Assembly (NCBI RefSeq): GCF_038397715.1
Contig: NZ_CP151633.1
Coordinates: forward strand, 186,001-250,000
Origin: Microbacterium sp. LWO14-1.2
GTDB lineage: Bacteria; Actinomycetota; Actinomycetes; Actinomycetales; Microbacteriaceae
Direction: 5' to 3'
Length of the DNA: 64,000 nt
A program made the position numbers and the translations under genes. The notes below the pieces were generated by a model, which searched no databases, was not told the origin of the DNA, and saw only the letters and a list, made by a program, of their open reading frames with translations. This document shows positions 1 to 64,000 of the stretch, in pieces (positions within the stretch are counted from its first letter, which is position 1; the number at the start of each line of letters is the position of its first letter).

Positions 1-976
1 GCACATCTACGAGGGGACGCGCGGGCTCTTCCTCGACAACCTCACCCGCTTGGGGATCGAGACGAGCTTCGTCGACGACATCAACGATCCCGACGCATGG
101 CGAGAGGCCATCCGGCCCAACACTCGAGCCCTGTTCGCGGAGTCGATCGCGAACGCGCGGAACGACCTGCTCGACATCGCCGCCGTCAGCGCGGTCGGTG
201 ACGAGGCCGCCATCCCGCTCATCGTCGACAACACCCTCGCCACCCCGTACCTCATCCGTCCGATCGAGCACGGAGCAGCGATCGTCGTGCACTCGGCGTC
301 GAAGTTCCTCGCCGGGCACGGATCGGTACTCGGCGGCGTGCTCGTCGACGACGGGCGGTTCGATGCGGCGAAGGCGGGACACAACGCCCCGCACCTCGTG
401 CTGCCCGGTCGCGGCGGCCTCGCGAGCGTGGCGGCACGACACGGCGGCAACGCGCGACTCGCGTACGCCCGCGAGTCGGTCGCTCCGCGATTTGGGGCGT
501 CGCCCTCTCCGCTGAACGCCTTCCTCATCGGGCAGGGCGCCGAGACGCTGGGCCTCCGCGTCGAGCGGCAGTCGCGCAACGCGCTGGACGTGGCCCGCTG
601 GCTCGCCGCTCAGGACGCGGTCGAGAGCGTCGACTACCTCGGCCTCGAGAGCCACCCTCACCACCGTCTCGCCGACACCTACCTGACCGGCGGATACGGC
701 TCCATCTTCACGTTCACCCTGCGCGGCGGTCTCGAGGCAGCGCGCGCCTTCGTCGAGGATGTCCGGGTCTTCACGCACATGACGCACATCGGCGACGTGC
801 GCTCTCTCGTGCTGCACCCCGGCACCACGAGCCACGCCTCGCGCACGGATGAGGAGCGCGAGGTGCTCGGCGTCCGCCCCGGCACCCTGCGTCTGTCGAT
901 CGGCATCGAAGACGTCGCCGACCTCATCGCCGACCTCACGCGCGTCCTCGCACCCGCCCGCGAGGCGGTGGCATGA
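1..976 (+). CDS. metY: O-acetylhomoserine sulfhydrylase / trans-sulfuration PLP enzyme, C-terminal part
   Basis: The gene enters from the left edge; the open frame runs from base 2, so about 325 C-terminal residues are present. The family forms homocysteine (or methionine) from O-acetylhomoserine and sulfide using pyridoxal phosphate. The HSASKF motif, whose Lys codon is at 302-304, is the PLP-binding lysine. The C-terminal blocks HPGTTSH and LRLSIGIEDVADL are typical of MetY and the wider Cys/Met metabolism PLP family. Its stop overlaps the next start by 4 nt (ATGA), so it is translationally coupled to a flavin monooxygenase, suggesting sulfur assimilation from organic sources. Cystathionine gamma-synthase is the main alternative; the missing N-terminus prevents a firmer choice. 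Confidence 0.85.
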   Translation, partial: HIYEGTRGLFLDNLTRLGIETSFVDDINDPDAWREAIRPNTRALFAESIANARNDLLDIAAVSAVGDEAAIPLIVDNTLATPYLIRPIEHGAAIVVHSASKFLAGHGSVLGGVLVDDGRFDAAKAGHNAPHLVLPGRGGLASVAARHGGNARLAYARESVAPRFGASPSPLNAFLIGQGAETLGLRVERQSRNALDVARWLAAQDAVESVDYLGLESHPHHRLADTYLTGGYGSIFTFTLRGGLEAARAFVEDVRVFTHMTHIGDVRSLVLHPGTTSHASRTDEEREVLGVRPGTLRLSIGIEDVADLIADLTRVLAPAREAVA

Positions 977-2286
977 GCAGGCCTCAGCACTTCGGGTGGT
1001 TCCTCGCCCGCGGATTCGGACCGCAGGGATGGGGCTACCCCTCGCTCGACTGGGACTACGACTGGACGCGCCCCGAGATCTACCAGGAGGCGGCGCGCAC
1101 CCTCGAGCAGGCCGGCTTCGACCTCGTCATCATCGAGGATGCGCCATCGATGGGTTCGCCAGAGACCATCGACCTCCGGGTGCGGCATGCATTCGGGGGG
1201 CCGAAGCACGACCCGCTGCTGCTCGCACCGTATCTCTTCCAGACGACACGTCACCTCGGCGTGGTGCCCACCGTCAACCCCGCGGCGTACCTGCCGTACA
1301 CGGCCGCGCGCCAGTTCGCGACGCTGCAGCACCTGAGCGGACACCGCCTCGGCCTCAACGTCGTCACCGACACGGGCAGCGCCAGGCACTTCTCGGATGC
1401 CGCGCAGCTCGGCCATGACGAGGCCTACGACCGTGCGGAGGAGTGGCTCGACGGCATCCGTTCCCTCTGGCGCAGCTGGGAGGAAGGCGCGCTCGTCGCC
1501 GACCGGTCGACCGACGTGTACGCCGACGGAAGCCGGCTCTCCGCGACGCAGCACCGAGGCGAGTACTACTCCTTCGACGGCCCGCTCAACGCGATCCCCT
1601 TCACCGACGGGGAGCCGGCCATCGTCTCCCCCGGCGGGTCAGGGCGCGGCCTCGGTTTCGCCGGAGCGAACTCCGACGTGCAGCTCGCGCTCGCCCCTCT
1701 GAACGAAGCGTCGGTCAGGGCGTACCGCGCGAAGATCCACGACGCCGCCGTCGCCGCGGGGCGCGCACCGGACGACATCAAGATCCTCTTCGCGATCCAG
1801 CCGGTGATCACCGCCTCCTCGGAGGAAGCAGACCGCATCGTCGCCGCGTCCGCCCACCCAGACGACGCCGCGCTCGTGCAGATCGCGCGCAAGCAGTCCA
1901 GCGACCTGGAGACCGATCTCACGGCGCTGGATCTCGACCGTCCGCTCGACCTGTCGATCTTCGGACCGCACGTCTCGCGGGGCAGCATCCAGCGCCTGGT
2001 CGGAGACCGCGGTGACGACGCACCGCTCCGCGCGCACCTCACCGCGCTGGCCAAGGCGGGTCGCATCACCGACCGGTCAGGGTTCGTCGGAACGGCGGAG
2101 GAGTTCGCCGACCTCATCGAGGAACTCGGCGACTGGGGCAACGACGGCGTGCTGCTGTGGGGCGACTTCCACCCCGTCACGCTGCACCGCACGCTCGACG
2201 AGCTCGTCCCGGTGCTGCGCCGCCGCGGCATCCTGCGCCGGGATTATGTCGATGGCGGACTCCAGGCGAACCTGCGGGCCTTCTGA
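973..2286 (+). CDS. NtaA/SnaA/DszA-type FMN-dependent monooxygenase (LLM class)
   Basis: A 437-residue luciferase-like monooxygenase. These TIM-barrel enzymes use reduced flavin supplied by a separate reductase to oxidise small organics, often sulfonates, thioethers or chelators. Evidence is the N-terminal HFGWFLARGFGPQGW block, the LVIIEDA strand, the HLGVVPTVNPAAYLPY and RLGLNVVTD segments and the late SPGGSGRGLGFAGANSD block, in the order seen in the NtaA/SnaA/DszA branch. The length is typical. The ATGA overlap with the metY-like gene suggests a joint sulfur-scavenging role: the oxygenase would release sulfite or sulfide and the PLP enzyme would fix it after reduction. The substrate cannot be read from sequence. 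Confidence 0.85.
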   Translation: MSRPQHFGWFLARGFGPQGWGYPSLDWDYDWTRPEIYQEAARTLEQAGFDLVIIEDAPSMGSPETIDLRVRHAFGGPKHDPLLLAPYLFQTTRHLGVVPTVNPAAYLPYTAARQFATLQHLSGHRLGLNVVTDTGSARHFSDAAQLGHDEAYDRAEEWLDGIRSLWRSWEEGALVADRSTDVYADGSRLSATQHRGEYYSFDGPLNAIPFTDGEPAIVSPGGSGRGLGFAGANSDVQLALAPLNEASVRAYRAKIHDAAVAAGRAPDDIKILFAIQPVITASSEEADRIVAASAHPDDAALVQIARKQSSDLETDLTALDLDRPLDLSIFGPHVSRGSIQRLVGDRGDDAPLRAHLTALAKAGRITDRSGFVGTAEEFADLIEELGDWGNDGVLLWGDFHPVTLHRTLDELVPVLRRRGILRRDYVDGGLQANLRAF

Positions 2287-2306
2287 GCGCGGTTCCGACT
2301 GTCGGG

Positions 2307-2804
2307 CTACCAGCCCATCGAGCCCGGGATGCCCTTGAAGGGACCGGCGACCGTCGAGGTCACCCACCCGCCGTAGAAGCCTCCCGGCTGCGGGGCGACG
2401 ACCTCGTCTCCGACCGTGCAGGCGTCCATCGGCGCGGCGTAGACGGCGACCCTGTCGGCGAGCACGCCGAAACCGGGTGACGGCTGCGGGTAGTTCCAGG
2501 CAGCGCCCGGCGCCACCGAATCGCCCCCTCGCACATCGAGGTAGCGGGCAGCGCCCTTGAACTCGCAGAACGACGACCCGGGCGCGTCGACGAGGGCGCC
2601 GTCGACGAAGTCGGCGATCGGCAGGTAGTACACCGGCGGGTGGCTGGTCTCGAGAACGCGCACGGCATCCGTCGTGTCCGCGATGACCTGGCCGCCCAGG
2701 GTGATCGTGACGCGCTCCGCCACGCGCTCGACCCGGGGAGGACGGGGGTAGTCCCAGACGGATTCCTGTCCGGGGCCGGGAGTGTCGGGGCGGGGTCTGC
2801 GCAT
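2307..2804 (-). CDS. DUF427 domain protein
   Basis: A 165-residue protein with two copies of the DUF427 signature: ESVWDYPRPPRVE near the N-terminus and AAWNYPQPSPGF in the second half, each followed by a short beta-rich module (VTITLGGQVIADT and ADRVAVYAAPMDAC). The domain is common in actinobacteria and has no established function. I chose the start at 2804 because upstream in-frame sequence overlaps the divergent LON-domain gene. A TACAGT hexamer on this strand (forward 2811-2816) ends 6 nt before the ATG, which fits a leaderless transcript. It converges with the monooxygenase upstream gene. Confidence 0.85.
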   Translation of the reverse strand: MRRPRPDTPGPGQESVWDYPRPPRVERVAERVTITLGGQVIADTTDAVRVLETSHPPVYYLPIADFVDGALVDAPGSSFCEFKGAARYLDVRGGDSVAPGAAWNYPQPSPGFGVLADRVAVYAAPMDACTVGDEVVAPQPGGFYGGWVTSTVAGPFKGIPGSMGW

Positions 2805-2840
2805 CTGTTCACTGTACGTCGCGCGGTGTTGACTGGGGTC

Positions 2841-3434
2841 ATGACTGCGATACCGATGTTCCCGCTCGGCTCGGTGCTGTTCCCGTACACCCCGCTCCCC
2901 CTGCGGGTGTTCGAGCCGCGATACCTCACGATGATCGGACACCTGCTCGACGACGACGACCCGCAGTTCGGCGTCGTGCTCATCGAGCGCGGACACGAGG
3001 TGGGCGGGGGCGATCGACGAAGCGGCATCGGCACCATGGCTCGGCTGGTGAGCGTGACGGCCGGCGCGGAGGTGCTGCACACCGTCGCCGTGGGGACGCA
3101 GCGCTTCACGATCGACCAGTGGCTCGACGACGACCCCTACCCGCGCGCCGCGGTGTCGCCGCTGGCCGACCTCAGCTGGAACGACGCGCTGACTCCGCTG
3201 CGCACCGAGGCGGAAGCGATCGTGCGGCGGGTGCTCTCGCGGGTCGACGGACGGTGGGACGCCGATACCGAGATCTCCGACGATCCGCTCGCCGCTTCCT
3301 GGCAGCTCGCTGCGATCGCTCCGCTCGGCGAATACGACCAGTTCACGCTGCTGCAGTCGACCACGGTCGGAGCCCTGCTGCGTCAGGTCATCGATCTCAC
3401 ACTCGAGGCGGAGCAGCTCTGGTCAGCGGGGTGA
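2841..3434 (+). CDS. LON peptidase substrate-binding domain protein
   Basis: A 197-residue stand-alone version of the N-terminal domain of Lon protease, without ATPase or protease parts. The opening IPMFPLGSVLFPYTPLPL and VFEPRY motif are diagnostic, and FGVVLIERG and the late LLQSTTVGALLR fit the family. Such proteins are thought to bind unfolded peptide segments, but their role in actinobacteria is unproven. The chosen ATG (2841) gives the canonical family start; the open frame extends upstream but would overlap the divergent DUF427 gene. Only 36 bp separate the two starts, so both promoters must lie in or near that gap. Confidence 0.85.
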   Translation: MTAIPMFPLGSVLFPYTPLPLRVFEPRYLTMIGHLLDDDDPQFGVVLIERGHEVGGGDRRSGIGTMARLVSVTAGAEVLHTVAVGTQRFTIDQWLDDDPYPRAAVSPLADLSWNDALTPLRTEAEAIVRRVLSRVDGRWDADTEISDDPLAASWQLAAIAPLGEYDQFTLLQSTTVGALLRQVIDLTLEAEQLWSAG

Positions 3435-3439
3435 GGCGC

Positions 3440-4450
3440 TCACTCCACGGTCGGCGCGATCCGTTCGGCGCGCTTCTCGCGAGCGGATGCCACGAGGCTC
3501 GCGACCGTCGCCACGGTCATCGAGACGACGATCACCCCGAGCGAGACGAGGTTGTCGATGTCGGGCACCCACTCGACGTGCTGGCCGCCGTTGATGAACG
3601 GCAGCTCGTTCTCGTGCAGTGCGTGCAGGATGAGCTTGACGCCGATGAACCCGAGGATCACGGCGATGCCGTAGTGGAGGTAGCGCAGGCGGTCGAGCAG
3701 GTCGCCGAGCAGGAAGTACAGCTGCCGGAGACCCATGAGCGCGAAGATGTTCGCCGCGAACACGAGGAAGCCGTTGGTCGTGATCTCGAAGATCGCCGGG
3801 ATCGAGTCGATCGCGAAGATGAGATCGGTCACGCCGATCGTGATGAACACGATGATCATCGGGGTCCACATGCGCGTGCCGTCGACCGTGGTGCGGATCT
3901 TCGAGCCGTCGTAGGTCTCGCTGATGTCGATGCGGCGACGCAGCAGCCGGACGATGAAGTTCTCCCGCTTGACGTCGTCGTCGTGCTCGCCCTCCGGCAT
4001 CGCCTGCTTGATGGCGGTGTAGATCAGGAAGGCGCCGAAGATGTAGAAGATCGGCGAGAAGTGCTCGATGATCGTGACGCCGACGAGGATGAAGGCGCCG
4101 CGGAGCACGAGGGCGATGATGATGCCCACCATCAGCACCTGCTGCTGCAGCCGACGCGGCACCGCGAACTGGGCCATGATCAGCACGAAGACGAAGAGGT
4201 TGTCGACCGAGAGGCTGTACTCCAGAGCCCAGCCCGTGACGAAGTCCCCGGCGTTGCGCCAGCCGGCGACGTTGCCGAGGATCACGGCGAAGAGCAGCGC
4301 CAGCCCGACGTAGAAGACCACCCAGAGGGTCGACTCCTTCGTGGAAGGGATGTGCGGGCGCAGTCGGATGAGCAGCAGATCGCCGAGCAGGATGAGGCTC
4401 AGCACCACCATCGAGGTGATCTCGAACCAGAGAGGGATGTCCACAGTCAC
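3440..4450 (-). CDS. TerC family integral membrane protein (probable Mn exporter)
   Basis: A 336-residue polytopic membrane protein of the TerC family, with at least seven hydrophobic segments. The hallmark ALEYSLSVDNLFVF and the mirrored IFAIDSIPAIFE blocks carry the conserved acidic residues of the family. TerC/Alx proteins are linked to manganese efflux and to metalation of exported proteins. I place the start at GTG 4450: GAAAGG sits 7 nt upstream, whereas an earlier GTG at 4471 has no Shine-Dalgarno. The 5' leader looks like a yybP-ykoY manganese riboswitch, which supports a metal-related job. Confidence 0.9.
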   Translation of the reverse strand: MTVDIPLWFEITSMVVLSLILLGDLLLIRLRPHIPSTKESTLWVVFYVGLALLFAVILGNVAGWRNAGDFVTGWALEYSLSVDNLFVFVLIMAQFAVPRRLQQQVLMVGIIIALVLRGAFILVGVTIIEHFSPIFYIFGAFLIYTAIKQAMPEGEHDDDVKRENFIVRLLRRRIDISETYDGSKIRTTVDGTRMWTPMIIVFITIGVTDLIFAIDSIPAIFEITTNGFLVFAANIFALMGLRQLYFLLGDLLDRLRYLHYGIAVILGFIGVKLILHALHENELPFINGGQHVEWVPDIDNLVSLGVIVVSMTVATVASLVASAREKRAERIAPTVE

Positions 4451-4465
4451 ACGGGACCTTTCGGG

Positions 4466-4580
4466 AGGCACGGAAAAGACCGAAAGTCTCTCCCCCGCAC
4501 ACAGGTGCGTCGCGCGCCCGGAGCAGCTTCGCCGATGCTCGTGATGACGTTACGCGCGGATCCGGGATACTCCCCCTCGC
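4466..4580 (-). promoter_or_regulatory. yybP-ykoY (Mn2+) riboswitch candidate upstream of TerC
   Basis: On the minus strand the leader begins with GGGGGAGTA (4576-4568), followed by TAACGTCATCAC (4552-4541) and then GGGGGAGAGACTTTCGG about 90 nt downstream, just before the TerC ribosome-binding site. GGGGAGTA and CGTCATCAC are the two conserved internal blocks of yybP-ykoY RNAs as I recall them, and TerC genes are classic targets of this riboswitch. The boundaries are approximate because I did not fold the RNA. Confidence 0.7.
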
Positions 4581-4612
4581 GATGTCCATGCTAGACCCGC
4601 AGCCGTGGTGGA

Positions 4613-5290
4613 ATGGTCGCTGTGACACCGACTTCTCCCATCGACAACGCCGGCCCCGTCGCCGCGCCGCTCGAGACCACCGCTCGCAACCCGTGGGCCC
4701 GGTCCATCGGATCGCTCATCTTCGTGAGCCGCTGGCTGCAGGCGCCTCTGTACATCGGCCTGATCATCGCTCAGATCGTCTACGTCGTCGTCTTCATGGT
4801 GGAGCTCTGGCATCTGATCGTCGACGATGTGATGCACAACATCACGCACATCAACGAAGCCACGATCATGCTGAGCGTGCTCGGTCTCATCGACGTGGTG
4901 ATGATCGCGAACCTGCTCATCATGGTGATCATCGGCGGCTATGAGACCTTCGTGTCGCGCATCAACACGGACGGGCACCCCGATCAGCCCGAGTGGCTCT
5001 CGCACGTCAACGCGAACGTCCTGAAGGTGAAGCTCGCGATGGCGATCATCGGCATCTCATCGATCCACCTGCTGAAGACGTTCATCGCCGTCGGCAACAT
5101 GGACGAGGACGGCATCAGCAAGGCCGAGGCCGCCGGGCTGGGCAGTTACACGCCGACCGGAGTGCTGTGGCAGGTCGTGATCCACATGGTCTTCATCGTG
5201 TCCGCCCTGGCCCTCGCCTGGATCGACAAGATGTCGCAGAGCACCATCAAAGCCGCGCAGGCCGGCGCGAGCGGCACATCCGCGCACTGA
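4613..5290 (+). CDS. YqhA/UPF0114 (TIGR00645) family membrane protein
   Basis: A 225-residue inner-membrane protein with about four helices. The [19 protein letters not shown] and [19 protein letters not shown] blocks and the HLLKTFI segment identify the UPF0114/YqhA family, whose function is not established. It is divergent from TerC with only about 30 bp between the TerC leader and its start. A GTG at 4622 would remove three residues and is an equally possible start; neither has a convincing Shine-Dalgarno. The N-terminal 30 residues before the first helix look cytoplasmic. Confidence 0.85.
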
Positions 5291-5356
5291 TTCTGAGACG
5301 ATGGGGCATCCGCCGACACTTTCCGGGTGAGAGACACCGAACGGAAGCAGGATGCC

Positions 5357-5908
5357 GTGCAGACGAGTGATCAGAGATGGGTGGCGCAGGCCGCAGCAGG
5401 CGACGAGAGCGCCTTCCGCGAGCTGTACCGCTCATATGTGCGACCGGTCTACTGGATCGCCCACGGGATCGTCGGTGCACCCGCCGATGCCGAGGACGTG
5501 ACGCAGGAGACCTTCGTCACGGCGTGGCGCAAGCTGCCGGGACTCGAACTCCAGGGCGAGTCCGCGCTGCCGTGGCTCGCGACGATCTGCCGGTTCCAGG
5601 CGGCCAACCGCCTGCGCCAGCGTCGTCGAGACCAGGCTCACACGGCGGATGGCGTCGATGAGACGCTGCCCGCGACCGTGAGCGTCGAGGAGCAGGTGAT
5701 CACGGCCGCCCTTGCCGACCGGATCGCGGAGGAGGTCGGGACGCTCGGCGAGCTCGACCGGGAGATCTTCCGGCTCTGCGCCGCCGAGGGCTATGCGTAC
5801 CAGGCCGCCGCTGAACAGCTCGGGGTCAGCCATGCCGTCGTTCGGAACCGTCTCTCGCGAGTGCGCACCCAGTTGCGGGGTGCCGTCAAGGAAGCGAGCG
5901 ACGCATGA
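5357..5908 (+). CDS. ECF-type sigma-70 family RNA polymerase sigma factor
   Basis: A 183-residue sigma factor with region 2 (ESAFRELYRSYVRPVYWIA then AEDVTQETFVTAWRKLPGL, residues about 15-70) and region 4 (LDREIFRLCAAEGYAYQAAA then GVSHAVVRNRLSRVRTQLRG, at the C-terminus). It would direct polymerase to a small regulon. A GTG at 5327 is also in frame, but GTG 5357 has GCAGGA immediately upstream, so I use it. The stop overlaps the next gene (ATGA), a DUF4349 membrane protein whose N-terminus looks like a sigma-binding segment, so the pair probably forms a sigma/anti-sigma module. Confidence 0.88.
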   Translation: MQTSDQRWVAQAAAGDESAFRELYRSYVRPVYWIAHGIVGAPADAEDVTQETFVTAWRKLPGLELQGESALPWLATICRFQAANRLRQRRRDQAHTADGVDETLPATVSVEEQVITAALADRIAEEVGTLGELDREIFRLCAAEGYAYQAAAEQLGVSHAVVRNRLSRVRTQLRGAVKEASDA

Positions 5909-7014
5909 ACGACAAGACCCCTGACCTACCGGAACTCTCGGACGAGGCCGTCGCCCGCATCGAGGGCGCCGTGTTCGATGAGATCGCCGCAGAGCGGCCC
6001 CGCCCTGCGCCAACCGCCGACCGCTCGCGCGTCCGCCGTCGCCGCTGGCTGACCGGGGCCGGCATCGCCGCAGCCTTCGTCGTCGGCGTGCTCGTGACGC
6101 CGCCCATCCTCGACAGCGTGGGAGGGAGCGCGGCGAGCACGGCGGAGGGCGGTGAGATGTTCACGGGCGGTACTGCGCAGGACTCGAGTGGGGGTTCACC
6201 CGATCGCAGCGCCCCCCAGGGCGTTTCGGAGGCCGCACCGGGGGCCGACACCGCAGTGGTCGTGCCGGGCGCCGTGGACGGAGCGGACCGCGAGATCGTG
6301 GCGACCGGATACGTCACCCTCGAAGTGAAGGACATCGCGAAGGCGGCAGACGAGATCAGCACGCTCGCAGAGGCACGGGGCGGCTACGTCGAGAGCACCG
6401 AGGTCGGGAGGAGTCTCGCGATCGATGACACCTCGATGCCCGCGCCGCCCGACTCCGGGTACGGCTGGATCAGCATCCGGATCCCGTCCGCCGACCTGAC
6501 CGCGGTCATCGACCAACTGGGCGACTCCGGCGAAGTCGCGTCGTCATCGATCTCGAAGCAGGACGTCACCTCGACCGCGATCGACCTTCGAGCCCGCGTC
6601 GACGCCACGAAGGCGTCGGTCCAGCGGCTGACGGAACTCATGGCGCAGTCGGGCAGCGTCTCGGAGCTCATCGAGGCGGAGGTCGCCCTGACCGACCGCC
6701 AGGCGCAGCTCGAGTCCTACGAACAGCAGCTCGCCGCCCTCGACGATCAGGTGGCGATGTCGAGCGTGCAGGTGCAGCTGACGAAGGCGGGCGCACCGAC
6801 CACGGCCGACCCGGCCGGCTTCGGCGACGGTCTGCTCGCCGGCTGGAACGGTCTCGTGGTCTCGCTCAACGCGCTGGTGATCGCTGTCGGCTTCGTCCTC
6901 CCGTGGCTCGCGGTCGCCGCCGTCGTGGCGCTGATCGTCTGGCTCGTCCGTCGCGCCCGTCGGCAGCGCCGCCTCGCGCGAGCTGATGCCGCGACATCTA
7001 CGACTGACGACTGA
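5905..7014 (+). CDS. DUF4349 membrane protein, possible anti-sigma factor
   Basis: A 369-residue protein: a cytoplasmic N-terminus (1-47) containing LSDEAVARIEGAVFDEI, a first membrane helix (about 49-69), a large extracytoplasmic region with the DUF4349 core (IVATGYVTLEVKDIAKAADE, then a coiled-coil-rich stretch around LIEAEVALTDRQAQLESYE), and a second helix near 320-348 followed by an arginine-rich tail. DUF4349 proteins are widespread and uncharacterised. Because the gene is coupled to an ECF sigma gene and the N-terminus resembles those of actinobacterial anti-sigma factors, I infer that it holds the sigma factor at the membrane. No zinc-finger HxxxCxxC motif is present. Confidence 0.82.
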   Translation: MNDKTPDLPELSDEAVARIEGAVFDEIAAERPRPAPTADRSRVRRRRWLTGAGIAAAFVVGVLVTPPILDSVGGSAASTAEGGEMFTGGTAQDSSGGSPDRSAPQGVSEAAPGADTAVVVPGAVDGADREIVATGYVTLEVKDIAKAADEISTLAEARGGYVESTEVGRSLAIDDTSMPAPPDSGYGWISIRIPSADLTAVIDQLGDSGEVASSSISKQDVTSTAIDLRARVDATKASVQRLTELMAQSGSVSELIEAEVALTDRQAQLESYEQQLAALDDQVAMSSVQVQLTKAGAPTTADPAGFGDGLLAGWNGLVVSLNALVIAVGFVLPWLAVAAVVALIVWLVRRARRQRRLARADAATSTTDD

Positions 7015-7030
7015 TACCGGGGAGACCTCA

Positions 7031-7066
7031 CGCAAGAGGGCCGCCCGAGAGGGCGGCCCTCTTGCG
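7031..7066. terminator. Bidirectional-type hairpin terminator after the sigma/DUF4349 operon
   Basis: A perfect 16-bp stem (CGCAAGAGGGCCGCCC and its complement) with a GAGA loop lies 16 nt after the DUF4349 stop. The stem is GC-rich at its loop end and no long T-run follows, as is common in actinobacteria. Confidence 0.8.
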
Positions 7067-7080
7067 ACATTCCGGGGTAT

Positions 7081-7119
7081 ACAAGAAGTCTTGTCGAATC
7101 CTTGTCGGGTACCTAGCGT
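7081..7119 (+). promoter_or_regulatory. Promoter with overlapping palindrome for the ArsR-type regulator
   Basis: A -35-like TTGTCG (7091-7096), a 17-nt spacer and a -10 TAGCGT (7114-7119) place transcription start at or next to the ATG at 7127, so the message would be leaderless. The dyad ACAAGA-N2-TCTTGT (7081-7094) overlaps the -35, a position suited to an autorepressor. Confidence 0.5.
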
Positions 7120-7126
7120 GACCTGC

Positions 7127-7675
7127 ATGGAAGACATCGCCGTGATCACCGCCGTGCACCACCCGCTGCGTCGACGGATCTACGACTACCTCCTGCTGTA
7201 CGGCACGGCACAGGTCGGAACAGTCGCTCGCGCCCTGGACACTCAGGTCGGCAGCATCAGCCATCACCTGCGAATGCTGGAGCGTGCAGGCCTCATCGAG
7301 CGCGCCGAGGATCCGACCGGCGATCGTCGGACGAGCTGGTGGCGCATCGCACGCCGCGGCCTCACCTGGTCGGCGGGTGACTTCGCCGACTCCCCCGCGG
7401 ACGCGTTGCTGGCGCGCGAGGCGCAACGACAGAGCATCCGGATGCAGATCGAGAGGCTGCGGCGCTGGCAGCGTCGCCACGATGATCCCGAGTACGCCGT
7501 GTACGACGCATCGAACACGGAGACCACGGCCTGGGCGACGCCCGATGAGCTCCGCGACCTCTCCGCACGCCTGCTCGCCACGCTGGACGAGTGGCGGGCG
7601 TCCGTGAACCCCGACGACGGGCAGGCGCGGACGCCCATCTTCTTCTTCGCGCACGCGTTCCCCACGCGGCCATGA
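7127..7675 (+). CDS. ArsR-family winged-helix transcriptional regulator
   Basis: A 182-residue protein with a winged helix-turn-helix at the N-terminus: HPLRRRIYDYLLLYGTAQV, then GSISHHLRMLERAGLIERAE, then RRTSWWRI as the wing (residues 8-75). The C-terminal half is helical and lacks cysteine pairs, so metal sensing is not indicated. Its stop overlaps the next start (ATGA), coupling it to an MFS exporter that it probably controls. The start has no Shine-Dalgarno, but a promoter immediately upstream fits a leaderless transcript. Confidence 0.85.
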   Translation: MEDIAVITAVHHPLRRRIYDYLLLYGTAQVGTVARALDTQVGSISHHLRMLERAGLIERAEDPTGDRRTSWWRIARRGLTWSAGDFADSPADALLAREAQRQSIRMQIERLRRWQRRHDDPEYAVYDASNTETTAWATPDELRDLSARLLATLDEWRASVNPDDGQARTPIFFFAHAFPTRP

Positions 7676-8952
7676 CCTCGCGAGAACCCGTCCTGCTGAG
7701 CGAGCCGCCGGCATTCTGCCGAGATCGTCTCGTCCACGCATGGGTCGTCATCAAGGCCGTGTCGGATGCCGGCGACGCGGTGTGGAGCATCGCGCTCGCG
7801 TGGACGGCGGTACAGATCGCCTCGCCTGCGGCGGCCGGACTCATCGTCGCCGCGGGAACGGTGCCCAGGGCCGTCATCCTCCTGTATGGAGGTGTGATCG
7901 CCGACCGGGCGGATCCGCGACTGGTGATGATGCTCTGCAACGGTGCGCGGATCGTCGTTCTCCTGGGCGCTGCGCTCTGGGTGGTCGCCACGCCGCCCAC
8001 GGTCGGCGTGCTTCTGGCGGCCGCGATCGCGTTCGGCGTGTGCGATGCGCTGTACGAGCCGTCGGCCGCCACCATCGGACGGCAGCTCGTGCGTGCCTCG
8101 GACCTGCCCTCGTACAGCGCGATGTCGCAGACCGCGTCGAGGCTGGGCACGATGGCCGGCGCGGCGGCCGGCGGCAGCCTCGTGGCGTGGTCGGGTCTCG
8201 CTGGCAGCGCAAGCGCCGACGTACTCACCTTCGCGCTCGTCGTCGCGTTCATCGCGATCTGGCTGCGACCTCGTTTCCGTCTCGCGAGAGTCGAGCGGGA
8301 GTCGGCTCTTCGCGGTGTCGCCCACAGCTTCACGCATCTCGGCTCGCACCCGACGACACGCACCCTCGTGATCGCGCTGTCGGGGCTCAACCTCGCGGTC
8401 GGTCCCGCTGTCGGAATCGGACTCGCGCTCCGTGCGCACGATGAGGGGTGGGGTGCGCAGGCCGTCGGGCTCTTCGAGGCGCTGTTGGGTCTCGGCGCGG
8501 CCGTGGGAGCCGCCAGTGTGCTGCGTTGGCGTCCGCGCCGCGAGGCCCGCGCGGGGTTCTGCGCCCTCGCCGTGCAGGGCGGCGCCATCGTCGCCCTCGG
8601 AGTCGGCCAGATCTGGATGGTCGGCGCCGCAGCGTTCGCGATCGGAGCGACCGCGGGGTACGCATCCGTGCTGCTCAGCGCCACGTTCGCGGCCACGGTC
8701 GACACCGCCTACCTGGGTCGCATGAGTTCGCTCACCCGGCTGGGCGACGACTGTCTGATGCCTCTCGCGATGGCGGCATTCGGAGCGCTCGCATCGGCGA
8801 CGGCGATCTGGGTGCCGTTCGCCGCCTACGGCGCTGCCATGTCGATGCTCATGGTGCTGCCGCTGAGCAACCCCTCCTTCCGGCGCCTGACCCTGCGCGG
8901 GAACTCTCCCCGGCCCGACGGTGTAGAGAGTCGCGACGACGCCCGCCGCTAG
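7672..8952 (+). CDS. MFS transporter (exporter-like)
   Basis: A 426-residue major facilitator with about twelve helices. The GGVIADRADPRLVMM segment is the MFS motif A between helices 2 and 3, and SYSAMSQTASRLGTMAGAAAGG resembles the helix 4-5 region of small-molecule exporters in the EntS/MFS_3 group. The ATG at 7672 overlaps the stop of the ArsR-like regulator and gives a normal cytoplasmic N-terminus. Position in a two-gene operon with a repressor-type regulator suggests inducible efflux of a drug or metabolite; the substrate is unknown. Confidence 0.85.
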   Translation: MTSREPVLLSEPPAFCRDRLVHAWVVIKAVSDAGDAVWSIALAWTAVQIASPAAAGLIVAAGTVPRAVILLYGGVIADRADPRLVMMLCNGARIVVLLGAALWVVATPPTVGVLLAAAIAFGVCDALYEPSAATIGRQLVRASDLPSYSAMSQTASRLGTMAGAAAGGSLVAWSGLAGSASADVLTFALVVAFIAIWLRPRFRLARVERESALRGVAHSFTHLGSHPTTRTLVIALSGLNLAVGPAVGIGLALRAHDEGWGAQAVGLFEALLGLGAAVGAASVLRWRPRREARAGFCALAVQGGAIVALGVGQIWMVGAAAFAIGATAGYASVLLSATFAATVDTAYLGRMSSLTRLGDDCLMPLAMAAFGALASATAIWVPFAAYGAAMSMLMVLPLSNPSFRRLTLRGNSPRPDGVESRDDARR

Positions 8953-8962
8953 AGTCGTCGGC

Positions 8963-10294
8963 ATGAGCAGTGCCGCCACCGATACGACCGCCCGCGCGAT
9001 ACCGGTCGGACGCGATCTCACTCTCGACCTCGCCCGCGTCGTCTGCGTGGTGCTGGTCGTGTTCGTGCACATCCTCTTCACGGGGGTGGGGCGGGCGCCC
9101 GACGGCTCGCTGCTGATCGAGCGGACCGTCGAGGCGCAGCCCTGGTTCAGCGCAGCGACGTGGGTCGCGAACATCATGCCGCTCTTCTTCGTCGTCGGCG
9201 GCTATGCGGCACGTGCCGGGTGGCGCTCCGCGCAGCGCCGCGGGGAGAGCGCCGACTCGTTCGTTCGCGTGCGCCTGGCTCGTCTCGCTCGTCCTGCCGT
9301 GCCGCTGTTCGTCTTCTTCACGGTCGCGCTGGGCGCCGTGCGCCTGCTGGGCGTCGACCCCGCGCTCGTCGATGTCGTCGCGGTCGGCGTCGGCTCGCCG
9401 CTGTGGTTCCTCGCCGCCTACCTGATCGTGCAGGCGGCCGCACCGACGATGATGCGCCTGCACGAGAAGTACGGCGCGCGCGTGCTGCTCGTGCTGCTCG
9501 GCCTCGCTCTGCTCGTCGACGGGTTCCGCTACATCGTGGTCGGCGGTCTGCTCGGCATCCAACCCGTGCCTCCCGAGGGGTACGGCGCCGGGCAGGAGCT
9601 CTTCGGGGTGCCGAACATCGTGTTCGTCTGGCTGTTCGCGCAGCAGGTCGGCTTCTTCCTCTTCGACGGCTGGTTCTCGCGACGGTCGTGGTGGCAGCTC
9701 GTGCTCGTCATGACCGGCGGGTATCTGGCGCTGTGGGGCCTCGTCTCGCTCGACGGCTACTCGTGGAGCATGCTCGGTAATCAGTGGCCGCCGACCACGC
9801 CGATGGCGGTCCTCGCGGTGATCCAGGCGGCAGGTCTCACCCTGCTGCACAGACCCCTCACCGCGTTGATGGAGACCCGGGCCGCGCAGGGCGTGGTGTT
9901 CGTCGTCGGCTCACGCCTCATGACCATCTACCTCTGGCACCTGACGGTCATCATGATCCTGATCGGGATCGAGCTGCTGCTTCCGATGCCGATGCCCGCG
10001 CCGGGCAGCGCGGTCTGGTGGTGGACGCGACCGCTCTTCCTGCTGGTCGTCCTGGCCGTCGTCTGGGCGGCGTCGCTGTGGCTCGTGCGGTTCGAGGCGG
10101 CGCCGGGCCCCGGCATCCCCCGGTTCCCCGGGATGCGGATCTGCGTGGTCGCCGTCCTGGTGTTCATCGCCCCGATCATCGCGATCACGACGTACGGGCT
10201 GGATTTTCCGCTCGCCGCGCTCTCGCTGGCGTGCACGGTCGTCGCGCTCTGGCTCACGGGCTCGACGCGGGCGACCGGACGGCCGAACACCTAG
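8963..10294 (+). CDS. Acyltransferase family 3 (OafA-like) membrane protein
   Basis: A 443-residue membrane protein with about ten helices. It starts with LTLDLARVVCVVLVVFVHIL, matching the acyltransferase-3 opening with its conserved Arg and catalytic-type His in helix 1, and later has PLFFVVGGYAARAGW. Members transfer acyl groups to sugars or other cell-surface molecules. The start follows the MFS stop by 10 nt, so it may be co-transcribed, and the operon ends at the hairpin at 10344-10373. The acceptor is unknown. Confidence 0.82.
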   Translation: MSSAATDTTARAIPVGRDLTLDLARVVCVVLVVFVHILFTGVGRAPDGSLLIERTVEAQPWFSAATWVANIMPLFFVVGGYAARAGWRSAQRRGESADSFVRVRLARLARPAVPLFVFFTVALGAVRLLGVDPALVDVVAVGVGSPLWFLAAYLIVQAAAPTMMRLHEKYGARVLLVLLGLALLVDGFRYIVVGGLLGIQPVPPEGYGAGQELFGVPNIVFVWLFAQQVGFFLFDGWFSRRSWWQLVLVMTGGYLALWGLVSLDGYSWSMLGNQWPPTTPMAVLAVIQAAGLTLLHRPLTALMETRAAQGVVFVVGSRLMTIYLWHLTVIMILIGIELLLPMPMPAPGSAVWWWTRPLFLLVVLAVVWAASLWLVRFEAAPGPGIPRFPGMRICVVAVLVFIAPIIAITTYGLDFPLAALSLACTVVALWLTGSTRATGRPNT

Positions 10295-10343
10295 CTCGCG
10301 CTCGGAGCCGGCGTTCGTCGGGCGGCTCGGGATCCGGAAACGA

Positions 10344-10373
10344 CGAAAGCCCTCGGAGAACCGAGGGCTTTCG
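10344..10373. terminator. Hairpin terminator between the acyltransferase gene and tRNA-Glu
   Basis: CGAAAGCCCTCGG pairs with its complement across an AGAA loop, giving a 13-bp stem. It lies 50 nt past the acyltransferase stop and 10 nt beyond the 3' end of the oppositely oriented tRNA-Glu gene, so it can serve both. Confidence 0.8.
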
Positions 10374-10382
10374 CGTGTTGTG

Positions 10383-10455
10383 TGACCCCAGCGGGATTCG
10401 AACCCGCGTTACCGCCGTGAGAGGGCGGCGTACTAGGCCGCTATACGATGGGGCC
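10383..10455 (-). tRNA. tRNA-Glu (anticodon CTC)
   Basis: The 73-nt cloverleaf has the acceptor GGCCCCA paired with TGGGGTC (with one G-T pair) and discriminator A. The anticodon arm GCCGC-CCTCTCA-CGGCGG-like region exposes CTC, and the T arm carries GGTTCGAATCC. CCA is not encoded. Confidence 0.95.
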
Positions 10456-10607
10456 GTCTTGCGGAGCGTTTCCGTCCCGCGACAACCGTTCAAGTATGCC
10501 ACGGCGATTCTCACTGCGCCAAATCGAGGCCGGAGGGAGCGGGATCCCGGGCGTGGCGGGCTGTCAAGCCGTTTGCGAGACCGATCGGAACGGAGTTGAC
10601 TCGGCTC

Positions 10608-11246
10608 ATGCGCGTCACGAAATTCGAACATGCCGCTCTCCGCATCGACAAGGGCGATGACGTCCTGCTGATCGATCCTGGTTCCTTCACCAGCCCCCTC
10701 GACGACCTCAGCGGTCTCGTCGCCGTCGTCCTCACACACGAACATCCCGACCACTGGACGCCCGAGCACCTGGACCGCATCCTGCGCGCCGCACCAGGCA
10801 CGCCGATCTTCGGCCCTGCCGGAGTCGCGAAGGCGGCCGAGGGGTACGACATCACCGTGGTCGCTCCGGGCGATACCGTGACGGCCGGACCGTTCGAGCT
10901 GCGTTTCTTCGGCGGCACGCACGAGGTCATCCACTCGTCGCTGCCCGTGCCCGAGAACGTGGGCGTGCTCGTGGACGGCGAGTTCTACTATCCCGGCGAC
11001 TCGTACGCGGTGCCCGAGGGCGTCGAGGTGGGAACGCTCGCCGCTCCCCTCGGCGCGCCGTGGCTGAAGATCGGCGAGGCCATGGACTACGTGCTCGCGG
11101 TCAAGCCGCGCCGCGCGTTCGGCACGCACGACATGACCCTGTCGGTCGCTGGCAAGTCCATGCACCGCGACCGCCTGAAGTGGGCGACCGAGCAGAACGG
11201 CGGCGAGTTCTTCGCACTCGAGCCGAACGACTCGCTCGACCTCTGA
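10608..11246 (+). CDS. MBL-fold metallo-hydrolase
   Basis: A 212-residue compact metallo-beta-lactamase-fold protein. The metal motif THEHPDHW (His44, His46, Asp48, His49) is intact, FYYPGDSY supplies the bridging Asp and FGTHD the distal His. It resembles the short UlaG-like/YtnP-like branch, which lacks an extra domain. ATG 10608 is preferred over a TTG at 10596, because GGAACGGAG directly abuts the TTG. The gene is divergent from tRNA-Glu and followed 2 nt later by an aminoglycoside phosphotransferase-like gene. The substrate is unknown. Confidence 0.82.
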   Translation: MRVTKFEHAALRIDKGDDVLLIDPGSFTSPLDDLSGLVAVVLTHEHPDHWTPEHLDRILRAAPGTPIFGPAGVAKAAEGYDITVVAPGDTVTAGPFELRFFGGTHEVIHSSLPVPENVGVLVDGEFYYPGDSYAVPEGVEVGTLAAPLGAPWLKIGEAMDYVLAVKPRRAFGTHDMTLSVAGKSMHRDRLKWATEQNGGEFFALEPNDSLDL

Positions 11247-11248
11247 CG

Positions 11249-12133
11249 GTGGCGGACTCCCCCGCCGCCGAACGCCGCATCGACGAGGACGACGTTCGCG
11301 CGCTTCTGCGCGCTCAGAAGGACTCGGCGCGGCTCGCGGATCTCCCGCTGAGGAAGGTCGCAGAGGGCTGGGACAACGCGATCTGGCGACTCGGCGACGA
11401 GCTCGCCGTGCGGGTCCCCAGGCGGGCGCTCGCCTCGTCGCTGATCCGACACGAGCAGCGAGCGCTTCCGATACTGGGTCCGCGTCTGGCCGAGCTCGGG
11501 ATCCGCACCCCGGAGCCCTTGGTCCACGGTGCGCCGACCGAGGCCTTCCCCTGGCCCTGGTCGGTCGTTCCGTGGATCGACGGCACTCCTGCTCTCGGGC
11601 TGGGGATACGCGCCCATACTTCGTGGGCGCCGGACCTGGCCCGGGCCCTCGGCGCCCTGCATCGGTCCGCGCCCGCCGACGCGCCGCGGAACCCGGTGCG
11701 CGGCGTGCCGCTCGCGGTGCGAGACCGGGCGATGCGGACGCGGCTCGCGCGGCTCGACGAGACGGAGCCGATGCAATCGGCATGGGATGCCGGAGTCGCC
11801 GCCGCTCCGGCATCCGAGACGGTCTGGATCCACGGCGATCTGCACCCCGGCAACGTCCTCCTGGCGAGCGGATCTCTCGCCGCGCTCATCGACTTCGGCG
11901 ACGTCACCTCCGGCGACCCCGCCTACGACCTCGCGGCGAGCTGGCTCCTCTTCGATCCCGAGGGCCGCTCGGCGTTCGTCGCCGCCGCGGCGGGGCGATA
12001 CGACGACGACACGTGGGTGCGCGCTCGCGCCTGGGCGGCGTACCTGACGGCGGTCTTCCTCACCGAGAGCGACGATCGGCCCGCGCTGCGCGCTCTCGGT
12101 GAGCGCGCAGCGCGCGAGCTCGCGTCCTCCTGA
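11249..12133 (+). CDS. APH-family (aminoglycoside phosphotransferase-like) kinase
   Basis: A 294-residue protein kinase-like phosphotransferase. The Brenner motif HGDLHPGN (195-202) holds the catalytic Asp and metal-binding Asn, and LIDFGD (213-218) is the DFG-like metal motif. ELAVRVPRR near residue 55 fits the nucleotide-binding strand. GTG 11249 begins 2 nt after the MBL-fold gene stop. The family covers antibiotic kinases, macrolide kinases and kinases of sugars and small metabolites, so no resistance should be inferred from sequence alone. It converges with pepN. Confidence 0.83.
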   Translation: MADSPAAERRIDEDDVRALLRAQKDSARLADLPLRKVAEGWDNAIWRLGDELAVRVPRRALASSLIRHEQRALPILGPRLAELGIRTPEPLVHGAPTEAFPWPWSVVPWIDGTPALGLGIRAHTSWAPDLARALGALHRSAPADAPRNPVRGVPLAVRDRAMRTRLARLDETEPMQSAWDAGVAAAPASETVWIHGDLHPGNVLLASGSLAALIDFGDVTSGDPAYDLAASWLLFDPEGRSAFVAAAAGRYDDDTWVRARAWAAYLTAVFLTESDDRPALRALGERAARELASS

Positions 12134-12137
12134 GCGG

Positions 12138-14615
12138 CTACTGGGCTGCGCGCACGCGGAGATCGCGAGCGAGGTGATCGCGCTGCTCCGCGACGATCCG
12201 CCGCAGCGCCGCCGGAGCGTCGGTGTTCTGCGCGAGCCATCCGTCCACCGGCTCGAGCGAGTCCGCGGCCGGGAACATCCCGACGACCAGACGCTGCGCC
12301 AGCTCGATGCTCCTCGTCCGCCAGACGTCGGCGATGCGCGCGAAGTACTCGTCGTCGAAGCCGGCGATGAGGTCGCGGCGGCCTCCGGCGCGGAAGCCGC
12401 CGATCTCGGCATCCAGGTGATCGTTGCTCAGCGATTCATCGTCCCACGCCGTGCGCCACGCCTGCGCGCGAACCGGGGCCTCCGGTCGCGATGCCCTGGC
12501 GCGGCGGGCGGCCGTGCGGCCGCTGCCGGTGTCGTCGGCCTCTGCTTCGCGATCGATGTCGGCGAGGTCGGCGTGCCCGGTCGTGGCGAGTCCGGTGAGC
12601 AACTGCCAGCGGAGATCCGGGTCGACGGAGAGGCCCTCGGGCGCTCCGCCGTCGAGGATTCCCCGCACCTCGACGTGCCGGACGTCGTCGAAGGCGGATG
12701 CCGCGGCGAGGGCGCGCGCCCAGGAGAGCTGCGCGTCGCTGCCGGGCTCGGCAAGCTGCAGGGCACTCCACGTCGCCTCCACCCACAGCCGCTGCTCGTC
12801 GCCGCGACGATCGTCGGCGACGAAGTGACGGATGGCGAAGGCCGCGTTGGCGAGCACGCCCACGAGGAGGCCGATGTTCGACTCGGCCGGAGCGTGGGCC
12901 CGGACGATCGCGGTGTACCGCGAGGCGGCCAGCTCGCCGTCGCGCGTGGCGTTCCACAGCGACGACCACACGAGAGCACGGGCCAGCGGGTCCTCGATCA
13001 TCGACAGGGATTCCTCGACCGTGGCGAGGGAGCGCTCGTCGAGACGCACCTTCGCGTAGGTCAGGTCGTCGTCGTTCACGAGGACGAGGTCGGCCTCCGC
13101 GAGTTCGACCTCGGTGCGCTCATCGGAGATGTCGAGGGAGATCTGGTCCCGCCGCACGATGCGATCGTCGACGCGGTCGTACAGACCGATCCGCAGGCGA
13201 TGCGGCCGTGGATCCTGCTGCACGAGCACCGGGCTGTCGCCCGAGCGGTCGAGCCGGAGCGTGGACAGGCCGGTGGTCTGCAACCACGCGCGTGACCACT
13301 CGGTCATGTCGCGGCCGGAGACGGCGCTGAGCTGCACGAGGAAGTCGTCGAGCGTGGTGTTGCCGTAGGCGTTGGCCGCGAAGTACCGTCGCGCGCCCTC
13401 GAAGAACGCCTCGTCGCCCACGAATGCCACGAGTTGCTTGAGCACCGCAGCGCCCTTGGCGTAGGTGATGCCGTCGAAGTTGAGCTTCGCCGCCTCGAGG
13501 TCGGTGATGTCGGCGACGATCGGATGCGTGGTGGGCAGCTGGTCCTGCTGATACGCCCACGCCTTGCGGCTCGCGGCGAACTTCACCCACGCGTCATGGA
13601 ACCGGGTCGCCACCGCCGAGGCATGCGCGCCCATGTAATCGGCGAACGACTCCTTGAGCCACAGGTCGTCCCACCACTTCATGGTCACGAGGTCGCCGAA
13701 CCACATATGAGCCATCTCGTGCAGGATCGTATTGGCCCTGGCGGCTCGCTGGGCGTCGGTCGCCGCGCCGCGCGACAGGTACGACTCGGTGAAGGTCACG
13801 AGCCCGGGGTTCTCCATGGCGCCGAGGTTGTACTCCGGAACGAAGATCTGGTCGTACTTGCCCCACGGGTACGGGAAGGCGAAGGCATCCGTGAAGAAGT
13901 CCAGGCCCTGCCGCGTGATCTCGAGGATCTCGTCGGATTCGAGGTACTGCGCGAGCGATTGGCGGACGAACACGCCGAGCGCGATGCTCTGGTCGTCGCG
14001 CTGCCATGCGCCGTCGACCTTCGTGTACGGGCCGGCCGCGACCGACGTGATGTAGCTCGAGATCGGAAGCGTGGGGGCGAACTCCACGCGCTGCACTCCG
14101 ACGCCCACGTCGACGGAGGACGCCGACTGGTTCGACAGCACCTGCCACCCGGCCGGCGCATCGACGACGAACGTGTACGACGCCTTGAGGTCGGGCTGCT
14201 CGAAGCACGCCATCACCCGTCGGGAATCGGCCGGTTCGTACTGGGTGTAGAGGTAGGTGAGCCCGTCGGCGGGGTCGTGGAACCGGTGCAGCCCCTCGCC
14301 GGAGCGGCTGTACGCGCCCGTGCCTTCGACGCGCACCACGTTGTCGGCGGCGAGATCGGAGAGCCGGATTCGAGCACCGTCGTAGTCGATGTCGCGCTCC
14401 TCGCCGTTGACGACGAGGCGATCGACGGAGAGCCCGATGAAGTCCAGCCAGGTCGACTCGTCCGTCGAGGAGAACTCGAGCGTCGTCGTGGTCGGGAAAC
14501 CCGGGCGAGCCCGCTCGGGTGCGCCCGTCAGATCGAGCTCGACGCGGATGCCGCGCACGGTGATCGCCGCGGATCGCGCGGCGGTCTCCTCGCGGGTGAG
14601 GTTGGCTGTGTCCAT
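12138..14615 (-). CDS. pepN: Aminopeptidase N (M1 family zinc metallopeptidase)
   Basis: An 825-residue cytoplasmic aminopeptidase that removes N-terminal residues from peptides. The exopeptidase motif GAMENPG and the zinc site HEMAHMWFGD, with the third ligand Glu in LWLKESFADYMG 18 residues on, are intact near residues 265-325. The ERAP1-like C-terminal helical domain is present and the length matches actinobacterial PepN. The gene follows topoisomerase IB on the same strand after 68 nt containing a strong hairpin, so it probably has its own promoter. Confidence 0.95.
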   Translation of the reverse strand: MDTANLTREETAARSAAITVRGIRVELDLTGAPERARPGFPTTTTLEFSSTDESTWLDFIGLSVDRLVVNGEERDIDYDGARIRLSDLAADNVVRVEGTGAYSRSGEGLHRFHDPADGLTYLYTQYEPADSRRVMACFEQPDLKASYTFVVDAPAGWQVLSNQSASSVDVGVGVQRVEFAPTLPISSYITSVAAGPYTKVDGAWQRDDQSIALGVFVRQSLAQYLESDEILEITRQGLDFFTDAFAFPYPWGKYDQIFVPEYNLGAMENPGLVTFTESYLSRGAATDAQRAARANTILHEMAHMWFGDLVTMKWWDDLWLKESFADYMGAHASAVATRFHDAWVKFAASRKAWAYQQDQLPTTHPIVADITDLEAAKLNFDGITYAKGAAVLKQLVAFVGDEAFFEGARRYFAANAYGNTTLDDFLVQLSAVSGRDMTEWSRAWLQTTGLSTLRLDRSGDSPVLVQQDPRPHRLRIGLYDRVDDRIVRRDQISLDISDERTEVELAEADLVLVNDDDLTYAKVRLDERSLATVEESLSMIEDPLARALVWSSLWNATRDGELAASRYTAIVRAHAPAESNIGLLVGVLANAAFAIRHFVADDRRGDEQRLWVEATWSALQLAEPGSDAQLSWARALAAASAFDDVRHVEVRGILDGGAPEGLSVDPDLRWQLLTGLATTGHADLADIDREAEADDTGSGRTAARRARASRPEAPVRAQAWRTAWDDESLSNDHLDAEIGGFRAGGRRDLIAGFDDEYFARIADVWRTRSIELAQRLVVGMFPAADSLEPVDGWLAQNTDAPAALRRIVAEQRDHLARDLRVRAAQ

Positions 14616-14641
14616 GGCTCCATCCTGTCATCCGGCCTCGC

Positions 14642-14660
14642 CTCGGCCGCCCCGGCCGAG
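14642..14660 (-). terminator. Short GC hairpin between topoisomerase IB and pepN
   Basis: CTCGGCCG and its complement form an 8-bp stem with a 3-nt loop (14642-14660), 23 nt past the topoisomerase stop. There is no T-run. It may end the topoisomerase message. Confidence 0.4.
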
Positions 14661-14683
14661 CAGGCGCGGGCGTCCGACGGTGA

Positions 14684-15643
14684 TCACTTGCCGAGCAGTC
14701 GTCTGATCGCGGTCTCCGGAGATACCGAGAGATCGAGGGTTCGACCGCGTGCGTAGAGACGGAACACCCGCGGGTCGATATAGCTGTTGCGGGCGACGGC
14801 GATCGTGTTGCCCAGGGCGGACGCCGTCGCCTGCACGGCGAGCCGCTCCGCCTTGCGGCGCTCGTTCTTGCCCTCGAGCGGACCGATCCGCGCGAGGGCG
14901 TCGGCCGCGAGGATCGTCCCGTGCAGCGTGCGGAAGTCCTTGGCGGTGAACGCCGCCCCGGCGACCTCCCGCAGGTACGCGTTGATCTCGTTCGACGTCA
15001 GCCGCACGCGTCGGCGGCCCTTGCGATACGCGAGCAGCGTCGCTCGCGGAGAGCCCACCGCGAACTCCGACAGCGCCTCGGCGAGCGGCCCGTCGGTGAT
15101 CTCGATCGACGCGAGCTGCTTGCTCTTCGCGGGGAACTCGAGCGCCACCGTGTTCCCGTCGATCCGCACGTCGCGGCGACGGAGAGTGCTCAGGCCCCGA
15201 CTTCCGTGCTTGACGAGATAGCGCTCCGAGCCGATCCGCAGAGCTCCGTCGTCGAGCAGACGGAAGGCGACGGCGAGAGCGCGCTCCTTCGACAGCCCCG
15301 GTTCGCCGATCGCGCGGGTCACCCGTCGGCGGGCCGACGGCAGGGCAGCCGCGAGGCGGAGCGCTCTGGCGAACTTGCGCTGGTCGCGCCCCGCGCGCCA
15401 CAGCGGGTGATAGAGGTACTGGCGACGGCCGGCGTCATCGGTGCCGACGGCCTGGATGTGCGCCAACGGATCGGCCGCGATCCAGACATCGGTCCAGCGC
15501 GGCGGGATCACCAGATCCTGGATGCGTTCACGGTCGGCCTCGGCGACCGGCTGGTCTCCGGCATCGAGATAGCGGAACCCCGACCCCGAACGCACACGAC
15601 GGATACCCGGCTCCTCCCCCGGAACCACTCGTGTCAGCGCCAT
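14684..15643 (-). CDS. Type IB DNA topoisomerase
   Basis: A 319-residue poxvirus-like bacterial topoisomerase IB that relaxes supercoils through a 3'-phosphotyrosyl link. The N-terminal block IPPRWTDVWIAADPLAHIQA, the catalytic KDFRTLHGT helix and the ARNSYIDPRVF motif with the nucleophile near Tyr288 are present. ATG 15643 is supported by GGGGAGG seven bases upstream; the open frame beyond it is shadow sequence. It is divergent from the bacteriocin locus, with a 243-nt intergenic region. Confidence 0.92.
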   Translation of the reverse strand: MALTRVVPGEEPGIRRVRSGSGFRYLDAGDQPVAEADRERIQDLVIPPRWTDVWIAADPLAHIQAVGTDDAGRRQYLYHPLWRAGRDQRKFARALRLAAALPSARRRVTRAIGEPGLSKERALAVAFRLLDDGALRIGSERYLVKHGSRGLSTLRRRDVRIDGNTVALEFPAKSKQLASIEITDGPLAEALSEFAVGSPRATLLAYRKGRRRVRLTSNEINAYLREVAGAAFTAKDFRTLHGTILAADALARIGPLEGKNERRKAERLAVQATASALGNTIAVARNSYIDPRVFRLYARGRTLDLSVSPETAIRRLLGK

Positions 15644-15790
15644 GCGCAGCCTCCCCTGATCGGTCGTCTCGGCACGGTACCGACGATGCCCGACGCCACC
15701 GCGTGCGCAAAGGGCGTGGCGTCGGATGCGGGCGATCTGATAGTGCGCTCGCGCCTCCCTCCTGGACACATGACGGCACTCGGAAGCTCC

Positions 15791-15802
15791 GGTCGATCGA
15801 CC
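15791..15802. promoter_or_regulatory. Perfect 12-bp palindrome upstream of the bacteriocin precursor
   Basis: GGTCGATCGACC is its own reverse complement and lies 84 nt before the precursor start, in the region between topoisomerase IB and the bacteriocin operon. It is a candidate regulator site. I see no convincing promoter hexamers; TGGGCA (15812-15817) and TCATAT (15835-15840), 17 nt apart, are the best pair. Confidence 0.35.
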
Positions 15803-15886
15803 TAGGGCGCATGGGCACCGCGGCGCCACGATGTTCATATCGGGCGGAGCCCGGAACAGATCACCCGTCTCCGAGAAGAGGAAGCC

Positions 15887-16171
15887 ATGAATCACTCACC
15901 AATCGCGACGCGCGCGTCGCGCCGCACGATCGCCGTCGCCGTCATCCTCGGTACCGCTGGGCTCGTCGCCGCCGGCGTCAGCACGGCATACATCGCCGGC
16001 ATGTTCGGCCTCTCCACGGCGGTGGCGTCGCAGATCGTCAACGGAATCATGGTGGGTGGGGCAGTACTCGGGATCGCGCTGGCTGTCGCATCGGGAGGAC
16101 TCGCCGCGGTCGTCGTCGCCACCGCACGCTGGGCGATCTCGGCCTGGGGCAAGAAGGCGGCGATCGCCTGA
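15887..16171 (+). CDS. Circular bacteriocin precursor (AS-48/circularin A/uberolysin type)
   Basis: A 94-residue precursor with no Asp or Glu. Residues 1-34 look like a signal-type leader: Arg12-Arg13, a hydrophobic stretch and STA at 32-34. The core begins IAGMFGLSTAVASQIVNGI (36-54) and ends SAWGKKAAIA. This parallels circularin A (VAGALGVQTAAATTIVN opening, IASIASGGAG) and enterocin AS-48 (TAVGSGGLS, IKAYLKK, VIAW end): the VASGGL at 67-72, the Arg-x2-Ile-x2-Ala spacing and the Lys pair align. The mature ring would be 59 or 60 residues with net charge about +3. AGAGGAAG supports the start. Such peptides are head-to-tail cyclised, membrane-permeabilising and active on Gram-positives. The SpoIIM/DUF95 gene 2 nt downstream strongly supports the call. 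Confidence 0.87.
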   Translation: MNHSPIATRASRRTIAVAVILGTAGLVAAGVSTAYIAGMFGLSTAVASQIVNGIMVGGAVLGIALAVASGGLAAVVVATARWAISAWGKKAAIA

Positions 16172-16173
16172 CG

Positions 16174-16755
16174 ATGCCGTCCGTCGGAAGTGGGTTGCGG
16201 CGTCTCGGATCGCGCGAAGTCACGTTCGCGACCCTCGGCGCTCTCCTGCTTTTCCTGGTCGCGGCAGTCGTCTCGTATTGCTCTCTGGCCGGGAGGTCAG
16301 CCGGTGGCGGGGGATTCCTCGGCGCCCCGCTGGGCAGCGCGGACACACCACTCTTCTTAGCCATCGCCGCCCGCAACGCCTTCGCCGCGCTCGGGCTCTT
16401 CAGCGGGGTGGTGACGTTCGGCGTCGGATCGGTCGTCGGGGTGATCTTCCAGGGATGCATCGTCGGAGCGAGTACCGCCGCCGCGAGTACCGAGGTCGGC
16501 TTACCCAGCGCCGCGGGCTCGGTCATCGGTTACGCGATATTCGAGCTTCCTGCCCTCGTACTCGCGGCTTCCGCCGGTCTGGTGCCCCTCGCAACGGTGC
16601 TTCTGGCACCCGTCGAAGCAGCCGGCCTGTCGGCCTCGGTTCGATATCTCCGCTCACTCCGCCCCTCGCTCGCCTTGCTGAGCATCTCTTTGGTCCTGAT
16701 CGTCATCGGCGCAAGTGTCGAGACCATCCTCATCACATCACGGAGCGCCCCATGA
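16174..16755 (+). CDS. SpoIIM/DUF95-type membrane protein (circular bacteriocin maturation/export)
   Basis: A 193-residue membrane protein with about four to five helices. GYAIFELPALVLAASAGL (near residues 115-132) is the SpoIIM-superfamily motif (ELPA followed by a small-residue helix), preceded by RNAFAALGLFSG, which corresponds to the family's N-terminal membrane block. DUF95 proteins such as AS-48B and CclB are the most conserved partner in circular-bacteriocin loci and are needed for maturation or secretion. It starts 2 nt after the precursor stop and its own stop overlaps the next start (ATGA). The organism is not a spore former, so a sporulation role is unlikely. Confidence 0.85.
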   Translation: MPSVGSGLRRLGSREVTFATLGALLLFLVAAVVSYCSLAGRSAGGGGFLGAPLGSADTPLFLAIAARNAFAALGLFSGVVTFGVGSVVGVIFQGCIVGASTAAASTEVGLPSAAGSVIGYAIFELPALVLAASAGLVPLATVLLAPVEAAGLSASVRYLRSLRPSLALLSISLVLIVIGASVETILITSRSAP

Positions 16756-17375
16756 GACCACTTCCACCCTCCCCGCCGGGTTCAGCCACTCGGAGCGCGT
16801 CGACGGATTCCAGCCTCGCGATCACACGTCGCACCGATCGCTGGATCCTGTGGAGCGGGGCCGGGGCTCTGCTCGTCTTGTCGACCATGCGGCTCGCAGT
16901 GCAGCTCTTCCCACGCATCGAATCCGACGATCGAGTGCTGGCGATCACGGCGGCTCTCGAGGATCCCGCGCTTGCGGACCTCGCCGTGAGTGTCGGGGTG
17001 ACTCTTGCGATCGCTCTGACAGCCCTCTTCCAGACGATGTACGTCTTTCTGTGCGCCGCTATCGACGAGCGTCTGCTTCCCGGCACCATGGCCGCGACTC
17101 GCTCCCACGTCGACGGAGAAGGTCGCTGGATCGGTGTCGGTCCCGCGGTTCTTGTCGGACTGGCCTCCACACTGCCGGTCCAGATCCTGGCTGTTTCGCT
17201 CGCCGTGACCGCACCGAAAGACTCACCGCTTCTCGCGGTGTGGCTCACGGCCCTCGTGACGATCGGTGCTCTGTGGGCGCGTCGCCGACTTCGCCCCTCC
17301 GCTCGCGGCAGACGGAACACGTCCCTCATCGTCGTGGCTCTCGCGTGTGTCGCCGCGATCGCCCTTCTGTTCTGA
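16752..17375 (+). CDS. Unknown membrane protein in the bacteriocin operon
   Basis: A 207-residue protein I do not recognise. After a 30-residue cytoplasmic, Ser/Thr/Pro-rich N-terminus it has about five hydrophobic segments (around WILWSGAGALLVLS, LADLAVSVGVTLAIALTALF, VGPAVLVGLASTLPVQIL, LLAVWLTALVTIGALW and the C-terminal SLIVVALACVAAIALLF). It is translationally coupled to the DUF95 gene by ATGA. In known loci this slot is filled by AS-48C/CclC-like membrane proteins that assist production, so an accessory role in biosynthesis or export is my inference. It could also contribute to immunity. Confidence 0.75.
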   Translation: MRPLPPSPPGSATRSASTDSSLAITRRTDRWILWSGAGALLVLSTMRLAVQLFPRIESDDRVLAITAALEDPALADLAVSVGVTLAIALTALFQTMYVFLCAAIDERLLPGTMAATRSHVDGEGRWIGVGPAVLVGLASTLPVQILAVSLAVTAPKDSPLLAVWLTALVTIGALWARRRLRPSARGRRNTSLIVVALACVAAIALLF

Positions 17376-17391
17376 CCGACGAGGATCGACG

Positions 17392-17757
17392 ATGCAGACC
17401 TTCTACATCCGCACTCGGCGTATCGCCGCAGCCTTCCTCGGTCTCGTGCTCGGGTTCCACGCTGTGCTGGGACTCGCCCGCGATTTCGAGACCCGCAGTC
17501 TCGCAGCGGCAGCGGTCGCCGGGTGCGCTATCGCCGTCCTGGCAGCGGTCGCCGTGGCCCGAAGGCTTCGACTGCGCAGAGACATCACGGCATTCTTCAT
17601 CGCTGGAGTGTCGGCAGCCCTTTCCTGGAACGGCGAGGAAGGTGCGACGGCGATGCTGACGTATCTTCCCGCGCTCATCGCTGCGATCGCGTTCGCCACT
17701 CTGGCCGTCATCCTGCACGCGGAGAAGACGGGGTCCCAGATGAGGCACCGACTCTAG
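17392..17757 (+). CDS. Small basic membrane protein, candidate immunity/accessory protein
   Basis: A 121-residue protein with four predicted helices and strongly basic loops (IRTRR at the N-terminus, ARRLRLRRD in the middle, MRHRL at the end). Immunity proteins of circular bacteriocins are small, hydrophobic and high-pI but poorly conserved, which makes this the best immunity candidate in the locus. GAGG lies 8 nt before the ATG. Its TAG stop overlaps the GTG start of the large membrane protein by one base. I recognise no family, so function rests on context and physicochemical resemblance. Confidence 0.72.
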   Translation: MQTFYIRTRRIAAAFLGLVLGFHAVLGLARDFETRSLAAAAVAGCAIAVLAAVAVARRLRLRRDITAFFIAGVSAALSWNGEEGATAMLTYLPALIAAIAFATLAVILHAEKTGSQMRHRL

Positions 17758-19253
17758 TGTCCGACGTGGTGACAGCTGTGCGCGACGTTCGTGACGCGTC
17801 CGCGCTCGACTCCCTTGGGTGGAGGATGTCTCTGCGTACGTTCCGTGCCGCGCAGACATCGGCCTCCGTTCTCTTGCTGTGCGCGGGCGGCTTGGGAGCG
17901 GCCTGCGTATCCGACTGGGCCGCGCGCGCCGCCCCACAAGACGGGCGGGCTCTCACCCTGTCGGCCGCGGTGCTCACCTGCGTGTACTGTCTGGCGGTCC
18001 ACGCACTGCGCGAGATTTTCACGGTCCGACGCATTCGATTGGTCAACCATCCCTTCTCGGACTTCTTTCGAGCGTTGGACATCCCCCGAGCAACAGTGGT
18101 CATCGTGGAGGTCGCGCCGCGTCTCGTGAGACTCGGCTGCGTCTGCTGCGGGGTGTCCTGGGGATCCCTACCGCGGGCGTGGGGATATGCGACGACAGCC
18201 GAGGTGCTGGCGACTTCGGTTGCTCCCCTGGTCACCCTCCTCGGGATGCTTACATGCACGGTCTCCGTGGCGGCGTGGTCTCGGAACGGACGGCCCGCGC
18301 GCGCGTGGGCCGCTGTACTCGCCGGCGGCGGGTGCGGCATCCTCGTCGCGGGCACGCTCCACTGGGTCATAGCACTCGTGACAAGAGGCGGAGTGCCGTC
18401 TGGCCGCGAGATGGACCTCGCCGATGCCGCAGGCGCGTCAGTCGGGCCGTTGGTGGTCGCGAGTATCGCATTCGCGGTGACCGCGACCGTCGGCCTCCGC
18501 CGTCTCACTTCAGGAGATCCTGCAACGAGGCCGAAGAGTCTCGATCCCAGGACTCGACCTCGCCTCGCTGGTCGACTCGTCGCATACCCGTGGATCCGCG
18601 TGGTCTCCAGTGATCTCTCACCGACCTCGCGAAGCGCAGCGGTATGCCGATTCCTCCTGATCACGTGGATGCTCGGGACCGCCGCCGTGCTGCTCCCCAC
18701 CGAAGATCGAGTGCTCGTCAGCGCGATAGCGGACAACGCCGCTGTCAGTCGCGCCTGCTGCGTCATCGCCCTCGTCGTGGGATTGACGTTGTCGGAGTTG
18801 CTCTGCGAATGGATCGGGCCGTCGACTCTTGCTCTGCGCTGGCGGGCACAGTGGGAGGCTGGTGCCGACGTGTGGCCGCTTGCCCTCGGCCCGCTCCTCG
18901 TCGCTCTCGGCCCCATCACACTGGTCGGCGTCCCGCTCGCGCTCGGCATGGAATCACTGGGCGGCAACGGGGTCCTCCCGCTGTGCGTGCTGTGGTCGGC
19001 CCTCGCCAGCGCGTGGACGGTCACGGCGATCATGCCGAGCGGCCCGTCATCCGCTGACGGGACCGCCTCGACCACGCTCTCCTCCGCCTTGCTCTGCGTC
19101 GTCGGTTCCGTCGCGATGATGGTGACGATGCTGACCGCGGCGGAAGCGCATGCCGCGTGGGCGGCGCTCCCCATGTCCGCGCTCGCTTTGGGAGGTGCAT
19201 CATGGGCGGCGAAACGTCGCGTTCTCAGCCTTCCGTCGAGGCCGTTGGCCTGA
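17757..19253 (+). CDS. Large polytopic membrane protein, putative ABC permease of the bacteriocin locus
   Basis: A 498-residue protein with roughly twelve hydrophobic segments in two sets of about six, separated by a basic cytoplasmic loop near residues 245-285. The segment AVHALREIFTVRRIRLVNHPF lies in an early cytoplasmic loop. No ATPase motif is present. The next gene encodes an ABC ATPase that starts 52 nt before this gene ends, so I infer a two-subunit exporter in which this protein forms the channel. GTG 17757 overlaps the previous stop; an ATG at 17826 is a possible alternative. Cysteine is unusually frequent for a membrane protein. Not related at sight to ABC-2 permeases. Confidence 0.75.
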   Translation: MSDVVTAVRDVRDASALDSLGWRMSLRTFRAAQTSASVLLLCAGGLGAACVSDWAARAAPQDGRALTLSAAVLTCVYCLAVHALREIFTVRRIRLVNHPFSDFFRALDIPRATVVIVEVAPRLVRLGCVCCGVSWGSLPRAWGYATTAEVLATSVAPLVTLLGMLTCTVSVAAWSRNGRPARAWAAVLAGGGCGILVAGTLHWVIALVTRGGVPSGREMDLADAAGASVGPLVVASIAFAVTATVGLRRLTSGDPATRPKSLDPRTRPRLAGRLVAYPWIRVVSSDLSPTSRSAAVCRFLLITWMLGTAAVLLPTEDRVLVSAIADNAAVSRACCVIALVVGLTLSELLCEWIGPSTLALRWRAQWEAGADVWPLALGPLLVALGPITLVGVPLALGMESLGGNGVLPLCVLWSALASAWTVTAIMPSGPSSADGTASTTLSSALLCVVGSVAMMVTMLTAAEAHAAWAALPMSALALGGASWAAKRRVLSLPSRPLA

Positions 19254-19870
19254 GCGTCCGTTACGCTCCCGATCGCCCTGTTCTCGAGAACGTCACGTGC
19301 GGATTGGAGGGCGTGGGCATTGTGCGCCTCGACGCACCGAACGGCTTTGGAAAGACGACCTTCGTAGAGGCCGCATCGGGTTACCTGCGCCCTACATCGG
19401 GACGGTTGTTCGTGAACGGCCTCGACGCGCACGATCCCCGATCGAGGGCCGACCGACGCGTGTGCCGGTCGACTCCGGCGCTCCATCCACACCTCAGCAT
19501 CGTCGACCATCTCGCCGTGGCCGCCGACCTGGCATCCGTCCCACGCTCGGCCGCAGTCGAGCGCGCCGCGAGGTTCGGGCTCGAGGAGTGGTTCGACACA
19601 CGGACATCGGCGCTCTCGACAGGAACGACACGCAAGCTCTGGTATCTCCTCTGCACGATGGGTCGATTCACGGTGGCCCTGCTGGACGAGCCCTTCAACG
19701 GCGTCGATGAGGCGTGCACCGCCGAGATGATCGACGAGTGGGAGTCGTGGCGGCGCACGGCGCTCATCGTTCTGGTGTCGCACACGATCCCGCCCGATCT
19801 CCGCATCGACTCCCGTGTGCAGCTCACGAATGGTCCGAAGGAACCTCCTCGTACGAGGACGCCGCGGTGA
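19202..19870 (+). CDS. ABC transporter ATP-binding protein with atypical motifs (bacteriocin export/immunity)
   Basis: A 222-residue nucleotide-binding subunit. The Walker A is APNGFGKTT (first Gly replaced by Ala), the signature is LSTGTTRKL instead of LSGGQ, Walker B is VALLDEP and the H-loop is VSHTI. The usual Q-loop Gln is not evident after HDPRSRAD. Such deviations resemble antibiotic-type exporters such as the bacitracin and lantibiotic immunity ATPases, and the key Lys, Glu and His remain, so it should hydrolyse ATP. GGGAGG six bases before ATG 19202 fixes the start inside the permease gene. It probably energises secretion of, or self-protection from, the circular peptide. Confidence 0.85.
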   Translation: MGGETSRSQPSVEAVGLSVRYAPDRPVLENVTCGLEGVGIVRLDAPNGFGKTTFVEAASGYLRPTSGRLFVNGLDAHDPRSRADRRVCRSTPALHPHLSIVDHLAVAADLASVPRSAAVERAARFGLEEWFDTRTSALSTGTTRKLWYLLCTMGRFTVALLDEPFNGVDEACTAEMIDEWESWRRTALIVLVSHTIPPDLRIDSRVQLTNGPKEPPRTRTPR

Positions 19871-19900
19871 GTTCTCCACAGGGCCTACAGAATAGCCGCC

Positions 19901-19924
19901 TGTCCCCATACGAGGACATACGCT
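19901..19924 (+). promoter_or_regulatory. Dyad and -10 box before the LuxR-type gene
   Basis: TGTCC-N8-GGACA (19901-19918) is immediately followed by TACGCT (19919-19924), a TANNNT -10 hexamer that ends 6 nt before ATG 19931. No -35 stands out. The layout suits a leaderless, regulator-controlled transcript. TACGAGGAC inside the dyad also occurs at 19852-19860 near the end of the ATPase gene. Confidence 0.4.
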
Positions 19925-19930
19925 GGCGAC

Positions 19931-20242
19931 ATGCATGATTCCACTCACCTCCGACCGGTCACGCGTCAGTCGCGAACGGGTCATTCGATCCCGCGGAGCG
20001 CTGCCCCGGCCGCGGTCGCCGAGACCGAGATGCCTGCGTTGACGCCGCGAGAGATGGCGATTCTCCGTGAGCTAGCCTTCGGCAAATCGACTGCCGAGAT
20101 CGCCGCCGGCGTTCACCTGTCGCAGGGGACGGTGAAGGGCTACCTGAGCTCGATCATGGCGAAATGGGATGCGCGGGACCGCGTCGAAGTTCTCGTTCTG
20201 GCAGTGCGGTCAGGCACGATTCGCATCCCCGAGCACCAGTGA
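19931..20242 (+). CDS. Solo LuxR-type (GerE) helix-turn-helix regulator
   Basis: A 103-residue regulator consisting of a 35-residue, probably disordered N-terminus and one GerE domain (LTPREMAILRELAFGKSTAE then HLSQGTVKGYLSSIMAKWDA). There is no receiver or ligand-binding domain, so it is not a standard response regulator or quorum receptor. It lies 60 nt after the ATPase gene, has no Shine-Dalgarno and is preceded by a dyad and -10 box. I infer that it is the cluster regulator of the bacteriocin locus. An internal ATG near 20030 would retain only the DNA-binding domain. Confidence 0.83.
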   Translation: MHDSTHLRPVTRQSRTGHSIPRSAAPAAVAETEMPALTPREMAILRELAFGKSTAEIAAGVHLSQGTVKGYLSSIMAKWDARDRVEVLVLAVRSGTIRIPEHQ

Positions 20243-20335
20243 CCAGGTGCGGAGTGCTCGCGTGCGGTCGGCGCCGGGCAAAGGACGAAGGCGGGGAATT
20301 GTTCGCGGACGCCACGGTCTGCCATCCTCATGTGT

Positions 20336-21325
20336 ATGACGATGTCACTCGATCAGTTCCGTGAGGCCCTCAAGCGAGCGGACATGCGCGGCCCGCTGGG
20401 TCTGCAGCTCAGTGACGTCGAAGCGCAGCAGGTGGCCGACGATCCGGCGTCCTCTCAGGGCTGGTACGCCTACTGGCTCTCCCTCCAGCCCGCCGCCGCG
20501 CAGCAGACTCCCCCGCCACCCGCTGCGCCCTCCGTCTCGCCGGAACCGGCTGCCGGCGCACCCACGGCCGCGCCGGGCTTCGACGCCGCACCGCCGCCCT
20601 TCTCCCCTGGCCCGCAGCACGCCCAGACGCCCACGTCGCCGTACCCGGGCGCTCCCACCGCGCAGTACCCGGGCGCTCCCACATCGTCATACCCCGGTGC
20701 ACCGGCACCGAACGCGCAGCCGACGGCGGCGTACGCTCCGACGGCGGTGACGGCCGGCGGCGACCCCGGCTCCCCTCCTTTTGCAACCGCGCAGTATGCC
20801 GGGATGCCGTCGGACGGCGCCCCGGCGAAGAAGCGCAACGTCGGTCTGTGGGTGACTCTGTCGATCCTCGGTGCGCTGCTGCTGATCATCGCCATCGTCG
20901 TCGTCACGGCCTTCACGACGGCACGGCACTGGACCAAGGTCGACGTGCCGGAGCAGCCGGAGACCTTCCACAGTGAGGAATACGAGACCGGTCGCTACGA
21001 CGTCTCGATGGACACCGTGAACCCCTGCTACGTCAACCAGGACTGGACCGACTGCACCAACCTGCTGCAGGCCAGCTACGACGCGAACTGCGCCGGTGTG
21101 GAGCTGACCGAGACCGCAACGGCGATCTGCGCGGACTACAGCAACGCGATCAGCCAGATGCGGGCGCAGGACAGCGAAGGCGCGTACGTCGCGACACTCG
21201 GCACGTATGGGAATCTGACGCGGACGCCCGAGATCGACACCCGACAGGTATCGAACGACGACTACCGTCCCGCCGAGACCCACGAGGCCGTCTGCTACCT
21301 CGGCTTCCTCGGAGAGTGCGAGTGA
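20336..21325 (+). CDS. Single-pass membrane protein with proline-rich cytoplasmic region
   Basis: A 329-residue protein I do not recognise. It has a small N-terminal domain (1-50, ending QGWYAYWLSLQ), a Pro/Ala/Gln-rich linker (51-165) with three PGAP repeats around 104-123, one membrane helix (171-195) and an extracytoplasmic domain with six cysteines, likely three disulfides. This architecture is common in actinobacterial envelope proteins. ATGs at 20330, 20336 and 20342 are all in frame and the exact start is uncertain. It follows the LuxR gene by 93 nt with higher GC, so I treat it as outside the bacteriocin operon, though a link cannot be excluded. Confidence 0.75.
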   Translation: MTMSLDQFREALKRADMRGPLGLQLSDVEAQQVADDPASSQGWYAYWLSLQPAAAQQTPPPPAAPSVSPEPAAGAPTAAPGFDAAPPPFSPGPQHAQTPTSPYPGAPTAQYPGAPTSSYPGAPAPNAQPTAAYAPTAVTAGGDPGSPPFATAQYAGMPSDGAPAKKRNVGLWVTLSILGALLLIIAIVVVTAFTTARHWTKVDVPEQPETFHSEEYETGRYDVSMDTVNPCYVNQDWTDCTNLLQASYDANCAGVELTETATAICADYSNAISQMRAQDSEGAYVATLGTYGNLTRTPEIDTRQVSNDDYRPAETHEAVCYLGFLGECE

Positions 21326-21343
21326 CGCGTCGCCGGGCCGGCC

Positions 21344-23236
21344 TCAGCGCAGAGCGCGTCTGAGCAGTTCGAGACGCACGGCCGCCTGAAGTCGAAAACG
21401 GAACTCCGCGTCGTCGGCCTCGCCCGCGAGGAGCGACCAGATGCGATCCAACCGCTGCTGCACCGTGTTCGGGTGCACATGCAGCGCGGCGGCCGTGGCC
21501 TGTCTGCTCTCGCCCCGGTCGAAATAGGCGCCGAGGGTCTCGACGAGCACTGTGCCTCGTCGCTCGTCCCACGCTCGCACGGGCCCGAGCACACCGTCGA
21601 CGAAACGAGCCGCGGCGTCGGGGGCGCCCGAGGTCAGCACGTGGTACGGGGCGAAGTCGGCAGAACGCACCGTGACGCCGCGGATGCCGAGCGGATCGAG
21701 GAAGCGCAGATCGCGGGCCGCACGGTCGACGGACGACCTCAGCGCCGCCACGCCCTCCACGGCGGACACGACGACCGCGGAGAGACCCGGATCGCCGAGG
21801 CGGTCCGCGAGCACGCGTCGCACGCGCTCGGTGACGCCCTCGACGTCGACGGTGGTCCATGCCAAGACCAGAAGGTGGTCACGCACCGCCACCACTCCCT
21901 CGTCGCCGACCACCTCCGCGGCCAGCCCGAGGGCTCCCTCGTGTCCGCGCACATCCAGCACCGCGGCCGCCACGACCGGCTCGGCGAGCTCGACGGCCAG
22001 CGCCGCGGCGTCGGCATCCCCGTCGAGCACTGCGGCGAGCACGCGGGCCCGACGCTCCGCTCGGATCGCCGAGACGGCGTCGCGCTTGAAGGAGACGAGG
22101 GCTGCGACCTGCGCGGCACGCTCCATCGTGAGACGCGCGACATCATGGGTCGCCGCGTCGGCGTCTTCGGCGAGAATCGCCCCGAGGACCCGATCGACGC
22201 CGATGATCGCGACGACCAGCCACCGGGCGCCCTCCTCACCCTGCACGAGCACGGCATGACCGCTCGTCCTGCTCTCACGGATCGCGTCGCCGAGTGATCG
22301 TCGAGACGGGAGCGCAGCCCGGGTGTCCGCGCTCGCGTCGAGCGGGCGGCCAGCCTCGTCGACCGCACGGACGGGGCGACGGAGACGATCGGAGAGCGTG
22401 GAGACGAGGTCGATGACGGTGGCACCCGACATCACCGCCGCCGTCAGCTCCTCATGGATGGCTCCGACGACCCTCGTCGCCGACACGTGCCGCTCGAGTT
22501 CGCGGTAGGCCTCCTCCGCGTGCGCACGCGCTGCCGCGCTCTCCGCGAGCACCCGCGCGCTGTGCAGGACGGCCGCGGCGTGGTCGGCGAACGCCGAGAG
22601 CAGCAGCACCTGATCGGGGGTGAAGTCATGCGAGAACCGGTTGCAGGCGAACAGCGCGCCGAGCACCTCCTCGCCGATGGCGAGAGGCACACCGAGGAAC
22701 GAGACCAGTCCCTCCCGCTCGACCGCGGTGTCGATGCCCGCGTCGTGCGGAGCTTCGGCCATGTCCGGGTAGCTGCTGACCCACGCCGGCTCGCGTGTCT
22801 CCGCCACGAGACTCGCCAGCCCGTAGCCGGCAGGCACCAGCAGGTCGCGGAACTCCGGAGTGACGGTGCCCGCCGAGTAGCGCACGCGGAGATCGCCCTG
22901 CTCGTTGTCGACCTCGGACAGGTACGTGACATCGGTGCCCATGAGCTCGTGCGCCCGCTCCACGAGCCGGCGCAGCACGTCGGTCACGTCCTGCAGCCGC
23001 ACGAGCTCGCGCGCGGTCCAGAACAGCGCCTCGAGCTCGGTCGCGCGCCGACGCAGTCGCGCGGTCTGCTGCTGGGAGTCTCGCACCGCGGCGACGAGCT
23101 GGTCGCGCTCCTCGCCGGTCACGTCGGCCTCGACGAGCATCCTGCTCACGGCCGTCGTGCGCTCGCCCGGCTGCGCACGCGTCGCCGCGAGGACCTCGCG
23201 CACGAGCGCGGCGGGGCTCACTGCTGTGTCGGTCAA
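21344..23236 (-). CDS. GAF domain plus PucR-type helix-turn-helix regulator
   Basis: A 630-residue regulator: coiled-coil-like N-terminus (DSQQQTARLRRRATELEALF), a GAF domain at about 60-215 (TYLSEVDNEQGDLRVRYSAG to LLLSAFADHAAAVLH), a middle CdaR-like region and a C-terminal PucR HTH (ETLGAYFDRGESRQATAAAL then VHPNTVQQRLDRI). It would sense a small molecule and control nearby catabolic genes. It lies 40 nt downstream of the enoyl-CoA hydratase gene on the same strand, so it may be the last gene of that operon. A paralogue with the same layout is at 50772-52682. Confidence 0.88.
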   Translation of the reverse strand: MTDTAVSPAALVREVLAATRAQPGERTTAVSRMLVEADVTGEERDQLVAAVRDSQQQTARLRRRATELEALFWTARELVRLQDVTDVLRRLVERAHELMGTDVTYLSEVDNEQGDLRVRYSAGTVTPEFRDLLVPAGYGLASLVAETREPAWVSSYPDMAEAPHDAGIDTAVEREGLVSFLGVPLAIGEEVLGALFACNRFSHDFTPDQVLLLSAFADHAAAVLHSARVLAESAAARAHAEEAYRELERHVSATRVVGAIHEELTAAVMSGATVIDLVSTLSDRLRRPVRAVDEAGRPLDASADTRAALPSRRSLGDAIRESRTSGHAVLVQGEEGARWLVVAIIGVDRVLGAILAEDADAATHDVARLTMERAAQVAALVSFKRDAVSAIRAERRARVLAAVLDGDADAAALAVELAEPVVAAAVLDVRGHEGALGLAAEVVGDEGVVAVRDHLLVLAWTTVDVEGVTERVRRVLADRLGDPGLSAVVVSAVEGVAALRSSVDRAARDLRFLDPLGIRGVTVRSADFAPYHVLTSGAPDAAARFVDGVLGPVRAWDERRGTVLVETLGAYFDRGESRQATAAALHVHPNTVQQRLDRIWSLLAGEADDAEFRFRLQAAVRLELLRRALR

Positions 23237-23276
23237 TGCGTCTCCTCGGGCAGCGACGATCGGGACTGCCAGCAGT

Positions 23277-24074
23277 CTATGAGGGCGAGCCGACCCGCAT
23301 CGCCGTGCGCGACGGGAACGACGGCGGCCGTCGCGTCGCGAACGCGTCGAGACCCTCGCGGGCGTCGTCGCTCGCGAACGCCTGCTGACCGAGAGCGGCC
23401 TCCTGCCGGAACGCCTCGTCCTCCGGCAGGTCGGCGAGGGCGCGCACGGCGCGCTTCACCGTGGCGATGGCGGTCCCGCTGCGCTGCAGCAGCTCTTCCG
23501 CGAGTCCGATCGCCTCGTTCATGAGGTCTGCTCCGGGTAGGACGCGGTTCACGAGGCCGTATCTCAGCGCCGTCTCCGCGTCGATGCGGGTGCCCCGCAG
23601 CATCAGGTCCATGGCGAAGGCGTACGGGATCTGACGGATCAGTCGCACGAGCGTGCCACCGGCCGGGACCACGCCCACCCCCGTCTCGGGCAGCGCGAAC
23701 TGCGCCTCAGTGGCTGCGAGCCGGATATCGGTCGACAGCATGATCTCGAAACCGCCGCCCAGGCACAGTCCGTTGATCGCCGCGATCACCGGCTTCTCGA
23801 GGGTCGAGTGCTTCTGATGGGCGGCATCCCACTCGCTGATGTCGAACCTCTCCGCGGTGAGAGCGGGGATCGACTCCCCGAGGTCGGCCCCCACGCAGAA
23901 GGCCCTGTCGCCGGCCCCCGTGAGCACCGCGACCCCGATGCCCGGATCGTCGCGGACCTCGGCGAAGGCAGCCCCGAGCTCGTCGTACATCGACAGTGTG
24001 AGCGCGTTGAGCTTCTCGGGGCGGTCGATCGTGATGATCCCGACGCCGCCGTCGCTCTCCAGCCGGATCGACAT
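23277..24074 (-). CDS. Enoyl-CoA hydratase/isomerase family protein
   Basis: A 265-residue crotonase-fold enzyme. GDRAFCVGADLGE and AAINGLCLGGGFEIMLSTD form the two oxyanion-hole segments that polarise the acyl-CoA thioester, and ALPETGVGVVPAGGT carries a Glu in the usual catalytic position. The family hydrates, isomerises or cleaves acyl-CoAs. ATG 24074 shares one base with the stop of the CoA-transferase gene (TGATG), so the enzyme probably acts on the CoA ester made by that transferase. The C-terminal RPPSFPSR motif is normal for the family. The substrate is unknown; carnitinyl-CoA dehydratase-like activity is one option. Confidence 0.88.
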   Translation of the reverse strand: MSIRLESDGGVGIITIDRPEKLNALTLSMYDELGAAFAEVRDDPGIGVAVLTGAGDRAFCVGADLGESIPALTAERFDISEWDAAHQKHSTLEKPVIAAINGLCLGGGFEIMLSTDIRLAATEAQFALPETGVGVVPAGGTLVRLIRQIPYAFAMDLMLRGTRIDAETALRYGLVNRVLPGADLMNEAIGLAEELLQRSGTAIATVKRAVRALADLPEDEAFRQEAALGQQAFASDDAREGLDAFATRRPPSFPSRTAMRVGSPS

Positions 24075-25339
24075 CAGATCGCACCCTCCGCACGCAGTGC
24101 CGCGACGTCGTCCGGCGCGAACCCGAGCAGGTCGGCGAGCACCCGGTCCGTGTGCTCGCCGCGCGCAGGCGCCGCTCCCGACGTCTGCGGCGGCGTCCGG
24201 TCGAGCTTCACGGGCGAGCCGAACGTGCGCAGCGATCCGTGGCCGGGGTACTCGGTCTCCACGATCATGCCCCGCGCCGCGATCTGCGGGTCCTCCACGA
24301 CCTCGCCGATGTCCTTGACAGCGCTCAGCGGCACCAGGTCGCCGGCGAGGGCCTCGAGCTCCGCCTTCGTGCGGTCGGCGAACCATCCCAGCACGAGCGG
24401 GCGCACCTTCTCGCGGTACACGTCGGCATCGAACCGCGTGGCCATCGCCTGCAGATCGGGATGGTCCGCCCAATCGGCCGCGCTTCCGAAGGTCTCGCAC
24501 GAGATGCGCCAGAACTTGTCGGTGTATCCGCCGAAGAACACGAACCCGTCCTTACAAGGGAACAGCTCGTACGGGCGCACGAACGGGTGCTCGTTGCCGA
24601 GCGGCTCCGGCACGATGCCCTCTGCCGTGTACGACACGACCGCGTTCTCGGTGAGGGTCAGCACCGAGTCCTGCTGCGAGATGTCGACGAGCTGCCCCTC
24701 GCCCGTCTGCTCGGCGTGCCTGAGCGCCGCGAGGATGCCGATCACCCCGTACAGACTCGCCGCCAGGTCTCCGATGATCGTCCCGACGCGCGTGGGCGGT
24801 CGGCCCGCCTCCCCGTTCATCGACCACAGGCCGCCCGTGGCCTGCGCGCTGTTGTCGTACGCGGGACGCAGCCGATACGGACCGGTCTGCCCGTACCCGC
24901 TCAATGCGGCGTACACGAGGCGAGGATTGACCTCCCTGAGTCGGTCGTACCCGTGTCCGAGCCGCTCCATCGTGCCCGGGCGGAAGTTCTCGACGAGCAC
25001 GTCGGCCTGTCTCACGAGCCGGTCGAGCACCTCGGCGGCGCCGGGGCTCTTGAGGTTCAGGGTGACCCCCAGCTTGTTGCGGTTGAACTGGGCGAAGAAG
25101 CCGCTCAGAGGCTCGCCGTCCGTGCCGGGCAGCAGCGGCGGGAAGGTGCGGGTGTAGTCAGGGTCGTCGGGGTTCTCGACCTTGATCACGGTGGCTCCGA
25201 GATCCGCGAGGATCATCGAGCAGTACGGCCCGGCGACCACGCGCGTGACGTCGACCACCACCACCCCCGCCAGGGACCCGGGCGCGGCGTCGATGCCGGC
25301 CCAACCGCTCAGGAGGTGGCGCGTGGTGTCGTCGATCAT
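24074..25339 (-). CDS. CaiB/BaiF family III CoA-transferase
   Basis: A 421-residue family III CoA-transferase, which moves CoA between carboxylic acids by way of an aspartyl-CoA intermediate. The opening VVVDVTRVVAGPYCSMILAD, VENFRPGTMERLG and IIGDLAASLYGVIGIL (with the catalytic-type Asp) are conserved. It closely resembles the transferase at 46143-47372, sharing the RLVYxAxSGYG and WSMNG blocks. It lies between the MFS gene (4-nt overlap, start 25339) and the hydratase gene, which suggests uptake of a carboxylate, CoA activation and hydration. Confidence 0.9.
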   Translation of the reverse strand: MIDDTTRHLLSGWAGIDAAPGSLAGVVVVDVTRVVAGPYCSMILADLGATVIKVENPDDPDYTRTFPPLLPGTDGEPLSGFFAQFNRNKLGVTLNLKSPGAAEVLDRLVRQADVLVENFRPGTMERLGHGYDRLREVNPRLVYAALSGYGQTGPYRLRPAYDNSAQATGGLWSMNGEAGRPPTRVGTIIGDLAASLYGVIGILAALRHAEQTGEGQLVDISQQDSVLTLTENAVVSYTAEGIVPEPLGNEHPFVRPYELFPCKDGFVFFGGYTDKFWRISCETFGSAADWADHPDLQAMATRFDADVYREKVRPLVLGWFADRTKAELEALAGDLVPLSAVKDIGEVVEDPQIAARGMIVETEYPGHGSLRTFGSPVKLDRTPPQTSGAAPARGEHTDRVLADLLGFAPDDVAALRAEGAI

Positions 25340-26700
25340 CGGGTGATTCCTTCCGTCGTGGATGATTCGCCGTCGCGTCCGGCAGCGCGACGGGTGAGGC
25401 GGTGCAGCACCGTGACCGAGAAGAGGGTCACCAGTCCCGCGACCACCATGTAGAGGGCGATCGCCCAGGAGCCGCCGAACACGTCGAGCAGCTCGAGGTA
25501 GATGATCGGCACGAACGCCGAGCCGGCGATGGTGCCGATGCCCAGCGCGAGCGACATGCCCGTGTAGCGGATGCGCACGTCGAACGCCTGGGCGTAGAGC
25601 ACGCCGAGGGTGCCGTAGGTCGCGCAGAAGCCGACCGTCGTCGCGATGTACGCGACGTACGCGGCGAGGAGGCTGCCTGTGTCGATGAGCCAGAAGGCGG
25701 GGAACGCGAGCACGACGGAGACGACGGTGCCCGCGGCGAAGACCCGCGCCACGCCGAAGCGGTCGGCGAGCCGGCCGGCGAGCGGGAGTCCGACCAGCGC
25801 CAGCACCGAGCACACCGTCGCGATCGTCAGCATCTCCGGCTGGGTGTGACCGACGAAGCGGGTGCCGTACGTGAGGCTGAACGTGAACAGCATGTAGAAC
25901 ACCGCGCCGATGACGGCGAAGCTCAACGCCGCGAAGATCACCTGACCCGGGTGCGTCTTGAGCGTGTCCCACAGCGGAACACGCGCCTCGCGTCCGGCTT
26001 CGCGCATCTTCTCGAACTCCGGGGTCTCGGTGATCCGGAGCCGGATGAACAGGCCGACGAGCACCAGCACCGCGCTGATGAGGAACGGCACCCGCCAGCC
26101 CCACGTCGAGAACGCGTCACCCGGCAGCGCCACCAGCGGAAGGAAGACGAGCGTCGAGAACGTGAGCCCCAGAGCGAGACCGACCTGCGGGAAGCTGCCG
26201 AGGAAGGCGCGACGCCGCGGCTCGGCGTGCTCGACGACGAGCAGGACCGCACCGCCCCACTCGCCGCCGAGGGCGAACCCCTGCACGAACCGGAGCACCA
26301 TCAGCAGGATCGGAGCGGCGATCCCGATCGCGGTGTAGGTCGGCAGGAGGCCGATGAGGAACGTGGCGACGCCCATGAGAACGAGCGACAGCACCAGCAT
26401 CCTCTTGCGTCCGATCCGATCGCCGAAGTGCCCGAAGACGATGGAGCCCAGCGGACGGCCGAAGTAGCCGACCGCGATGCCGCCGAAGGCGAGGATCGTG
26501 CCGACCAACGGGTCGTAGTCGGGGAAGAACAGGGAGTTGAGGATCAGCGCGGCGGCCGTCGAGTAGGCGAAGAAGTCGAACCACTCGACGGTCGTGCCGA
26601 CGACGCTCGAGGCGACGATGGTGCGGATCTGCGAGGACGGGGCCGGCGTCGGTTCCGAGGATCCGGTCGATCCGCGCGGGGCGGTGGATGCCGATGTCAT
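25336..26700 (-). CDS. MHS-type MFS transporter (organic acid / betaine symporter family)
   Basis: A 454-residue, twelve-helix transporter of the metabolite:H+ symporter group (ProP, ShiA, KgtP). SSVVGTTVEWFDFFAYSTAA at helix 1 and LGSIVFGHFGDRIGRKRML as motif A are diagnostic, with GFALGGEWGGAVLL and a later GRLADRFG repeat. It is the first gene of the operon feeding the CoA-transferase and hydratase, so it probably imports their carboxylate substrate. A 290-nt region with two dyads separates it from a divergent MHS transporter of the same type. Confidence 0.9.
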   Translation of the reverse strand: MTSASTAPRGSTGSSEPTPAPSSQIRTIVASSVVGTTVEWFDFFAYSTAAALILNSLFFPDYDPLVGTILAFGGIAVGYFGRPLGSIVFGHFGDRIGRKRMLVLSLVLMGVATFLIGLLPTYTAIGIAAPILLMVLRFVQGFALGGEWGGAVLLVVEHAEPRRRAFLGSFPQVGLALGLTFSTLVFLPLVALPGDAFSTWGWRVPFLISAVLVLVGLFIRLRITETPEFEKMREAGREARVPLWDTLKTHPGQVIFAALSFAVIGAVFYMLFTFSLTYGTRFVGHTQPEMLTIATVCSVLALVGLPLAGRLADRFGVARVFAAGTVVSVVLAFPAFWLIDTGSLLAAYVAYIATTVGFCATYGTLGVLYAQAFDVRIRYTGMSLALGIGTIAGSAFVPIIYLELLDVFGGSWAIALYMVVAGLVTLFSVTVLHRLTRRAAGRDGESSTTEGITR

Positions 26701-26813
26701 GGGTGCGTTCCTTCCACGGCGTCCTCGTCGACGCCGTGGCTCCAGCGTGTCAGCGAGCAGCCTGCGCGAACCATGGCGCGCGCCACCACATCGGCGCCGT
26801 TCCGGTGGCTCCC

Positions 26814-26831
26814 GCGCACACGGTGGTGCGC
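26814..26831. promoter_or_regulatory. Dyad GCGCAC-N6-GTGCGC between the divergent MHS transporters
   Basis: A perfect 6-bp inverted repeat about 115 nt upstream of the minus-strand transporter start. It is a candidate operator in the shared intergenic region (26701-26990). Confidence 0.35.
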
Positions 26832-26882
26832 AGCGACATCCCGGTGCTCAGCCGACGCTCGCACGACGGTGTGGACTGAGCC

Positions 26883-26903
26883 CACCATCCCGACCCGATG
26901 GTG
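26883..26903. promoter_or_regulatory. Dyad CACCATC-N7-GATGGTG between the divergent MHS transporters
   Basis: A perfect 7-bp inverted repeat upstream of a TAGCCT -10-like hexamer at about 26940. It is a candidate operator for the plus-strand transporter. The rest of the 290-nt region shows no open frame that I would support. Confidence 0.4.
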
Positions 26904-26990
26904 TGCTCCGCGCACATGAGGTCGCGAGTCCGGTTTTCCTAGCCTGGAGATCGCCGCCGACGACCGGCGTGCCCGACACAGTGGAGTGCC

Positions 26991-28376
26991 ATGGACATCG
27001 ACATCGCCGACGACATCGACCGCCCCGGACTGGATCCGCGAGACCAGCGACGCCGAGCCGTGATCGGAAGCTCGGTCGGAACGATCATCGAGTGGTACGA
27101 CTTCACGCTGTACGGTCTCGCGTCGGCCCTCGTGTTCGCGCCGCTGTTCTTCCCGGGCGGCGGCGACTTCGCCGGGCTCCTCGGCGCTTTCGCGACGTTC
27201 GCCGTCGGTTTCGGCGCGCGTCCGATCGGTGGCTTGGTCTTCGCCCACTTCGGCGACCGCATCGGTCGCAAAGGCACGCTGCTCGCGACGCTGCTCATGA
27301 TGGGCATCGCCACCACGCTGATCGGGCTCCTCCCGACCGCGGAGACCATCGGCATCTGGGCGCCGATCCTCCTCATCGTGCTGCGTCTCTTCCAGGGCGC
27401 GGGCGCCGGGGCCGAGTTCGCCGGCGCCATGACCATGGCCAGCGAGTCGTCGGACACGCGGAACCGCGCGTTCATCGCGGGCTTCCCCGGAGCCTCCGTC
27501 TATCTCGGCATGGCTCTCGCGACCTCGACGTTCGCGCTCATCAGCCTGCTGCCCTCCGACCAGTTCCAGGCGTGGGGCTGGCGCATCCCGTTCATCGCGA
27601 GCATCGTGATCGTCGCGTTCGCCCTCTACTTCCGTCTGCGCGTGAAGGAGACGGCGGCGTTCGAGGCGGCGGAGCGCGAGGGCACCGTGTCGCACGCGCC
27701 GCTCGCCCTCGCCGTGCGCTCGCACTGGCGCACGCTGCTCGCGGGTATGGCGTTCTTCGTGTTCGCCCTGCCGTGGGTGTACATCGTCCAGACGTTCTCG
27801 ATCTCGTACACGACCGGCACCCTGACCGTGAATCCCACGCACGCGCTCATCGGCCTCATCGTCGCCGAGCTCCTCACCATCCCCGCCACCCTCGGGTTCG
27901 GGAGGCTCGCCGACCGGATCGGCCGCAAACCCGTGCTGCTGGGCGCCGCGATCTTCGCGATCGTGTTCGCGTTCCCGCTCTTCCTCCTGTTCCAGACCGA
28001 GAACTCGGTGCTCGTCGCGCTCGGCCTGATCCTCGGCCTCGCCATCGTGCAGGGAGCGACGATCGGCGTCAGTGCCGCCATGCTCGCCGAGCTCTTCCCC
28101 ACGCGCATGCGGTGGAGCGGCATCGCGATCTCCCGCGAGATCCCGGCGGCGCTCGTGGGCGGCACCGCGCCGCTCGTCGCCACGGCCCTCGTCGGGCTCA
28201 CGGGCGGCACGCCCTGGCTCGTCGCCGCCTACCTCGTGGGCCTCAGCGTGATCGGCGTGATCGGCATCGCGTCTCTGCCGGAGACGCTCCCCCGCGCGTC
28301 AGCGACGACGGACGCCCAGGGCACCAAGGACGCAGGCGCCGCGGAGCGCACTCCGGACGCGGCCAGCCGCCGCTGA
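26991..28376 (+). CDS. MHS-type MFS transporter
   Basis: A 461-residue metabolite:H+ symporter. The SSVGTIIEWYDFTLYGLASA helix-1 block and GLVFAHFGDRIGRKGTLL motif A are typical, as is the second-half GRLADRIGRKPVLL. GGAG five bases before ATG 26991 supports the start. It diverges from a second MHS transporter, which is an unusual pairing; the two may import related substrates under one regulator. It converges with the M20 amidohydrolase gene that ends the next operon. The long hydrophilic tail (from about 435) is probably disordered. Confidence 0.9.
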   Translation: MDIDIADDIDRPGLDPRDQRRRAVIGSSVGTIIEWYDFTLYGLASALVFAPLFFPGGGDFAGLLGAFATFAVGFGARPIGGLVFAHFGDRIGRKGTLLATLLMMGIATTLIGLLPTAETIGIWAPILLIVLRLFQGAGAGAEFAGAMTMASESSDTRNRAFIAGFPGASVYLGMALATSTFALISLLPSDQFQAWGWRIPFIASIVIVAFALYFRLRVKETAAFEAAEREGTVSHAPLALAVRSHWRTLLAGMAFFVFALPWVYIVQTFSISYTTGTLTVNPTHALIGLIVAELLTIPATLGFGRLADRIGRKPVLLGAAIFAIVFAFPLFLLFQTENSVLVALGLILGLAIVQGATIGVSAAMLAELFPTRMRWSGIAISREIPAALVGGTAPLVATALVGLTGGTPWLVAAYLVGLSVIGVIGIASLPETLPRASATTDAQGTKDAGAAERTPDAASRR

Positions 28377-28403
28377 CAGCGCGACACGCGCGGGGTCGGT
28401 CCG

Positions 28404-29627
28404 TCAGGCCTCGCCCCGCGCGAGTCGGCGCCACGCGAGCTCGGCGAGAACCGTCGCCTGCAGAGGCAGGACACCGTCGTCGAAGACCGCATGCTCGGAG
28501 TGCAACGGCATCGGGCCGCTGTCGGGGGCTGCGCCGACGAACACGAGGGCGCCGGGGACCTCCTGCAGCACGTAAGAGAAGTCCTCGGAGGCCATCGACG
28601 GCGCCGCCAACCGCGTGACGCGCTCGACGCCGACGAGACCGTCGAGCACCGACAGGACCTCCCGCGTCTCCGCGGGGTCGTTGTAGGTCACCGGATACGA
28701 GGCGATGAACTCGGTCTCCAACCGGCATCCGTTCGCCTCTGCGATGCCCGCCAGCATGGTCGGGAGCTCATCGCGCACGGTGTCGAGGGTCGTCATCGAC
28801 AGGGTGCGGATGTTCGCCTCCAGGAACACGCTCGCCGCGAGGACGTTGCTCGCCTCCGAGTCGCTGCTCAGGCGCGTGATCGAGATCACGGCCTGATCGG
28901 TGGCGGGCAGACGTCGTGCGGCGAAGGTCTGCGTCGCGAGGATGAGCTGCGCGGCGACGGGCACCGGATCGATGCCGAGCTGAGGGAAGGCGGCATGCCC
29001 GCCGGTCCCGTGCAGAGTCATGCGCAGCGCGCTCGCGCTCGCCATCATCGCCCCCTCGCGGGTCACCAGACGGCCCGACGACGTGGCGCTGTCGACGTGG
29101 AGCGCGTAGGCCGCGACCGGCCGGTCGCCTGCCGCGTCGAGCACGCCCTCCTCGATCATGATGCGACCGCCCGCCTGCCCCTCCTCGCCCGGCTGGAACA
29201 TGAAGACCACCGTGCCCGCGAGCTCGTCGCGGCGCGCTGCGAGCAGGCGCGCGGCGCCGAGCAGGCCCGCCATGTGCAGGTCGTGCCCGCACGCGTGCAT
29301 CGCACCCGACGTGGCGGCGAACGGCAGTCCGGTGGCCTCGGCGATCGGGAGTCCGTCCATGTCGCCGCGCAGCAGCACGACCGGTCCGGGGCGGCCGCCC
29401 CTGAGCACCGCCGTGATCGACGTCAGACCCTCGCCCCGGGTGACCTCGAGGTCAAGATCCGCCAGTTCGCGCAACAGGATCCCCTGCGTGCGCGGCAGGT
29501 CGAGGCCGATCTCGACCGCGGAATGCAGCTCGCGGCGGATCGCGATCAGCGAATCGCGCAGCGACTCCGCGGCATCCGCGAATCCTTCCGCTGTCGACGT
29601 GGTCTTCTCCTCGGTCGCGGGAGTCAT
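28404..29627 (-). CDS. M20 family amidohydrolase / metallopeptidase
   Basis: A 407-residue zinc hydrolase of the M20D group (aminoacylase, hippurate or IAA-amino acid hydrolase type). VLLRGDMDGLPI and MHACGHDLHMAGLLGAA hold metal ligands and FQPGEEGQAGGRIMIEEG the catalytic Glu pair, with a dimerisation domain in between. ATG 29627 overlaps the stop of the upstream ABC ATPase (ATGA). It is the last gene of a seven-gene operon with a Dpp-type importer, HyuA and DUF917, so it would cleave an imported amide or N-acyl amino acid. Confidence 0.9.
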   Translation of the reverse strand: MTPATEEKTTSTAEGFADAAESLRDSLIAIRRELHSAVEIGLDLPRTQGILLRELADLDLEVTRGEGLTSITAVLRGGRPGPVVLLRGDMDGLPIAEATGLPFAATSGAMHACGHDLHMAGLLGAARLLAARRDELAGTVVFMFQPGEEGQAGGRIMIEEGVLDAAGDRPVAAYALHVDSATSSGRLVTREGAMMASASALRMTLHGTGGHAAFPQLGIDPVPVAAQLILATQTFAARRLPATDQAVISITRLSSDSEASNVLAASVFLEANIRTLSMTTLDTVRDELPTMLAGIAEANGCRLETEFIASYPVTYNDPAETREVLSVLDGLVGVERVTRLAAPSMASEDFSYVLQEVPGALVFVGAAPDSGPMPLHSEHAVFDDGVLPLQATVLAELAWRRLARGEA

Positions 29628-30394
29628 CCGAACTGCATCCTCTCTCCGAGAGCGGGAACCGCCTCGAGCAGGTCTCTGGTGTAGGGGTCTGCCGGTGCGT
29701 CGAGCAGCGCCTCGGTGGGGCCGCTCTCGACCACTGCGCCGTGGCGCATCACGCACACCTCGTCGCTGATGTATCGCACGACGGCGAGGTTGTGCGAGAT
29801 GAAGAGCATGGAGAGCCCGAGTTCCTGCTGCACCTCGCGGAGCAGGTTCAGGATGGCGCCCTGCACGGACACGTCGAGCGCACTGGTGACCTCATCGGCG
29901 ATCAGCACCGACGGCTCCCCCGCCAGAGCGCGTGCGACGGTGATGCGCTGTCGCTGGCCGCCCGAGAAGGCTCCGGGGCGCTCACCCGCCCGGTCGGGGT
30001 CGAGATGCACCTGGGCGAGCAGCTCCCGCACGCGCGCGACGCGCTCTGCCCGAGACCATCGCCGACCGGTCGACCTCAGCGCCTCGGCGATGGAGTCGCC
30101 GACCGGCATGAGGGGGTCGAGGGCCGAGAACGGGTCCTGGAAGACGAGCTGCATACGGCGACGGGCGCGTCGCGCCGCTGCTCCGCCTCCGGTCGTCTCG
30201 ACGCCGTCGACGCGGATCGACCCGGACTCCGGTCGCACCAGACCGACTGCGGCCGCGGCGATCGTGCTCTTGCCCGACCCCGACTCGCCGACGAGTCCGA
30301 CCGTCCGCCCCTGCGGAACCGCGAGGCTCACACGCTCGACGACCCGGGTGCGACCGTAGCGCACGCTCAGGTCGTCGATCTCGAGTGCGTTCAT
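29624..30394 (-). CDS. Dpp/Opp-type ABC transporter ATPase (DppF-like)
   Basis: A 256-residue ATPase. Walker A GESGSGKST, the signature FSGGQRQRI, Walker B VLIADEVTSALD and the H-loop ISHN are all intact. The C-terminal ADPYTRDLLEAVP is the short Opp/Dpp tail; its Cys cluster for Fe-S binding is absent. It pairs with the ATPase half of the fused protein encoded directly upstream, overlapping by 4 nt, giving an asymmetric nucleotide-binding pair. Confidence 0.92.
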   Translation of the reverse strand: MNALEIDDLSVRYGRTRVVERVSLAVPQGRTVGLVGESGSGKSTIAAAAVGLVRPESGSIRVDGVETTGGGAAARRARRRMQLVFQDPFSALDPLMPVGDSIAEALRSTGRRWSRAERVARVRELLAQVHLDPDRAGERPGAFSGGQRQRITVARALAGEPSVLIADEVTSALDVSVQGAILNLLREVQQELGLSMLFISHNLAVVRYISDEVCVMRHGAVVESGPTEALLDAPADPYTRDLLEAVPALGERMQFG

Positions 30395-32193
30395 ACCGGC
30401 ACCTCCTGGTCGTGGGCGTCTCGCTGCGGCGCAGCCCCTGGCTCGTCGAGAGCCTCGGGGCGGAGCTCCGGAGGGATCACGGGCAGCGGCCGGGTCCGGT
30501 CGCTGGTCATGTCGGGCAGGCAGGCGATGAGAGCGCGCGTGTACGGATGCCGGGCGTCCTCACGGATGCGGTCCGCCGCGAGGCTCTCGACCACGAGGCC
30601 GTCCTTCATCACGATCACCCGATCGCAGAAGGCGGAGACGAGCGCGATGTCATGGGAGATGAAGACGATCGCGGCGCCGGTCTCCTCCTGGGCGCGATGC
30701 AGCACGCCCATCACCTGGCGCTGCACGGTCACGTCGAGCGCCGTGGTCGGCTCGTCGGCGACGATGAGCCGCGGCCGCCCTGTCAGCGCCATGCCGATCA
30801 TCGCCCGCTGCCGCATACCGCCGGAGAACTCGTGCGGATACTGCGTCAGGCGCGACGCCGCGTTCGCGATCCCCACCGCCGAGAGTGCATCGGCGGCGCG
30901 AGCGCGCGCCTGCGTCGGCCGCATCCCCATGTGCACCTCGGGGACCTCGGTGAGCTGTCGTCCGATCGTGAGCGCGGGGTTCAGAGACGTGAGCGGGTCC
31001 TGGAAGATCATGCCGAGCTCGACGCCCAACCGCGCACGATCGGATGCCGTGAGCGTGCGCGTCATGTCGAGATCGTCGAAGCGGTGCCCCGAGGTGGTGA
31101 CGATCGCGTCGTCGCCGAGCAGCCCGGCGAGGGCCATCGCCGTGAGGGACTTGCCCGACCCGGACTCGCCGACGATGCCGACGATCTCTCCCCGTGCGAT
31201 GCGCAGGTCGACCCCGCGCACCCGCTCGACCGCGCCGCCGTCTGCCGTCGGGAACGCGATGCGCAGATCGGTGATCTCCGCCACGATGTCGCTCGCCGGC
31301 TCGGTCGCCGCCGGGACCCGGCCTGTGCGTCGAGAGGCGAGCGTCACCGCTCCGGTCGCTCGCGCGGCGACCGCGCGCAGTCCCGCGCCGCGGGTGGCGG
31401 CGACGGCTTCGCTGAGCAGCGTGAAGACGAGACCGGCGAGGACGATCGCGATCCCCGGTCCGATCGCGGCGAGCGGGTTCACGTAGATGCGGAGGATGCC
31501 CTCCTGCAGCATCCGCCCCCAGTCGTATGCGGGCGCCTGCACGCCGAGCCCGAGGAACGAGAGGCCGGCGAACGAGAGCAGCGTCACGCTCGCGGTGGCG
31601 GCGGCGTTCACGAAGAACGGGTTCGCGATGTTGGGAAGCACATGCCTGACGAGGATGCCGACAGGCCCCACGCCCACGACACGGGCCGCCCTGACGTAGT
31701 CGCGGCCCGACACCGATGAGGCGAGGTTGTACACGAGACGGGCGAACGACGGAATGCCGGCGAATCCGATCGCGAGCATCGCACCGGTCGCGGTGGCTCC
31801 CCAGATCACCGTGAAGAAGAGCACCATCAGCAGCCACGGGAACGCGAGGAGGATGTCGAGGAGGCCGGTGAACCACCTCCGCGGATAGCGGGGCAGGATG
31901 CTGGCCACGAGGCCGAACACGACTCCTCCGGCCAGCGCGATCGCGGTCGCGCCGAGCGTGAGCAGCAGGGTGAGGCGCGTCGCCGCCAGGACCCTGGCGA
32001 GGATGTCGCGACCCAGCTCGTCGGTGCCGAAGGGATGCGCGGCACTCGCCCCGAGCAGACGCGACGACACGTCGGTGGTGTCGGCCGCCGCGCCCCAGAG
32101 CAGCGGCCCGGCGATCGCGAGGAAGGCGAGCAGCGCAGCGCCGACCACCGCGGCGATCGCAGTCGGGGTGAGGAGACGGGAACGAGCGGACAT
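30391..32193 (-). CDS. Fused Dpp-type permease (DppC) and ATPase (DppD)
   Basis: A 600-residue single polypeptide. Residues 1 to about 265 are a DppC-like permease with six helices and the EAA loop region (YVRAARVVGVGPVGILVRHVL). Residues from about 300 are an ATPase with GESGSGKSLTA, FSGGMRQRAM, LIVADEPTTALD and FISHD, ending HPYTRALIACLP. In most transporters these are separate genes. The reading frame is continuous and both halves look intact, so it is a true fusion. It starts 1 nt after the DppB-like gene and overlaps the partner ATPase gene by 4 nt. Confidence 0.92.
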   Translation of the reverse strand: MSARSRLLTPTAIAAVVGAALLAFLAIAGPLLWGAAADTTDVSSRLLGASAAHPFGTDELGRDILARVLAATRLTLLLTLGATAIALAGGVVFGLVASILPRYPRRWFTGLLDILLAFPWLLMVLFFTVIWGATATGAMLAIGFAGIPSFARLVYNLASSVSGRDYVRAARVVGVGPVGILVRHVLPNIANPFFVNAAATASVTLLSFAGLSFLGLGVQAPAYDWGRMLQEGILRIYVNPLAAIGPGIAIVLAGLVFTLLSEAVAATRGAGLRAVAARATGAVTLASRRTGRVPAATEPASDIVAEITDLRIAFPTADGGAVERVRGVDLRIARGEIVGIVGESGSGKSLTAMALAGLLGDDAIVTTSGHRFDDLDMTRTLTASDRARLGVELGMIFQDPLTSLNPALTIGRQLTEVPEVHMGMRPTQARARAADALSAVGIANAASRLTQYPHEFSGGMRQRAMIGMALTGRPRLIVADEPTTALDVTVQRQVMGVLHRAQEETGAAIVFISHDIALVSAFCDRVIVMKDGLVVESLAADRIREDARHPYTRALIACLPDMTSDRTRPLPVIPPELRPEALDEPGAAPQRDAHDQEVPV

Positions 32194-32194
32194 C

Positions 32195-33238
32195 TCAGCC
32201 CTCCGTGATCGAGGAACGCGGGTCGATGGTGGCGAGGATGACGTCGACCACGAGGTTCACGCCGAGCACGATGAGCGCGTAGACGATGACCACGCCCTGC
32301 ACCATCGGGTAGTCCTTCGCTCCGACCGAGGACACCATGATCGTGCCGAGCCCGGGGATCGCGAACACCGTCTCGATGAGCACGGTCGCTGCCGTGAGAC
32401 CGGCGAGGATGAGGCCGCCGACCGTCAGGGTGGAGGTGACGATGTTCGGCAGCGCGTGCCGCAAGTAGATCAGTCGCCGAGGCAGGCGCTTGGCGCGCGC
32501 GGTCGTCATGTACGTGGTGTCGAGCACGGCGAGCATCTCGACCTGCACGATCCGCACGAGGTACGCCATCGGGCCGACGGCCAGGGCGATGACCGGCAGC
32601 ACGGCGTCCGCCGGCTTGCCCCACCCTGCGGCGGGGAGCCATCCGAGTTCCACGGCGAAAAGCGCGATGAGCGCGACGGCGACGAGGAAGCTCGGCACGG
32701 CGATGAGGATGCCGAGGAAGGCCGACAGGGCGATCGAGAGCCCTCGCCGACGACCGGATCGCGCGAGCACCGCGGCGCCGATCCCCGCGGGCAGCGCCCC
32801 GACGACGGCGATCACGAAAGCGAGAACGGCGAGCAGCAGTGTGGTCGGGAAGCGCTGGGACAGCACATCGGTCACGGGCCTCTGCAGCCGCACGGACGTC
32901 CCCAGGTCGCCGGTCACGAGACCGCCGAGGTAACGGAGGAACTGCTCCCCCATCGGACGGTCGAGGCCGAGCTGCGCCCGCGTCGCCTCGACGAGCTGCG
33001 GTGTCGCGCTCTGACCGAGCGCCGCGCGCACGGGGTCGCCCGGCACGAGGTACATGAGCAGGAAGGACGCGACGACCACGACGGCCAGGGAGAGCACGAG
33101 CCGACCGAGGCGACGCAGCAGGAAGGCCGTGCGCGGGGACAGTCCCCGGCGCAGGCGGCGCTCCTCCGCCCGCGCCGCCAGGGCGGCCGTGGTCGTGTCG
33201 ACCACCTCGGCGGTCGCGGGAGGAGGAGTCGTCGTCAT
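32195..33238 (-). CDS. Dpp/Opp-type ABC transporter permease (DppB-like)
   Basis: A 347-residue permease: a cytoplasmic N-terminus of about 45 residues, then six helices. The first helix ends FLLMYLVPGDPVRAALG, the DppB-type opening, and DTTYMTTARAKRLPRRLIYLRHALPN is the EAA loop that contacts the ATPase (quoted from two adjoining parts). The gene starts 1 nt after the binding-protein stop and is followed 1 nt later by the permease-ATPase fusion. The extended N-terminus is unusual but the later Met codons would remove part of helix 1. Confidence 0.9.
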   Translation of the reverse strand: MTTTPPPATAEVVDTTTAALAARAEERRLRRGLSPRTAFLLRRLGRLVLSLAVVVVASFLLMYLVPGDPVRAALGQSATPQLVEATRAQLGLDRPMGEQFLRYLGGLVTGDLGTSVRLQRPVTDVLSQRFPTTLLLAVLAFVIAVVGALPAGIGAAVLARSGRRRGLSIALSAFLGILIAVPSFLVAVALIALFAVELGWLPAAGWGKPADAVLPVIALAVGPMAYLVRIVQVEMLAVLDTTYMTTARAKRLPRRLIYLRHALPNIVTSTLTVGGLILAGLTAATVLIETVFAIPGLGTIMVSSVGAKDYPMVQGVVIVYALIVLGVNLVVDVILATIDPRSSITEG

Positions 33239-33239
33239 G

Positions 33240-34829
33240 TCAGCCCAGCATCCGGATCGAGGTCGGCTGGATGTAGTTCGGCTGCTCGAACACCGCGCCC
33301 GACTGGTAGGTCGGCAGGATGTTGTCGATCACCGGGAACACGTCGAAGCGCTCGATGAGCTGCTTCTCGGCATCCTGGAAGATGCCGCAGCTGTCCTCGG
33401 GCGTCGCGCTCGACGCCTCCGCGACGAGGGCCGAGTACTCGGGGTTGTCGACCCACATGAAGTTCAGCCCGCCCTGGTCGGGGGTGGCGCCGTCGAAGAA
33501 GGTGGACAGGATCACCGGTCCGCCCGGTGCGACCTGCACCCAGCCCGTGTCCCAGTCGAAGGTCGAGAACAGCTGCTCCGACCAGGCCGCCGCGTCGTTC
33601 GCGGTGAGCTCGGTCGTGACGCCGAGGCCGTCCCAGGCCTCCTTGACGAGCTCGGCGGCGGCCGCGTGGGTCGAGGTGGGCGCGTTGTAGACGAACTTGA
33701 TCGTCAGCGGCACGCCGTCCTTCTCGCGGAGGCCGTCGGAGTTCAGCGCCCATCCCGCCTCGTCGAGCAGCTCTCCCGCGCGGTCGAGGTCGGTGTCGGG
33801 CAGGGTCCATTCCGGTTCGTCGGCGACGCAGAGGAGCGGGTTCTTGGTGACGAGGGAGATCGGCTCCAGCCCCTCGCCGTCGGCGATGACCGTGCCCACC
33901 TCGCCGCGGTCGATCGCGATCGACAGCGCCTCGCGCACGAGCGGGTCGGCGAACGGACGTCCCTCCTTCTCGTTGAAGAGCATCATGCCGACGGGGTTGC
34001 GCACGCCGGTGTGGGTGAGGCCGGCGCCGTCGAGACGCGCGCGGTCGGCTCCGGTGATCGTCGCCGCGTTGAGCTCGCCCGACAGGAGCAGGTTCGACGC
34101 CGTGCTCTCGTCGGTCACCACACGGGCTTCGATCGTGTCGGGCAGACCCTCGGTGTCGCTCGTGACGTCGTCGGGACCCCAGGTGTACCCGTCGCGCTTC
34201 GTGAACGTGTAGGTGTCGCCGGGCTTCACATCGCTCAGGCCGTAGAGGCCCGTGCCGTCGGTCGTGTCGGCCAGCGCCGTGGTGTCTTCGAGGCCTGCAT
34301 CGCAGACCAGCATGATCGTGCCGACGTTGACCGCGAGGAACGGGTTGTTCTCGGTGCTCGTGACCGTGACGGTGTCGCCGTCGGCGGTCGCCGAGATCCG
34401 CTCGTCGATGACCGATCCGTACGAGAACGTGGCGTTGGCCGGGTCGGCGTTGTAGTTCAGGTTGTCGGCCACGGTCTGGGCCGTGAACTCGGACCCGTCC
34501 GTGCAGGTGATCCCGTCCTTGAGGGTGAACACGACCTCGGTGCCCGTCTCGTCCCAGCTCTCGGCGAGCCAGGGCACGAGGTCGCCGTCCGCGGTCACCG
34601 CGATCAGCGACTCGTAGGCGAGGCTGACGACCGAGAACGTGTCGGGCGAGACCGCCTTCATCGGGTCGAGGTCACCGGGATCGTCGTTCACCGCGGTGAC
34701 GAAGGTGCCGCCGGAGACGAAGTCGCCCTCATCCGGGCCGGACTGATCGGACGACCCCGCGCACGACGCCAGTGTCAGCGCGAGGATGGAGAGAGCGGCG
34801 GCCACGGGTACTGCGGTACTGCGTTTCAT
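33240..34829 (-). CDS. ABC transporter substrate-binding lipoprotein (SBP family 5)
   Basis: A 529-residue extracytoplasmic binding protein. Its lipobox LASC puts the lipidated Cys at residue 23. The body follows the family 5 pattern: GGTFVTAVNDDPGDLDPM, LAESWDETGTEVVFTLKDGI and REALSIAIDRGEVG. It would deliver a peptide, opine or amide-type ligand to the permeases encoded directly downstream. The gene is separated from HyuA by 53 nt, long enough for a separate ribosome-binding site but without a clear hairpin. Confidence 0.92.
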   Translation of the reverse strand: MKRSTAVPVAAALSILALTLASCAGSSDQSGPDEGDFVSGGTFVTAVNDDPGDLDPMKAVSPDTFSVVSLAYESLIAVTADGDLVPWLAESWDETGTEVVFTLKDGITCTDGSEFTAQTVADNLNYNADPANATFSYGSVIDERISATADGDTVTVTSTENNPFLAVNVGTIMLVCDAGLEDTTALADTTDGTGLYGLSDVKPGDTYTFTKRDGYTWGPDDVTSDTEGLPDTIEARVVTDESTASNLLLSGELNAATITGADRARLDGAGLTHTGVRNPVGMMLFNEKEGRPFADPLVREALSIAIDRGEVGTVIADGEGLEPISLVTKNPLLCVADEPEWTLPDTDLDRAGELLDEAGWALNSDGLREKDGVPLTIKFVYNAPTSTHAAAAELVKEAWDGLGVTTELTANDAAAWSEQLFSTFDWDTGWVQVAPGGPVILSTFFDGATPDQGGLNFMWVDNPEYSALVAEASSATPEDSCGIFQDAEKQLIERFDVFPVIDNILPTYQSGAVFEQPNYIQPTSIRMLG

Positions 34830-34882
34830 AGCGTTCTCCTGATTTCGGGTGGGTGGAGCTGTGGTGCGGACGGGTCTGGGTG

Positions 34883-36457
34883 TCAGCGGACGGGGGCCTC
34901 GGCCGACAATCGGGCCAGTGGGCCGGCTGCCTTGACCGTGACGTTGACGGTGGGCTGCGTGGTGTACGGCACATGGGTCTCGAGGACCTCGACCACGGAG
35001 ACCTGCAGCGGATCGGCTCCCGCCTGGATCGCCTTCGCGACCGCAGCCTCGGAGGCCTGCTCGATCGCCGTCTCGCGATCGCCCATGGGCGCCATCTGAT
35101 CGGCACGTCCGCCGGCGAGCGAGATGGCGGCGCCGACCGCATTGGCCACGCCCCCGTGCTCGGGGCGGAGGATGCGGCCCGCGCTGGGAAGACTGTCCGG
35201 CACGAGGAATCCGCCACCTCCCACGACGACGAGCGGGATGTCCATCCGCCCGAGCGAGAGACGCTCGACGGCCTCGTCGAGCCGATCGGCGACGACCGCC
35301 AGTGCCCGCTCGAGCGCGGCGGACACCGTCGGCGTGAGCGAGGGCAGTGCGCGGCCGACCACGGGGGTGCCCTGGAGCGCGGCGGCATCGGTGAGGGTCG
35401 GGGTCGATCCGCCGAACAGCAGCCCCTCCCGGTCGATGCGGTAGCCGACGGAGTCAGGCCCGACGCGCCCGGACTCGACGTCGACGATGGTGCCGCCGCC
35501 GATGCCCACGCTGAGGATGTCGGGCATCCGGAAGTTCGTGCGCACTCCGCCGATCTCGCGCGGCAGCGTCGACTCACGCGGGAAGCCGCCGACCACGACG
35601 CCGAGGTCGGAGGTCGTGCCGCCGACGTCGATGACGATCGCGTCGTCGTGACCGGACAGGTAGGCCGCCCCTCGGATCGAATTCGCCGGGCCAGAGCCGA
35701 TCGTCAGCACCGGGTACTGGGCCGCGTAGTCGAGGGACATCAGTGTGCCGTCGTTCTGGGCGAAGAACGTCGCGGCGTCGAGGCCTTCCTCGGCCACGAC
35801 CGTGACGAGTGCCTCGGTCACCGATCGCGCGACGCTGTACAGGGCCGCGTTCAGCAGCGTGGCGTTCTCGCGCTCGAGCAGACCCGTCGGGCCGATGTCC
35901 TGACTGAGGAACACGCGGGTGTCCTGCCCGAGGTGACCGCGCAGCAGCTCGGCGACCTCCAGCTCCTGCTCGGGCGATGAGGGACTGAAGATGCCGGCGA
36001 CGGCGATCGCGTCGAAGCCGGCGAGCCCGTCGACGAAGCGGAGGATGCCGTCGCGGTCGAGCGGAGCGATCGGGGTGCCGTCGACCATGTGACCGCCGCC
36101 GAGCATGGTCGAGCCGGCCAGCACCATGCTCACGAGGTCTTCCGGCCAGCCGGTCAGAGGCGGATACTCCGTCGCGGCGGGAGCACCGAGACGGATCATG
36201 GCCACCCGGTCGAGCTGCCGCCGCTGCACGATCGCGTTGGTCGCGTGCGTCGTTCCGAGCATGACCCGGGAGACCCGCGACCGGTCGTCGCCGATCGCGG
36301 CGAGCACATCGCGGATGCCGGCGCGGATGCCGCCGGTGATGTCGTCGGTCGTCGCCCGCTTGGTCCAGGCGAGAACGCGGCCGTCTCCGTCGAGGACGAC
36401 GGCGTCGGTGTTCGTCCCTCCGACGTCGACGCCGATGGACAGGTCGCGCGCGGTCAT
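34883..36457 (-). CDS. hyuA: Hydantoinase/oxoprolinase family protein (HyuA-like)
   Basis: A 524-residue protein of the HyuA N-terminal family. LSIGVDVGGTNTDAVVLDG is the acetate/sugar-kinase-like phosphate loop, LGTTHATNAIVQRR the second conserved block and VIDVGGTTSDLGVV the third. ATP-dependent hydantoinases and 5-oxoprolinases open cyclic amides. GAAGGAG before ATG 36457 and the 4-nt overlap with the DUF917 gene support the start. No HyuB-like partner is nearby; DUF917 proteins fill this role in many genomes. Confidence 0.88.
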   Translation of the reverse strand: MTARDLSIGVDVGGTNTDAVVLDGDGRVLAWTKRATTDDITGGIRAGIRDVLAAIGDDRSRVSRVMLGTTHATNAIVQRRQLDRVAMIRLGAPAATEYPPLTGWPEDLVSMVLAGSTMLGGGHMVDGTPIAPLDRDGILRFVDGLAGFDAIAVAGIFSPSSPEQELEVAELLRGHLGQDTRVFLSQDIGPTGLLERENATLLNAALYSVARSVTEALVTVVAEEGLDAATFFAQNDGTLMSLDYAAQYPVLTIGSGPANSIRGAAYLSGHDDAIVIDVGGTTSDLGVVVGGFPRESTLPREIGGVRTNFRMPDILSVGIGGGTIVDVESGRVGPDSVGYRIDREGLLFGGSTPTLTDAAALQGTPVVGRALPSLTPTVSAALERALAVVADRLDEAVERLSLGRMDIPLVVVGGGGFLVPDSLPSAGRILRPEHGGVANAVGAAISLAGGRADQMAPMGDRETAIEQASEAAVAKAIQAGADPLQVSVVEVLETHVPYTTQPTVNVTVKAAGPLARLSAEAPVR

Positions 36458-37560
36458 CGGTTCGCTCCTTCGAAGGGGACGTACGGCAGGTCGTAGCCGA
36501 AGGCGGCGGGCCCCGCCAGTTCGAGACCGCGGTCGGTGCGCCAGATCGGATCGCACGCCCAGGCCAGGACCGACACCCGCTGCCCGAAGCGCAGCATCTC
36601 GGTGGTGATGGCGTGGCCGGTCTCGGCGTCGATGATCGTGATGAGATCGGGGACGCTGACGAGCACCTCGCCGTCCTCGAGCACGAGCAGGTTCTCGTTC
36701 TGCAGTTCGAGGCGCTGCAGTCGGCCGCGGTCGGCGCCCGTCCCGGTGATGGTGACCGAGCCGCGCACGAACCCGCCGACCGTGCGGCGGTCGAGATCGG
36801 TGATCTTGCCGGTCATGAGCACACGGGCGTCGAGTTCCGCGGCGACTGCGGACACCGGGTCCGACGACGACATCAGCGCGTGTCCGACCCGGAGGGCGGC
36901 GCTCACGGTGCCCTCGATGACCGATCCCCGCACGGTGTCGGCCGTCATCGGGTAGTGGGCGCCGATGCAGATCGATCCGCTCGCGACGGTGAGAGCGCGC
37001 GCGTGGCGCTCGAGCCAGTGCAGGTCGATGGTCTTCATGACCGAGATGTTGCCGACGACGTCGCTCTGCACGGCCCATTCGCAGGGGACGCCCGCCACGT
37101 TCATGGCCACCATCGCGGCATCCGGGAACGCTCGGCCCATGCCGTCGGCGTCGAGCACCTTGAGGCCCAGCCGCGCGGCCCAGCCGATCGGCTGCACGCC
37201 GTTGCTCCCGCCGATCTCGGCCGCCATGAGCGTCGTGACCGGGCGACCGAGCAGGCGCTCGGCCTCGGCGAGCAGAGCGTGGATCTGCCCCGATGCCGAG
37301 AGCATCTCGATGCCGACCGTCGGAGCGCCGATGCCCGACATGAGGATCACGACGTCCTCGGGTCCGAGGTCGTCGACGCGGACGAGCGGTACGGGTCCGT
37401 GCTCGCGCAGCGCGTTCTCGACCATGATCTGCGACGTGTACACGGCGCCGCCGCCTCCGGTGCCGAAGATCGCGGTGCCGACGCCGAGCGCGGCGATGTC
37501 GTCTGCCGTGATCTCGGTGATCGGTGCCGCTGTGGCCGCGGCGGGGGAAGTCTGAGCCAT
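36454..37560 (-). CDS. DUF917 family protein
   Basis: A 368-residue protein of the DUF917 family, recognised from IFGTGGGGAVYTSQIMVENAL, VVILMSGIGAPTVG, MAAEIGGSNGVQPI and GHAITTEMLRFGQRVSVLAW. Its members usually sit beside HyuA-type proteins and are thought to form part of the same hydrolase. It is the first gene of the operon 28404-37560 (minus). A conserved 51-nt element shared with the paiB promoter lies just upstream and probably contains its promoter. Confidence 0.88.
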   Translation of the reverse strand: MAQTSPAAATAAPITEITADDIAALGVGTAIFGTGGGGAVYTSQIMVENALREHGPVPLVRVDDLGPEDVVILMSGIGAPTVGIEMLSASGQIHALLAEAERLLGRPVTTLMAAEIGGSNGVQPIGWAARLGLKVLDADGMGRAFPDAAMVAMNVAGVPCEWAVQSDVVGNISVMKTIDLHWLERHARALTVASGSICIGAHYPMTADTVRGSVIEGTVSAALRVGHALMSSSDPVSAVAAELDARVLMTGKITDLDRRTVGGFVRGSVTITGTGADRGRLQRLELQNENLLVLEDGEVLVSVPDLITIIDAETGHAITTEMLRFGQRVSVLAWACDPIWRTDRGLELAGPAAFGYDLPYVPFEGANR

Positions 37561-37591
37561 GACTTCACGGTACGGAGGGTGCACGAGAGGA

Positions 37592-37643
37592 GCAATGTTC
37601 GCAGCGTCCAGTGTTTCCCTGCATACTGTGCGCATGGCACAGT
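37592..37643. promoter_or_regulatory. Copy A of a 51-nt shared regulatory element (DUF917/PucR promoter region)
   Basis: The element reads GCAATGTTC-N8-CAGTG-N11-ACTGTGC-N5-GCACAG(T). Every block falls at the same offset (0, 17, 33, 45) as in copy B at 45246-45296. The dyad ACTGTGC-N5-GCACAGT (37625-37643) encloses the PucR start codon. On the minus strand GAACAT(TGC) is a plausible -10 for the DUF917 operon. Confidence 0.65.
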
Positions 37644-39112
37644 ACTCGATCCTCGACCTTCGCGATGATGCCGACCGCCTCGGCCTCCGACTGCACGCGG
37701 GCCCTGTCGACGACCGCCAGGTCGCGCGCGTCGACCTCGCCGCCGTCGACCGGATCGACGCTCTCGCCAGCGGGACGCTCGCGATCATCGCCGGCGACGA
37801 GCAGCCGCCGCCCTTCCGCATCGACGTCGCTCTGCGCCAGGCCAGCGCCCGCGGGCTCGCGGGTCTCGTGTTCACGACCCCCCTGACCCTCGCGGAGACC
37901 GCCAGGGTGCTGGCGGAGCGAGGCGGGGTGCCCGTGTTCTCCGCGACCGGCAGCACGGCGGCCGAGCTCGCGAAGACGATCGACCGCGCCATCTCGGGCG
38001 GGGCCTCCGAGGCGATGATGCGCGGTGCGCGAGCGATCGCCGTCGCGTCGGAGGCCGCCTCCGCCCCCGACAGCACGACCGAGAGCATCCTCGCGGCCGC
38101 GGGGGCCGCACTCGGAGCCGACCTGGCGATCGACCCGGATGCCGCGGCCGCCTGGACAGAGGCCGACGCGGTGTTCATCGGCGAGGTGCCGATCGGACGC
38201 CTCGTCGCCGCCCAGGCGGACGATGCGAGCATGGTCGCCGTGCCCGTCATCGCCTCACTGCTCTCGCGCGCCGCGCAGCGGCAGAGCCGCGACCGGTTCG
38301 CCCCCACGCAGTCGCGCGCCGACCTGCTGCTCGAGCTCGTTCTCGCCGACCCGTCTCGTGCAGAGGGATTCGTTCCGCAGGCCGCGCGGCTCGGCCTCCC
38401 CCTCGCCCGCTCGCACGTGGTCGCCTGGCTCAGCCCCACCCGTCGGGCCGACCCCGATGCCAGGGCGCCGCGCAGCGTGCAGCCGGCGCTCGAACTGTTC
38501 GCCCTGCAGCTCGTCGAGTCGCGCGCGGAGATGTGGCACGTCGCCTTCCTGCAGGACGATCTGCTGCTGGTCTGCACCGAGGAGCACGGAGCCGGCGACC
38601 ATCAGCGCCGCGTGCGGGAGGTGGCCGCGCGCATCCAGCGGCAGGCGCAGGAGATCGCCGGCGCGGACTGGGCGTACACGCTCGGACTCGGCACGCCCCA
38701 GGTGGGGGCGCTCGGTCTGCGCCAGTCCGCGGCCGAGGCGCGCATCGCGGCGGAGTCGGCGATCGCCGCCGGGCGCCTGGGCGGCGTCGAGCTCACCGAC
38801 GTGACGGGGCTGCGACGCGTGCTGCTCGACGTGTACGCCTCGCCCATCAGCAGGGAGCTGCTGCAGGACATCCTGCGTCCGCTCGACGAGCTCGGGCCGG
38901 AGCGCGCCAGACAGTCCGTCCGCACGCTGCTGGCCTATCTCGGGCACGAGGGCTCGCTCGTGCACGCCGGACGCGAGCTGACACTGCATCCGAACGGCGT
39001 CGGATACCGCATGCGCCGCATCCGCGAGCTGCTCGGCATCGACCTGGACGACCCCGACGCGAGGTTCGCCGTCGAACTCGCCTGCCGCGTGCGGCTTCTC
39101 GGCGACGGGTGA
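37634..39112 (+). CDS. PucR family transcriptional regulator
   Basis: A 492-residue regulator with an N-terminal PucR sensory domain (about 1-130, around LAGDEQPPPFRIDVAL-like residues and ARGLAGLVFTTPL), a central GGDEF-like/CdaR region and a C-terminal PucR HTH (VRTLLAYLGHEGSLVHAGRE then LHPNGVGYRMRRIRELLG). Such proteins control purine, hydantoin and amino-acid catabolism. It diverges from the DUF917-HyuA-ABC-M20 operon. ATG 37634 has no Shine-Dalgarno, but CATACT (37622-37627) fits a -10 for a leaderless message. The dyad over its start suggests autorepression, and the shared element suggests it also controls the paiB operon. Confidence 0.88.
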   Translation: MAQYSILDLRDDADRLGLRLHAGPVDDRQVARVDLAAVDRIDALASGTLAIIAGDEQPPPFRIDVALRQASARGLAGLVFTTPLTLAETARVLAERGGVPVFSATGSTAAELAKTIDRAISGGASEAMMRGARAIAVASEAASAPDSTTESILAAAGAALGADLAIDPDAAAAWTEADAVFIGEVPIGRLVAAQADDASMVAVPVIASLLSRAAQRQSRDRFAPTQSRADLLLELVLADPSRAEGFVPQAARLGLPLARSHVVAWLSPTRRADPDARAPRSVQPALELFALQLVESRAEMWHVAFLQDDLLLVCTEEHGAGDHQRRVREVAARIQRQAQEIAGADWAYTLGLGTPQVGALGLRQSAAEARIAAESAIAAGRLGGVELTDVTGLRRVLLDVYASPISRELLQDILRPLDELGPERARQSVRTLLAYLGHEGSLVHAGRELTLHPNGVGYRMRRIRELLGIDLDDPDARFAVELACRVRLLGDG

Positions 39113-39135
39113 TCCGCGCAGCCGGTGGACCGTGA

Positions 39136-40272
39136 TCACGACCGCAGTTCGGCTCGGAGCGCCGGCCCGTCGGCGTCGAGCACGGGGGCCCTCGACAGTC
39201 TGGCCGTGCCGTTCGTCGCCAGCGCGGAGCGGGCGATCGTGACCCCGTCGTCGTCGTCGATCATCCCCAGCGCCGCGGCTTGAGCTCCCCGCGCGGCCTC
39301 CTCGGGGCTGCGCACCCGTGCGACGAGGACGCGGGCGGCCCGCAGGCGCTCGACGACGACGTCGAGGTCGAGATCGGCGAGGCGTCCGGCGAGGACGCCC
39401 TCGATCGCCGCTCGACCCGCGACCCGATCGCGATTGCGCGCCCACCCCTCGCCACCGAGCTCGGCACCGAGGTCGAGCGCGGCGATCAGCCGCGCGAACA
39501 TCGGGTCGTTCGTCGCCCCGAGGACGACGTGCCCGTCCGCCACCGCGAACGCGCGATACGGCACGATCGACGGATGCGAACTCCCCCACGGCTTGGCGGG
39601 AGGCCCGCCGGCGGAGGACGAGGCGATCACGGTGCCGAGCGCGCTGAGAGCCGTCGCGAACAGCGAGAACTCCAGACGTCGCCCCCGGCCCGTGCGCTCG
39701 CGTTCCAGCAGCGCAGCCAGCACCCCGTTCACCATGGCCATGCCGGTCGCGATGTCGACCATCGCGACCCCCGAGCGCACGGGATCCGCGCCCTCGTAGC
39801 CGGTCACGTGCATGAGACCGGACTCGGCCTCGACGGTCACGGCCGTCCCCGGTTCCGCCGACAGGGGTCCCGTCTGCGAGAAGCCGCTGATCGAGGCGTA
39901 CACGAGCGCCGGGAAGCGGGCGACCATCTCCTCGGCGCCGATGCCCAGCCGGTCGGCGACTCCGGGACGGAAGCTCTCCACCACGACGTCCGCCGATGCG
40001 ATCAACGCGTGCGCGACCTCCCGATCCGCCTCGGCGGTGAGATCGAGGACGATGCTGCGCTTGCCGCGGTTGATCGCCTGGAAGTAGGCGCTCGATCCGT
40101 GCACGAACGGCGGACCCCAGTGCCGGGTCTCATCGCCAGACCCCGGCTGCTCGACCTTGACGACCTCGGCTCCGAGCTCCGCGAGCGTCATGGTCGCCGA
40201 GGGCCCGGCGAGCAGCCTCGTGAAATCGATCACGCGCACGCCCTCGAGGGGGCGGAAGGATGCGTCGGTCAC
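39136..40272 (-). CDS. CaiB/BaiF family III CoA-transferase
   Basis: A 378-residue CoA-transferase with VRVIDFTRLLAGPSATMTLA, VVESFRPGVADRLG and VAMVDIATGMAMVNGVLAA, where Asp of VDIATG occupies the catalytic position. GTG 40272 is chosen because GGGAGGGG precedes it and it overlaps the stop of the amidohydrolase gene. It is the last gene of the operon 39136-45091 and more distant from the two other CaiB-like proteins of the window than they are from each other. The acid it activates is unknown. Confidence 0.88.
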   Translation of the reverse strand: MTDASFRPLEGVRVIDFTRLLAGPSATMTLAELGAEVVKVEQPGSGDETRHWGPPFVHGSSAYFQAINRGKRSIVLDLTAEADREVAHALIASADVVVESFRPGVADRLGIGAEEMVARFPALVYASISGFSQTGPLSAEPGTAVTVEAESGLMHVTGYEGADPVRSGVAMVDIATGMAMVNGVLAALLERERTGRGRRLEFSLFATALSALGTVIASSSAGGPPAKPWGSSHPSIVPYRAFAVADGHVVLGATNDPMFARLIAALDLGAELGGEGWARNRDRVAGRAAIEGVLAGRLADLDLDVVVERLRAARVLVARVRSPEEAARGAQAAALGMIDDDDGVTIARSALATNGTARLSRAPVLDADGPALRAELRS

Positions 40273-41876
40273 ATCCCCTCCCTTCGGAACACCCGCTCTC
40301 CGCGGATCCAGGTCTCGGCGACGCGTACGTCGGCGATCTCGTCGGCCGCCACCGAGAACACGTCGCGCTCCAGCACCGCGAAGCTGCCGTCGAACCCGGG
40401 GGCCAGCATCCCGACACCGGTGAGCGGCGACAGACGCGCCGCCCGCGAGGTGTAGAGCAGCAGAGCCTGGGGTACCGTGATCGCCGCCTCCGGGCCGAAC
40501 TCGACGCCGTTGTAGGTACGCCGGCGCACCGCGGCCTCGACGGAGAGCATCACGTCGTCGGCGCCGCTCCACGCGGTGGCGGGGCGATCGGACGAGAGAG
40601 CGAGCGGATCGAGCCCGGCGTAGAGCCGGGCGATGGGATACGCATCGGGGACCTGTTCGACCCGCAGCGCCTTCTCGTAGCCGTCGTACTCGGCGAAGAA
40701 GAACACGGTGTGGGTGGCGATGCCGAAGCGCATGCGCGCGGCCCGCAGACGGGCGAGGTAGGCATCGCTCACGATCGTCGCGTGCTCGATGCGCACGGAG
40801 GGGATGCCGTCAAGCCAGGGCTCCTGGTGCTCGAAGAGCTCCACGACGCGGTCGAGCGCGCGATCGCCCATCGCGTGGACGGCGAGCTGCACGCCGTTGC
40901 GGCGCGCCCACTCCCCTGCTGCGAGCACATCGTCGTCGTCGACCAGCCGGAGCCCGTGGTCGCACGAGCCAGGGTACGCCTCGTGCACCCAGGCCGTGCG
41001 GTTGGAGTAGGCGCCGTCGAGCACGACCTTGACCCCCGCGATCCGGATCGGTCCGTCGCGGTCGTCCGCGCCGATGTCGTCGAGCGGCGCGGCGGGATCC
41101 CACCCCGGGTAGAGGGCGACCCTCGTGCGCAGACCCCGCTCTGCGGCCGCGCGGAAGGTGTCGAGCGGCCGATCGATCCGCGACGAGAGCAGATCGCACA
41201 CGGCGACGATCCCGCGCGATGCCAGCTCGTCGCCGATCGACACGATCGCGTCGATCTGCTCGTCCCTGCTCGGTGCCGGGATGAAGGCGGCGACCGCATC
41301 GACGGCCGCGATCTCGGTGAGGATGCCGTTGGGTCGCCCGTCCGCGTCGCGCTCGAAGCGCGCGCCGTCGGGGTCGGGGGTCGTCGCGGTGATCCCGGCG
41401 AGTTCCAGCGCTGCGGTGTTGCAGACCGCCGAGTGCGCGTCGCACCGCCATACCAGCACAGGCCGGTCGGTGCCGATGCGATCCAGGTCTGCGGCCGTCG
41501 GCATGGCGCCGTCGGGGAACTTCGTGTCGTCGAAGCCGCGCCCGAGGACCCAGGCGTCTGCAGCGCTGATCGTCTCGGCGTGAGCGCGCAGCGTCGCGAC
41601 GAGGTCGTCGACGCTCCGCACGGCGGGCGGGAAGCACTCGACGGCGGCTGCCGTGCCCGCGAGCAGCGCGGGGTGCGTGTGGCTGTCGATCAGTCCGGGG
41701 AGCACCGTACGGCCGCCGAGGTCGACGATCTCGCCGGCGGCCTCCCCGGTCGACGCCGCCTCGTCGGTCGCACCGACCCAGTCGATCCGACCGTCGACGA
41801 CGCGGAACGCCGACGCGAAACCGGTCTCGGACTCGCCAGTGAACACCCGGCCGTTGACGAAGGTGACGGCGCCCAT
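40269..41876 (-). CDS. YtcJ-like amidohydrolase
   Basis: A 535-residue amidohydrolase-superfamily enzyme of the YtcJ/amidohydrolase-3 group. LPGLIDSHTHPALLAG is the metal-binding HxH strand, VQLAVHAMGDRALD and IEHATIV supply later histidines, and LSSDRPATAW gives the final Asp region. The N-terminal NGRVFTG and C-terminal FAVLERDVFSV strands form the composite beta-sandwich. It overlaps the start of the CoA-transferase gene and shares one base with the stop of another amidohydrolase, to which it is similar, pointing to a tandem duplication. The substrate is unknown. Confidence 0.88.
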   Translation of the reverse strand: MGAVTFVNGRVFTGESETGFASAFRVVDGRIDWVGATDEAASTGEAAGEIVDLGGRTVLPGLIDSHTHPALLAGTAAAVECFPPAVRSVDDLVATLRAHAETISAADAWVLGRGFDDTKFPDGAMPTAADLDRIGTDRPVLVWRCDAHSAVCNTAALELAGITATTPDPDGARFERDADGRPNGILTEIAAVDAVAAFIPAPSRDEQIDAIVSIGDELASRGIVAVCDLLSSRIDRPLDTFRAAAERGLRTRVALYPGWDPAAPLDDIGADDRDGPIRIAGVKVVLDGAYSNRTAWVHEAYPGSCDHGLRLVDDDDVLAAGEWARRNGVQLAVHAMGDRALDRVVELFEHQEPWLDGIPSVRIEHATIVSDAYLARLRAARMRFGIATHTVFFFAEYDGYEKALRVEQVPDAYPIARLYAGLDPLALSSDRPATAWSGADDVMLSVEAAVRRRTYNGVEFGPEAAITVPQALLLYTSRAARLSPLTGVGMLAPGFDGSFAVLERDVFSVAADEIADVRVAETWIRGERVFRREGM

Positions 41877-43363
41877 CAGAGCGCCCGGTGGGTGAAGCGT
41901 CCGCCGAGGAGGGTCGCGGCGACCGGCATCCCCCGCAGTCCGTCGCGGTCGCAGGCGTAGGGGTCCCGGTCGGTGAGCACGAGGTCGGCCGGCTGCCCCA
42001 CCGAGAGGGAGGAGCGGACGGATGCCGCGAGAGCCACGTCGAGCGGCAGCCGCTGCTCCGGGTGCCACGCCTCGCGGTCGCCCCTGCTCCGAGCGGTCGC
42101 CGCCGAGAGTGAGATCCACGGGTCGAGGGGCGCGACCGGCGCGTCCGAGCCCAGCCGCAGCGCGGCGCCGGACCGGTGCAGCGAGCCGAACGCGAACGCC
42201 CGCCCGGTGCGGCCGGCCCAGTGGTGGTCGGCGACGTCTCGATCGTCCATGGCGTGCTCCGGCTGGACGCTGGCGATGAGACCCAGGCGTGCGAAGCGGT
42301 CGAAGTCGTCGTCGCGCACCAGCTGCGCGTGCTCGATCACGCCCCGCATGCCGAGATCCTCGAAGGTGTCGAGCACCTCGGTGTTCGCCCGATCGCCGAT
42401 CGCGTGCACGGCCGCGTCGATGCCGGCACCGCGGGCGCGGTCGAGCAGGCGGCGCAGCTCGGGCACGGGGACGCTCTCGAGCCCGCACGCGTGCGGGTGG
42501 CCGGGATCCATGCCGGGGTAGGGATCCCAGCACCAGGCGGTCCTGGTGTTGAGCGAGCCGTCCACGACCACCTTCAGCCGTCCGAAGGTCACCAGCCCCG
42601 CCTCGTCCACGACGTCGCCGGTGCGGTACCCGTCCGCGATCGCCGCGTCGAGTCGGTCCGGCCACACGGCGATGTCGGTGCGCAGGCTCCTGAGGCCGGA
42701 TGCCGTGCGCTGCGACCACTCCGAGACGTTGTCGGTGTTCTCGTATTCGACGATGCCGACCACACCGCGAGCGGCCGCGGCGGCGGCGGCCTCCGCGTAG
42801 GCGTCGGCGGGCAGGTGCGACGCCTCGTCGAAGGAGTGCAGCAGGCTGATCCACGGGCCCTCGCGCAGCAGCCCTGACGAGTCGAGCTCGACTCCGAACC
42901 TTCTCGCGGCTGCCCGGTTCATCCAGCCGCAGTGCAGGTCGCCGCTCACCAGCACGACGGGCACGTCGCGCTCGGCATCGTCGAGGGCGTCGAGGGTGGC
43001 CGGCACAGGCCAGAGCCCGTCACGGAAGCCGTACCCCATCAGCACTCCGTCGCTGAGCGGCGCCGCATCCGCGCGCGCCCGCCGGACGACATCGAGCACG
43101 TCGTCGGCGCTGCGGGTCTCGGTGAGGTCGAGACGGCGCCGGCGGATCACATGCTGCGTGAAGTGCACGTGAGCATCCCACAGGCCCGGGCCGATCCAGC
43201 GGCCCTCGGCGTCGACGACCTCACCGGTGGCGGGTGCGCCGCCCGCCGGCTCGACGGCCGCGATGAGCCCATCGCGCACGACCACGTCGACGGGGTCGCC
43301 GCCGTCGTACGCGCGCACGTCGCGGAGTGTCAGGCTGTCGCGCAGTGGCTGGGTGTCGCTCAT
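41876..43363 (-). CDS. Amidohydrolase family protein
   Basis: A 495-residue YtcJ-type amidohydrolase. WIGPGLWDAHVHFTQHVI replaces the usual HTH with HVH, IDAAVHAIGDRANTEVLD and IEHAQLV hold further metal ligands and LGSDAPVAPLDPW the final Asp. GAGAGGAG is four bases before ATG 43363. It lies upstream of a second amidohydrolase gene with the same domain plan, and downstream of ornithine cyclodeaminase by 49 nt. The two proteins probably act on related cyclic or N-acyl compounds, releasing an amino acid for the cyclodeaminase. Confidence 0.87.
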   Translation of the reverse strand: MSDTQPLRDSLTLRDVRAYDGGDPVDVVVRDGLIAAVEPAGGAPATGEVVDAEGRWIGPGLWDAHVHFTQHVIRRRRLDLTETRSADDVLDVVRRARADAAPLSDGVLMGYGFRDGLWPVPATLDALDDAERDVPVVLVSGDLHCGWMNRAAARRFGVELDSSGLLREGPWISLLHSFDEASHLPADAYAEAAAAAAARGVVGIVEYENTDNVSEWSQRTASGLRSLRTDIAVWPDRLDAAIADGYRTGDVVDEAGLVTFGRLKVVVDGSLNTRTAWCWDPYPGMDPGHPHACGLESVPVPELRRLLDRARGAGIDAAVHAIGDRANTEVLDTFEDLGMRGVIEHAQLVRDDDFDRFARLGLIASVQPEHAMDDRDVADHHWAGRTGRAFAFGSLHRSGAALRLGSDAPVAPLDPWISLSAATARSRGDREAWHPEQRLPLDVALAASVRSSLSVGQPADLVLTDRDPYACDRDGLRGMPVAATLLGGRFTHRAL

Positions 43364-43412
43364 GCTGCTCCTCTCGGCGCCCGGGGCGCGAGGTGGGTCT
43401 GGACGGGTCCGG

Positions 43413-44441
43413 TCAGCCGACGGGTACCGGAGACGTGGCGAAGCCGAAGAGGTCCTTCGGGTCCTCGGGCGTCGCGACGAGGTCGATCTCGGTGTCCAGC
43501 CCGCTGCCGGCGAGATCCGCGCGCAGGTGCCGCAGCGCCGAGAAGTCCTCCAGGGCGAACCCCACCGAGTCGAAGATCGTCACCTGCTCCGACGAGGTGC
43601 GGCCCGGCGCCGAGCCGTCCAGCACCCGCCAGAACTCCGTCACCGGGAAGTCCGCCGCGACGTTCTGGATCTCCCCCTCCACGCGAGTCTGCGGCGTGTA
43701 CTCCACGAACACCGGCCCGCGCTCCAGAATCCGCGGATCCAGCTCGGTCTTGCCTGGGCAGTCGCCGCCGATCGTGTTGATGTGCATCCCCGCAGCCACG
43801 TCGGCATCCGCGAGCACCTGCGCGACGGCCTTGTCTGCCGTGCACGTCGTGACGATGTCCGCGCCCGACGCGGCCTCCGCGGCCGACGAGCACACCGTGA
43901 TCTCGAACCCCCGAGGCTCCAGGTTCCGCACGAACTTCTCCGTCGCCCGCGCGTCCACGTCGAACACCCGCAGCCGTGACACACCCAGCACCCCGCGGAA
44001 CGCGAGTGCCTGGAACTCCGCCTGACTCCCCGCACCGATCATCGCCATCACCGTCGAGTCCGGCCGGGCGAGCCGACGAGCGACCATCGCCGACGTCGCC
44101 GCCGTCCGCAGCGCGGTGAGCATCGTCATCTCCGCGAGGAACACCGGATAGCCGTTGTGCACGTCCGCGAGCACCCCGAACGCCGTCACGGTCTGATACC
44201 CGCGGCCCGGATTGAACGGGTGCCCGTTGACGTACTTGAACGCGTAGGTGTCGGGGTCGCTGATCGGCATCAGCTCGATCACCCCGAACGGCGTATGGTT
44301 CGCGACCCGCTCGCTCTTGTCGAACGACTCCCACCGGCGGAAGTCCGTCTCGATCGTCTCCGCCATCTCGGTCATGATCGCCTCGGCGCCGCGACGCGAG
44401 ATCCACTCCACCATGTCCTGCACACCCACGAACGCGGTCAT
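43413..44441 (-). CDS. Ornithine cyclodeaminase family protein
   Basis: A 342-residue member of the ornithine cyclodeaminase/mu-crystallin family. AYKYVNGHP-like FKYVNGHPFNPGRGYQTV is the substrate-binding block, MIGAGSQAEFQALAF the NAD(P) Rossmann turn and NTIGGDCPGKTELDP the conserved GxDxxGKxEL segment with the catalytic-type Asp. True members convert ornithine to proline; others reduce imines or deaminate other amino acids. The 4-nt overlap with paiB and the downstream amidohydrolases suggest amino-acid catabolism. The length is normal. Confidence 0.9.
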   Translation of the reverse strand: MTAFVGVQDMVEWISRRGAEAIMTEMAETIETDFRRWESFDKSERVANHTPFGVIELMPISDPDTYAFKYVNGHPFNPGRGYQTVTAFGVLADVHNGYPVFLAEMTMLTALRTAATSAMVARRLARPDSTVMAMIGAGSQAEFQALAFRGVLGVSRLRVFDVDARATEKFVRNLEPRGFEITVCSSAAEAASGADIVTTCTADKAVAQVLADADVAAGMHINTIGGDCPGKTELDPRILERGPVFVEYTPQTRVEGEIQNVAADFPVTEFWRVLDGSAPGRTSSEQVTIFDSVGFALEDFSALRHLRADLAGSGLDTEIDLVATPEDPKDLFGFATSPVPVG

Positions 44442-45091
44442 GCGGTCTCCTCCTCTGCGTGCAGAGCCTCGCGGTTGACCGCAGCGATGCGGTCGGCGAG
44501 CCTCCGGTTCTCGTACGGGCCCGGTCGGCGCAGCGCATCGATCACGCGCGCGATCACGGCAGCCGGCTTGTCCTGACTCATCTTGTCCTTCGCCTCGACG
44601 CGATCGACCCGGAGACGGAAGCCGACCGTGCCGTGCACGATCCGCTCCGCGTAGGCGGTGTTCTCCAGCGAGCGGTGCATGAGGAACGGATCGGGCAGCG
44701 GGCGCTCGAACCAGGCGACCAGACGGTCGAGCACCGCCAGGTTCTCGTCGTCCGAGAGCAGTTCAGGGGTCCCGTGCAGGTGGGCGACGGCGAAGTCCCA
44801 GGTGGGGACGGCGGGCGATGACTCGTACCACCCCGGCGAGACGTACCCCTGCGGGCCGTAGACGATGACCATCGTCTCGTGCTGTCCGAGCTCGTGCAGC
44901 CGTTCGTCGGGGCGGCCGACGTGGCTCACCAGCACGATGCCCTCGGCATCCTCGTCGAGCAGCACCGGGTAGTGCGAGGCGACGAGCCCCGTACCGGGCA
45001 CGTGGCTGACGATGGTCGCCCACGGGTTCTCGCGCACGAGCGCGCGCACGGCATCGACGTCGTCGAGCGCGTAGTCGGGGTTGTGCCTCAT
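44438..45091 (-). CDS. PaiB-like FMN-binding negative regulator / flavin protein
   Basis: A 217-residue PaiB family protein, recognised from NPWATIVSHVPGTGLVASHY, YVSPGWYESSPAVPTWDFA and TVGFRLRVDRVEAKDKMSQ. In Bacillus subtilis PaiB acts with PaiA and affects degradative enzyme and sporulation genes; structurally it is a split-barrel flavin-binding fold with no helix-turn-helix, so it may be an enzyme rather than a DNA-binding protein. GGAG five bases before ATG 45091 supports the start. It is the first gene of the operon ending in the CoA-transferase at 39136. Confidence 0.88.
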   Translation of the reverse strand: MRHNPDYALDDVDAVRALVRENPWATIVSHVPGTGLVASHYPVLLDEDAEGIVLVSHVGRPDERLHELGQHETMVIVYGPQGYVSPGWYESSPAVPTWDFAVAHLHGTPELLSDDENLAVLDRLVAWFERPLPDPFLMHRSLENTAYAERIVHGTVGFRLRVDRVEAKDKMSQDKPAAVIARVIDALRRPGPYENRRLADRIAAVNREALHAEEETA

Positions 45092-45245
45092 GGCGTCTCC
45101 AGGTCGGTGGCTGTCAGGTGGACTTTCGAATCGCGTGCCTTGCAGAAATCGACGGGCCGAAGTGGTGAATCAAGCGATTCGAAAACCGGGAGTGCGGGTG
45201 CACCGGTCGTCCTGACACTCACGGTACGGACGACGGATGTCGGCG

Positions 45246-45296
45246 GCAATGTTCTGCAGCAACAGTGCTCAGAGGCAAACTGTGCCGAATGCACAG
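45246..45296. promoter_or_regulatory. Copy B of the 51-nt shared regulatory element (paiB promoter region)
   Basis: GCAATGTTC (45246-45254), CAGTG (45263-45267), ACTGTGC (45279-45285) and GCACAG (45291-45296) have exactly the spacing of copy A. On the minus strand, TTGCCT and GAACAT are 18 nt apart and suit a promoter for paiB, with the CTGTGC-N5-GCACAG dyad upstream of the -35, where an activator would bind. Confidence 0.65.
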
Positions 45297-45306
45297 CTCC
45301 GGTGCG

Positions 45307-46146
45307 TCAGCGCTCGGAGAAGGTGATGTCGGCGATGGCGAGCACCACGTCGTCGGGGTCGATGGCCGTGACGCGCAGGCCGTCGGCCGTCACTCCGCCA
45401 CCCACGAGCCGCAGCGGCCGGTCCACGAGGATGGGCGCGATCGCCCGCACGTCGAGACGGGTGGGCACGCGCCCGTCGGCGTGGTGCCGGGCCGCGTCCA
45501 TGAGCAGGATGCGCGTGAGCGGCCCGTGCACGAGGAGATCGGGCAGCCCTTCGACCTCGCGCGCCCAGGCCCGGTCGTAGTGGATGAGGTGGGTGTTGAA
45601 GGTGAGCGCCGAGAAGCGGAACAGCTGCCGCGCATCGAGCGAGATCTCTTCGACCCAGTCGGCCTCGGCCGCGACCGAGGGCTGCGGCAGCGGGCCGCGC
45701 TGCGGGGCATCGGGGTCCGCCGCCTCGAGGAACACGTCGTGCCAGACGCTGCGCACCGCGACCTCGCCCGCGACCGCGTACTCGCGGGCGATGTCGACGA
45801 AGGTCAGCCGACCGCGCGAGCCCGACTTCTCGACGACACCGCCGAGCGTCGTGGTCTGCGTGACCTCGTCGCCGACGCGGATCGGCCGCAGGAACTCCGT
45901 CGTCTCGCCCGCGTACATCCGTCGGGGCAGGTCGATCTCGGGGACGACGCCGTCTCGTGCGGGCGTGCCGTCCGGACGCAGGTCGGCCAGCGGCACCGCG
46001 AACGGGAAGAACACGCCCTCCCACCCCGCGGGCAGCGCATCGCCCGCGTCGAGCACGGGATCGGATGCGGCGAACGTGCCGCGGTACGCCTCGACCGTGC
46101 CCGTCGTGATCGGCTCGCTGCGCACGACCCGCGACGACGGGCTCAC
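45307..46146 (-). CDS. MaoC-like hot-dog hydratase (mesaconyl-C4-CoA/itaconyl-CoA hydratase type)
   Basis: A 279-residue double hot-dog protein. The N-terminal half contains FPFAVPLADLRPDGTPARDG and PRRMYAGETTEFLRPIRVGD, and the second half LFRFSALTFNTHLIHYDRAW followed by LLVHGPLTRILLMDA, with the catalytic-type Asp/His in the HLIHYD hydratase motif. These features mark the FAS1-like/mesaconyl-CoA hydratase group. GTG 46146 overlaps the CoA-transferase stop. As the last gene of the mvaA-mvaB operon, it could hydrate 3-methylglutaconyl-CoA to HMG-CoA; this is inferred, and itaconyl- or mesaconyl-CoA are alternatives. Confidence 0.85.
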   Translation of the reverse strand: MSPSSRVVRSEPITTGTVEAYRGTFAASDPVLDAGDALPAGWEGVFFPFAVPLADLRPDGTPARDGVVPEIDLPRRMYAGETTEFLRPIRVGDEVTQTTTLGGVVEKSGSRGRLTFVDIAREYAVAGEVAVRSVWHDVFLEAADPDAPQRGPLPQPSVAAEADWVEEISLDARQLFRFSALTFNTHLIHYDRAWAREVEGLPDLLVHGPLTRILLMDAARHHADGRVPTRLDVRAIAPILVDRPLRLVGGGVTADGLRVTAIDPDDVVLAIADITFSER

Positions 46147-47372
46147 GGCAGCACCCCTGCGGCACGCAGTTCGGCGATGCGGGCGGCGCCGTATCCCGCG
46201 TACGTCGCGAGCACCTCGTCGGCGTGCTCGGCGAACCTGTTGGCCGTGCGGGCCGGCGTCGCGGGTGTCTCAGACAGCTTGATGGGCTGGCCGAACATGC
46301 GCAGGACGCCGAGGTCTCCGTAGTCGGCCTCGACGATCATGTCGCGCTCGGCGGTCCCCGGGTCGTCGACGACCTCGCCGATCGTCTTGATCGCGGTGAG
46401 GGGCACCACATCGCCGGCGAGGTCTTCGAGCTCCTGCTTCGTGCGGCTCGCCAGCCACCCGGCGACGATCGGCTTGACGCGCCGCTCGTACACGTCGTCG
46501 TCGAATCGCTTGCGCATGGTGTCGATCTCCGGATCCTCCTTGTGCTCGGGCGTTCCGAAGAGGTCGCAGCTCGCGTTCCAGAGCTTGTCCGTGTACGCCC
46601 CGAAGAAGACCTGGCCGTCCGCGCAGTCGAACAGCTCGTACGGACGCACCCAGGCGTGGGCGTTCCCCTGCGGCGAGGCGACCTTACCCGTGACGGTGTA
46701 GTCGACGACGGCGGTCTCGGTGAGCGCGACGATGCTGTCGACCTGGGCGACGTCGACGACCTGACCGACACCGGTGGCTTCGGCGTGTCGCAGGGCCGCC
46801 AGCGTGCCGATCACCGCGAACAGGGTCGCCGAGAGATCGCCGATCGTCACTCCGACGCGGACGGGAGGATGCTCGGCGTAGCCGTTCATCGACCAGATGC
46901 CGCCGGCCGCCTGCGCGGTGTTGTCGAACGCGGGGCGCTTGCTGCGCGACCCGGTGCGCCCGTAGCCCGAGATCGCGGTGTAGACGAGTCGCGGATTGAC
47001 CTCGCGCAACACCTCGTATCCGACTCCGAGCTTCTCCATGGTGCCGGGGCGGAAGTTCTCGACGAGCACGTCGGCTCCGCGGACGAGGTCTTTCAGCACC
47101 TCCTTGCCCTCCGGTGTGGCGAGGTCGAGCCCGACGCCGAGCTTGCCGCGGTTGTACTGCGCGTAATAGGCGCTGAACTCCTCGTCGCCGTCGGTCAGGT
47201 ACGGCGGGAAGCCGCGCGAGACGTCGGGGTCGCGCGGGTTCTCGACCTTGATGACGGTCGCGCCGAGGTCGGCGAGGGTCTGCGACGCATAGGGACCGGC
47301 CAGCACGCGCGAGAGGTCGATCACGGTGACGCCGGCGAGGGCGCCGGGTGCGGGAAGGGTGGTGTCGATCAT
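46143..47372 (-). CDS. CaiB/BaiF family III CoA-transferase
   Basis: A 409-residue CoA-transferase with TVIDLSRVLAGPYASQTLAD, VENFRPGTMEKLGVGYE and VGVTIGDLSATLFAVIGTL carrying the catalytic Asp. It is close in sequence to the transferase at 24074-25339. It is embedded by 4-nt overlaps between HMG-CoA lyase and a hot-dog hydratase, so it probably makes the CoA ester of a branched dicarboxylate such as 3-hydroxy-3-methylglutarate or 3-methylglutaconate. The mammalian SUGCT enzyme, of the same superfamily, uses 3-hydroxymethylglutarate, which makes this plausible. Confidence 0.9.
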   Translation of the reverse strand: MIDTTLPAPGALAGVTVIDLSRVLAGPYASQTLADLGATVIKVENPRDPDVSRGFPPYLTDGDEEFSAYYAQYNRGKLGVGLDLATPEGKEVLKDLVRGADVLVENFRPGTMEKLGVGYEVLREVNPRLVYTAISGYGRTGSRSKRPAFDNTAQAAGGIWSMNGYAEHPPVRVGVTIGDLSATLFAVIGTLAALRHAEATGVGQVVDVAQVDSIVALTETAVVDYTVTGKVASPQGNAHAWVRPYELFDCADGQVFFGAYTDKLWNASCDLFGTPEHKEDPEIDTMRKRFDDDVYERRVKPIVAGWLASRTKQELEDLAGDVVPLTAIKTIGEVVDDPGTAERDMIVEADYGDLGVLRMFGQPIKLSETPATPARTANRFAEHADEVLATYAGYGAARIAELRAAGVLP

Positions 47373-48352
47373 GCGGTGGTGACCTCCTGTGCGGGTTCGG
47401 GGGCGTCGAGCCCCGCGGCGGCGAACGCACGGGCGACGTTCGACGCGGGGCGGACGTTGCGGAGACGGGAGAGCCACAGCGTGGTGGCGGCGAGGGCACC
47501 GAGATCGAGTCCCGTCTCGATGCCCAGTCCGTGCAGCATCCACACGAGATCCTCTGTCGCGAGGTTACCGGTCGCGCCCTTGGCGTACGGGCATCGACCG
47601 AGTCCGCCGACAGACGCGTCGAACTCCGCGACCCCGAGGCGCAGGGCCGCGTGCACGTTGGCGAGAGACTGCCCGTAGGTGTCGTGCAGGTGAAGCGCGA
47701 TCCCCTCCACGGGGATCCCCACCGCGAGCGACTCCTGGATGACGGCGGCGGTGTGGCCGGGCGTGGCGACGCCGATGGTGTCGCTGATCGCGATCGTCCG
47801 CGCTCCCGCCTCGTGCAGGGCACGGGCGGCCGAGGTTACGGCGTCGAACCCGACGGGACCCTCCCACGGGTCGCCGAACGCCATCGACACGTACCCGCGC
47901 ACGGGGATGCCCTGTGCCGTGGCGGCGTCGATGACCTCGACCGCGCGGTCGATCGCCCCGGCGCGGCTCGTGTTGAGGTTCGCTCCGGCGAACGACTCGG
48001 TGGCGCTCACGACGACCGACACCTCGCGGATGCCGGCCTCCACGGCCCGCTGGAGTCCCCGCAGGTTCGGGACCAGCCCGACCGCGCGCGCCCCGTCGGG
48101 CACCTCGAGCGAGGCGACGACCTGCTCGGCGTCCGCCAGCTGCGGGATCCAGGTGGGCGGGACGAAGCTCGTGACCTCGACGTCGCGGCTGCCCGCCGCG
48201 TAGAGCCGCCGGCAGAGCTGCGCCTTGACCGGGGCCGGGATGATGTCGGTCTCCGCCTGGAGCCCGTCGCGGGGCCCCACCTCGAACACCGTCACGCGAG
48301 ACGGCAGGCCGTCCTCTCGGACGACCCGCGGCGCGGGCAGGGCGTCGCTCAT
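47369..48352 (-). CDS. mvaB: Hydroxymethylglutaryl-CoA lyase
   Basis: A 327-residue TIM-barrel lyase cleaving HMG-CoA into acetoacetate and acetyl-CoA. TVFEVGPRDGLQAE holds the conserved Arg and metal Asp, IALHLHDTYGQ the two metal His, and GLGRCPYAKGATGN the active-site Cys loop; the loop has Arg where GLGGCPY is usual. The length matches the family. It overlaps mvaA upstream and the CoA-transferase downstream by 4 nt each. The mvaA-mvaB pairing reproduces the mevalonate-degradation operon of Pseudomonas mevalonii. Confidence 0.93.
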   Translation of the reverse strand: MSDALPAPRVVREDGLPSRVTVFEVGPRDGLQAETDIIPAPVKAQLCRRLYAAGSRDVEVTSFVPPTWIPQLADAEQVVASLEVPDGARAVGLVPNLRGLQRAVEAGIREVSVVVSATESFAGANLNTSRAGAIDRAVEVIDAATAQGIPVRGYVSMAFGDPWEGPVGFDAVTSAARALHEAGARTIAISDTIGVATPGHTAAVIQESLAVGIPVEGIALHLHDTYGQSLANVHAALRLGVAEFDASVGGLGRCPYAKGATGNLATEDLVWMLHGLGIETGLDLGALAATTLWLSRLRNVRPASNVARAFAAAGLDAPEPAQEVTTA

Positions 48353-49629
48353 GCGTCGCCCCCGCCCGCACGCAGCTCGGCGAGCACGTCACGGGCGTGC
48401 TCGACGCGGATGCGCCGGTCGGCGACGATGCGGGCGGCGACCGCTCCGATCTCGTCGACCGTGGCGCCCGCGGAGGCGGCGACCGTGCGCGCGTGCAGCG
48501 TCATGTGTCCACGCTGGATGCCCTCGGCGGCCAGCGCCCGGCATGCCGCGAGGTTCTGAGCGAGCCCGACGGCGGCGATCACGCTCGCCAGCTCCCTGGC
48601 TGTGCCGACCCCGAGAAGACGCACCGCGGCCTGCGCTGCGGGGTGCGCCCGCGTCGCGCCGCCGACGAGACCGACCGCGAGAGGCACTTCGAGCGTGCCG
48701 ACGAGGTTGCCGTCGGCATCCTTCTCGAACTGCGAGAGCGCGGTGTACCCGCCGGCGCGGGCAGCGTGCGAGTGGCAGCCCGACTCGACGGCCCTGGTGT
48801 CGTTGCCGGTCGCGAGCACGACCGCGGTGATGCCGTTCATGATGCCCTTGTTGTGCGTGGCCGCACGGTACGGATCGGCCTCGGCGAACGCGCTCGCGGC
48901 GACGATGTCGTCGACGACCTGGGCGCCGCCGAGCAGTTCGGCGTCGAACACGGCACGCGCCCTCGTGAGCCGCAGCTCGGCCTTGTTGGTGAGGATGCGC
49001 AGCAGCGTGCGCGTCGCGGCGAGCTCCGCGATTCGCGGCGCGATGGCCTCGGCCATCGTGTTCACCGCGTTCGCGCCCATCGCGTCCCGCACGTCCACGT
49101 GCAGATGCACGATGACCTGCGTTCCCGCCCTGGTCGGCAGCACGCGCACCGAGATGGCGAAGGCGCCGCCGCCGAGCGAGACGAGCATCGGGTCCTGCTC
49201 GTTCGCGAGCGCGAGCAGCTCGCTCTCGGCCTCCAGCAGCGCGAAGCGCGTGCCGTGCGGGTCGACGGCGTCGAGCACCTGGATCTGCGCGATCATGACG
49301 TCGCCGGTGTACGAGGTCGTGAAGCCGCCGAGGTCGCGGGCCATGCGGGCGGCGTTCGACGCCGCTGCGACCACGCTCGGCTCCTCCGTCGCCATCGGCA
49401 CGAGCCGGTCGACACCGTCGATCGTGAAGTTCGTGGCGACGCCGACCGGGATGCCGACCATCCCCACGACGTTCTCGATCATGTGGTCGGCCTGCGCGAG
49501 CGAGAGGCCGTCGTCGGGACGCAGCGCCTTCAGGGTGTCCGGCTCGATCCCGGCTCCTTCCGCGACGAGCGAGAGCCGCTCGTCGGGGGTGTGATCGCGC
49601 AGTCCGGAGATTCGGCTGTTGGTCGGCAT
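48349..49629 (-). CDS. mvaA: Class II (degradative) hydroxymethylglutaryl-CoA reductase
   Basis: A 426-residue class II HMG-CoA reductase, which in this family interconverts mevalonate and HMG-CoA. Catalytic residues are visible: Glu83 in TEEPSVVAAAS, Lys in ATHNKGIMNG, Asp in LATGND and His in RGHMTLHAR. The IENVVGMVGIPVG block is the substrate-entry motif. ATG 49629, with AAGGAAGG six bases upstream, is preferred over an upstream start at 49647. With mvaB next, the direction in the cell is probably mevalonate oxidation. It diverges from the alpha/beta hydrolase gene across a region with two dyads. Confidence 0.93.
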   Translation of the reverse strand: MPTNSRISGLRDHTPDERLSLVAEGAGIEPDTLKALRPDDGLSLAQADHMIENVVGMVGIPVGVATNFTIDGVDRLVPMATEEPSVVAAASNAARMARDLGGFTTSYTGDVMIAQIQVLDAVDPHGTRFALLEAESELLALANEQDPMLVSLGGGAFAISVRVLPTRAGTQVIVHLHVDVRDAMGANAVNTMAEAIAPRIAELAATRTLLRILTNKAELRLTRARAVFDAELLGGAQVVDDIVAASAFAEADPYRAATHNKGIMNGITAVVLATGNDTRAVESGCHSHAARAGGYTALSQFEKDADGNLVGTLEVPLAVGLVGGATRAHPAAQAAVRLLGVGTARELASVIAAVGLAQNLAACRALAAEGIQRGHMTLHARTVAASAGATVDEIGAVAARIVADRRIRVEHARDVLAELRAGGGDA

Positions 49630-49727
49630 CGGCCACCTTCCTTCCATCCAGCCGCCGGGTCCGCGGCGCTGGGGTCACAGATGACACTAGGAGCGCACGA
49701 CAGGGGCGACGATGGGTGGAACACTCA

Positions 49728-49777
49728 TCGCCAGGGCGCTTGTATATGCGGTCGACACATCACTCGCGCCCTGGCGC
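49728..49777. promoter_or_regulatory. Pair of mirrored 12-nt dyads in the mvaA / hydrolase intergenic region
   Basis: CGCCAGGGCGC (49729-49739) and GCGCCCTGGCG (49766-49776) are exact reverse complements, 26 nt apart. Each is also internally dyadic (GCGCC-N2-GGCGC in the right copy, one mismatch in the left). A TAGACT -10-like hexamer follows for the plus strand (about 49783). They look like two operator sites for one dimeric regulator serving both directions. Confidence 0.5.
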
Positions 49778-49836
49778 GAACCTAGACTCGCAGCACACCC
49801 GACGCTCACCCCGATCCCGATGCGCGAGGAGAACAG

Positions 49837-50700
49837 ATGCCGTACACCGAATCCGCCGACGTGCGCCTCTACTTCGAGGTCTTCGGCGCCGACGACTCCC
49901 CCGTCCTCGTGCTCGTCTCGGGCGGCGGGGCGCAACTCCTGAGCTGGGATGAGGAGTTCATCGGCCTGCTCGTCGATGGAGGTCTGCGGGTCGTGCGCTT
50001 CGACAATCGCGACACCGGGCTGTCGCAGCTGTTCGGTGGCGACGACGAGGTCGACGGCGGCTACGACCTGATCGATCTCGCGGAGGACGTGCTGCGCGTG
50101 CTGGACGAGCTGGGTGTCGCGTCCGCCCACATCGCCGGGCATTCGATGGGCGGGATGATGGCGCAGATGCTCGCGATCCACCACCCCGAGCGGGTGCGCA
50201 GCCTCGGGCTCCTCTCCACCCTCCCCGGGCAGTCACCGCGATACGTGCTGCACGGGGAGCGCCCGGAGCTCGCCGAGGCGCCCGTGCGCGTGTCGAGGGA
50301 GCAGGCGGTCGCCTTCGCCGCCGCGGCCGTGCAGAGCGGCCCCTCCGGGCGCTACGACCCGCAGGTCGAGTGGCACGTTCGTGCCGCGGGTGAGGCCTAC
50401 GACCGCGGCTACCACCCGGCGGGTTACTCGCGTCAATGGGCGGCGCTGCGTCGCGCCCCGGAGCGCCTCGACGATCTGCGAGGAGTGCGCGCACCCGCAC
50501 TGGTCTTCCACGGACGCGACGACGACGTGCTGCACTGGGCGGCGGCGGTCGACATCGCCGAGGCCGTGCCCGGCGCCGAGCTGCAGGTGCACCCCGACAT
50601 GGGGCACCTCATCCCGCATGAGCTGTGGCCAGACCTCGCCGGCGCACTGCTGCGCACCGCCGCACGCGGCGAGGAGCAGCGCAGCGCCGACCGGATTTGA
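49837..50700 (+). CDS. Alpha/beta hydrolase fold protein
   Basis: A 287-residue alpha/beta hydrolase. GHSMGG (nucleophile elbow, near residue 99) gives the catalytic Ser, APALVFHGRDDDVL the acid region and DMGHLIPHELW the catalytic His. RFDNRDTGLSQLF fits the family block after strand 4. GAGGAG seven bases before ATG 49837 supports the start. It diverges from mvaA and is followed by a GAF-PucR regulator gene, so it may liberate an acid or alcohol (for example mevalonate from a lactone or ester) that the mvaAB operon consumes. That role is inferred. Confidence 0.86.
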   Translation: MPYTESADVRLYFEVFGADDSPVLVLVSGGGAQLLSWDEEFIGLLVDGGLRVVRFDNRDTGLSQLFGGDDEVDGGYDLIDLAEDVLRVLDELGVASAHIAGHSMGGMMAQMLAIHHPERVRSLGLLSTLPGQSPRYVLHGERPELAEAPVRVSREQAVAFAAAAVQSGPSGRYDPQVEWHVRAAGEAYDRGYHPAGYSRQWAALRRAPERLDDLRGVRAPALVFHGRDDDVLHWAAAVDIAEAVPGAELQVHPDMGHLIPHELWPDLAGALLRTAARGEEQRSADRI

Positions 50701-50771
50701 GGACCACGACGGTCATGCTCGACACTGAACTCGGGCGCCCGCCGGCGCAGACCACCGCGGAAGGGACGACG

Positions 50772-52682
50772 ATGCCCGAGCACGACGATGCGATCGCGTC
50801 GCTCCTCGACGCCGCCTACGACCCCGCGCTCGTCGGTCCGACGGGGGTCAGCGACGCGCTGCGCCGTCTCGGCGCCGGTCAGGAGGATGCCGCGCTGATC
50901 GCCGAGCGCGTGGCCCGCACCCAGCGCGAACTGTCGCGGCTGCGTCGTCGCGAGCACGAGCTGACCGCCCTGTTCTCGAGCGCGCGCGAGCTCGCCGAGC
51001 TGCGCGACAGCGATGCCGTGCTCGCCCGACTCGTACAGCGCGCGCGGGAGATGATGGGTGTCGATCTCGCCTACCTGTCGGAGTTCGACCCCGACACCGC
51101 GGAGCTTCGTGTGCGCGAGACGAGCGGGTCCGTGAGCGCGTCGTTCCAGCAGCTGCGCGTGCCGCCGGGCCGCGGGCTCGCGAGCGTCGTCGTCGAGTCG
51201 CGCTCGGCCCACTGGGCGGCCGACTACGCGACGTACACCGCAGACCGCCATGACGCGGGGATCGACGATGCGGTCTCGGCCGAAGGACTCGTCTCGCTCC
51301 TCGGCGTGCCGATGCTCAGCAGCGACGACGTGCTCGGCGTGCTGTTCGTCGGCAATCGCGAGAAGAAGGAGTTCTCCCCCGACGAGGTGGCGCTGCTGTC
51401 GGCCCTGGCCGACCATGCCTCGGTGATCCTGCAGACGACGCAGACGCTGCGCGACCTGCGCGACTCGGAGGACGCGAGCCGCCGCACGCTGGAGAGTCTG
51501 ACCGCCCATCTCGTCGAGCGCGACCGCGCGAACACGGTGCATCAGGAGCTCGTCCAGGCGGTGCTCGCCGGCGGCGGCTTCGCCCCGGTGGCCGAGACGC
51601 TGGCCTCGGCACTCGGCCGGGCCGTCGCGATCATCGACGCGCAGGAGAACGTGATCGCCGCAGCCGGACTCCCCCTCGCCCCGGGGATGCTGTCGCTCGA
51701 CGACCCGGTGCGGTCGGCTCTGGCCGAAAGCCGACGCCACGGACACTGCGTGCCGATCGCCGGCCCCGGGGTGCGCGCCGTGTCGGCGCTGACCGCCGGC
51801 AGCCGGCACTTCGGCGCCCTGCTGCTCGGCGACGGGGCCTTCGAACTCGGAGCCGTCGACCTGCGGACGATCGAGCGCGCCGCCCAGGTCGGGGCGCTGC
51901 TCGAGCTGCAGCAGGAGGCGGCGTCCGGAGCGGACCGCCGCGTGCGCAGCGAGCTGATCGCCGATCTGCTCGACGATGTGCCGGAGCGCCGATCCGACGT
52001 CGAACGTCGCGCGCGGCGGCTCGCCGTCGATCTCGGCGCTCTGGACTCGCTGCTCCTGCTGTCCGTGCCCGGCGACCAGCAGGCGGCTGCCGCACGAGCC
52101 CTGGCGCGCGCGCTCGACGACCGCGCGCTCGTGGGCGAGTATCGGGGCTTCGTCGTCGCCGCTCGGGAGCACACCCGCGTCGATGTGGATCTGGAACAGC
52201 TGCGGTCGCAGGTCTCGGCGGCGATCCAGGATGCGGTGACCCTCGTCGTCCCTCCGCCGCATCGCGATCCGCTCCCCGCCGCCTTCCTCTCCGCGCGACG
52301 CACGGCGCGCCTGCTGACGGCGCTCGGTCTCGACGGCCTGACCGCGCACGTGGAGGACTTCCTCCCCTATTCGGCGGTGCTCGATGCCGACGCGGAGGGC
52401 CTGTCGACGTTCCTGCGCGACACCATCGGCGCCGTCCGCGACTACGACGCGGATCGCAACGCGGATCTACTCGGCACGCTCCGTGCCTTCGTGCGCCACA
52501 ATGCGAGCCCGACCCGCACCGCCCGCGCGTTGAACTTCCACACCAACACGATCCTCCAGCGCCTCGACCGACTCGATCACGTGCTCGGGTCGGGATGGCG
52601 CGACGACGAGCGGATGTTCCGCATCGGGATCGCGGTGAGACTCGACGAGCTGCGCGAGCGACTGCGCGCTCCGAGTTCCTAG
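50772..52682 (+). CDS. GAF domain plus PucR-type helix-turn-helix regulator
   Basis: A 636-residue regulator with coiled coil (RTQRELSRLRRREHELTALF), GAF domain (about 60-215, YLSEFDPDTAELRVRETSG to LLSALADHASVIL), a middle CdaR-like segment and a C-terminal PucR HTH (LRAFVRHNASPTRTARAL then FHTNTILQRLDRLDHVLG). It is a paralogue of 21344-23236. ATG 50772 is chosen over 50716, as AAGGGA lies six bases before it. It sits beside the hydrolase and the mvaAB operon, and the mirrored dyads at 49728-49777 are plausible sites for it. Confidence 0.88.
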   Translation: MPEHDDAIASLLDAAYDPALVGPTGVSDALRRLGAGQEDAALIAERVARTQRELSRLRRREHELTALFSSARELAELRDSDAVLARLVQRAREMMGVDLAYLSEFDPDTAELRVRETSGSVSASFQQLRVPPGRGLASVVVESRSAHWAADYATYTADRHDAGIDDAVSAEGLVSLLGVPMLSSDDVLGVLFVGNREKKEFSPDEVALLSALADHASVILQTTQTLRDLRDSEDASRRTLESLTAHLVERDRANTVHQELVQAVLAGGGFAPVAETLASALGRAVAIIDAQENVIAAAGLPLAPGMLSLDDPVRSALAESRRHGHCVPIAGPGVRAVSALTAGSRHFGALLLGDGAFELGAVDLRTIERAAQVGALLELQQEAASGADRRVRSELIADLLDDVPERRSDVERRARRLAVDLGALDSLLLLSVPGDQQAAAARALARALDDRALVGEYRGFVVAAREHTRVDVDLEQLRSQVSAAIQDAVTLVVPPPHRDPLPAAFLSARRTARLLTALGLDGLTAHVEDFLPYSAVLDADAEGLSTFLRDTIGAVRDYDADRNADLLGTLRAFVRHNASPTRTARALNFHTNTILQRLDRLDHVLGSGWRDDERMFRIGIAVRLDELRERLRAPSS

Positions 52683-53104
52683 CGTTCCGCTTCCGCGTCG
52701 AAGATCTCCGTCCCGGTCTGCGGGAACGGATGCGGGCCGCGCGGGCCGAACACCAGCACCAGTTCGGCGACGGCATCCGACTCGTTCCGCACGCCGTGAC
52801 GCATGCCCTCCGGTGCGTAGAACGCATCGCCCGGCGTTAACGTGCGCCGATCGTCGCCGGAGGTGACGACGACCTCGCCCCTGGTGACGACGTACAGCTC
52901 GTCCGAGCTGCCCGGCGAGCAGCTGTCCGGATCGCCGCCCAGGTGGTGGTGCTGTCCCTCCTCGGCTCCGGGTTCCAGCCGGTACATCATGACCGAGATG
53001 GGCAGCGATGTCGTCTGGCGGAAGAACCACTCGATGCCGATGCGACCGGCACCGTCGTAGAGTTCCCAGTCGTGGTGGTCGTCGCCGCGCTTCTGGACGC
53101 GCAT
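52679..53104 (-). CDS. Cupin domain protein
   Basis: A 141-residue single-domain cupin. Motif 1 is represented by EGQHHHLGGDPD, with an unusual histidine run, and motif 2 by GDAFYAPEGMRHGVRN; the central ELYVVTRGEVVVTSGDDR strand is typical. It could be a small dioxygenase, isomerase or a sensor. It ends the ABC transporter operon beginning with the flavin oxidase, 19 nt after the ATPase gene, and converges with the GAF-PucR gene, overlapping its last codon by 4 nt. Confidence 0.82.
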   Translation of the reverse strand: MRVQKRGDDHHDWELYDGAGRIGIEWFFRQTTSLPISVMMYRLEPGAEEGQHHHLGGDPDSCSPGSSDELYVVTRGEVVVTSGDDRRTLTPGDAFYAPEGMRHGVRNESDAVAELVLVFGPRGPHPFPQTGTEIFDAEAER

Positions 53105-53123
53105 GGCTGTCTCCTCTCGTGCG

Positions 53124-53897
53124 TCAGCTCCGGTACAGCACGGGCATCGATTCGAGCAGTGTCCGCGTGTAGGGGTGCCCGGGGGCGTTCATGACCTGCT
53201 CCCCCGTGCCCTCCTCGACGACGCGGCCTCGATGCATGACCGCGACGCGGTGTGCGATGTGGTGCACGACCGACAGGTTGTGGGTGATGAAGAGGTATGT
53301 GACCCCGGAGTCCTTCTGCAGCTGCACGAGCAGGTTCAGCACCTGGGCCTGCACCGACACGTCGAGGGCCGATGTGGGCTCGTCGAGGACGACGAACTCA
53401 GGCTCGGCCGCCATCGCCCTGGCGATCGCGATGCGCTGACGCTGTCCGCCGGAGAACTCGTGCGGGTAGCGTCCCGCGGCATCCATCGGCAGCGCCACAC
53501 GGTCGAGGGCGTCGGCGATCCGTCGCCGGCGCTCCTTCGCGCCGACGCCGGCCGCGACCAGCGGTTCGGCGATCGATCGAGCGACCGTGAAGCGCGGATC
53601 CAAGGAGTCGTTCGGGTCCTGGAAGACCATCTGGACGCGGCGGCGATGGCACCGCAGGGCACTGCCGCGCAGGCCGGTGACGTCGGTCCCGTCGAACTCG
53701 ATCGTGCCGGCGGTGGGCGTGCGCATCAGCAGGATGGCCCGCGCGAGGGTGCTCTTGCCCGACCCCGATTCGCCGACCAGACCGAGCGTCTGTCCTCGCG
53801 GCACCGTGAGGCTCACGTCGTCGAGGGCTGTCATGGTGTCGTTGCCGTGGCCGAAGCGCTGCGTGACGTTGCGGACGCGGAGGACGTCGTCGCTCAT
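53124..53897 (-). CDS. Dpp/Opp-type ABC transporter ATPase (DppF-like)
   Basis: A 257-residue ATPase with GESGSGKSTLA, FSGGQRQRIAI, FVVLDEPTSALD and FITHN intact, and the HPYTRTLLESMP Opp tail. It overlaps the DppD-like gene by 4 nt. It completes a five-protein importer with the genes up to 58314. Confidence 0.92.
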   Translation of the reverse strand: MSDDVLRVRNVTQRFGHGNDTMTALDDVSLTVPRGQTLGLVGESGSGKSTLARAILLMRTPTAGTIEFDGTDVTGLRGSALRCHRRRVQMVFQDPNDSLDPRFTVARSIAEPLVAAGVGAKERRRRIADALDRVALPMDAAGRYPHEFSGGQRQRIAIARAMAAEPEFVVLDEPTSALDVSVQAQVLNLLVQLQKDSGVTYLFITHNLSVVHHIAHRVAVMHRGRVVEEGTGEQVMNAPGHPYTRTLLESMPVLYRS

Positions 53898-54763
53898 GAG
53901 GCCTCCTCGAGGACGGGCGCCACCTCGGCGAAGTCGTTGACGGCGGGGATGACGGCGAGGGGCGAGCGCACGGGCACCGACGGACGAGGGATGCTCTCGA
54001 GGAGAGCGCGGGTGTAGGGATGCCGTGGGTCGTCGAGCACCCGGCGAGCCGATCCAGACTCGACGACCCGCCCGCGGTACATCACCGCGACGCGCTCGCA
54101 GAGCTGTCCGATCACGCCCAGGTCGTGACTGATGAACAGCACTCCCATCCCCGTCTCGTCCCGCAGGGTGCGGATGAGGTCGAGGATCTGCGCCTGCACG
54201 GTCACGTCGAGGGCGGTCGTCGGTTCGTCTGCGACCAAGAGGTCGGGTCCGGCTGCGACGGCGATCGCGATCACGACGCGCTGCCGTTGTCCGCCAGACA
54301 GCTGGTGCGGGTAGTAGTCCAGGCGCTTCTCCGCGTCAGGCATCTGCACGAGTCGGAGGATCTCGAGTGCCCGCGCCCTGGCCTGGCGTCGGTCAGCCTT
54401 GCCGTGGATCTGCAGGACCTCGGCGATCTGCGCGCCGATGCGCATGCAGGGGTTGAGTGCCGACATGGGCTCCTGGAAGACCATCGACGCCGCGAGGCCG
54501 CGGATCTTCGCCCAGTCGCGCTCGCCCGCGTCGTTCATGTCGTTGCCGGCCACGTCGAGCCTGCGCGCCGTCACGCGCGCCGAGTCGGGCAGCAGTCCCA
54601 TCATGGCGAGGGCGATGCTCGATTTGCCGCTGCCCGACTCACCGATGACCCCGACGATCTCGCCCTTGCGCACGCGCAGCGAGACGCCGGAGACCGAGGG
54701 CGGGGCGCCGCCGTAGGCGATGCTGAGGTCGTCGACGCGCAGGGCGTCGGTGTCTTCGGTCAT
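53894..54763 (-). CDS. Dpp/Opp-type ABC transporter ATPase (DppD-like)
   Basis: A 289-residue ATPase with GESGSGKSSIA, LSGGQRQRVVI, LLVADEPTTALD and FISHD, and a tail with HPYTRALLESIP. The Asp/Asn-rich insert DVAGNDMNDAGERDWAKIRG before the Q-loop is typical of DppD. ATG 54763 is chosen because GAGAAG precedes it. It follows the binding-protein gene after a 74-nt spacer containing a strong hairpin. Confidence 0.92.
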   Translation of the reverse strand: MTEDTDALRVDDLSIAYGGAPPSVSGVSLRVRKGEIVGVIGESGSGKSSIALAMMGLLPDSARVTARRLDVAGNDMNDAGERDWAKIRGLAASMVFQEPMSALNPCMRIGAQIAEVLQIHGKADRRQARARALEILRLVQMPDAEKRLDYYPHQLSGGQRQRVVIAIAVAAGPDLLVADEPTTALDVTVQAQILDLIRTLRDETGMGVLFISHDLGVIGQLCERVAVMYRGRVVESGSARRVLDDPRHPYTRALLESIPRPSVPVRSPLAVIPAVNDFAEVAPVLEEAS

Positions 54764-54798
54764 GCGCTTCTCGTTCCTGTCGAGCGTGCGGGTAGGGT

Positions 54799-54831
54799 GC
54801 CCCGACGCCGCAGGATGCGCGGCGTCGGGGC
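54799..54831 (-). terminator. Strong intercistronic hairpin between binding protein and ATPase genes
   Basis: GCCCCGACGCCGC (54799-54811) and its complement (54819-54831) form a perfect 13-bp stem with a 7-nt loop. It lies 7 nt after the binding-protein stop and 36 nt before the ATPase start. No T-run follows, so it may act as a partial terminator or protect the upstream mRNA, giving more binding protein than ATPase. Confidence 0.65.
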
Positions 54832-54837
54832 GGGGCC

Positions 54838-56412
54838 TCACTGGGTCAGCCAGGCGTGGTCGAGAGCCGATCGCGCGTAGAACGCGTCATTCTCGTAGTC
54901 GTGCAGCTTGTTCGAGTCCCACACCTCGAAGTACACCGGCACGGCGGCCGGCACGAACTCGAGCGCCTTGTCTGCGGCCTCCGTCGCGAGCTGCGTGATG
55001 AGGTCGGCGTACTCCTCGGGCGTCGCCGCCGACTTCGCCTGCACGAGCAGCTCGCGCGCCTTGTCGGCGTCGGGGTTGCCGTCCCAGTGGTTGTAGTAGC
55101 CGCCCTCGAGCAGCACCGGCTCGAGGTAGTAGGCGGCCGAGGCACGCGGGCTGCCGGGGATCGCCACGAGGTCGGTCCACGACTCGCCGGTGGTGAAGAT
55201 CGGCGAGATCTCCGCGAGGGGCGTCGCCTTGAGGTTGAGGGTGATGCCCGCTTCGGCGAGCTGCTGCTGCATCATCTCGTAGACCGGGTGGTGCGCTGCG
55301 GCGACATCGCCCATGTAGCTGAGGGTGATCTCGGGATTCGGCTGTCCGGCTTCCGCGAGCAGGCGCTTCGCCTCGTCGACGTCGCGCTCATGGTAGGGCA
55401 GAGTGGTCGCGTCGGTGGCTCCGGGGTCTCCTGCGGGCGGCACGAACGAGATGCCCGCGTTGCCGAGCATCGCCGTGTCCACGATCGCCTGCCGGTCGAG
55501 CGCGAGCGAGAAGGCCCGTCGCACGTCGATGTCGGCCAGCGGCCCGGACTCGGGGTTGACGTACACCGCGAGGTTCTGGCGGAACGCGGCGTCACCGAGT
55601 GTGAACCCCGACGATGCCGCCTGCTGCGCGAGACTGCCGTCGATGAACGCCGCGGCCTGCACGCTGCCCTGCTGCACGGCGGCGAGGAGGGTGTTCTCGT
55701 CGGGGTACAGCTCGAACACGATCGTGTCGATGTAGGGCTCCTCGCCCCAGTAGTTCTCGTTCTTCTCCAGGGTGACCGAGACGCCCTGGTTCCATTCCGT
55801 CACCTGGTAGGCGCCGGTTCCGACGCTGCTCGTCTGCCGTTCCTCCTCCGAGGCGTTGCCGTAGGCCTCCTCGCTGACGATGAGGAAGGTCTGTCGGGCG
55901 GAGACCGCGTCGAGGAACGTCCCGTCCGGTGCGCTGAAGCGGAACGTGACCTCGTAGTCGCCTGTCGCCTCGACGCTCTCCATGAGGCTGAGGTAGGTCG
56001 CGTTCGTGCCGCCGTCCTTGCGGGTCTCGAACGAGTAGACGACGTCCCCGGCGTCGAACGGGGTGCCGTCTGCGAACGTGACGTCGTCGCGCAGCTGGAA
56101 CACCCAGGTCGTGTCGTCGGTCTGCTCCCATTCGGTCGCGAGCGCGGGTTCGATCGTTCCGTCGTCGTCGCGCGTCAGCAGGGTGTCGTAAGCCATCGAG
56201 TAGATGACCTCGGCCGCGATGGTCGAGGCGACCATCGGGTCGATCCCGCCTGCGGACGGCTCGGCCGGAACACCCCAGGTGAGGGTGCCGCCGGCGACCG
56301 GGTCGCCCGCGTCCTGCCCACCGTTGCCGGTGCCGCCGCCGGACGTGCATCCGGCGATCGTCAGGGTCGTGACGGCGAGTGCCGCCACCCCTGCCCAGTG
56401 TCGTCTGTTCAT
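54838..56412 (-). CDS. ABC transporter substrate-binding lipoprotein (SBP family 5)
   Basis: A 524-residue lipoprotein; lipobox IAGC gives the lipidated Cys22, followed by a Gly-rich linker. GGTLTWGVPAEPSAGGIDPM, LATEWEQTDDTTWVFQLRDD and RRAFSLALDRQAIVDTAML are the family 5 blocks. It would bind a peptide-sized or amino-acid-derived ligand for the DppB/C-like permeases. It begins 4 nt after the permease gene, which together with the oxidase gene suggests an N-methylated or otherwise modified amino compound as ligand; this is inferred. Confidence 0.92.
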   Translation of the reverse strand: MNRRHWAGVAALAVTTLTIAGCTSGGGTGNGGQDAGDPVAGGTLTWGVPAEPSAGGIDPMVASTIAAEVIYSMAYDTLLTRDDDGTIEPALATEWEQTDDTTWVFQLRDDVTFADGTPFDAGDVVYSFETRKDGGTNATYLSLMESVEATGDYEVTFRFSAPDGTFLDAVSARQTFLIVSEEAYGNASEEERQTSSVGTGAYQVTEWNQGVSVTLEKNENYWGEEPYIDTIVFELYPDENTLLAAVQQGSVQAAAFIDGSLAQQAASSGFTLGDAAFRQNLAVYVNPESGPLADIDVRRAFSLALDRQAIVDTAMLGNAGISFVPPAGDPGATDATTLPYHERDVDEAKRLLAEAGQPNPEITLSYMGDVAAAHHPVYEMMQQQLAEAGITLNLKATPLAEISPIFTTGESWTDLVAIPGSPRASAAYYLEPVLLEGGYYNHWDGNPDADKARELLVQAKSAATPEEYADLITQLATEAADKALEFVPAAVPVYFEVWDSNKLHDYENDAFYARSALDHAWLTQ

Positions 56413-56416
56413 ACCT

Positions 56417-57367
56417 CTACTCCGTTCGGGTGTGGTGCATGGGTGTGGTGGTGCGGTCGGGGTTCGCGGAGTCGCGACGCTTCGTCCGCCGTCCCAGCGA
56501 GAAGGCGGGTTCGCGGCGCGGCGCGAGATAGTCCTGCAGGCCGTCCGCGAGGAGGTTCCACGCCGCGGACAGCAGGATGATCACGAGCGAGGGAAGGATG
56601 ATGAGCAGCGGGTTCATCTGCATGAACCGCGTGAACTCGCTGATCATGCGCCCCGCCGAGGGCTCGGGAGCCTGCACGCCCTGACCGAGGTAGCTGAGGG
56701 CCGCCTCGATGAGGACGACCTGGGATGCCACCGACGCGAACTGCACGAACAGGGGCGTGAGCACGTTGGGCAGCAGGTGCTCCACGATGACCCTGGCCGG
56801 CCGGACGCCGCTCAGAGTGGCGGCGAGCACGAAATCGCGCTCCCGGAGGGCGATGACCGGCGCGCGCATGACCCGTGCGAAACCGGGGGCGAACACGAGC
56901 CCGAGGGCGAGGATGAGCGGCCATGGCCCGTTGCCGATCACGACTCCGACGACGAGCGCCACGAGGATCGCGGGGAGGGCGAGCACCGCGTCGACGATGC
57001 GCATGATCACGGCGTCCACCCATCCCCCGACGTAGCCGGCGAGCAGGCCGAAGAAGGTGCCGATGACGGCGCCGAGTAGCGCGGCCGCGCCGGAGATGAC
57101 GAGACTGGTGCGCGCGGCGAGGGCGAGTCGGGTGAAGGTGTCGCGGCCGAGGTTGTCGGTGCCGAGCGGGTTGTCGAGGCTCGGCGGTTGGAGGGCCGGT
57201 CCCGCCGCGACGAACGGGTCGTGCAGGGGCCACAGCGTCATCCAGCCGGCGACGACGAGGATGACCGCGAGGATCCCCGCTCCGCTCCAGAAGGACGGGC
57301 CGAAGCGACGGCGGCGCGGGCGCCTTCCGGCGACCTCGGCGAGGGCGAGTTCTCTTGTGACGGTCAT
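56417..57367 (-). CDS. Dpp/Opp-type ABC transporter permease (DppC-like)
   Basis: A 316-residue permease with a cytoplasmic basic N-terminus, helices from about residue 30, the DppC marker DNPLGTDNLGRDTFTRL and the EAA loop around FVLAATLSGVRPARVIVEHLL. The C-terminus carries an arginine-rich tail longer than usual. ATG 57367 overlaps the stop of the DppB-like gene (ATGA). Confidence 0.9.
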   Translation of the reverse strand: MTVTRELALAEVAGRRPRRRRFGPSFWSGAGILAVILVVAGWMTLWPLHDPFVAAGPALQPPSLDNPLGTDNLGRDTFTRLALAARTSLVISGAAALLGAVIGTFFGLLAGYVGGWVDAVIMRIVDAVLALPAILVALVVGVVIGNGPWPLILALGLVFAPGFARVMRAPVIALRERDFVLAATLSGVRPARVIVEHLLPNVLTPLFVQFASVASQVVLIEAALSYLGQGVQAPEPSAGRMISEFTRFMQMNPLLIILPSLVIILLSAAWNLLADGLQDYLAPRREPAFSLGRRTKRRDSANPDRTTTPMHHTRTE

Positions 57368-58314
57368 CGTGCGTGCACCCTCACTCGGGGATCGATCAGC
57401 GGATACAGCAGGTCGACGGCGAAGTTGATCACCACGTACACCACCCCGATCAGCAGCACGGTGGCCTGGATGATCGGGTAGTCGGACGAGCGGATGCCGG
57501 TGAGCAGCAGCGACCCCATACCCGGGAGCGAGAACACGGCCTCGATCACGACGGTGCCGCCGACGAGGGCTGCCAGCTCGATGCCGATGACCGTCGTCAC
57601 GGGGATCAGGGCGTTGCGCAGCGCATGGCGCCCGACCAGCACGCCGGCGGAGGCGCCTTTCGCTCGTGCCGTGCGCACGAAGTCCTGACCGAGCGTGTCG
57701 AGCAGTGTTCCCCGGGTGTACCGCGCCACGATCGCCGCGAGGACGATGCCGATGAGGAGCGCCGGGAGGATCAGCACCCCGATCGCGCGGAGCGGGTCGT
57801 TCGCGGCGCCCGAGTACCCCACGAGCGGCAGCCTCAGGGTGAGGGAGTTGACGAGGATCAGCACGGTTCCCAGCACGAACGGCGGGGTGGCGAGGAGCAC
57901 GAACGAGAACCCGCGCACCAGGTGGTCGGGAACCCGGCGCCAGCGCGTGGCCGCGAGGACGCCCGCGGGGATGCCGAGCACGGTGCCGAACACGGTGGCC
58001 ATGACGGCGAGGGTCAGGCTGAGAGGCAGGCGGGCGGCGATCAGCGCTGAGACCTCACCGGGCACGGTGATCGCCCGCCCGAAGTCCCCCTGCACGACAC
58101 CCAGCAGCCACGCGAAGTACTGCGTGATCCAGGGTCGGTCGAGACCGAGCTCCTCGCGGAGCGCCGCGAGCTTCGCCGGATCGGGGTTGGCCGGGTCGAC
58201 GAAGGCCGCGAGCGGGTCGCCCGGGATGATCCGCACCATCGAGAACACGAGGACCGACAGGATGAACAGCACGAGCAGCGACGACAGGATGCGCTGGAGG
58301 ATGTACTGGGTCAC
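57364..58314 (-). CDS. Dpp/Opp-type ABC transporter permease (DppB-like)
   Basis: A 316-residue six-helix permease. VRIIPGDPLAAFVDPANPD after helix 1 and DFVRTARAKGASAGVLVGRH as the EAA loop are DppB hallmarks. The gene begins 15 nt after the oxidase stop, so the oxidase and the importer form one transcription unit. Confidence 0.9.
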   Translation of the reverse strand: MTQYILQRILSSLLVLFILSVLVFSMVRIIPGDPLAAFVDPANPDPAKLAALREELGLDRPWITQYFAWLLGVVQGDFGRAITVPGEVSALIAARLPLSLTLAVMATVFGTVLGIPAGVLAATRWRRVPDHLVRGFSFVLLATPPFVLGTVLILVNSLTLRLPLVGYSGAANDPLRAIGVLILPALLIGIVLAAIVARYTRGTLLDTLGQDFVRTARAKGASAGVLVGRHALRNALIPVTTVIGIELAALVGGTVVIEAVFSLPGMGSLLLTGIRSSDYPIIQATVLLIGVVYVVINFAVDLLYPLIDPRVRVHAR

Positions 58315-58329
58315 GAGCGAGATTCCCGG

Positions 58330-59460
58330 TCAGGCGAGGGTCATCGCGTCCGCTGCGGCGAACTCGCTGAGGTCGTCGGTGGATTCGCCGTCGAGCGCGA
58401 GCTGCGCGAGCACCCTGCCCAGGGCCGGGGTGAACTTGAATCCGTGTCCGGCGGCCAGTCCGACGATGATGTCGGGGTGCTGCGGCAGGGCGCTGAGCAC
58501 GAAACGACGGTCCTTGGTGAGGGCGTACTGGCAGGTCACCGTGCGCAGCTCCGGTCCGGAACCGGGGATCACGTCGTGCATGAAACCGGTGAGCTGCTCG
58601 ATGAGCTCCGGCGAGGGGACGAACGACCGAGTGGCCGGCGTCATACGGTTCTCCGACACGTCGCGCGCCGCCTTGATCGTCGGCTCACCGTACGTCGGGA
58701 AGCCGTAGTAGCACTCGTCGTCCTCCCAGATCCACACGGGGAAGGACGAGCGGTCGTACTGTTCGGGGTGCTCGGGACGGAAGTAGCTGACCTGCTCCTG
58801 CATGATGTCGAGCGGGATGGCCGCGCCGAGGGGCTCGAGCAGTTCGTTGGTCCACGCGTCGGCCGTGACGATGACCTTCCCCGCGCGGATGTCCCCCTGT
58901 GCTGTGCGCACGATGACGCCGTCGCCGTCCGGCTCGAGAGCGACGACGGGGGTGCGGTCGCGGATGTCGGCTCCGTGGACGCGAGCGCGCATCTGCAGTG
59001 TGGCGACGGTGCGAGACGCGTGCGCGATGCCGGTGTCGGCGGTGTAGACGGTCTCCACATCCTCGGGCACGTGGAACTGCGGCCACCGGGCGCGCACCTC
59101 GGCGGGCGAGAGCAGTTCGTGCTCGACATCGCACTCCGTGAGCGCGGCGGTGAAGTCGGATGCCGAGTACGGGCCGGCCACGGGGAGCATGATGATGCCG
59201 CCGGTGATCGTCAACAGGCGCTCCCCCGACTCGGCTTCGAGGTCCGCCCAGTCGCGATAGGCCGACTGTGCGAGGCGCACGTACGCCGAGGACCCGTACG
59301 AGGTGCGCACGATCCGGGACGTGTCGTGGGACGCGCCGCGGACGTGTCCGAGCTCGTACTGCTCGAAGGCGACCACCCTGGCTCCTCGACGGGCGAGGTG
59401 ATAGGTGGCGGCGCTGCCCAGCGCTCCCATCCCGACGACTGCGACCTCGAACGACTCCAT
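58330..59460 (-). CDS. N-methyl-L-tryptophan oxidase / sarcosine oxidase-like flavoenzyme
   Basis: A 376-residue FAD-dependent oxidase of the monomeric sarcosine oxidase/MTOX family. VVGMGALGSAATYHLARRGA is the dinucleotide-binding turn, GASHDTSRIVR the conserved FAD block, and TCQYALTKDRRFVL contains Cys310 at the position of the covalent flavin link. It would oxidise an N-methyl (or cyclic) amino acid to release formaldehyde or an imine plus peroxide. It heads the operon with a family 5 ABC importer, and GGAG precedes ATG 59460. The N-methyl substrate is unproven. Confidence 0.88.
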   Translation of the reverse strand: MESFEVAVVGMGALGSAATYHLARRGARVVAFEQYELGHVRGASHDTSRIVRTSYGSSAYVRLAQSAYRDWADLEAESGERLLTITGGIIMLPVAGPYSASDFTAALTECDVEHELLSPAEVRARWPQFHVPEDVETVYTADTGIAHASRTVATLQMRARVHGADIRDRTPVVALEPDGDGVIVRTAQGDIRAGKVIVTADAWTNELLEPLGAAIPLDIMQEQVSYFRPEHPEQYDRSSFPVWIWEDDECYYGFPTYGEPTIKAARDVSENRMTPATRSFVPSPELIEQLTGFMHDVIPGSGPELRTVTCQYALTKDRRFVLSALPQHPDIIVGLAAGHGFKFTPALGRVLAQLALDGESTDDLSEFAAADAMTLA

Positions 59461-59533
59461 GATGCTCCGTCTCTGACCTGGCCGCCGGTGGCGGTCGACC
59501 TGTTGTCGTTCAGTGTGGGGGGCGTCGCTCGCG

Positions 59534-59570
59534 GCCCACTATGGGCGGTCCGTCCACGTTGTGCGCGTGG
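59534..59570. promoter_or_regulatory. Two dyads between the flavin oxidase and DUF998 genes
   Basis: GCCCA-N3-TGGGC (59534-59546) and CCACG-N7-CGTGG (59554-59570) lie in the 161-nt region that separates the two divergent genes. Either may be an operator for the oxidase/ABC operon. No other element is clear there. Confidence 0.35.
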
Positions 59571-59593
59571 GAATGGAGGGTCGATACGCCGCT

Positions 59594-59623
59594 CTGATCG
59601 CACGCCAAGCTGCGGACTAATAT
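59594..59623 (+). promoter_or_regulatory. Leaderless-type promoter for DUF998-TetR
   Basis: TAATAT (59618-59623) is a near-consensus -10 and CTGATC (59594-59599) a weak -35 at 18 nt. It would start transcription next to ATG 59631. GGAC-N7-GTCC (59614-59628) surrounds the -10 and may bind the TetR-type product. Confidence 0.5.
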
Positions 59624-59630
59624 GGTCCGT

Positions 59631-60305
59631 ATGCGACCGATTCAGTCCAAGAGTGCCGTGCTGTGGATCCTCGCCGCCGCGATCTACCTCGTTGCGGAGG
59701 CGGTGAGTGCGTCAGCCTTCCCCGGGTACTCGTACGCCACCAACTACATCAGCGACCTCGGCGTCCCCGACGTCGGACAGTTCCAGGGGCGCACGATCGA
59801 CTCGCCGCTGCACCTCGTGATGAACGCCGCTTTCGTGCTGCACGGCGTGCTCTTCGCGAGCGCTGCAGCCCTCACCGTCCGCGCAGGCGGCTGGCGGCGC
59901 GGTGCACGTCGGTGGTTCCTCGGCGCAGCCCTCGTGCACGCGGTGGGCATCATCCTCGTCGGGCTGTTCCCCGGCAGCCAGACGAACGCCGACAACGGAC
60001 TCATCTCGCTCCATGTGCTCGGGGCGGCGATGGCGATCATCGCCGGCAACGTCGCCGCGATCGTCGCGGGCAGGACCGCGCTGCGGGAGTCCCCGCGATG
60101 GCTGGGCTCGGCATCCGTCGCGCTCGGCGTCATCGGGCTGCTCGGCCTGGTGATGCTCCTCGTCGACTCGAACTCCGCCGCGTTCACCCTGCTCGCCGAC
60201 GGCGTGTGGGAGCGGATCGCCGTGTACACGATCCTCGCGTGGGAGCTGCTCGTGGGCGTCACCGCCCTCGTGCTCCGCGGGCGGTCGGCGACGGAGCGCG
60301 CGTGA
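59631..60305 (+). CDS. DUF998 membrane protein
   Basis: A 224-residue protein with about six helices of the DUF998 family, marked by AVSASAFPGYSYATNYISDLG and later LFPGSQTNADNGLISLHVLGA. The function of the family is unknown. An ATG at 59622 lies within the -10 box TAATAT, so ATG 59631 is the likely start, giving a leaderless message. Its stop overlaps the start of a TetR regulator (GTGA), which probably controls the pair. Confidence 0.85.
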   Translation: MRPIQSKSAVLWILAAAIYLVAEAVSASAFPGYSYATNYISDLGVPDVGQFQGRTIDSPLHLVMNAAFVLHGVLFASAAALTVRAGGWRRGARRWFLGAALVHAVGIILVGLFPGSQTNADNGLISLHVLGAAMAIIAGNVAAIVAGRTALRESPRWLGSASVALGVIGLLGLVMLLVDSNSAAFTLLADGVWERIAVYTILAWELLVGVTALVLRGRSATERA

Positions 60306-60895
60306 GCGCCGCGACACGGCCAGTGCGCCCCACCTCCGCCCAGGTCGACGCGGCCGTCCTTGACACGGCGGCCTCGCTCGTCGCGCGGCGGGGCGCGAAG
60401 GAGACCTCCGTCCAGGCCGTGGCCGACGCGACCGGATTCTCGAAGACCGGGCTGCTCAGAAGGTTCCCGTCGAAGGATGCTCTCATCGACGCGGCTCTGG
60501 ACCAGTGCGTACGGCTCACGGAGAGCGTGCACGCCGAGGTGGCGGGGCTCAACGACGACCGAGCGCGAGATGCGGCGACCATCGCGGCCCTGGTCGATCT
60601 GGCCCTCCGCCACCCCGGGTGGGCCAGGGTCGTGCTCGCCTCCATCCCGCCGATCGAAGACGAGCGGCTGCTCCCCGGGCTCGCGCGGATCGGAGCGCTC
60701 GTGTCGGACATGTTCCGACTCGACGAGGCCTCGAGCCTGCATCGTCGGGCCCGAGTCACCGGCGCCCTCGGCGTGCTGGTCACCCTGGCCCTGACGTACC
60801 AGGACCAGACCACCGCCGAGGTCGCTCGGCCTCTCATCGTCGATGTGTGTCTGACGACGCTCGGCGGGATCGTCGGTGACGGGCCCTCGACCTGA
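60302..60895 (+). CDS. TetR family transcriptional regulator
   Basis: A 197-residue regulator. The N-terminal HTH is typical of TetR (DTAASLVARRGAKETSVQAV, ADATGFSKTGLLRRFPSKD), and the C-terminal ligand domain is helical. It overlaps the DUF998 gene by 4 nt, so it likely represses its own operon through the GGAC-N7-GTCC dyad. A rho-independent hairpin follows 52 nt later. Confidence 0.88.
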   Translation: MSAATRPVRPTSAQVDAAVLDTAASLVARRGAKETSVQAVADATGFSKTGLLRRFPSKDALIDAALDQCVRLTESVHAEVAGLNDDRARDAATIAALVDLALRHPGWARVVLASIPPIEDERLLPGLARIGALVSDMFRLDEASSLHRRARVTGALGVLVTLALTYQDQTTAEVARPLIVDVCLTTLGGIVGDGPST

Positions 60896-60947
60896 ACCGC
60901 GTCGGAGCACGTCGCCGCCGCATCGGTGGCGAGCTGACCGAAAATGA

Positions 60948-60976
60948 CGAAACCCCCGCCTGAGCGGGGGTTTTCG
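60948..60976. terminator. Rho-independent terminator after the TetR gene
   Basis: CGAAACCCCCGC, loop CTGA, GCGGGGG then TTTTCG: a GC stem flanked by A and T runs. It works in either direction, so it can end both the TetR message and the oppositely oriented tRNA-Gln transcript. Confidence 0.85.
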
Positions 60977-60981
60977 TTCTG

Positions 60982-61053
60982 CTGGGGTACCTGGACTCGA
61001 ACCAAGAACAACTGAACCAGAATCAGCCGTGTTGCCAATTACACCATACCCCA
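60982..61053 (-). tRNA. tRNA-Gln (anticodon CTG)
   Basis: A 72-nt cloverleaf with acceptor TGGGGTA/TACCCCA, discriminator G, anticodon loop TTCTGGT exposing CTG, and T arm GGTTCGAGTCC. CCA is not encoded. It lies 97 nt downstream of gltX on the same strand. Confidence 0.95.
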
Positions 61054-61150
61054 AGGGCGAAACCTGAGCCTCGCACCGAGAGTCAAGCCTACCCGAGCGG
61101 CGACCGGAATGCCAAAACGCCTCACTCCGGTCGCCTACCCGGGCGTGCCG

Positions 61151-62656
61151 TCACTGAGACAGGACGTCAGCCAGACCGCGGAGGCGGCGAAGCGACTCGT
61201 CCTTCCCGATCAGCTCCATGGACTCGAACAGCGGCGGCGACACACGCCGACCGGTGATCGCGACGCGCGGCGGGCCGTAGGCGACGCGGGGCTTCAGTTC
61301 GAGGTTCTCGACGAGGGCGGTGGCGAGAGCATCCTGGATCTTCTCCGGGGTGAACTCCTCGACGGGCTCGAGAGCCGCGACGCAGGCCTGCAGCACCTCC
61401 GCGGCATTGGCCGGGAGCCCCTTCAGCGCATCGGCGTCGTACGACACCTCGTCGACGAACAGGAAGCCGAGCATCCCCGGCACATCGCCCAGCAGCTGCA
61501 CGCGCTCCTGCACGAGCGGCGCCGCCCGGAAGGCGAGGACGAGCTGCTCGTGCGTCGGCTCGTCGAAGAGCCCCGCGGCGGCGAGGTACGGGATGGTGCG
61601 CTCGGCGAAGTCCTTCTCCCCCAGCATCCGGATGTGGTCGCCGTTGATCGACTCGGCCTTCTTCTGATCGAAGCGCGCCGGGTTCGGGTTGACGTTCGTG
61701 ATGTCGAACGCCTCGATGAACTCGTCCAGCGAGAACACGTCGCGGTCGGGGCCGATCGACCATCCGAGCAGAGCCAGGTAGTTCAGCAGCCCTTCATGGA
61801 TGAACCCGCGCTCGCGGTGCAGGAACAGATCGGCCTGCGGGTCGCGCTTCGAGAGCTTCTTCGTGCCGGTCTCCCCCAGCACGAGCGGCATGTGAGCGAA
61901 GCGAGGCACGAACGTCGTCACGCCTGCGTCGATGAGGGCCGCGTAGAGGGCGAGCTGACGGGCAGTCGACGGCATGAGGTCCTCGCCGCGCAACACGTGG
62001 GTGATCCCCATGAGCGCGTCATCGACCGGGTTCACGAACGTGTACAGCGGGATGCCGTTGGGCCGCACCACGACGAAGTCAGGGAAGGACCCCGCGGGGA
62101 ACGTCACCTCGCCGCGGATGAGATCGACGTACGTGACGTCCTCGTCCGGCACGCGCAGGCGCAGCGCGGGCTGACGCCCCTCGGCGCGGAACGCGGCCTT
62201 CTGCTCGGCGGTCAGCTCCCGATCGAAGTTGTCGTAGCCGAGCTGCTTGGCACGGCCCGCAGCCTCGTTACGGGCATCGATCTCCTCGGCGGTCGAGTAG
62301 CTCTCGTAGAGCGCCCCGGTCGCGAGCAGCTTGTCGATGACACCTCGGTAGATGTCGTGGCGCTCCGACTGGCGGTACGGGGCGTGCGGGCCGCCCACCT
62401 CGACACCCTCGTCCCAGTCGATCTTGAGCCAGGTGAGCGCGTCGACGAGCTGTCGGAAGCTCTCCTCGCTGTCGCGCGCGGCGTCGGTGTCCTCGATGCG
62501 GAACACCATCTTTCCGCCGTTGTGTCGGGCGTAGGCCCAATTGAACAGAGCGGTGCGGACCATGCCGACGTGCGGCAGACCGGTCGGCGAGGGGCAGAAG
62601 CGCACGCGGACGTCGGCGCCGCTGGCCGTCGTCGTGAGGGGGTGAGGAGTAGCCAT
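61151..62656 (-). CDS. gltX: Glutamyl-tRNA synthetase
   Basis: A 501-residue class I synthetase that charges tRNA-Glu. [18 protein letters not shown] holds the HIGH-type motif (His29, Gly31) and KLSKR (267-271) is the second ATP motif. The anticodon-binding helical domain is complete. In actinobacteria GltX also mischarges tRNA-Gln for the GatCAB route, so its position next to tRNA-Gln is notable. It begins 12 nt after an MFS gene and may be co-transcribed with it. Confidence 0.96.
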
Positions 62657-62668
62657 AGCCCTTCGATT

Positions 62669-63952
62669 CTACGGCGCAGGCGTCGTGCTCCCCGCGCGCC
62701 GGCGCTGCATGGCAAGCGGCGACAGCGCGACGATCGCGACGACGAGCACGGAGGCCGCGATCCCGAGCCCGGCGTACTGGAAGTTCGCGAGGACGACGCC
62801 GGCGAGCACGGCACCGGCCGCGGCGGAGAGACTCATCAGCGAGTCGCTGCGTCCCTGCCGCCGTGTGCGGAGTTCGGGGGCGCTCGCCTCGGTCAGCAGC
62901 GCCGCACCGGCGACCGTGGCGGCGCTCCAGCCGAGGCCGAGCAGGATCAGCGCGACCATGACACCCCACTCCTGATCGTTCACGAACACGGCGAAGGCCA
63001 GAGCGCCGCCGAGCAGCGCCTGCCCGAGCAGGACGACGCGCAGCCTGCCCCAGCGGTCGGCGAGGATGCCGAACAGCGGCGACAGCGCATACATGCCGCC
63101 GACGTGCAGGGCGATCGTGATGCCGACGAGGGCCGAGACGTCGGCCGGGGTCGGCGCCATGCCGTGTGCGCCGTGCGCCATGTGAGCGAGATGCACGGGA
63201 GTCATCGCCATGACCGAGGCCATGACGACGTGCGAGCCGGCGATCGCGAAGATGGCGTAGCGCGCCACGACGGGGCGGTCCTCGATGACACGGCCCACGG
63301 TCGCTGCTGCCGCGACAGCGAGCCTCTGCGCCGTGAGCAGCGGATCAGGGCGCAGGGCGATGAGATACAGCGCCAGGGCCGCGCACTGCGCGACGAACGA
63401 GAAGGCGTAGGAGCCCGTCTGCGGCGGCATCCCGATGATCTCTCCGACGACCTCGCCAGGGCCGAGGAGCAGCGGTCCGGCGACCCCGCCGATGGTCGTA
63501 GCCCACACGACGATCGACAGATCCCTGCCCCGATGCTGCGGAGAGGCGAGGTCGGTCGCGGCGAACCTCGACTGCAGGTTGCCGGCGTTCCCGGCTCCGA
63601 TCATGACGATGCCGACGAGCAGCAGCGGGAAGAGCCGCAGGGAGGCGGCGGTGATGACGACGGCGATGCCGACCAGCGCGAAGAGGTTGCCGAGGGTCAG
63701 AGCCCGTCGGCGCCCCACCCGCGCGGCGAGCCGGGCCAGCGGGATGGCGCAGAGCGCGGCACCCAGTGTCACGGAGGCCGTCGCCATACCCGAGAGCGCG
63801 TCACTGCCCGAGATGTCGGCTGCGAGCAGAGCCCCCAGCGACACGGTCGCCCCGAATGCGATGCCGCCCAGAACCTGCCCTATCGACAGGATCAGGACGG
63901 TGCGCCGTTGAACGCCGAGGACCTGCGCCGCCGAGAGGGCGACATCGCTCAT
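62669..63952 (-). CDS. MFS transporter
   Basis: A 427-residue major facilitator with about twelve helices. IPLARLAARVGRRRAL (motif A) and the second-half GILADRWGRLRVVLLG repeat are clear. A His-rich loop, HLAHMAHGAHGMAP, between the halves is unusual and may bind metal. The start (63952) overlaps the stop of an upstream gene by 4 nt and gltX follows 12 nt later. The substrate is unknown. Confidence 0.85.
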   Translation of the reverse strand: MSDVALSAAQVLGVQRRTVLILSIGQVLGGIAFGATVSLGALLAADISGSDALSGMATASVTLGAALCAIPLARLAARVGRRRALTLGNLFALVGIAVVITAASLRLFPLLLVGIVMIGAGNAGNLQSRFAATDLASPQHRGRDLSIVVWATTIGGVAGPLLLGPGEVVGEIIGMPPQTGSYAFSFVAQCAALALYLIALRPDPLLTAQRLAVAAAATVGRVIEDRPVVARYAIFAIAGSHVVMASVMAMTPVHLAHMAHGAHGMAPTPADVSALVGITIALHVGGMYALSPLFGILADRWGRLRVVLLGQALLGGALAFAVFVNDQEWGVMVALILLGLGWSAATVAGAALLTEASAPELRTRRQGRSDSLMSLSAAAGAVLAGVVLANFQYAGLGIAASVLVVAIVALSPLAMQRRRAGSTTPAP

Positions 63953-64000
63953 GACGCGGGAGAGACGTCGCGCACGGCGTTGCGCAGGATGCCGAGGCCG
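63949..64000 (-). CDS. 3' end of an upstream gene, partial
   Basis: Only the last 16 codons are in the window, encoding GLGILRNAVRDVSPAS before the TGA. The stop overlaps the MFS start by 4 nt (ATGA), which shows it is a real coupled gene. The fragment is too short to assign. Confidence 0.55.
   Translation of the reverse strand, partial: GLGILRNAVRDVSPAS

What the first reader, a model, noticed from the sequence alone, without database searches (positions are those of the whole stretch)
15887..20242. Candidate circular bacteriocin gene cluster in an actinobacterium
A 94-residue, acid-free precursor with an AS-48/circularin-like core is followed directly by a SpoIIM/DUF95 membrane protein, two unknown membrane proteins, a 12-helix permease-like protein, an ABC ATPase and a solo LuxR regulator. 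All are co-directional, with overlaps or short gaps up to the ATPase gene. Known circular-bacteriocin loci (AS-48, circularin A, uberolysin) share a precursor, DUF95 protein, ATPase and small membrane/immunity proteins. Described examples are overwhelmingly from Firmicutes, so an actinobacterial locus with unfamiliar accessory genes would be new or little described.
Basis: partly seen in the sequence, partly recalled or inferred. Interest (0 to 1): 0.95.

Follow-up and report, generated by a model that had tools for sequence, protein, structure and literature searches.

The report
Ring-shaped bacteriocin genes in Microbacterium
A Microbacterium genome carries six adjoining genes, found in the same order in several other families of actinobacteria, that are predicted to make and export a ring-shaped antibacterial peptide of a class described mostly from Firmicutes.

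Summary
The finding holds. Window 15887-19870 (+) has six tightly packed genes: A precursor, B SpoIIM/DUF95 protein, C and D small membrane proteins, E a 498-aa protein with about 11 hydrophobic segments, F an ABC ATPase; a LuxR-type gene follows. The precursor matches PF09221 (E 1.4e-4) and TIGR03651 (E 9.3e-5) over nearly their whole length, but under both curated cut-offs; among solved chains only AS-48 and NKR-5-3B match, weakly. Conservation steps up at Tyr35/Ile36, which suggests a 35-residue leader and a 59-residue acid-free core. B-C-D-E-F follow A in that order in 12 of 13 named actinobacterial loci; the one locus that trained nothing and resembles no training row, low-GC Galliscardovia, agrees. 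B and F correspond to AS-48 genes; C, D and E match no AS-48 gene tested and no Pfam family above cut-off. The 'solo LuxR' is likely a response regulator without its receiver. Actinobacterial cases are already noted in print and by NCBI names, so this is a new variant of a known kind. Cyclisation and activity are untested; the fold test was inconclusive.

The parts
15887..15991 (+). gene A, leader part (predicted): 35 residues, basic N-end then a hydrophobic stretch
   Evidence: Boundary from the conservation step (mean pairwise identity 0.37 for residues 1-34, 0.76 for 35-94). No other in-frame start codon before residue 39.
15992..16171 (+). gene A, core part (Ile36-Ala94, 59 residues, net +3, no D/E/C) and stop; predicted to be joined head to tail
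   Evidence: PF09221 covers 37-94 (profile 1-66/67) and TIGR03651 covers 35-94 (2-72/73). No internal gap in 14 aligned cores. Ring closure is inferred. The join could also be Tyr35-Ala94.
16174..16755 (+). gene B, SpoIIM/DUF95 membrane protein, 193 aa
   Evidence: PF01944 E 1.5e-10, 41.7 bits against cut-off 26.9. The AS-48 plasmid has a gene annotated stage II sporulation protein M; hhalign to it: E 3.7e-3 over 128 columns but probability only 9%.
16752..17375 (+). gene C, membrane protein of 207 aa, about 5 hydrophobic segments, pI 10.9
   Evidence: No Pfam family above cut-off (sub-threshold DUF7937 E 0.0024) and no NCBIfam match. Conserved in position in relatives. C-like proteins also occur outside bacteriocin loci.
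17392..17757 (+). gene D, small cationic membrane protein of 121 aa, pI 11.3; immunity candidate (inferred)
   Evidence: only sub-threshold Pfam matches
17757..19253 (+). gene E, 498-aa protein with about 11 hydrophobic segments; inferred membrane partner of F
   Evidence: No Pfam match for P0004 at E <= 1; among 11 family members scanned the only match is one at E 0.095. Relatives. Similar size and segment count to the large AS-48 membrane protein but no sequence match.
19202..19870 (+). gene F, ABC-transporter ATPase, 222 aa
   Evidence: PF00005 E 1e-11; hhalign to the AS-48 ATPase E 4.5e-21, probability 99%
19202..19253 (+). E-F overlap of 52 nt, kept in several relatives; suggests translational coupling
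   Evidence: 52 nt in 6 of 10 loci measured, 49 nt in 2, 34 nt in 2, all in the same relative frame (L007 and L024 are the same contig; starts were called by a heuristic; L025, L026, L027, L032 not measured)
19931..20242 (+). LuxR/GerE-type DNA-binding protein, 103 aa, without a receiver domain
   Evidence: PF00196 E 8.4e-15. DNA-binding part 62% identical over 76 aa to the full response regulator beside the sister cluster in L007, against 58% over 66 aa for an own-genome paralogue.

Best explanation
Window 15887-19870 holds a co-directional six-gene set (A-F) that is predicted to make, cyclise and export a circular bacteriocin of the circularin A/uberolysin/AS-48 kind. Shown: gene A belongs by profile to the precursor family, with a variable N-terminal part and a conserved C-terminal 59-60 residues; B is a SpoIIM/DUF95 protein; F is an ABC ATPase; A-F keep one order in several actinobacterial families. 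Inferred: the leader would hold the precursor at the membrane and be cut between Tyr35 and Ile36 (or just before Tyr35), probably by a host protease, since no peptidase was recognised in the set. B, with C and/or E, would form the membrane complex that joins Ile36 to Ala94. E and F would be the exporter pair that also contributes to immunity, and D would be the dedicated immunity protein. The released ring would permeabilise the membranes of competing Gram-positive bacteria. The LuxR-type protein is likely a response regulator that lost its receiver, so control by a sensor kinase has probably been lost here.
For: Near whole-length PF09221 and TIGR03651 matches of A; 25 of 26 rows of the precursor alignment, the window's included, match each profile at E <= 0.01. 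AS-48 (two sequences, E 0.0068 and 0.018) and NKR-5-3B (E 0.13) are the only matches up to E 1 among solved chains. SpoIIM is above its Pfam cut-off. Conservation jumps at Tyr35/Ile36, where both profiles begin, with no internal gap in 14 cores. B-C-D-E-F follow A in the same order in 12 of 13 named loci. Eleven of those 12 supplied or nearly match rows of the family models used, so the independent case is L026 (Galliscardovia, locus GC 0.44): B 8.5e-43, C 7.3e-33, D 3.2e-11, E 6.4e-48, F 8.8e-81, in order. Four further Microbacteriaceae loci (L018-L021) show the same arrangement, with D in all four and E in L018-L020 placed by position and hydropathy only. A minimum set of five to seven genes, and precursor, SpoIIM, ABC transporter and small cationic immunity protein as shared features, are given in PMC6131525 (section 5 read).
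Against: P0001 itself is under both curated cut-offs: 22.5 against 23.6 bits, and 22.7 against 30.7. Profile comparison with AS-48 is weak for A (E 3.9e-4, probability 35%, 36 columns) and B (E 3.7e-3, probability 9%). AlphaFold models of precursor and core are low-confidence (pLDDT 63 and 61) and show three and two long helices rather than a clear saposin-like bundle; Foldseek with the core model found nothing in PDB. C, D and E have no detectable homologue among the AS-48 proteins compared, although those profiles held two sequences each. C-like proteins also occur without a SpoIIM or precursor match in four other genomes read. No activity, mass or expression data exist. The roles of C, D and E are by position and size only.
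Confidence: 0.85

Rival explanations
1. The genes are an intact but poorly expressed or silent circular-bacteriocin cluster: loss of the accessory ABC pair (G, H) and of the receiver half of the regulator leaves it without its normal signal.
For: Sister clusters L007/L023 have G, H, a full response regulator and a histidine kinase next to the set. The window has only the DNA-binding half and no G/H after F. Cluster GC3 is 0.73-0.84 against 0.85-0.92 in six neighbours, as for a recent arrival. No sigma-70-like promoter match (actinobacterial promoters may differ).
Against: All six frames are open with tight spacing. Relatives without G/H exist (L032, L033, L034). A free GerE-type domain can still bind DNA (general knowledge).
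Confidence: 0.25
2. The peptide is exported and active as a linear helical bacteriocin (leaderless-like); SpoIIM serves export only and no ring is formed.
For: The DUF95 knock-out in leucocyclicin Q accumulated circular peptide inside cells, so SpoIIM may serve secretion (PMC6131525, passages). No cyclase or peptidase was recognised in the set.
Against: The core matches circular families to its last residue, has no internal gap in 14 cores, and has hydrophobic ends. No enzyme had been identified for this step in described clusters either (PMC8659200, section 9 read).
Confidence: 0.08
3. A is an ordinary small membrane subunit of an ABC system and B-F are a transporter unrelated to bacteriocins.
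For: A alone is below curated cut-offs; every other product from B to F is a membrane or transport protein.
Against: Some relatives of A score better (best E 7.6e-8 and 5.3e-7) and several bear circular-bacteriocin names. The variable-front/conserved-core pattern is that of a precursor.
Confidence: 0.04

Closest known systems
Enterocin AS-48 cluster (as-48ABCC1DD1; plasmid pPD1, L036; gene letters assigned by me from order, the record calls most of them hypothetical)
   Same: Leader of 35 residues by the recalled AS-48 boundary, and FG core motif aligned; SpoIIM protein; ATPase of nearly the same length; a large protein with 11 hydrophobic segments; a small membrane protein
   Different: Gene order A-SpoIIM-C-D-E-F instead of A-B-SpoIIM-C1-D-D1; C, D, E show no sequence match to the as-48B or D1 proteins; core 59 rather than 70 residues; no second transporter operon after F
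Circularin A / uberolysin / NKR-5-3B family (TIGR03651, PF09221)
   Same: Core aligns over nearly the whole profile; a leader of 35 falls in the reported range of 2-48 residues (PMC8534725 and PMC8659200, passages)
   Different: Below curated cut-offs; high-GC actinobacterial host; C, D, E without known family. The circularin and uberolysin gene sets themselves were not compared here.
Sister clusters in Microbacterium sp. GCS4 (L007 = L024) and M. paulum (L023)
   Same: A-F in the same order, 38-68% identical between L007 and the window, same 52-nt E-F overlap
   Different: They add a second ABC pair (G, H), a full response regulator on the other strand and a histidine kinase
Second layout in Microbacteriaceae (L008, L022)
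   Same: A-type precursor, SpoIIM, two ATPases, 524-aa membrane protein
   Different: Order is A - small membrane protein - SpoIIM - G - H - E - F; their large and small membrane proteins do not match E and C by hhalign (two rows each)

Membership tests
Circular (head-to-tail cyclised) bacteriocins, circularin A/uberolysin/AS-48 kind | Precursor with family core | tested here: met
   PF09221 E 1.4e-4 and TIGR03651 E 9.3e-5 over nearly whole profiles, but 1.1 and 8 bits under the curated cut-offs; 25 of 26 rows of the alignment match each at E <= 0.01; PF09221.17 is listed for P0001 in the precomputed table
Circular (head-to-tail cyclised) bacteriocins, circularin A/uberolysin/AS-48 kind | SpoIIM/DUF95 gene in the cluster | tested here: met
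   B: PF01944 41.7 bits, cut-off 26.9
Circular (head-to-tail cyclised) bacteriocins, circularin A/uberolysin/AS-48 kind | ABC ATPase with a membrane partner | tested here: met
   F: PF00005, match to the AS-48 ATPase. That E is the partner is inferred from position, overlap and hydropathy.
Circular (head-to-tail cyclised) bacteriocins, circularin A/uberolysin/AS-48 kind | Small, cationic, hydrophobic immunity protein | tested here: inconclusive
   D has 121 aa, pI 11.3, GRAVY 0.78 in the window; 13 of 14 D rows have pI 8.0 or more, L007 has 6.1 (some rows placed by position). No match to the AS-48 D1 protein.
Circular (head-to-tail cyclised) bacteriocins, circularin A/uberolysin/AS-48 kind | Compact 4-5 helix saposin-like fold of the core | tested here: inconclusive
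   pLDDT 63 (precursor) and 61 (core), pTM 0.33 and 0.29, helical; no Foldseek match in PDB for the core model
Circular (head-to-tail cyclised) bacteriocins, circularin A/uberolysin/AS-48 kind | N-to-C peptide bond in the product and antibacterial activity | not testable with these tools
   Needs mass spectrometry and an inhibition assay
AS-48 subfamily | Homologues of all of as-48ABCC1DD1 | tested here: not met
   Precursor (weakly), SpoIIM (weakly) and ATPase match; the as-48B and D1 proteins have no match in C, D or E (two-row profiles; no C1 profile was built). Not filed as AS-48 subfamily.
NarL-type two-component response regulator (for the LuxR gene) | Receiver domain followed by GerE DNA-binding domain | tested here: not met
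   Only GerE found in P0006; the L007 relative has both

The most novel reading that the evidence does not exclude
Actinobacteria have their own branch of circular-bacteriocin machinery: a fixed six-gene module in which only precursor, SpoIIM and ATPase are shared with Firmicutes, while the three other membrane proteins (C, D, E) are a separate invention that does the maturation, export and immunity work. The module moves between families from 44% to over 70% GC, and in this Microbacterium it is driven by a headless, always-on response regulator.
Probability: 0.3. Interest if true: 0.62.

Novelty: new variant of a known kind. Interest (0 to 1): 0.46.

Why it matters
How circular bacteriocins lose their leader and close into a ring had no assigned enzyme in the papers seen (PMC8659200 section 9; PMC6131525 passages). 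A compact six-gene set, kept in order across distant actinobacteria and sharing detectably only precursor, SpoIIM and ATPase with AS-48, narrows the candidates: what is common to both is likely core machinery, and C, D, E are the parts to test for replaceable roles. It also points to a little-studied source of stable antibacterial peptides in high-GC bacteria.

Tried and rejected
AlphaFold on the precursor and on the core, plus Foldseek with the core model against PDB, gave nothing usable. Three of six hits in the genus search (G121, G002, G011) lie inside larger membrane proteins (339, 161 and 253 aa) with no SpoIIM match nearby and were dropped as false; 3 of 198 genomes keep a real cluster. 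The single-sequence search with E found 2 proteins, one of them the window's own, and 1 of 398 genomes; it misses the divergent proteins in E's position beside precursors in the same draw, so it says nothing on specificity. C as a bacteriocin-only marker was rejected: of 398 genomes, 11 have a C match; five of these carry the cluster, four (read as L071-L074) have a C-like gene with no SpoIIM or precursor match, in three of them beside a glycosyltransferase-like gene (my reading of the sequence, no family call), and two weak hits (G373, G378) were not examined. G452, with the second layout, has a precursor but no C match. Homology of E to the large AS-48 protein: no signal. No plasmid match for A and no near phage match for the cluster (megablast only). 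An E. faecium NKR-5-3B-like locus (L038) was fetched as comparator but shows no SpoIIM gene in its (incomplete) annotation, so it was not used. Promoter/terminator scan: nothing above chance. The precursor search of genome contigs with the single sequence found nothing; the alignment found 13 loci. P0027 was left out of alignment A1 as a short piece.
Full report
OBSERVATION. Spacing is tight from A to F: 2-nt gap, 4-nt overlap, 16-nt gap, 1-nt overlap, 52-nt overlap. LuxR follows after 60 nt. A codon-usage caller trained on the window chooses all seven frames. The window lies in a 3.78-Mb single-contig genome. The genus is Microbacterium in the genome set used: contig G195:C4 of the same genus has the length (299,757) and the match of Microbacterium sp. 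GCS4 contig NZ_LGYE01000004.1.

PRECURSOR. P0001 matches PF09221 at residues 37-94 over profile positions 1-66 of 67 (E 1.4e-4, 22.5 bits, cut-off 23.6), and TIGR03651 at 35-94 over 2-72 of 73 (E 9.3e-5, 22.7 bits, cut-off 30.7). So it is significant over the core but under the curated cut-offs. In a library search 26 other proteins matched at E <= 0.01; PF09221.17 is precomputed for 25 of the 27 listed, P0001 included, and two Streptomyces proteins carry the NCBI name uberolysin/carnocyclin family circular bacteriocin. Scanned one by one, 25 of 26 rows of alignment A1 (the window and 25 of the 26 relatives) match each profile at E <= 0.01. Against solved chains, up to E 1, only AS-48 (E 0.0068 and 0.018) and NKR-5-3B (E 0.13) appear.

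LEADER AND CORE. Mean pairwise identity is 0.37 over residues 1-34 and 0.76 over 35-94. The step is at Tyr35/Ile36. No in-frame start codon lies between Met1 and residue 39, so the window precursor must carry the long front part; some relatives have a Met just before the Tyr, where a two-residue leader would be possible. In 14 aligned cores there is no internal gap; 13 end at the same column, and L031 runs five residues longer (the core starts were set by me from the alignment). The core has no D, E or C, two K and one R, and its ring mass would be 5562.6 Da (60-residue variant 5725.8 Da). The AS-48 leader is also 35 residues by the recalled boundary, and the FG motif aligns.

OTHER GENES. B is SpoIIM (PF01944). 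By hhalign against two-row AS-48 profiles, F matches the ATPase (E 4.5e-21, probability 99%), A the precursor weakly (E 3.9e-4, probability 35%, 36 columns) and B the SpoIIM protein weakly (E 3.7e-3, probability 9%, 128 columns); C, D and E gave no match to the as-48B or D1 proteins. With such thin profiles this is weak evidence of absence. Pfam: P0004 has no match at E <= 1, and of 11 E proteins one had a match at E 0.095; of 11 C proteins one matches DUF7937 (E 0.0024) and one PqiA (E 0.052), both under cut-off; D has only sub-threshold matches. E has 11 hydrophobic segments by a simple count, as has the large AS-48 protein. The E-F overlap is 52 nt in 6 of 10 loci measured, 49 in two and 34 in two.

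CONSERVATION. Alignment A1 found 13 named loci: Microbacterium paulum, Microbacterium sp. GCS4, an Actinomycetales MAG, Galliscardovia ingluviei, two Arthrobacter, a Micrococcaceae MAG, Cellulomonas alba, Streptomyces pathocidini, two Sinomonas, Cutibacterium avidum and Pseudarthrobacter (their families, named from recall: Microbacteriaceae, Bifidobacteriaceae, Micrococcaceae, Cellulomonadaceae, Propionibacteriaceae, Streptomycetaceae). In 12 of 13 B-C-D-E-F follow A in the same order. Nine of the 12 loci supplied rows to the family models and two more are near copies of a training locus, so the fair test is L026 (Galliscardovia, locus GC 0.44), which matched all five in order with E from 3.2e-11 to 8.8e-81. 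The exception, L031 (Streptomyces), has a precursor followed by a 476-aa gene on the other strand, with no match to B-F. In Microbacteriaceae, 6 of 398 genomes have a precursor match and 3 of 198 in the genus after dropping three false hits. One of 396 genomes drawn across the phylum matched, the window's own: the trait is sparse. L018-L021 show the same arrangement, with D in all four and E in L018-L020 assigned by position and hydropathy (E is only 353-376 aa in those three); L008 and L022 have a second layout.

ARRIVAL AND REGULATION. GC3 of A-F is 0.73-0.84 against 0.85-0.92 in six neighbours. In three congeners read (G001, G005, G002, of the ten same-genus genomes other than the window's with a topoisomerase match) the same flanking genes, topoisomerase IB and the gene at 20342, enclose an MFS-like transporter (my reading, no family call), with a 164-166-aa gene in two of them, and no cluster. 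The best relative of that transporter in the window genome is 27% identical and elsewhere. So here the cluster stands where that gene stands in the congeners read. The LuxR product has only a GerE domain. It matches the DNA-binding half of the full response regulator beside L007 (62% over 76 aa) and L023 (65% over 71 aa), ahead of the nearest own-genome paralogue compared (58% over 66 aa). The margin is small, so truncation of a cluster-linked regulator is likely but not proven; in L007 that regulator is on the other strand, past G and H, next to a histidine kinase.

MECHANISM. From the published shared features (PMC6131525 section 5) A is precursor, B the SpoIIM protein, E/F the transporter and D the best immunity candidate. 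B is presumed to act in cyclisation or export; the leucocyclicin Q DUF95 knock-out kept ring peptide inside cells. No peptidase was recognised in the set, as in almost all clusters of PMC8534725 (passages). These role assignments are inference.

PRIOR ART. Actinobacterial cases in print: 2 precursors beside 6,925 in Firmicutes and 1 in Thermotogae (PMC8534725, passages); five clusters in propionibacteria (PMC5695211, one passage). The held text of PMC7132975 has no occurrence of Actinobacteria, Streptomyces or Actinomyc-. PMC11580447 (passages) treats leaderless peptides and notes the scarcity of bacteriocin knowledge in Actinomycetota. Ten searches of the paper library listed no paper whose title or abstract start describes this A-F module in Microbacteriaceae; the lists were partly capped, subscription papers are not held, and supplementary tables were not read.

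VERDICT. A real member of a known kind in a variant form: actinobacterial gene set, C/D/E without known family, and a receiver-less regulator. Structure, cyclisation and activity are open.

Noticed in passing
window 15789-15805: A stretch about 80-100 nt before gene A (ccggtcgatcgacctag) resembles one in the L007 and L023 upstream regions (ccggacaatcggcctac in L007); a possible shared promoter or regulator site (alignment).
   Followed up: no
window 15690-15725: Perfect 10-nt inverted repeat with 16 nt between the arms, between topoisomerase IB and gene A; no T run after it.
   Followed up: no
window 15643-20342 against L056, L057, L058: The cluster occupies a site where the three congeners read have an MFS-like transporter between the same flanking genes; no close copy of it was found elsewhere in the window genome.
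   Followed up: partly
L071, L072, L073, L074: C-like proteins with four to six hydrophobic segments and no bacteriocin genes around them; in L071, L072 and L074 they directly follow a gene that looks like a membrane glycosyltransferase. A small unnamed membrane family.
   Followed up: partly
L031 (Streptomyces pathocidini) 5035-5259: Orphan circular-bacteriocin-like precursor with no SpoIIM or ATPase match on its 7.8-kb contig and a C-terminal extension of five residues.
   Followed up: no
L008 and L022: A second, differently ordered circular-bacteriocin layout in Microbacteriaceae with its own large and small membrane proteins; in L008 a response-regulator-like and a histidine-kinase-like gene lie alongside.
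   Followed up: partly
L018 and L020: The gene caller over-extends the SpoIIM start through the precursor in another frame; the precursors there end in ...LAIR.
   Followed up: no
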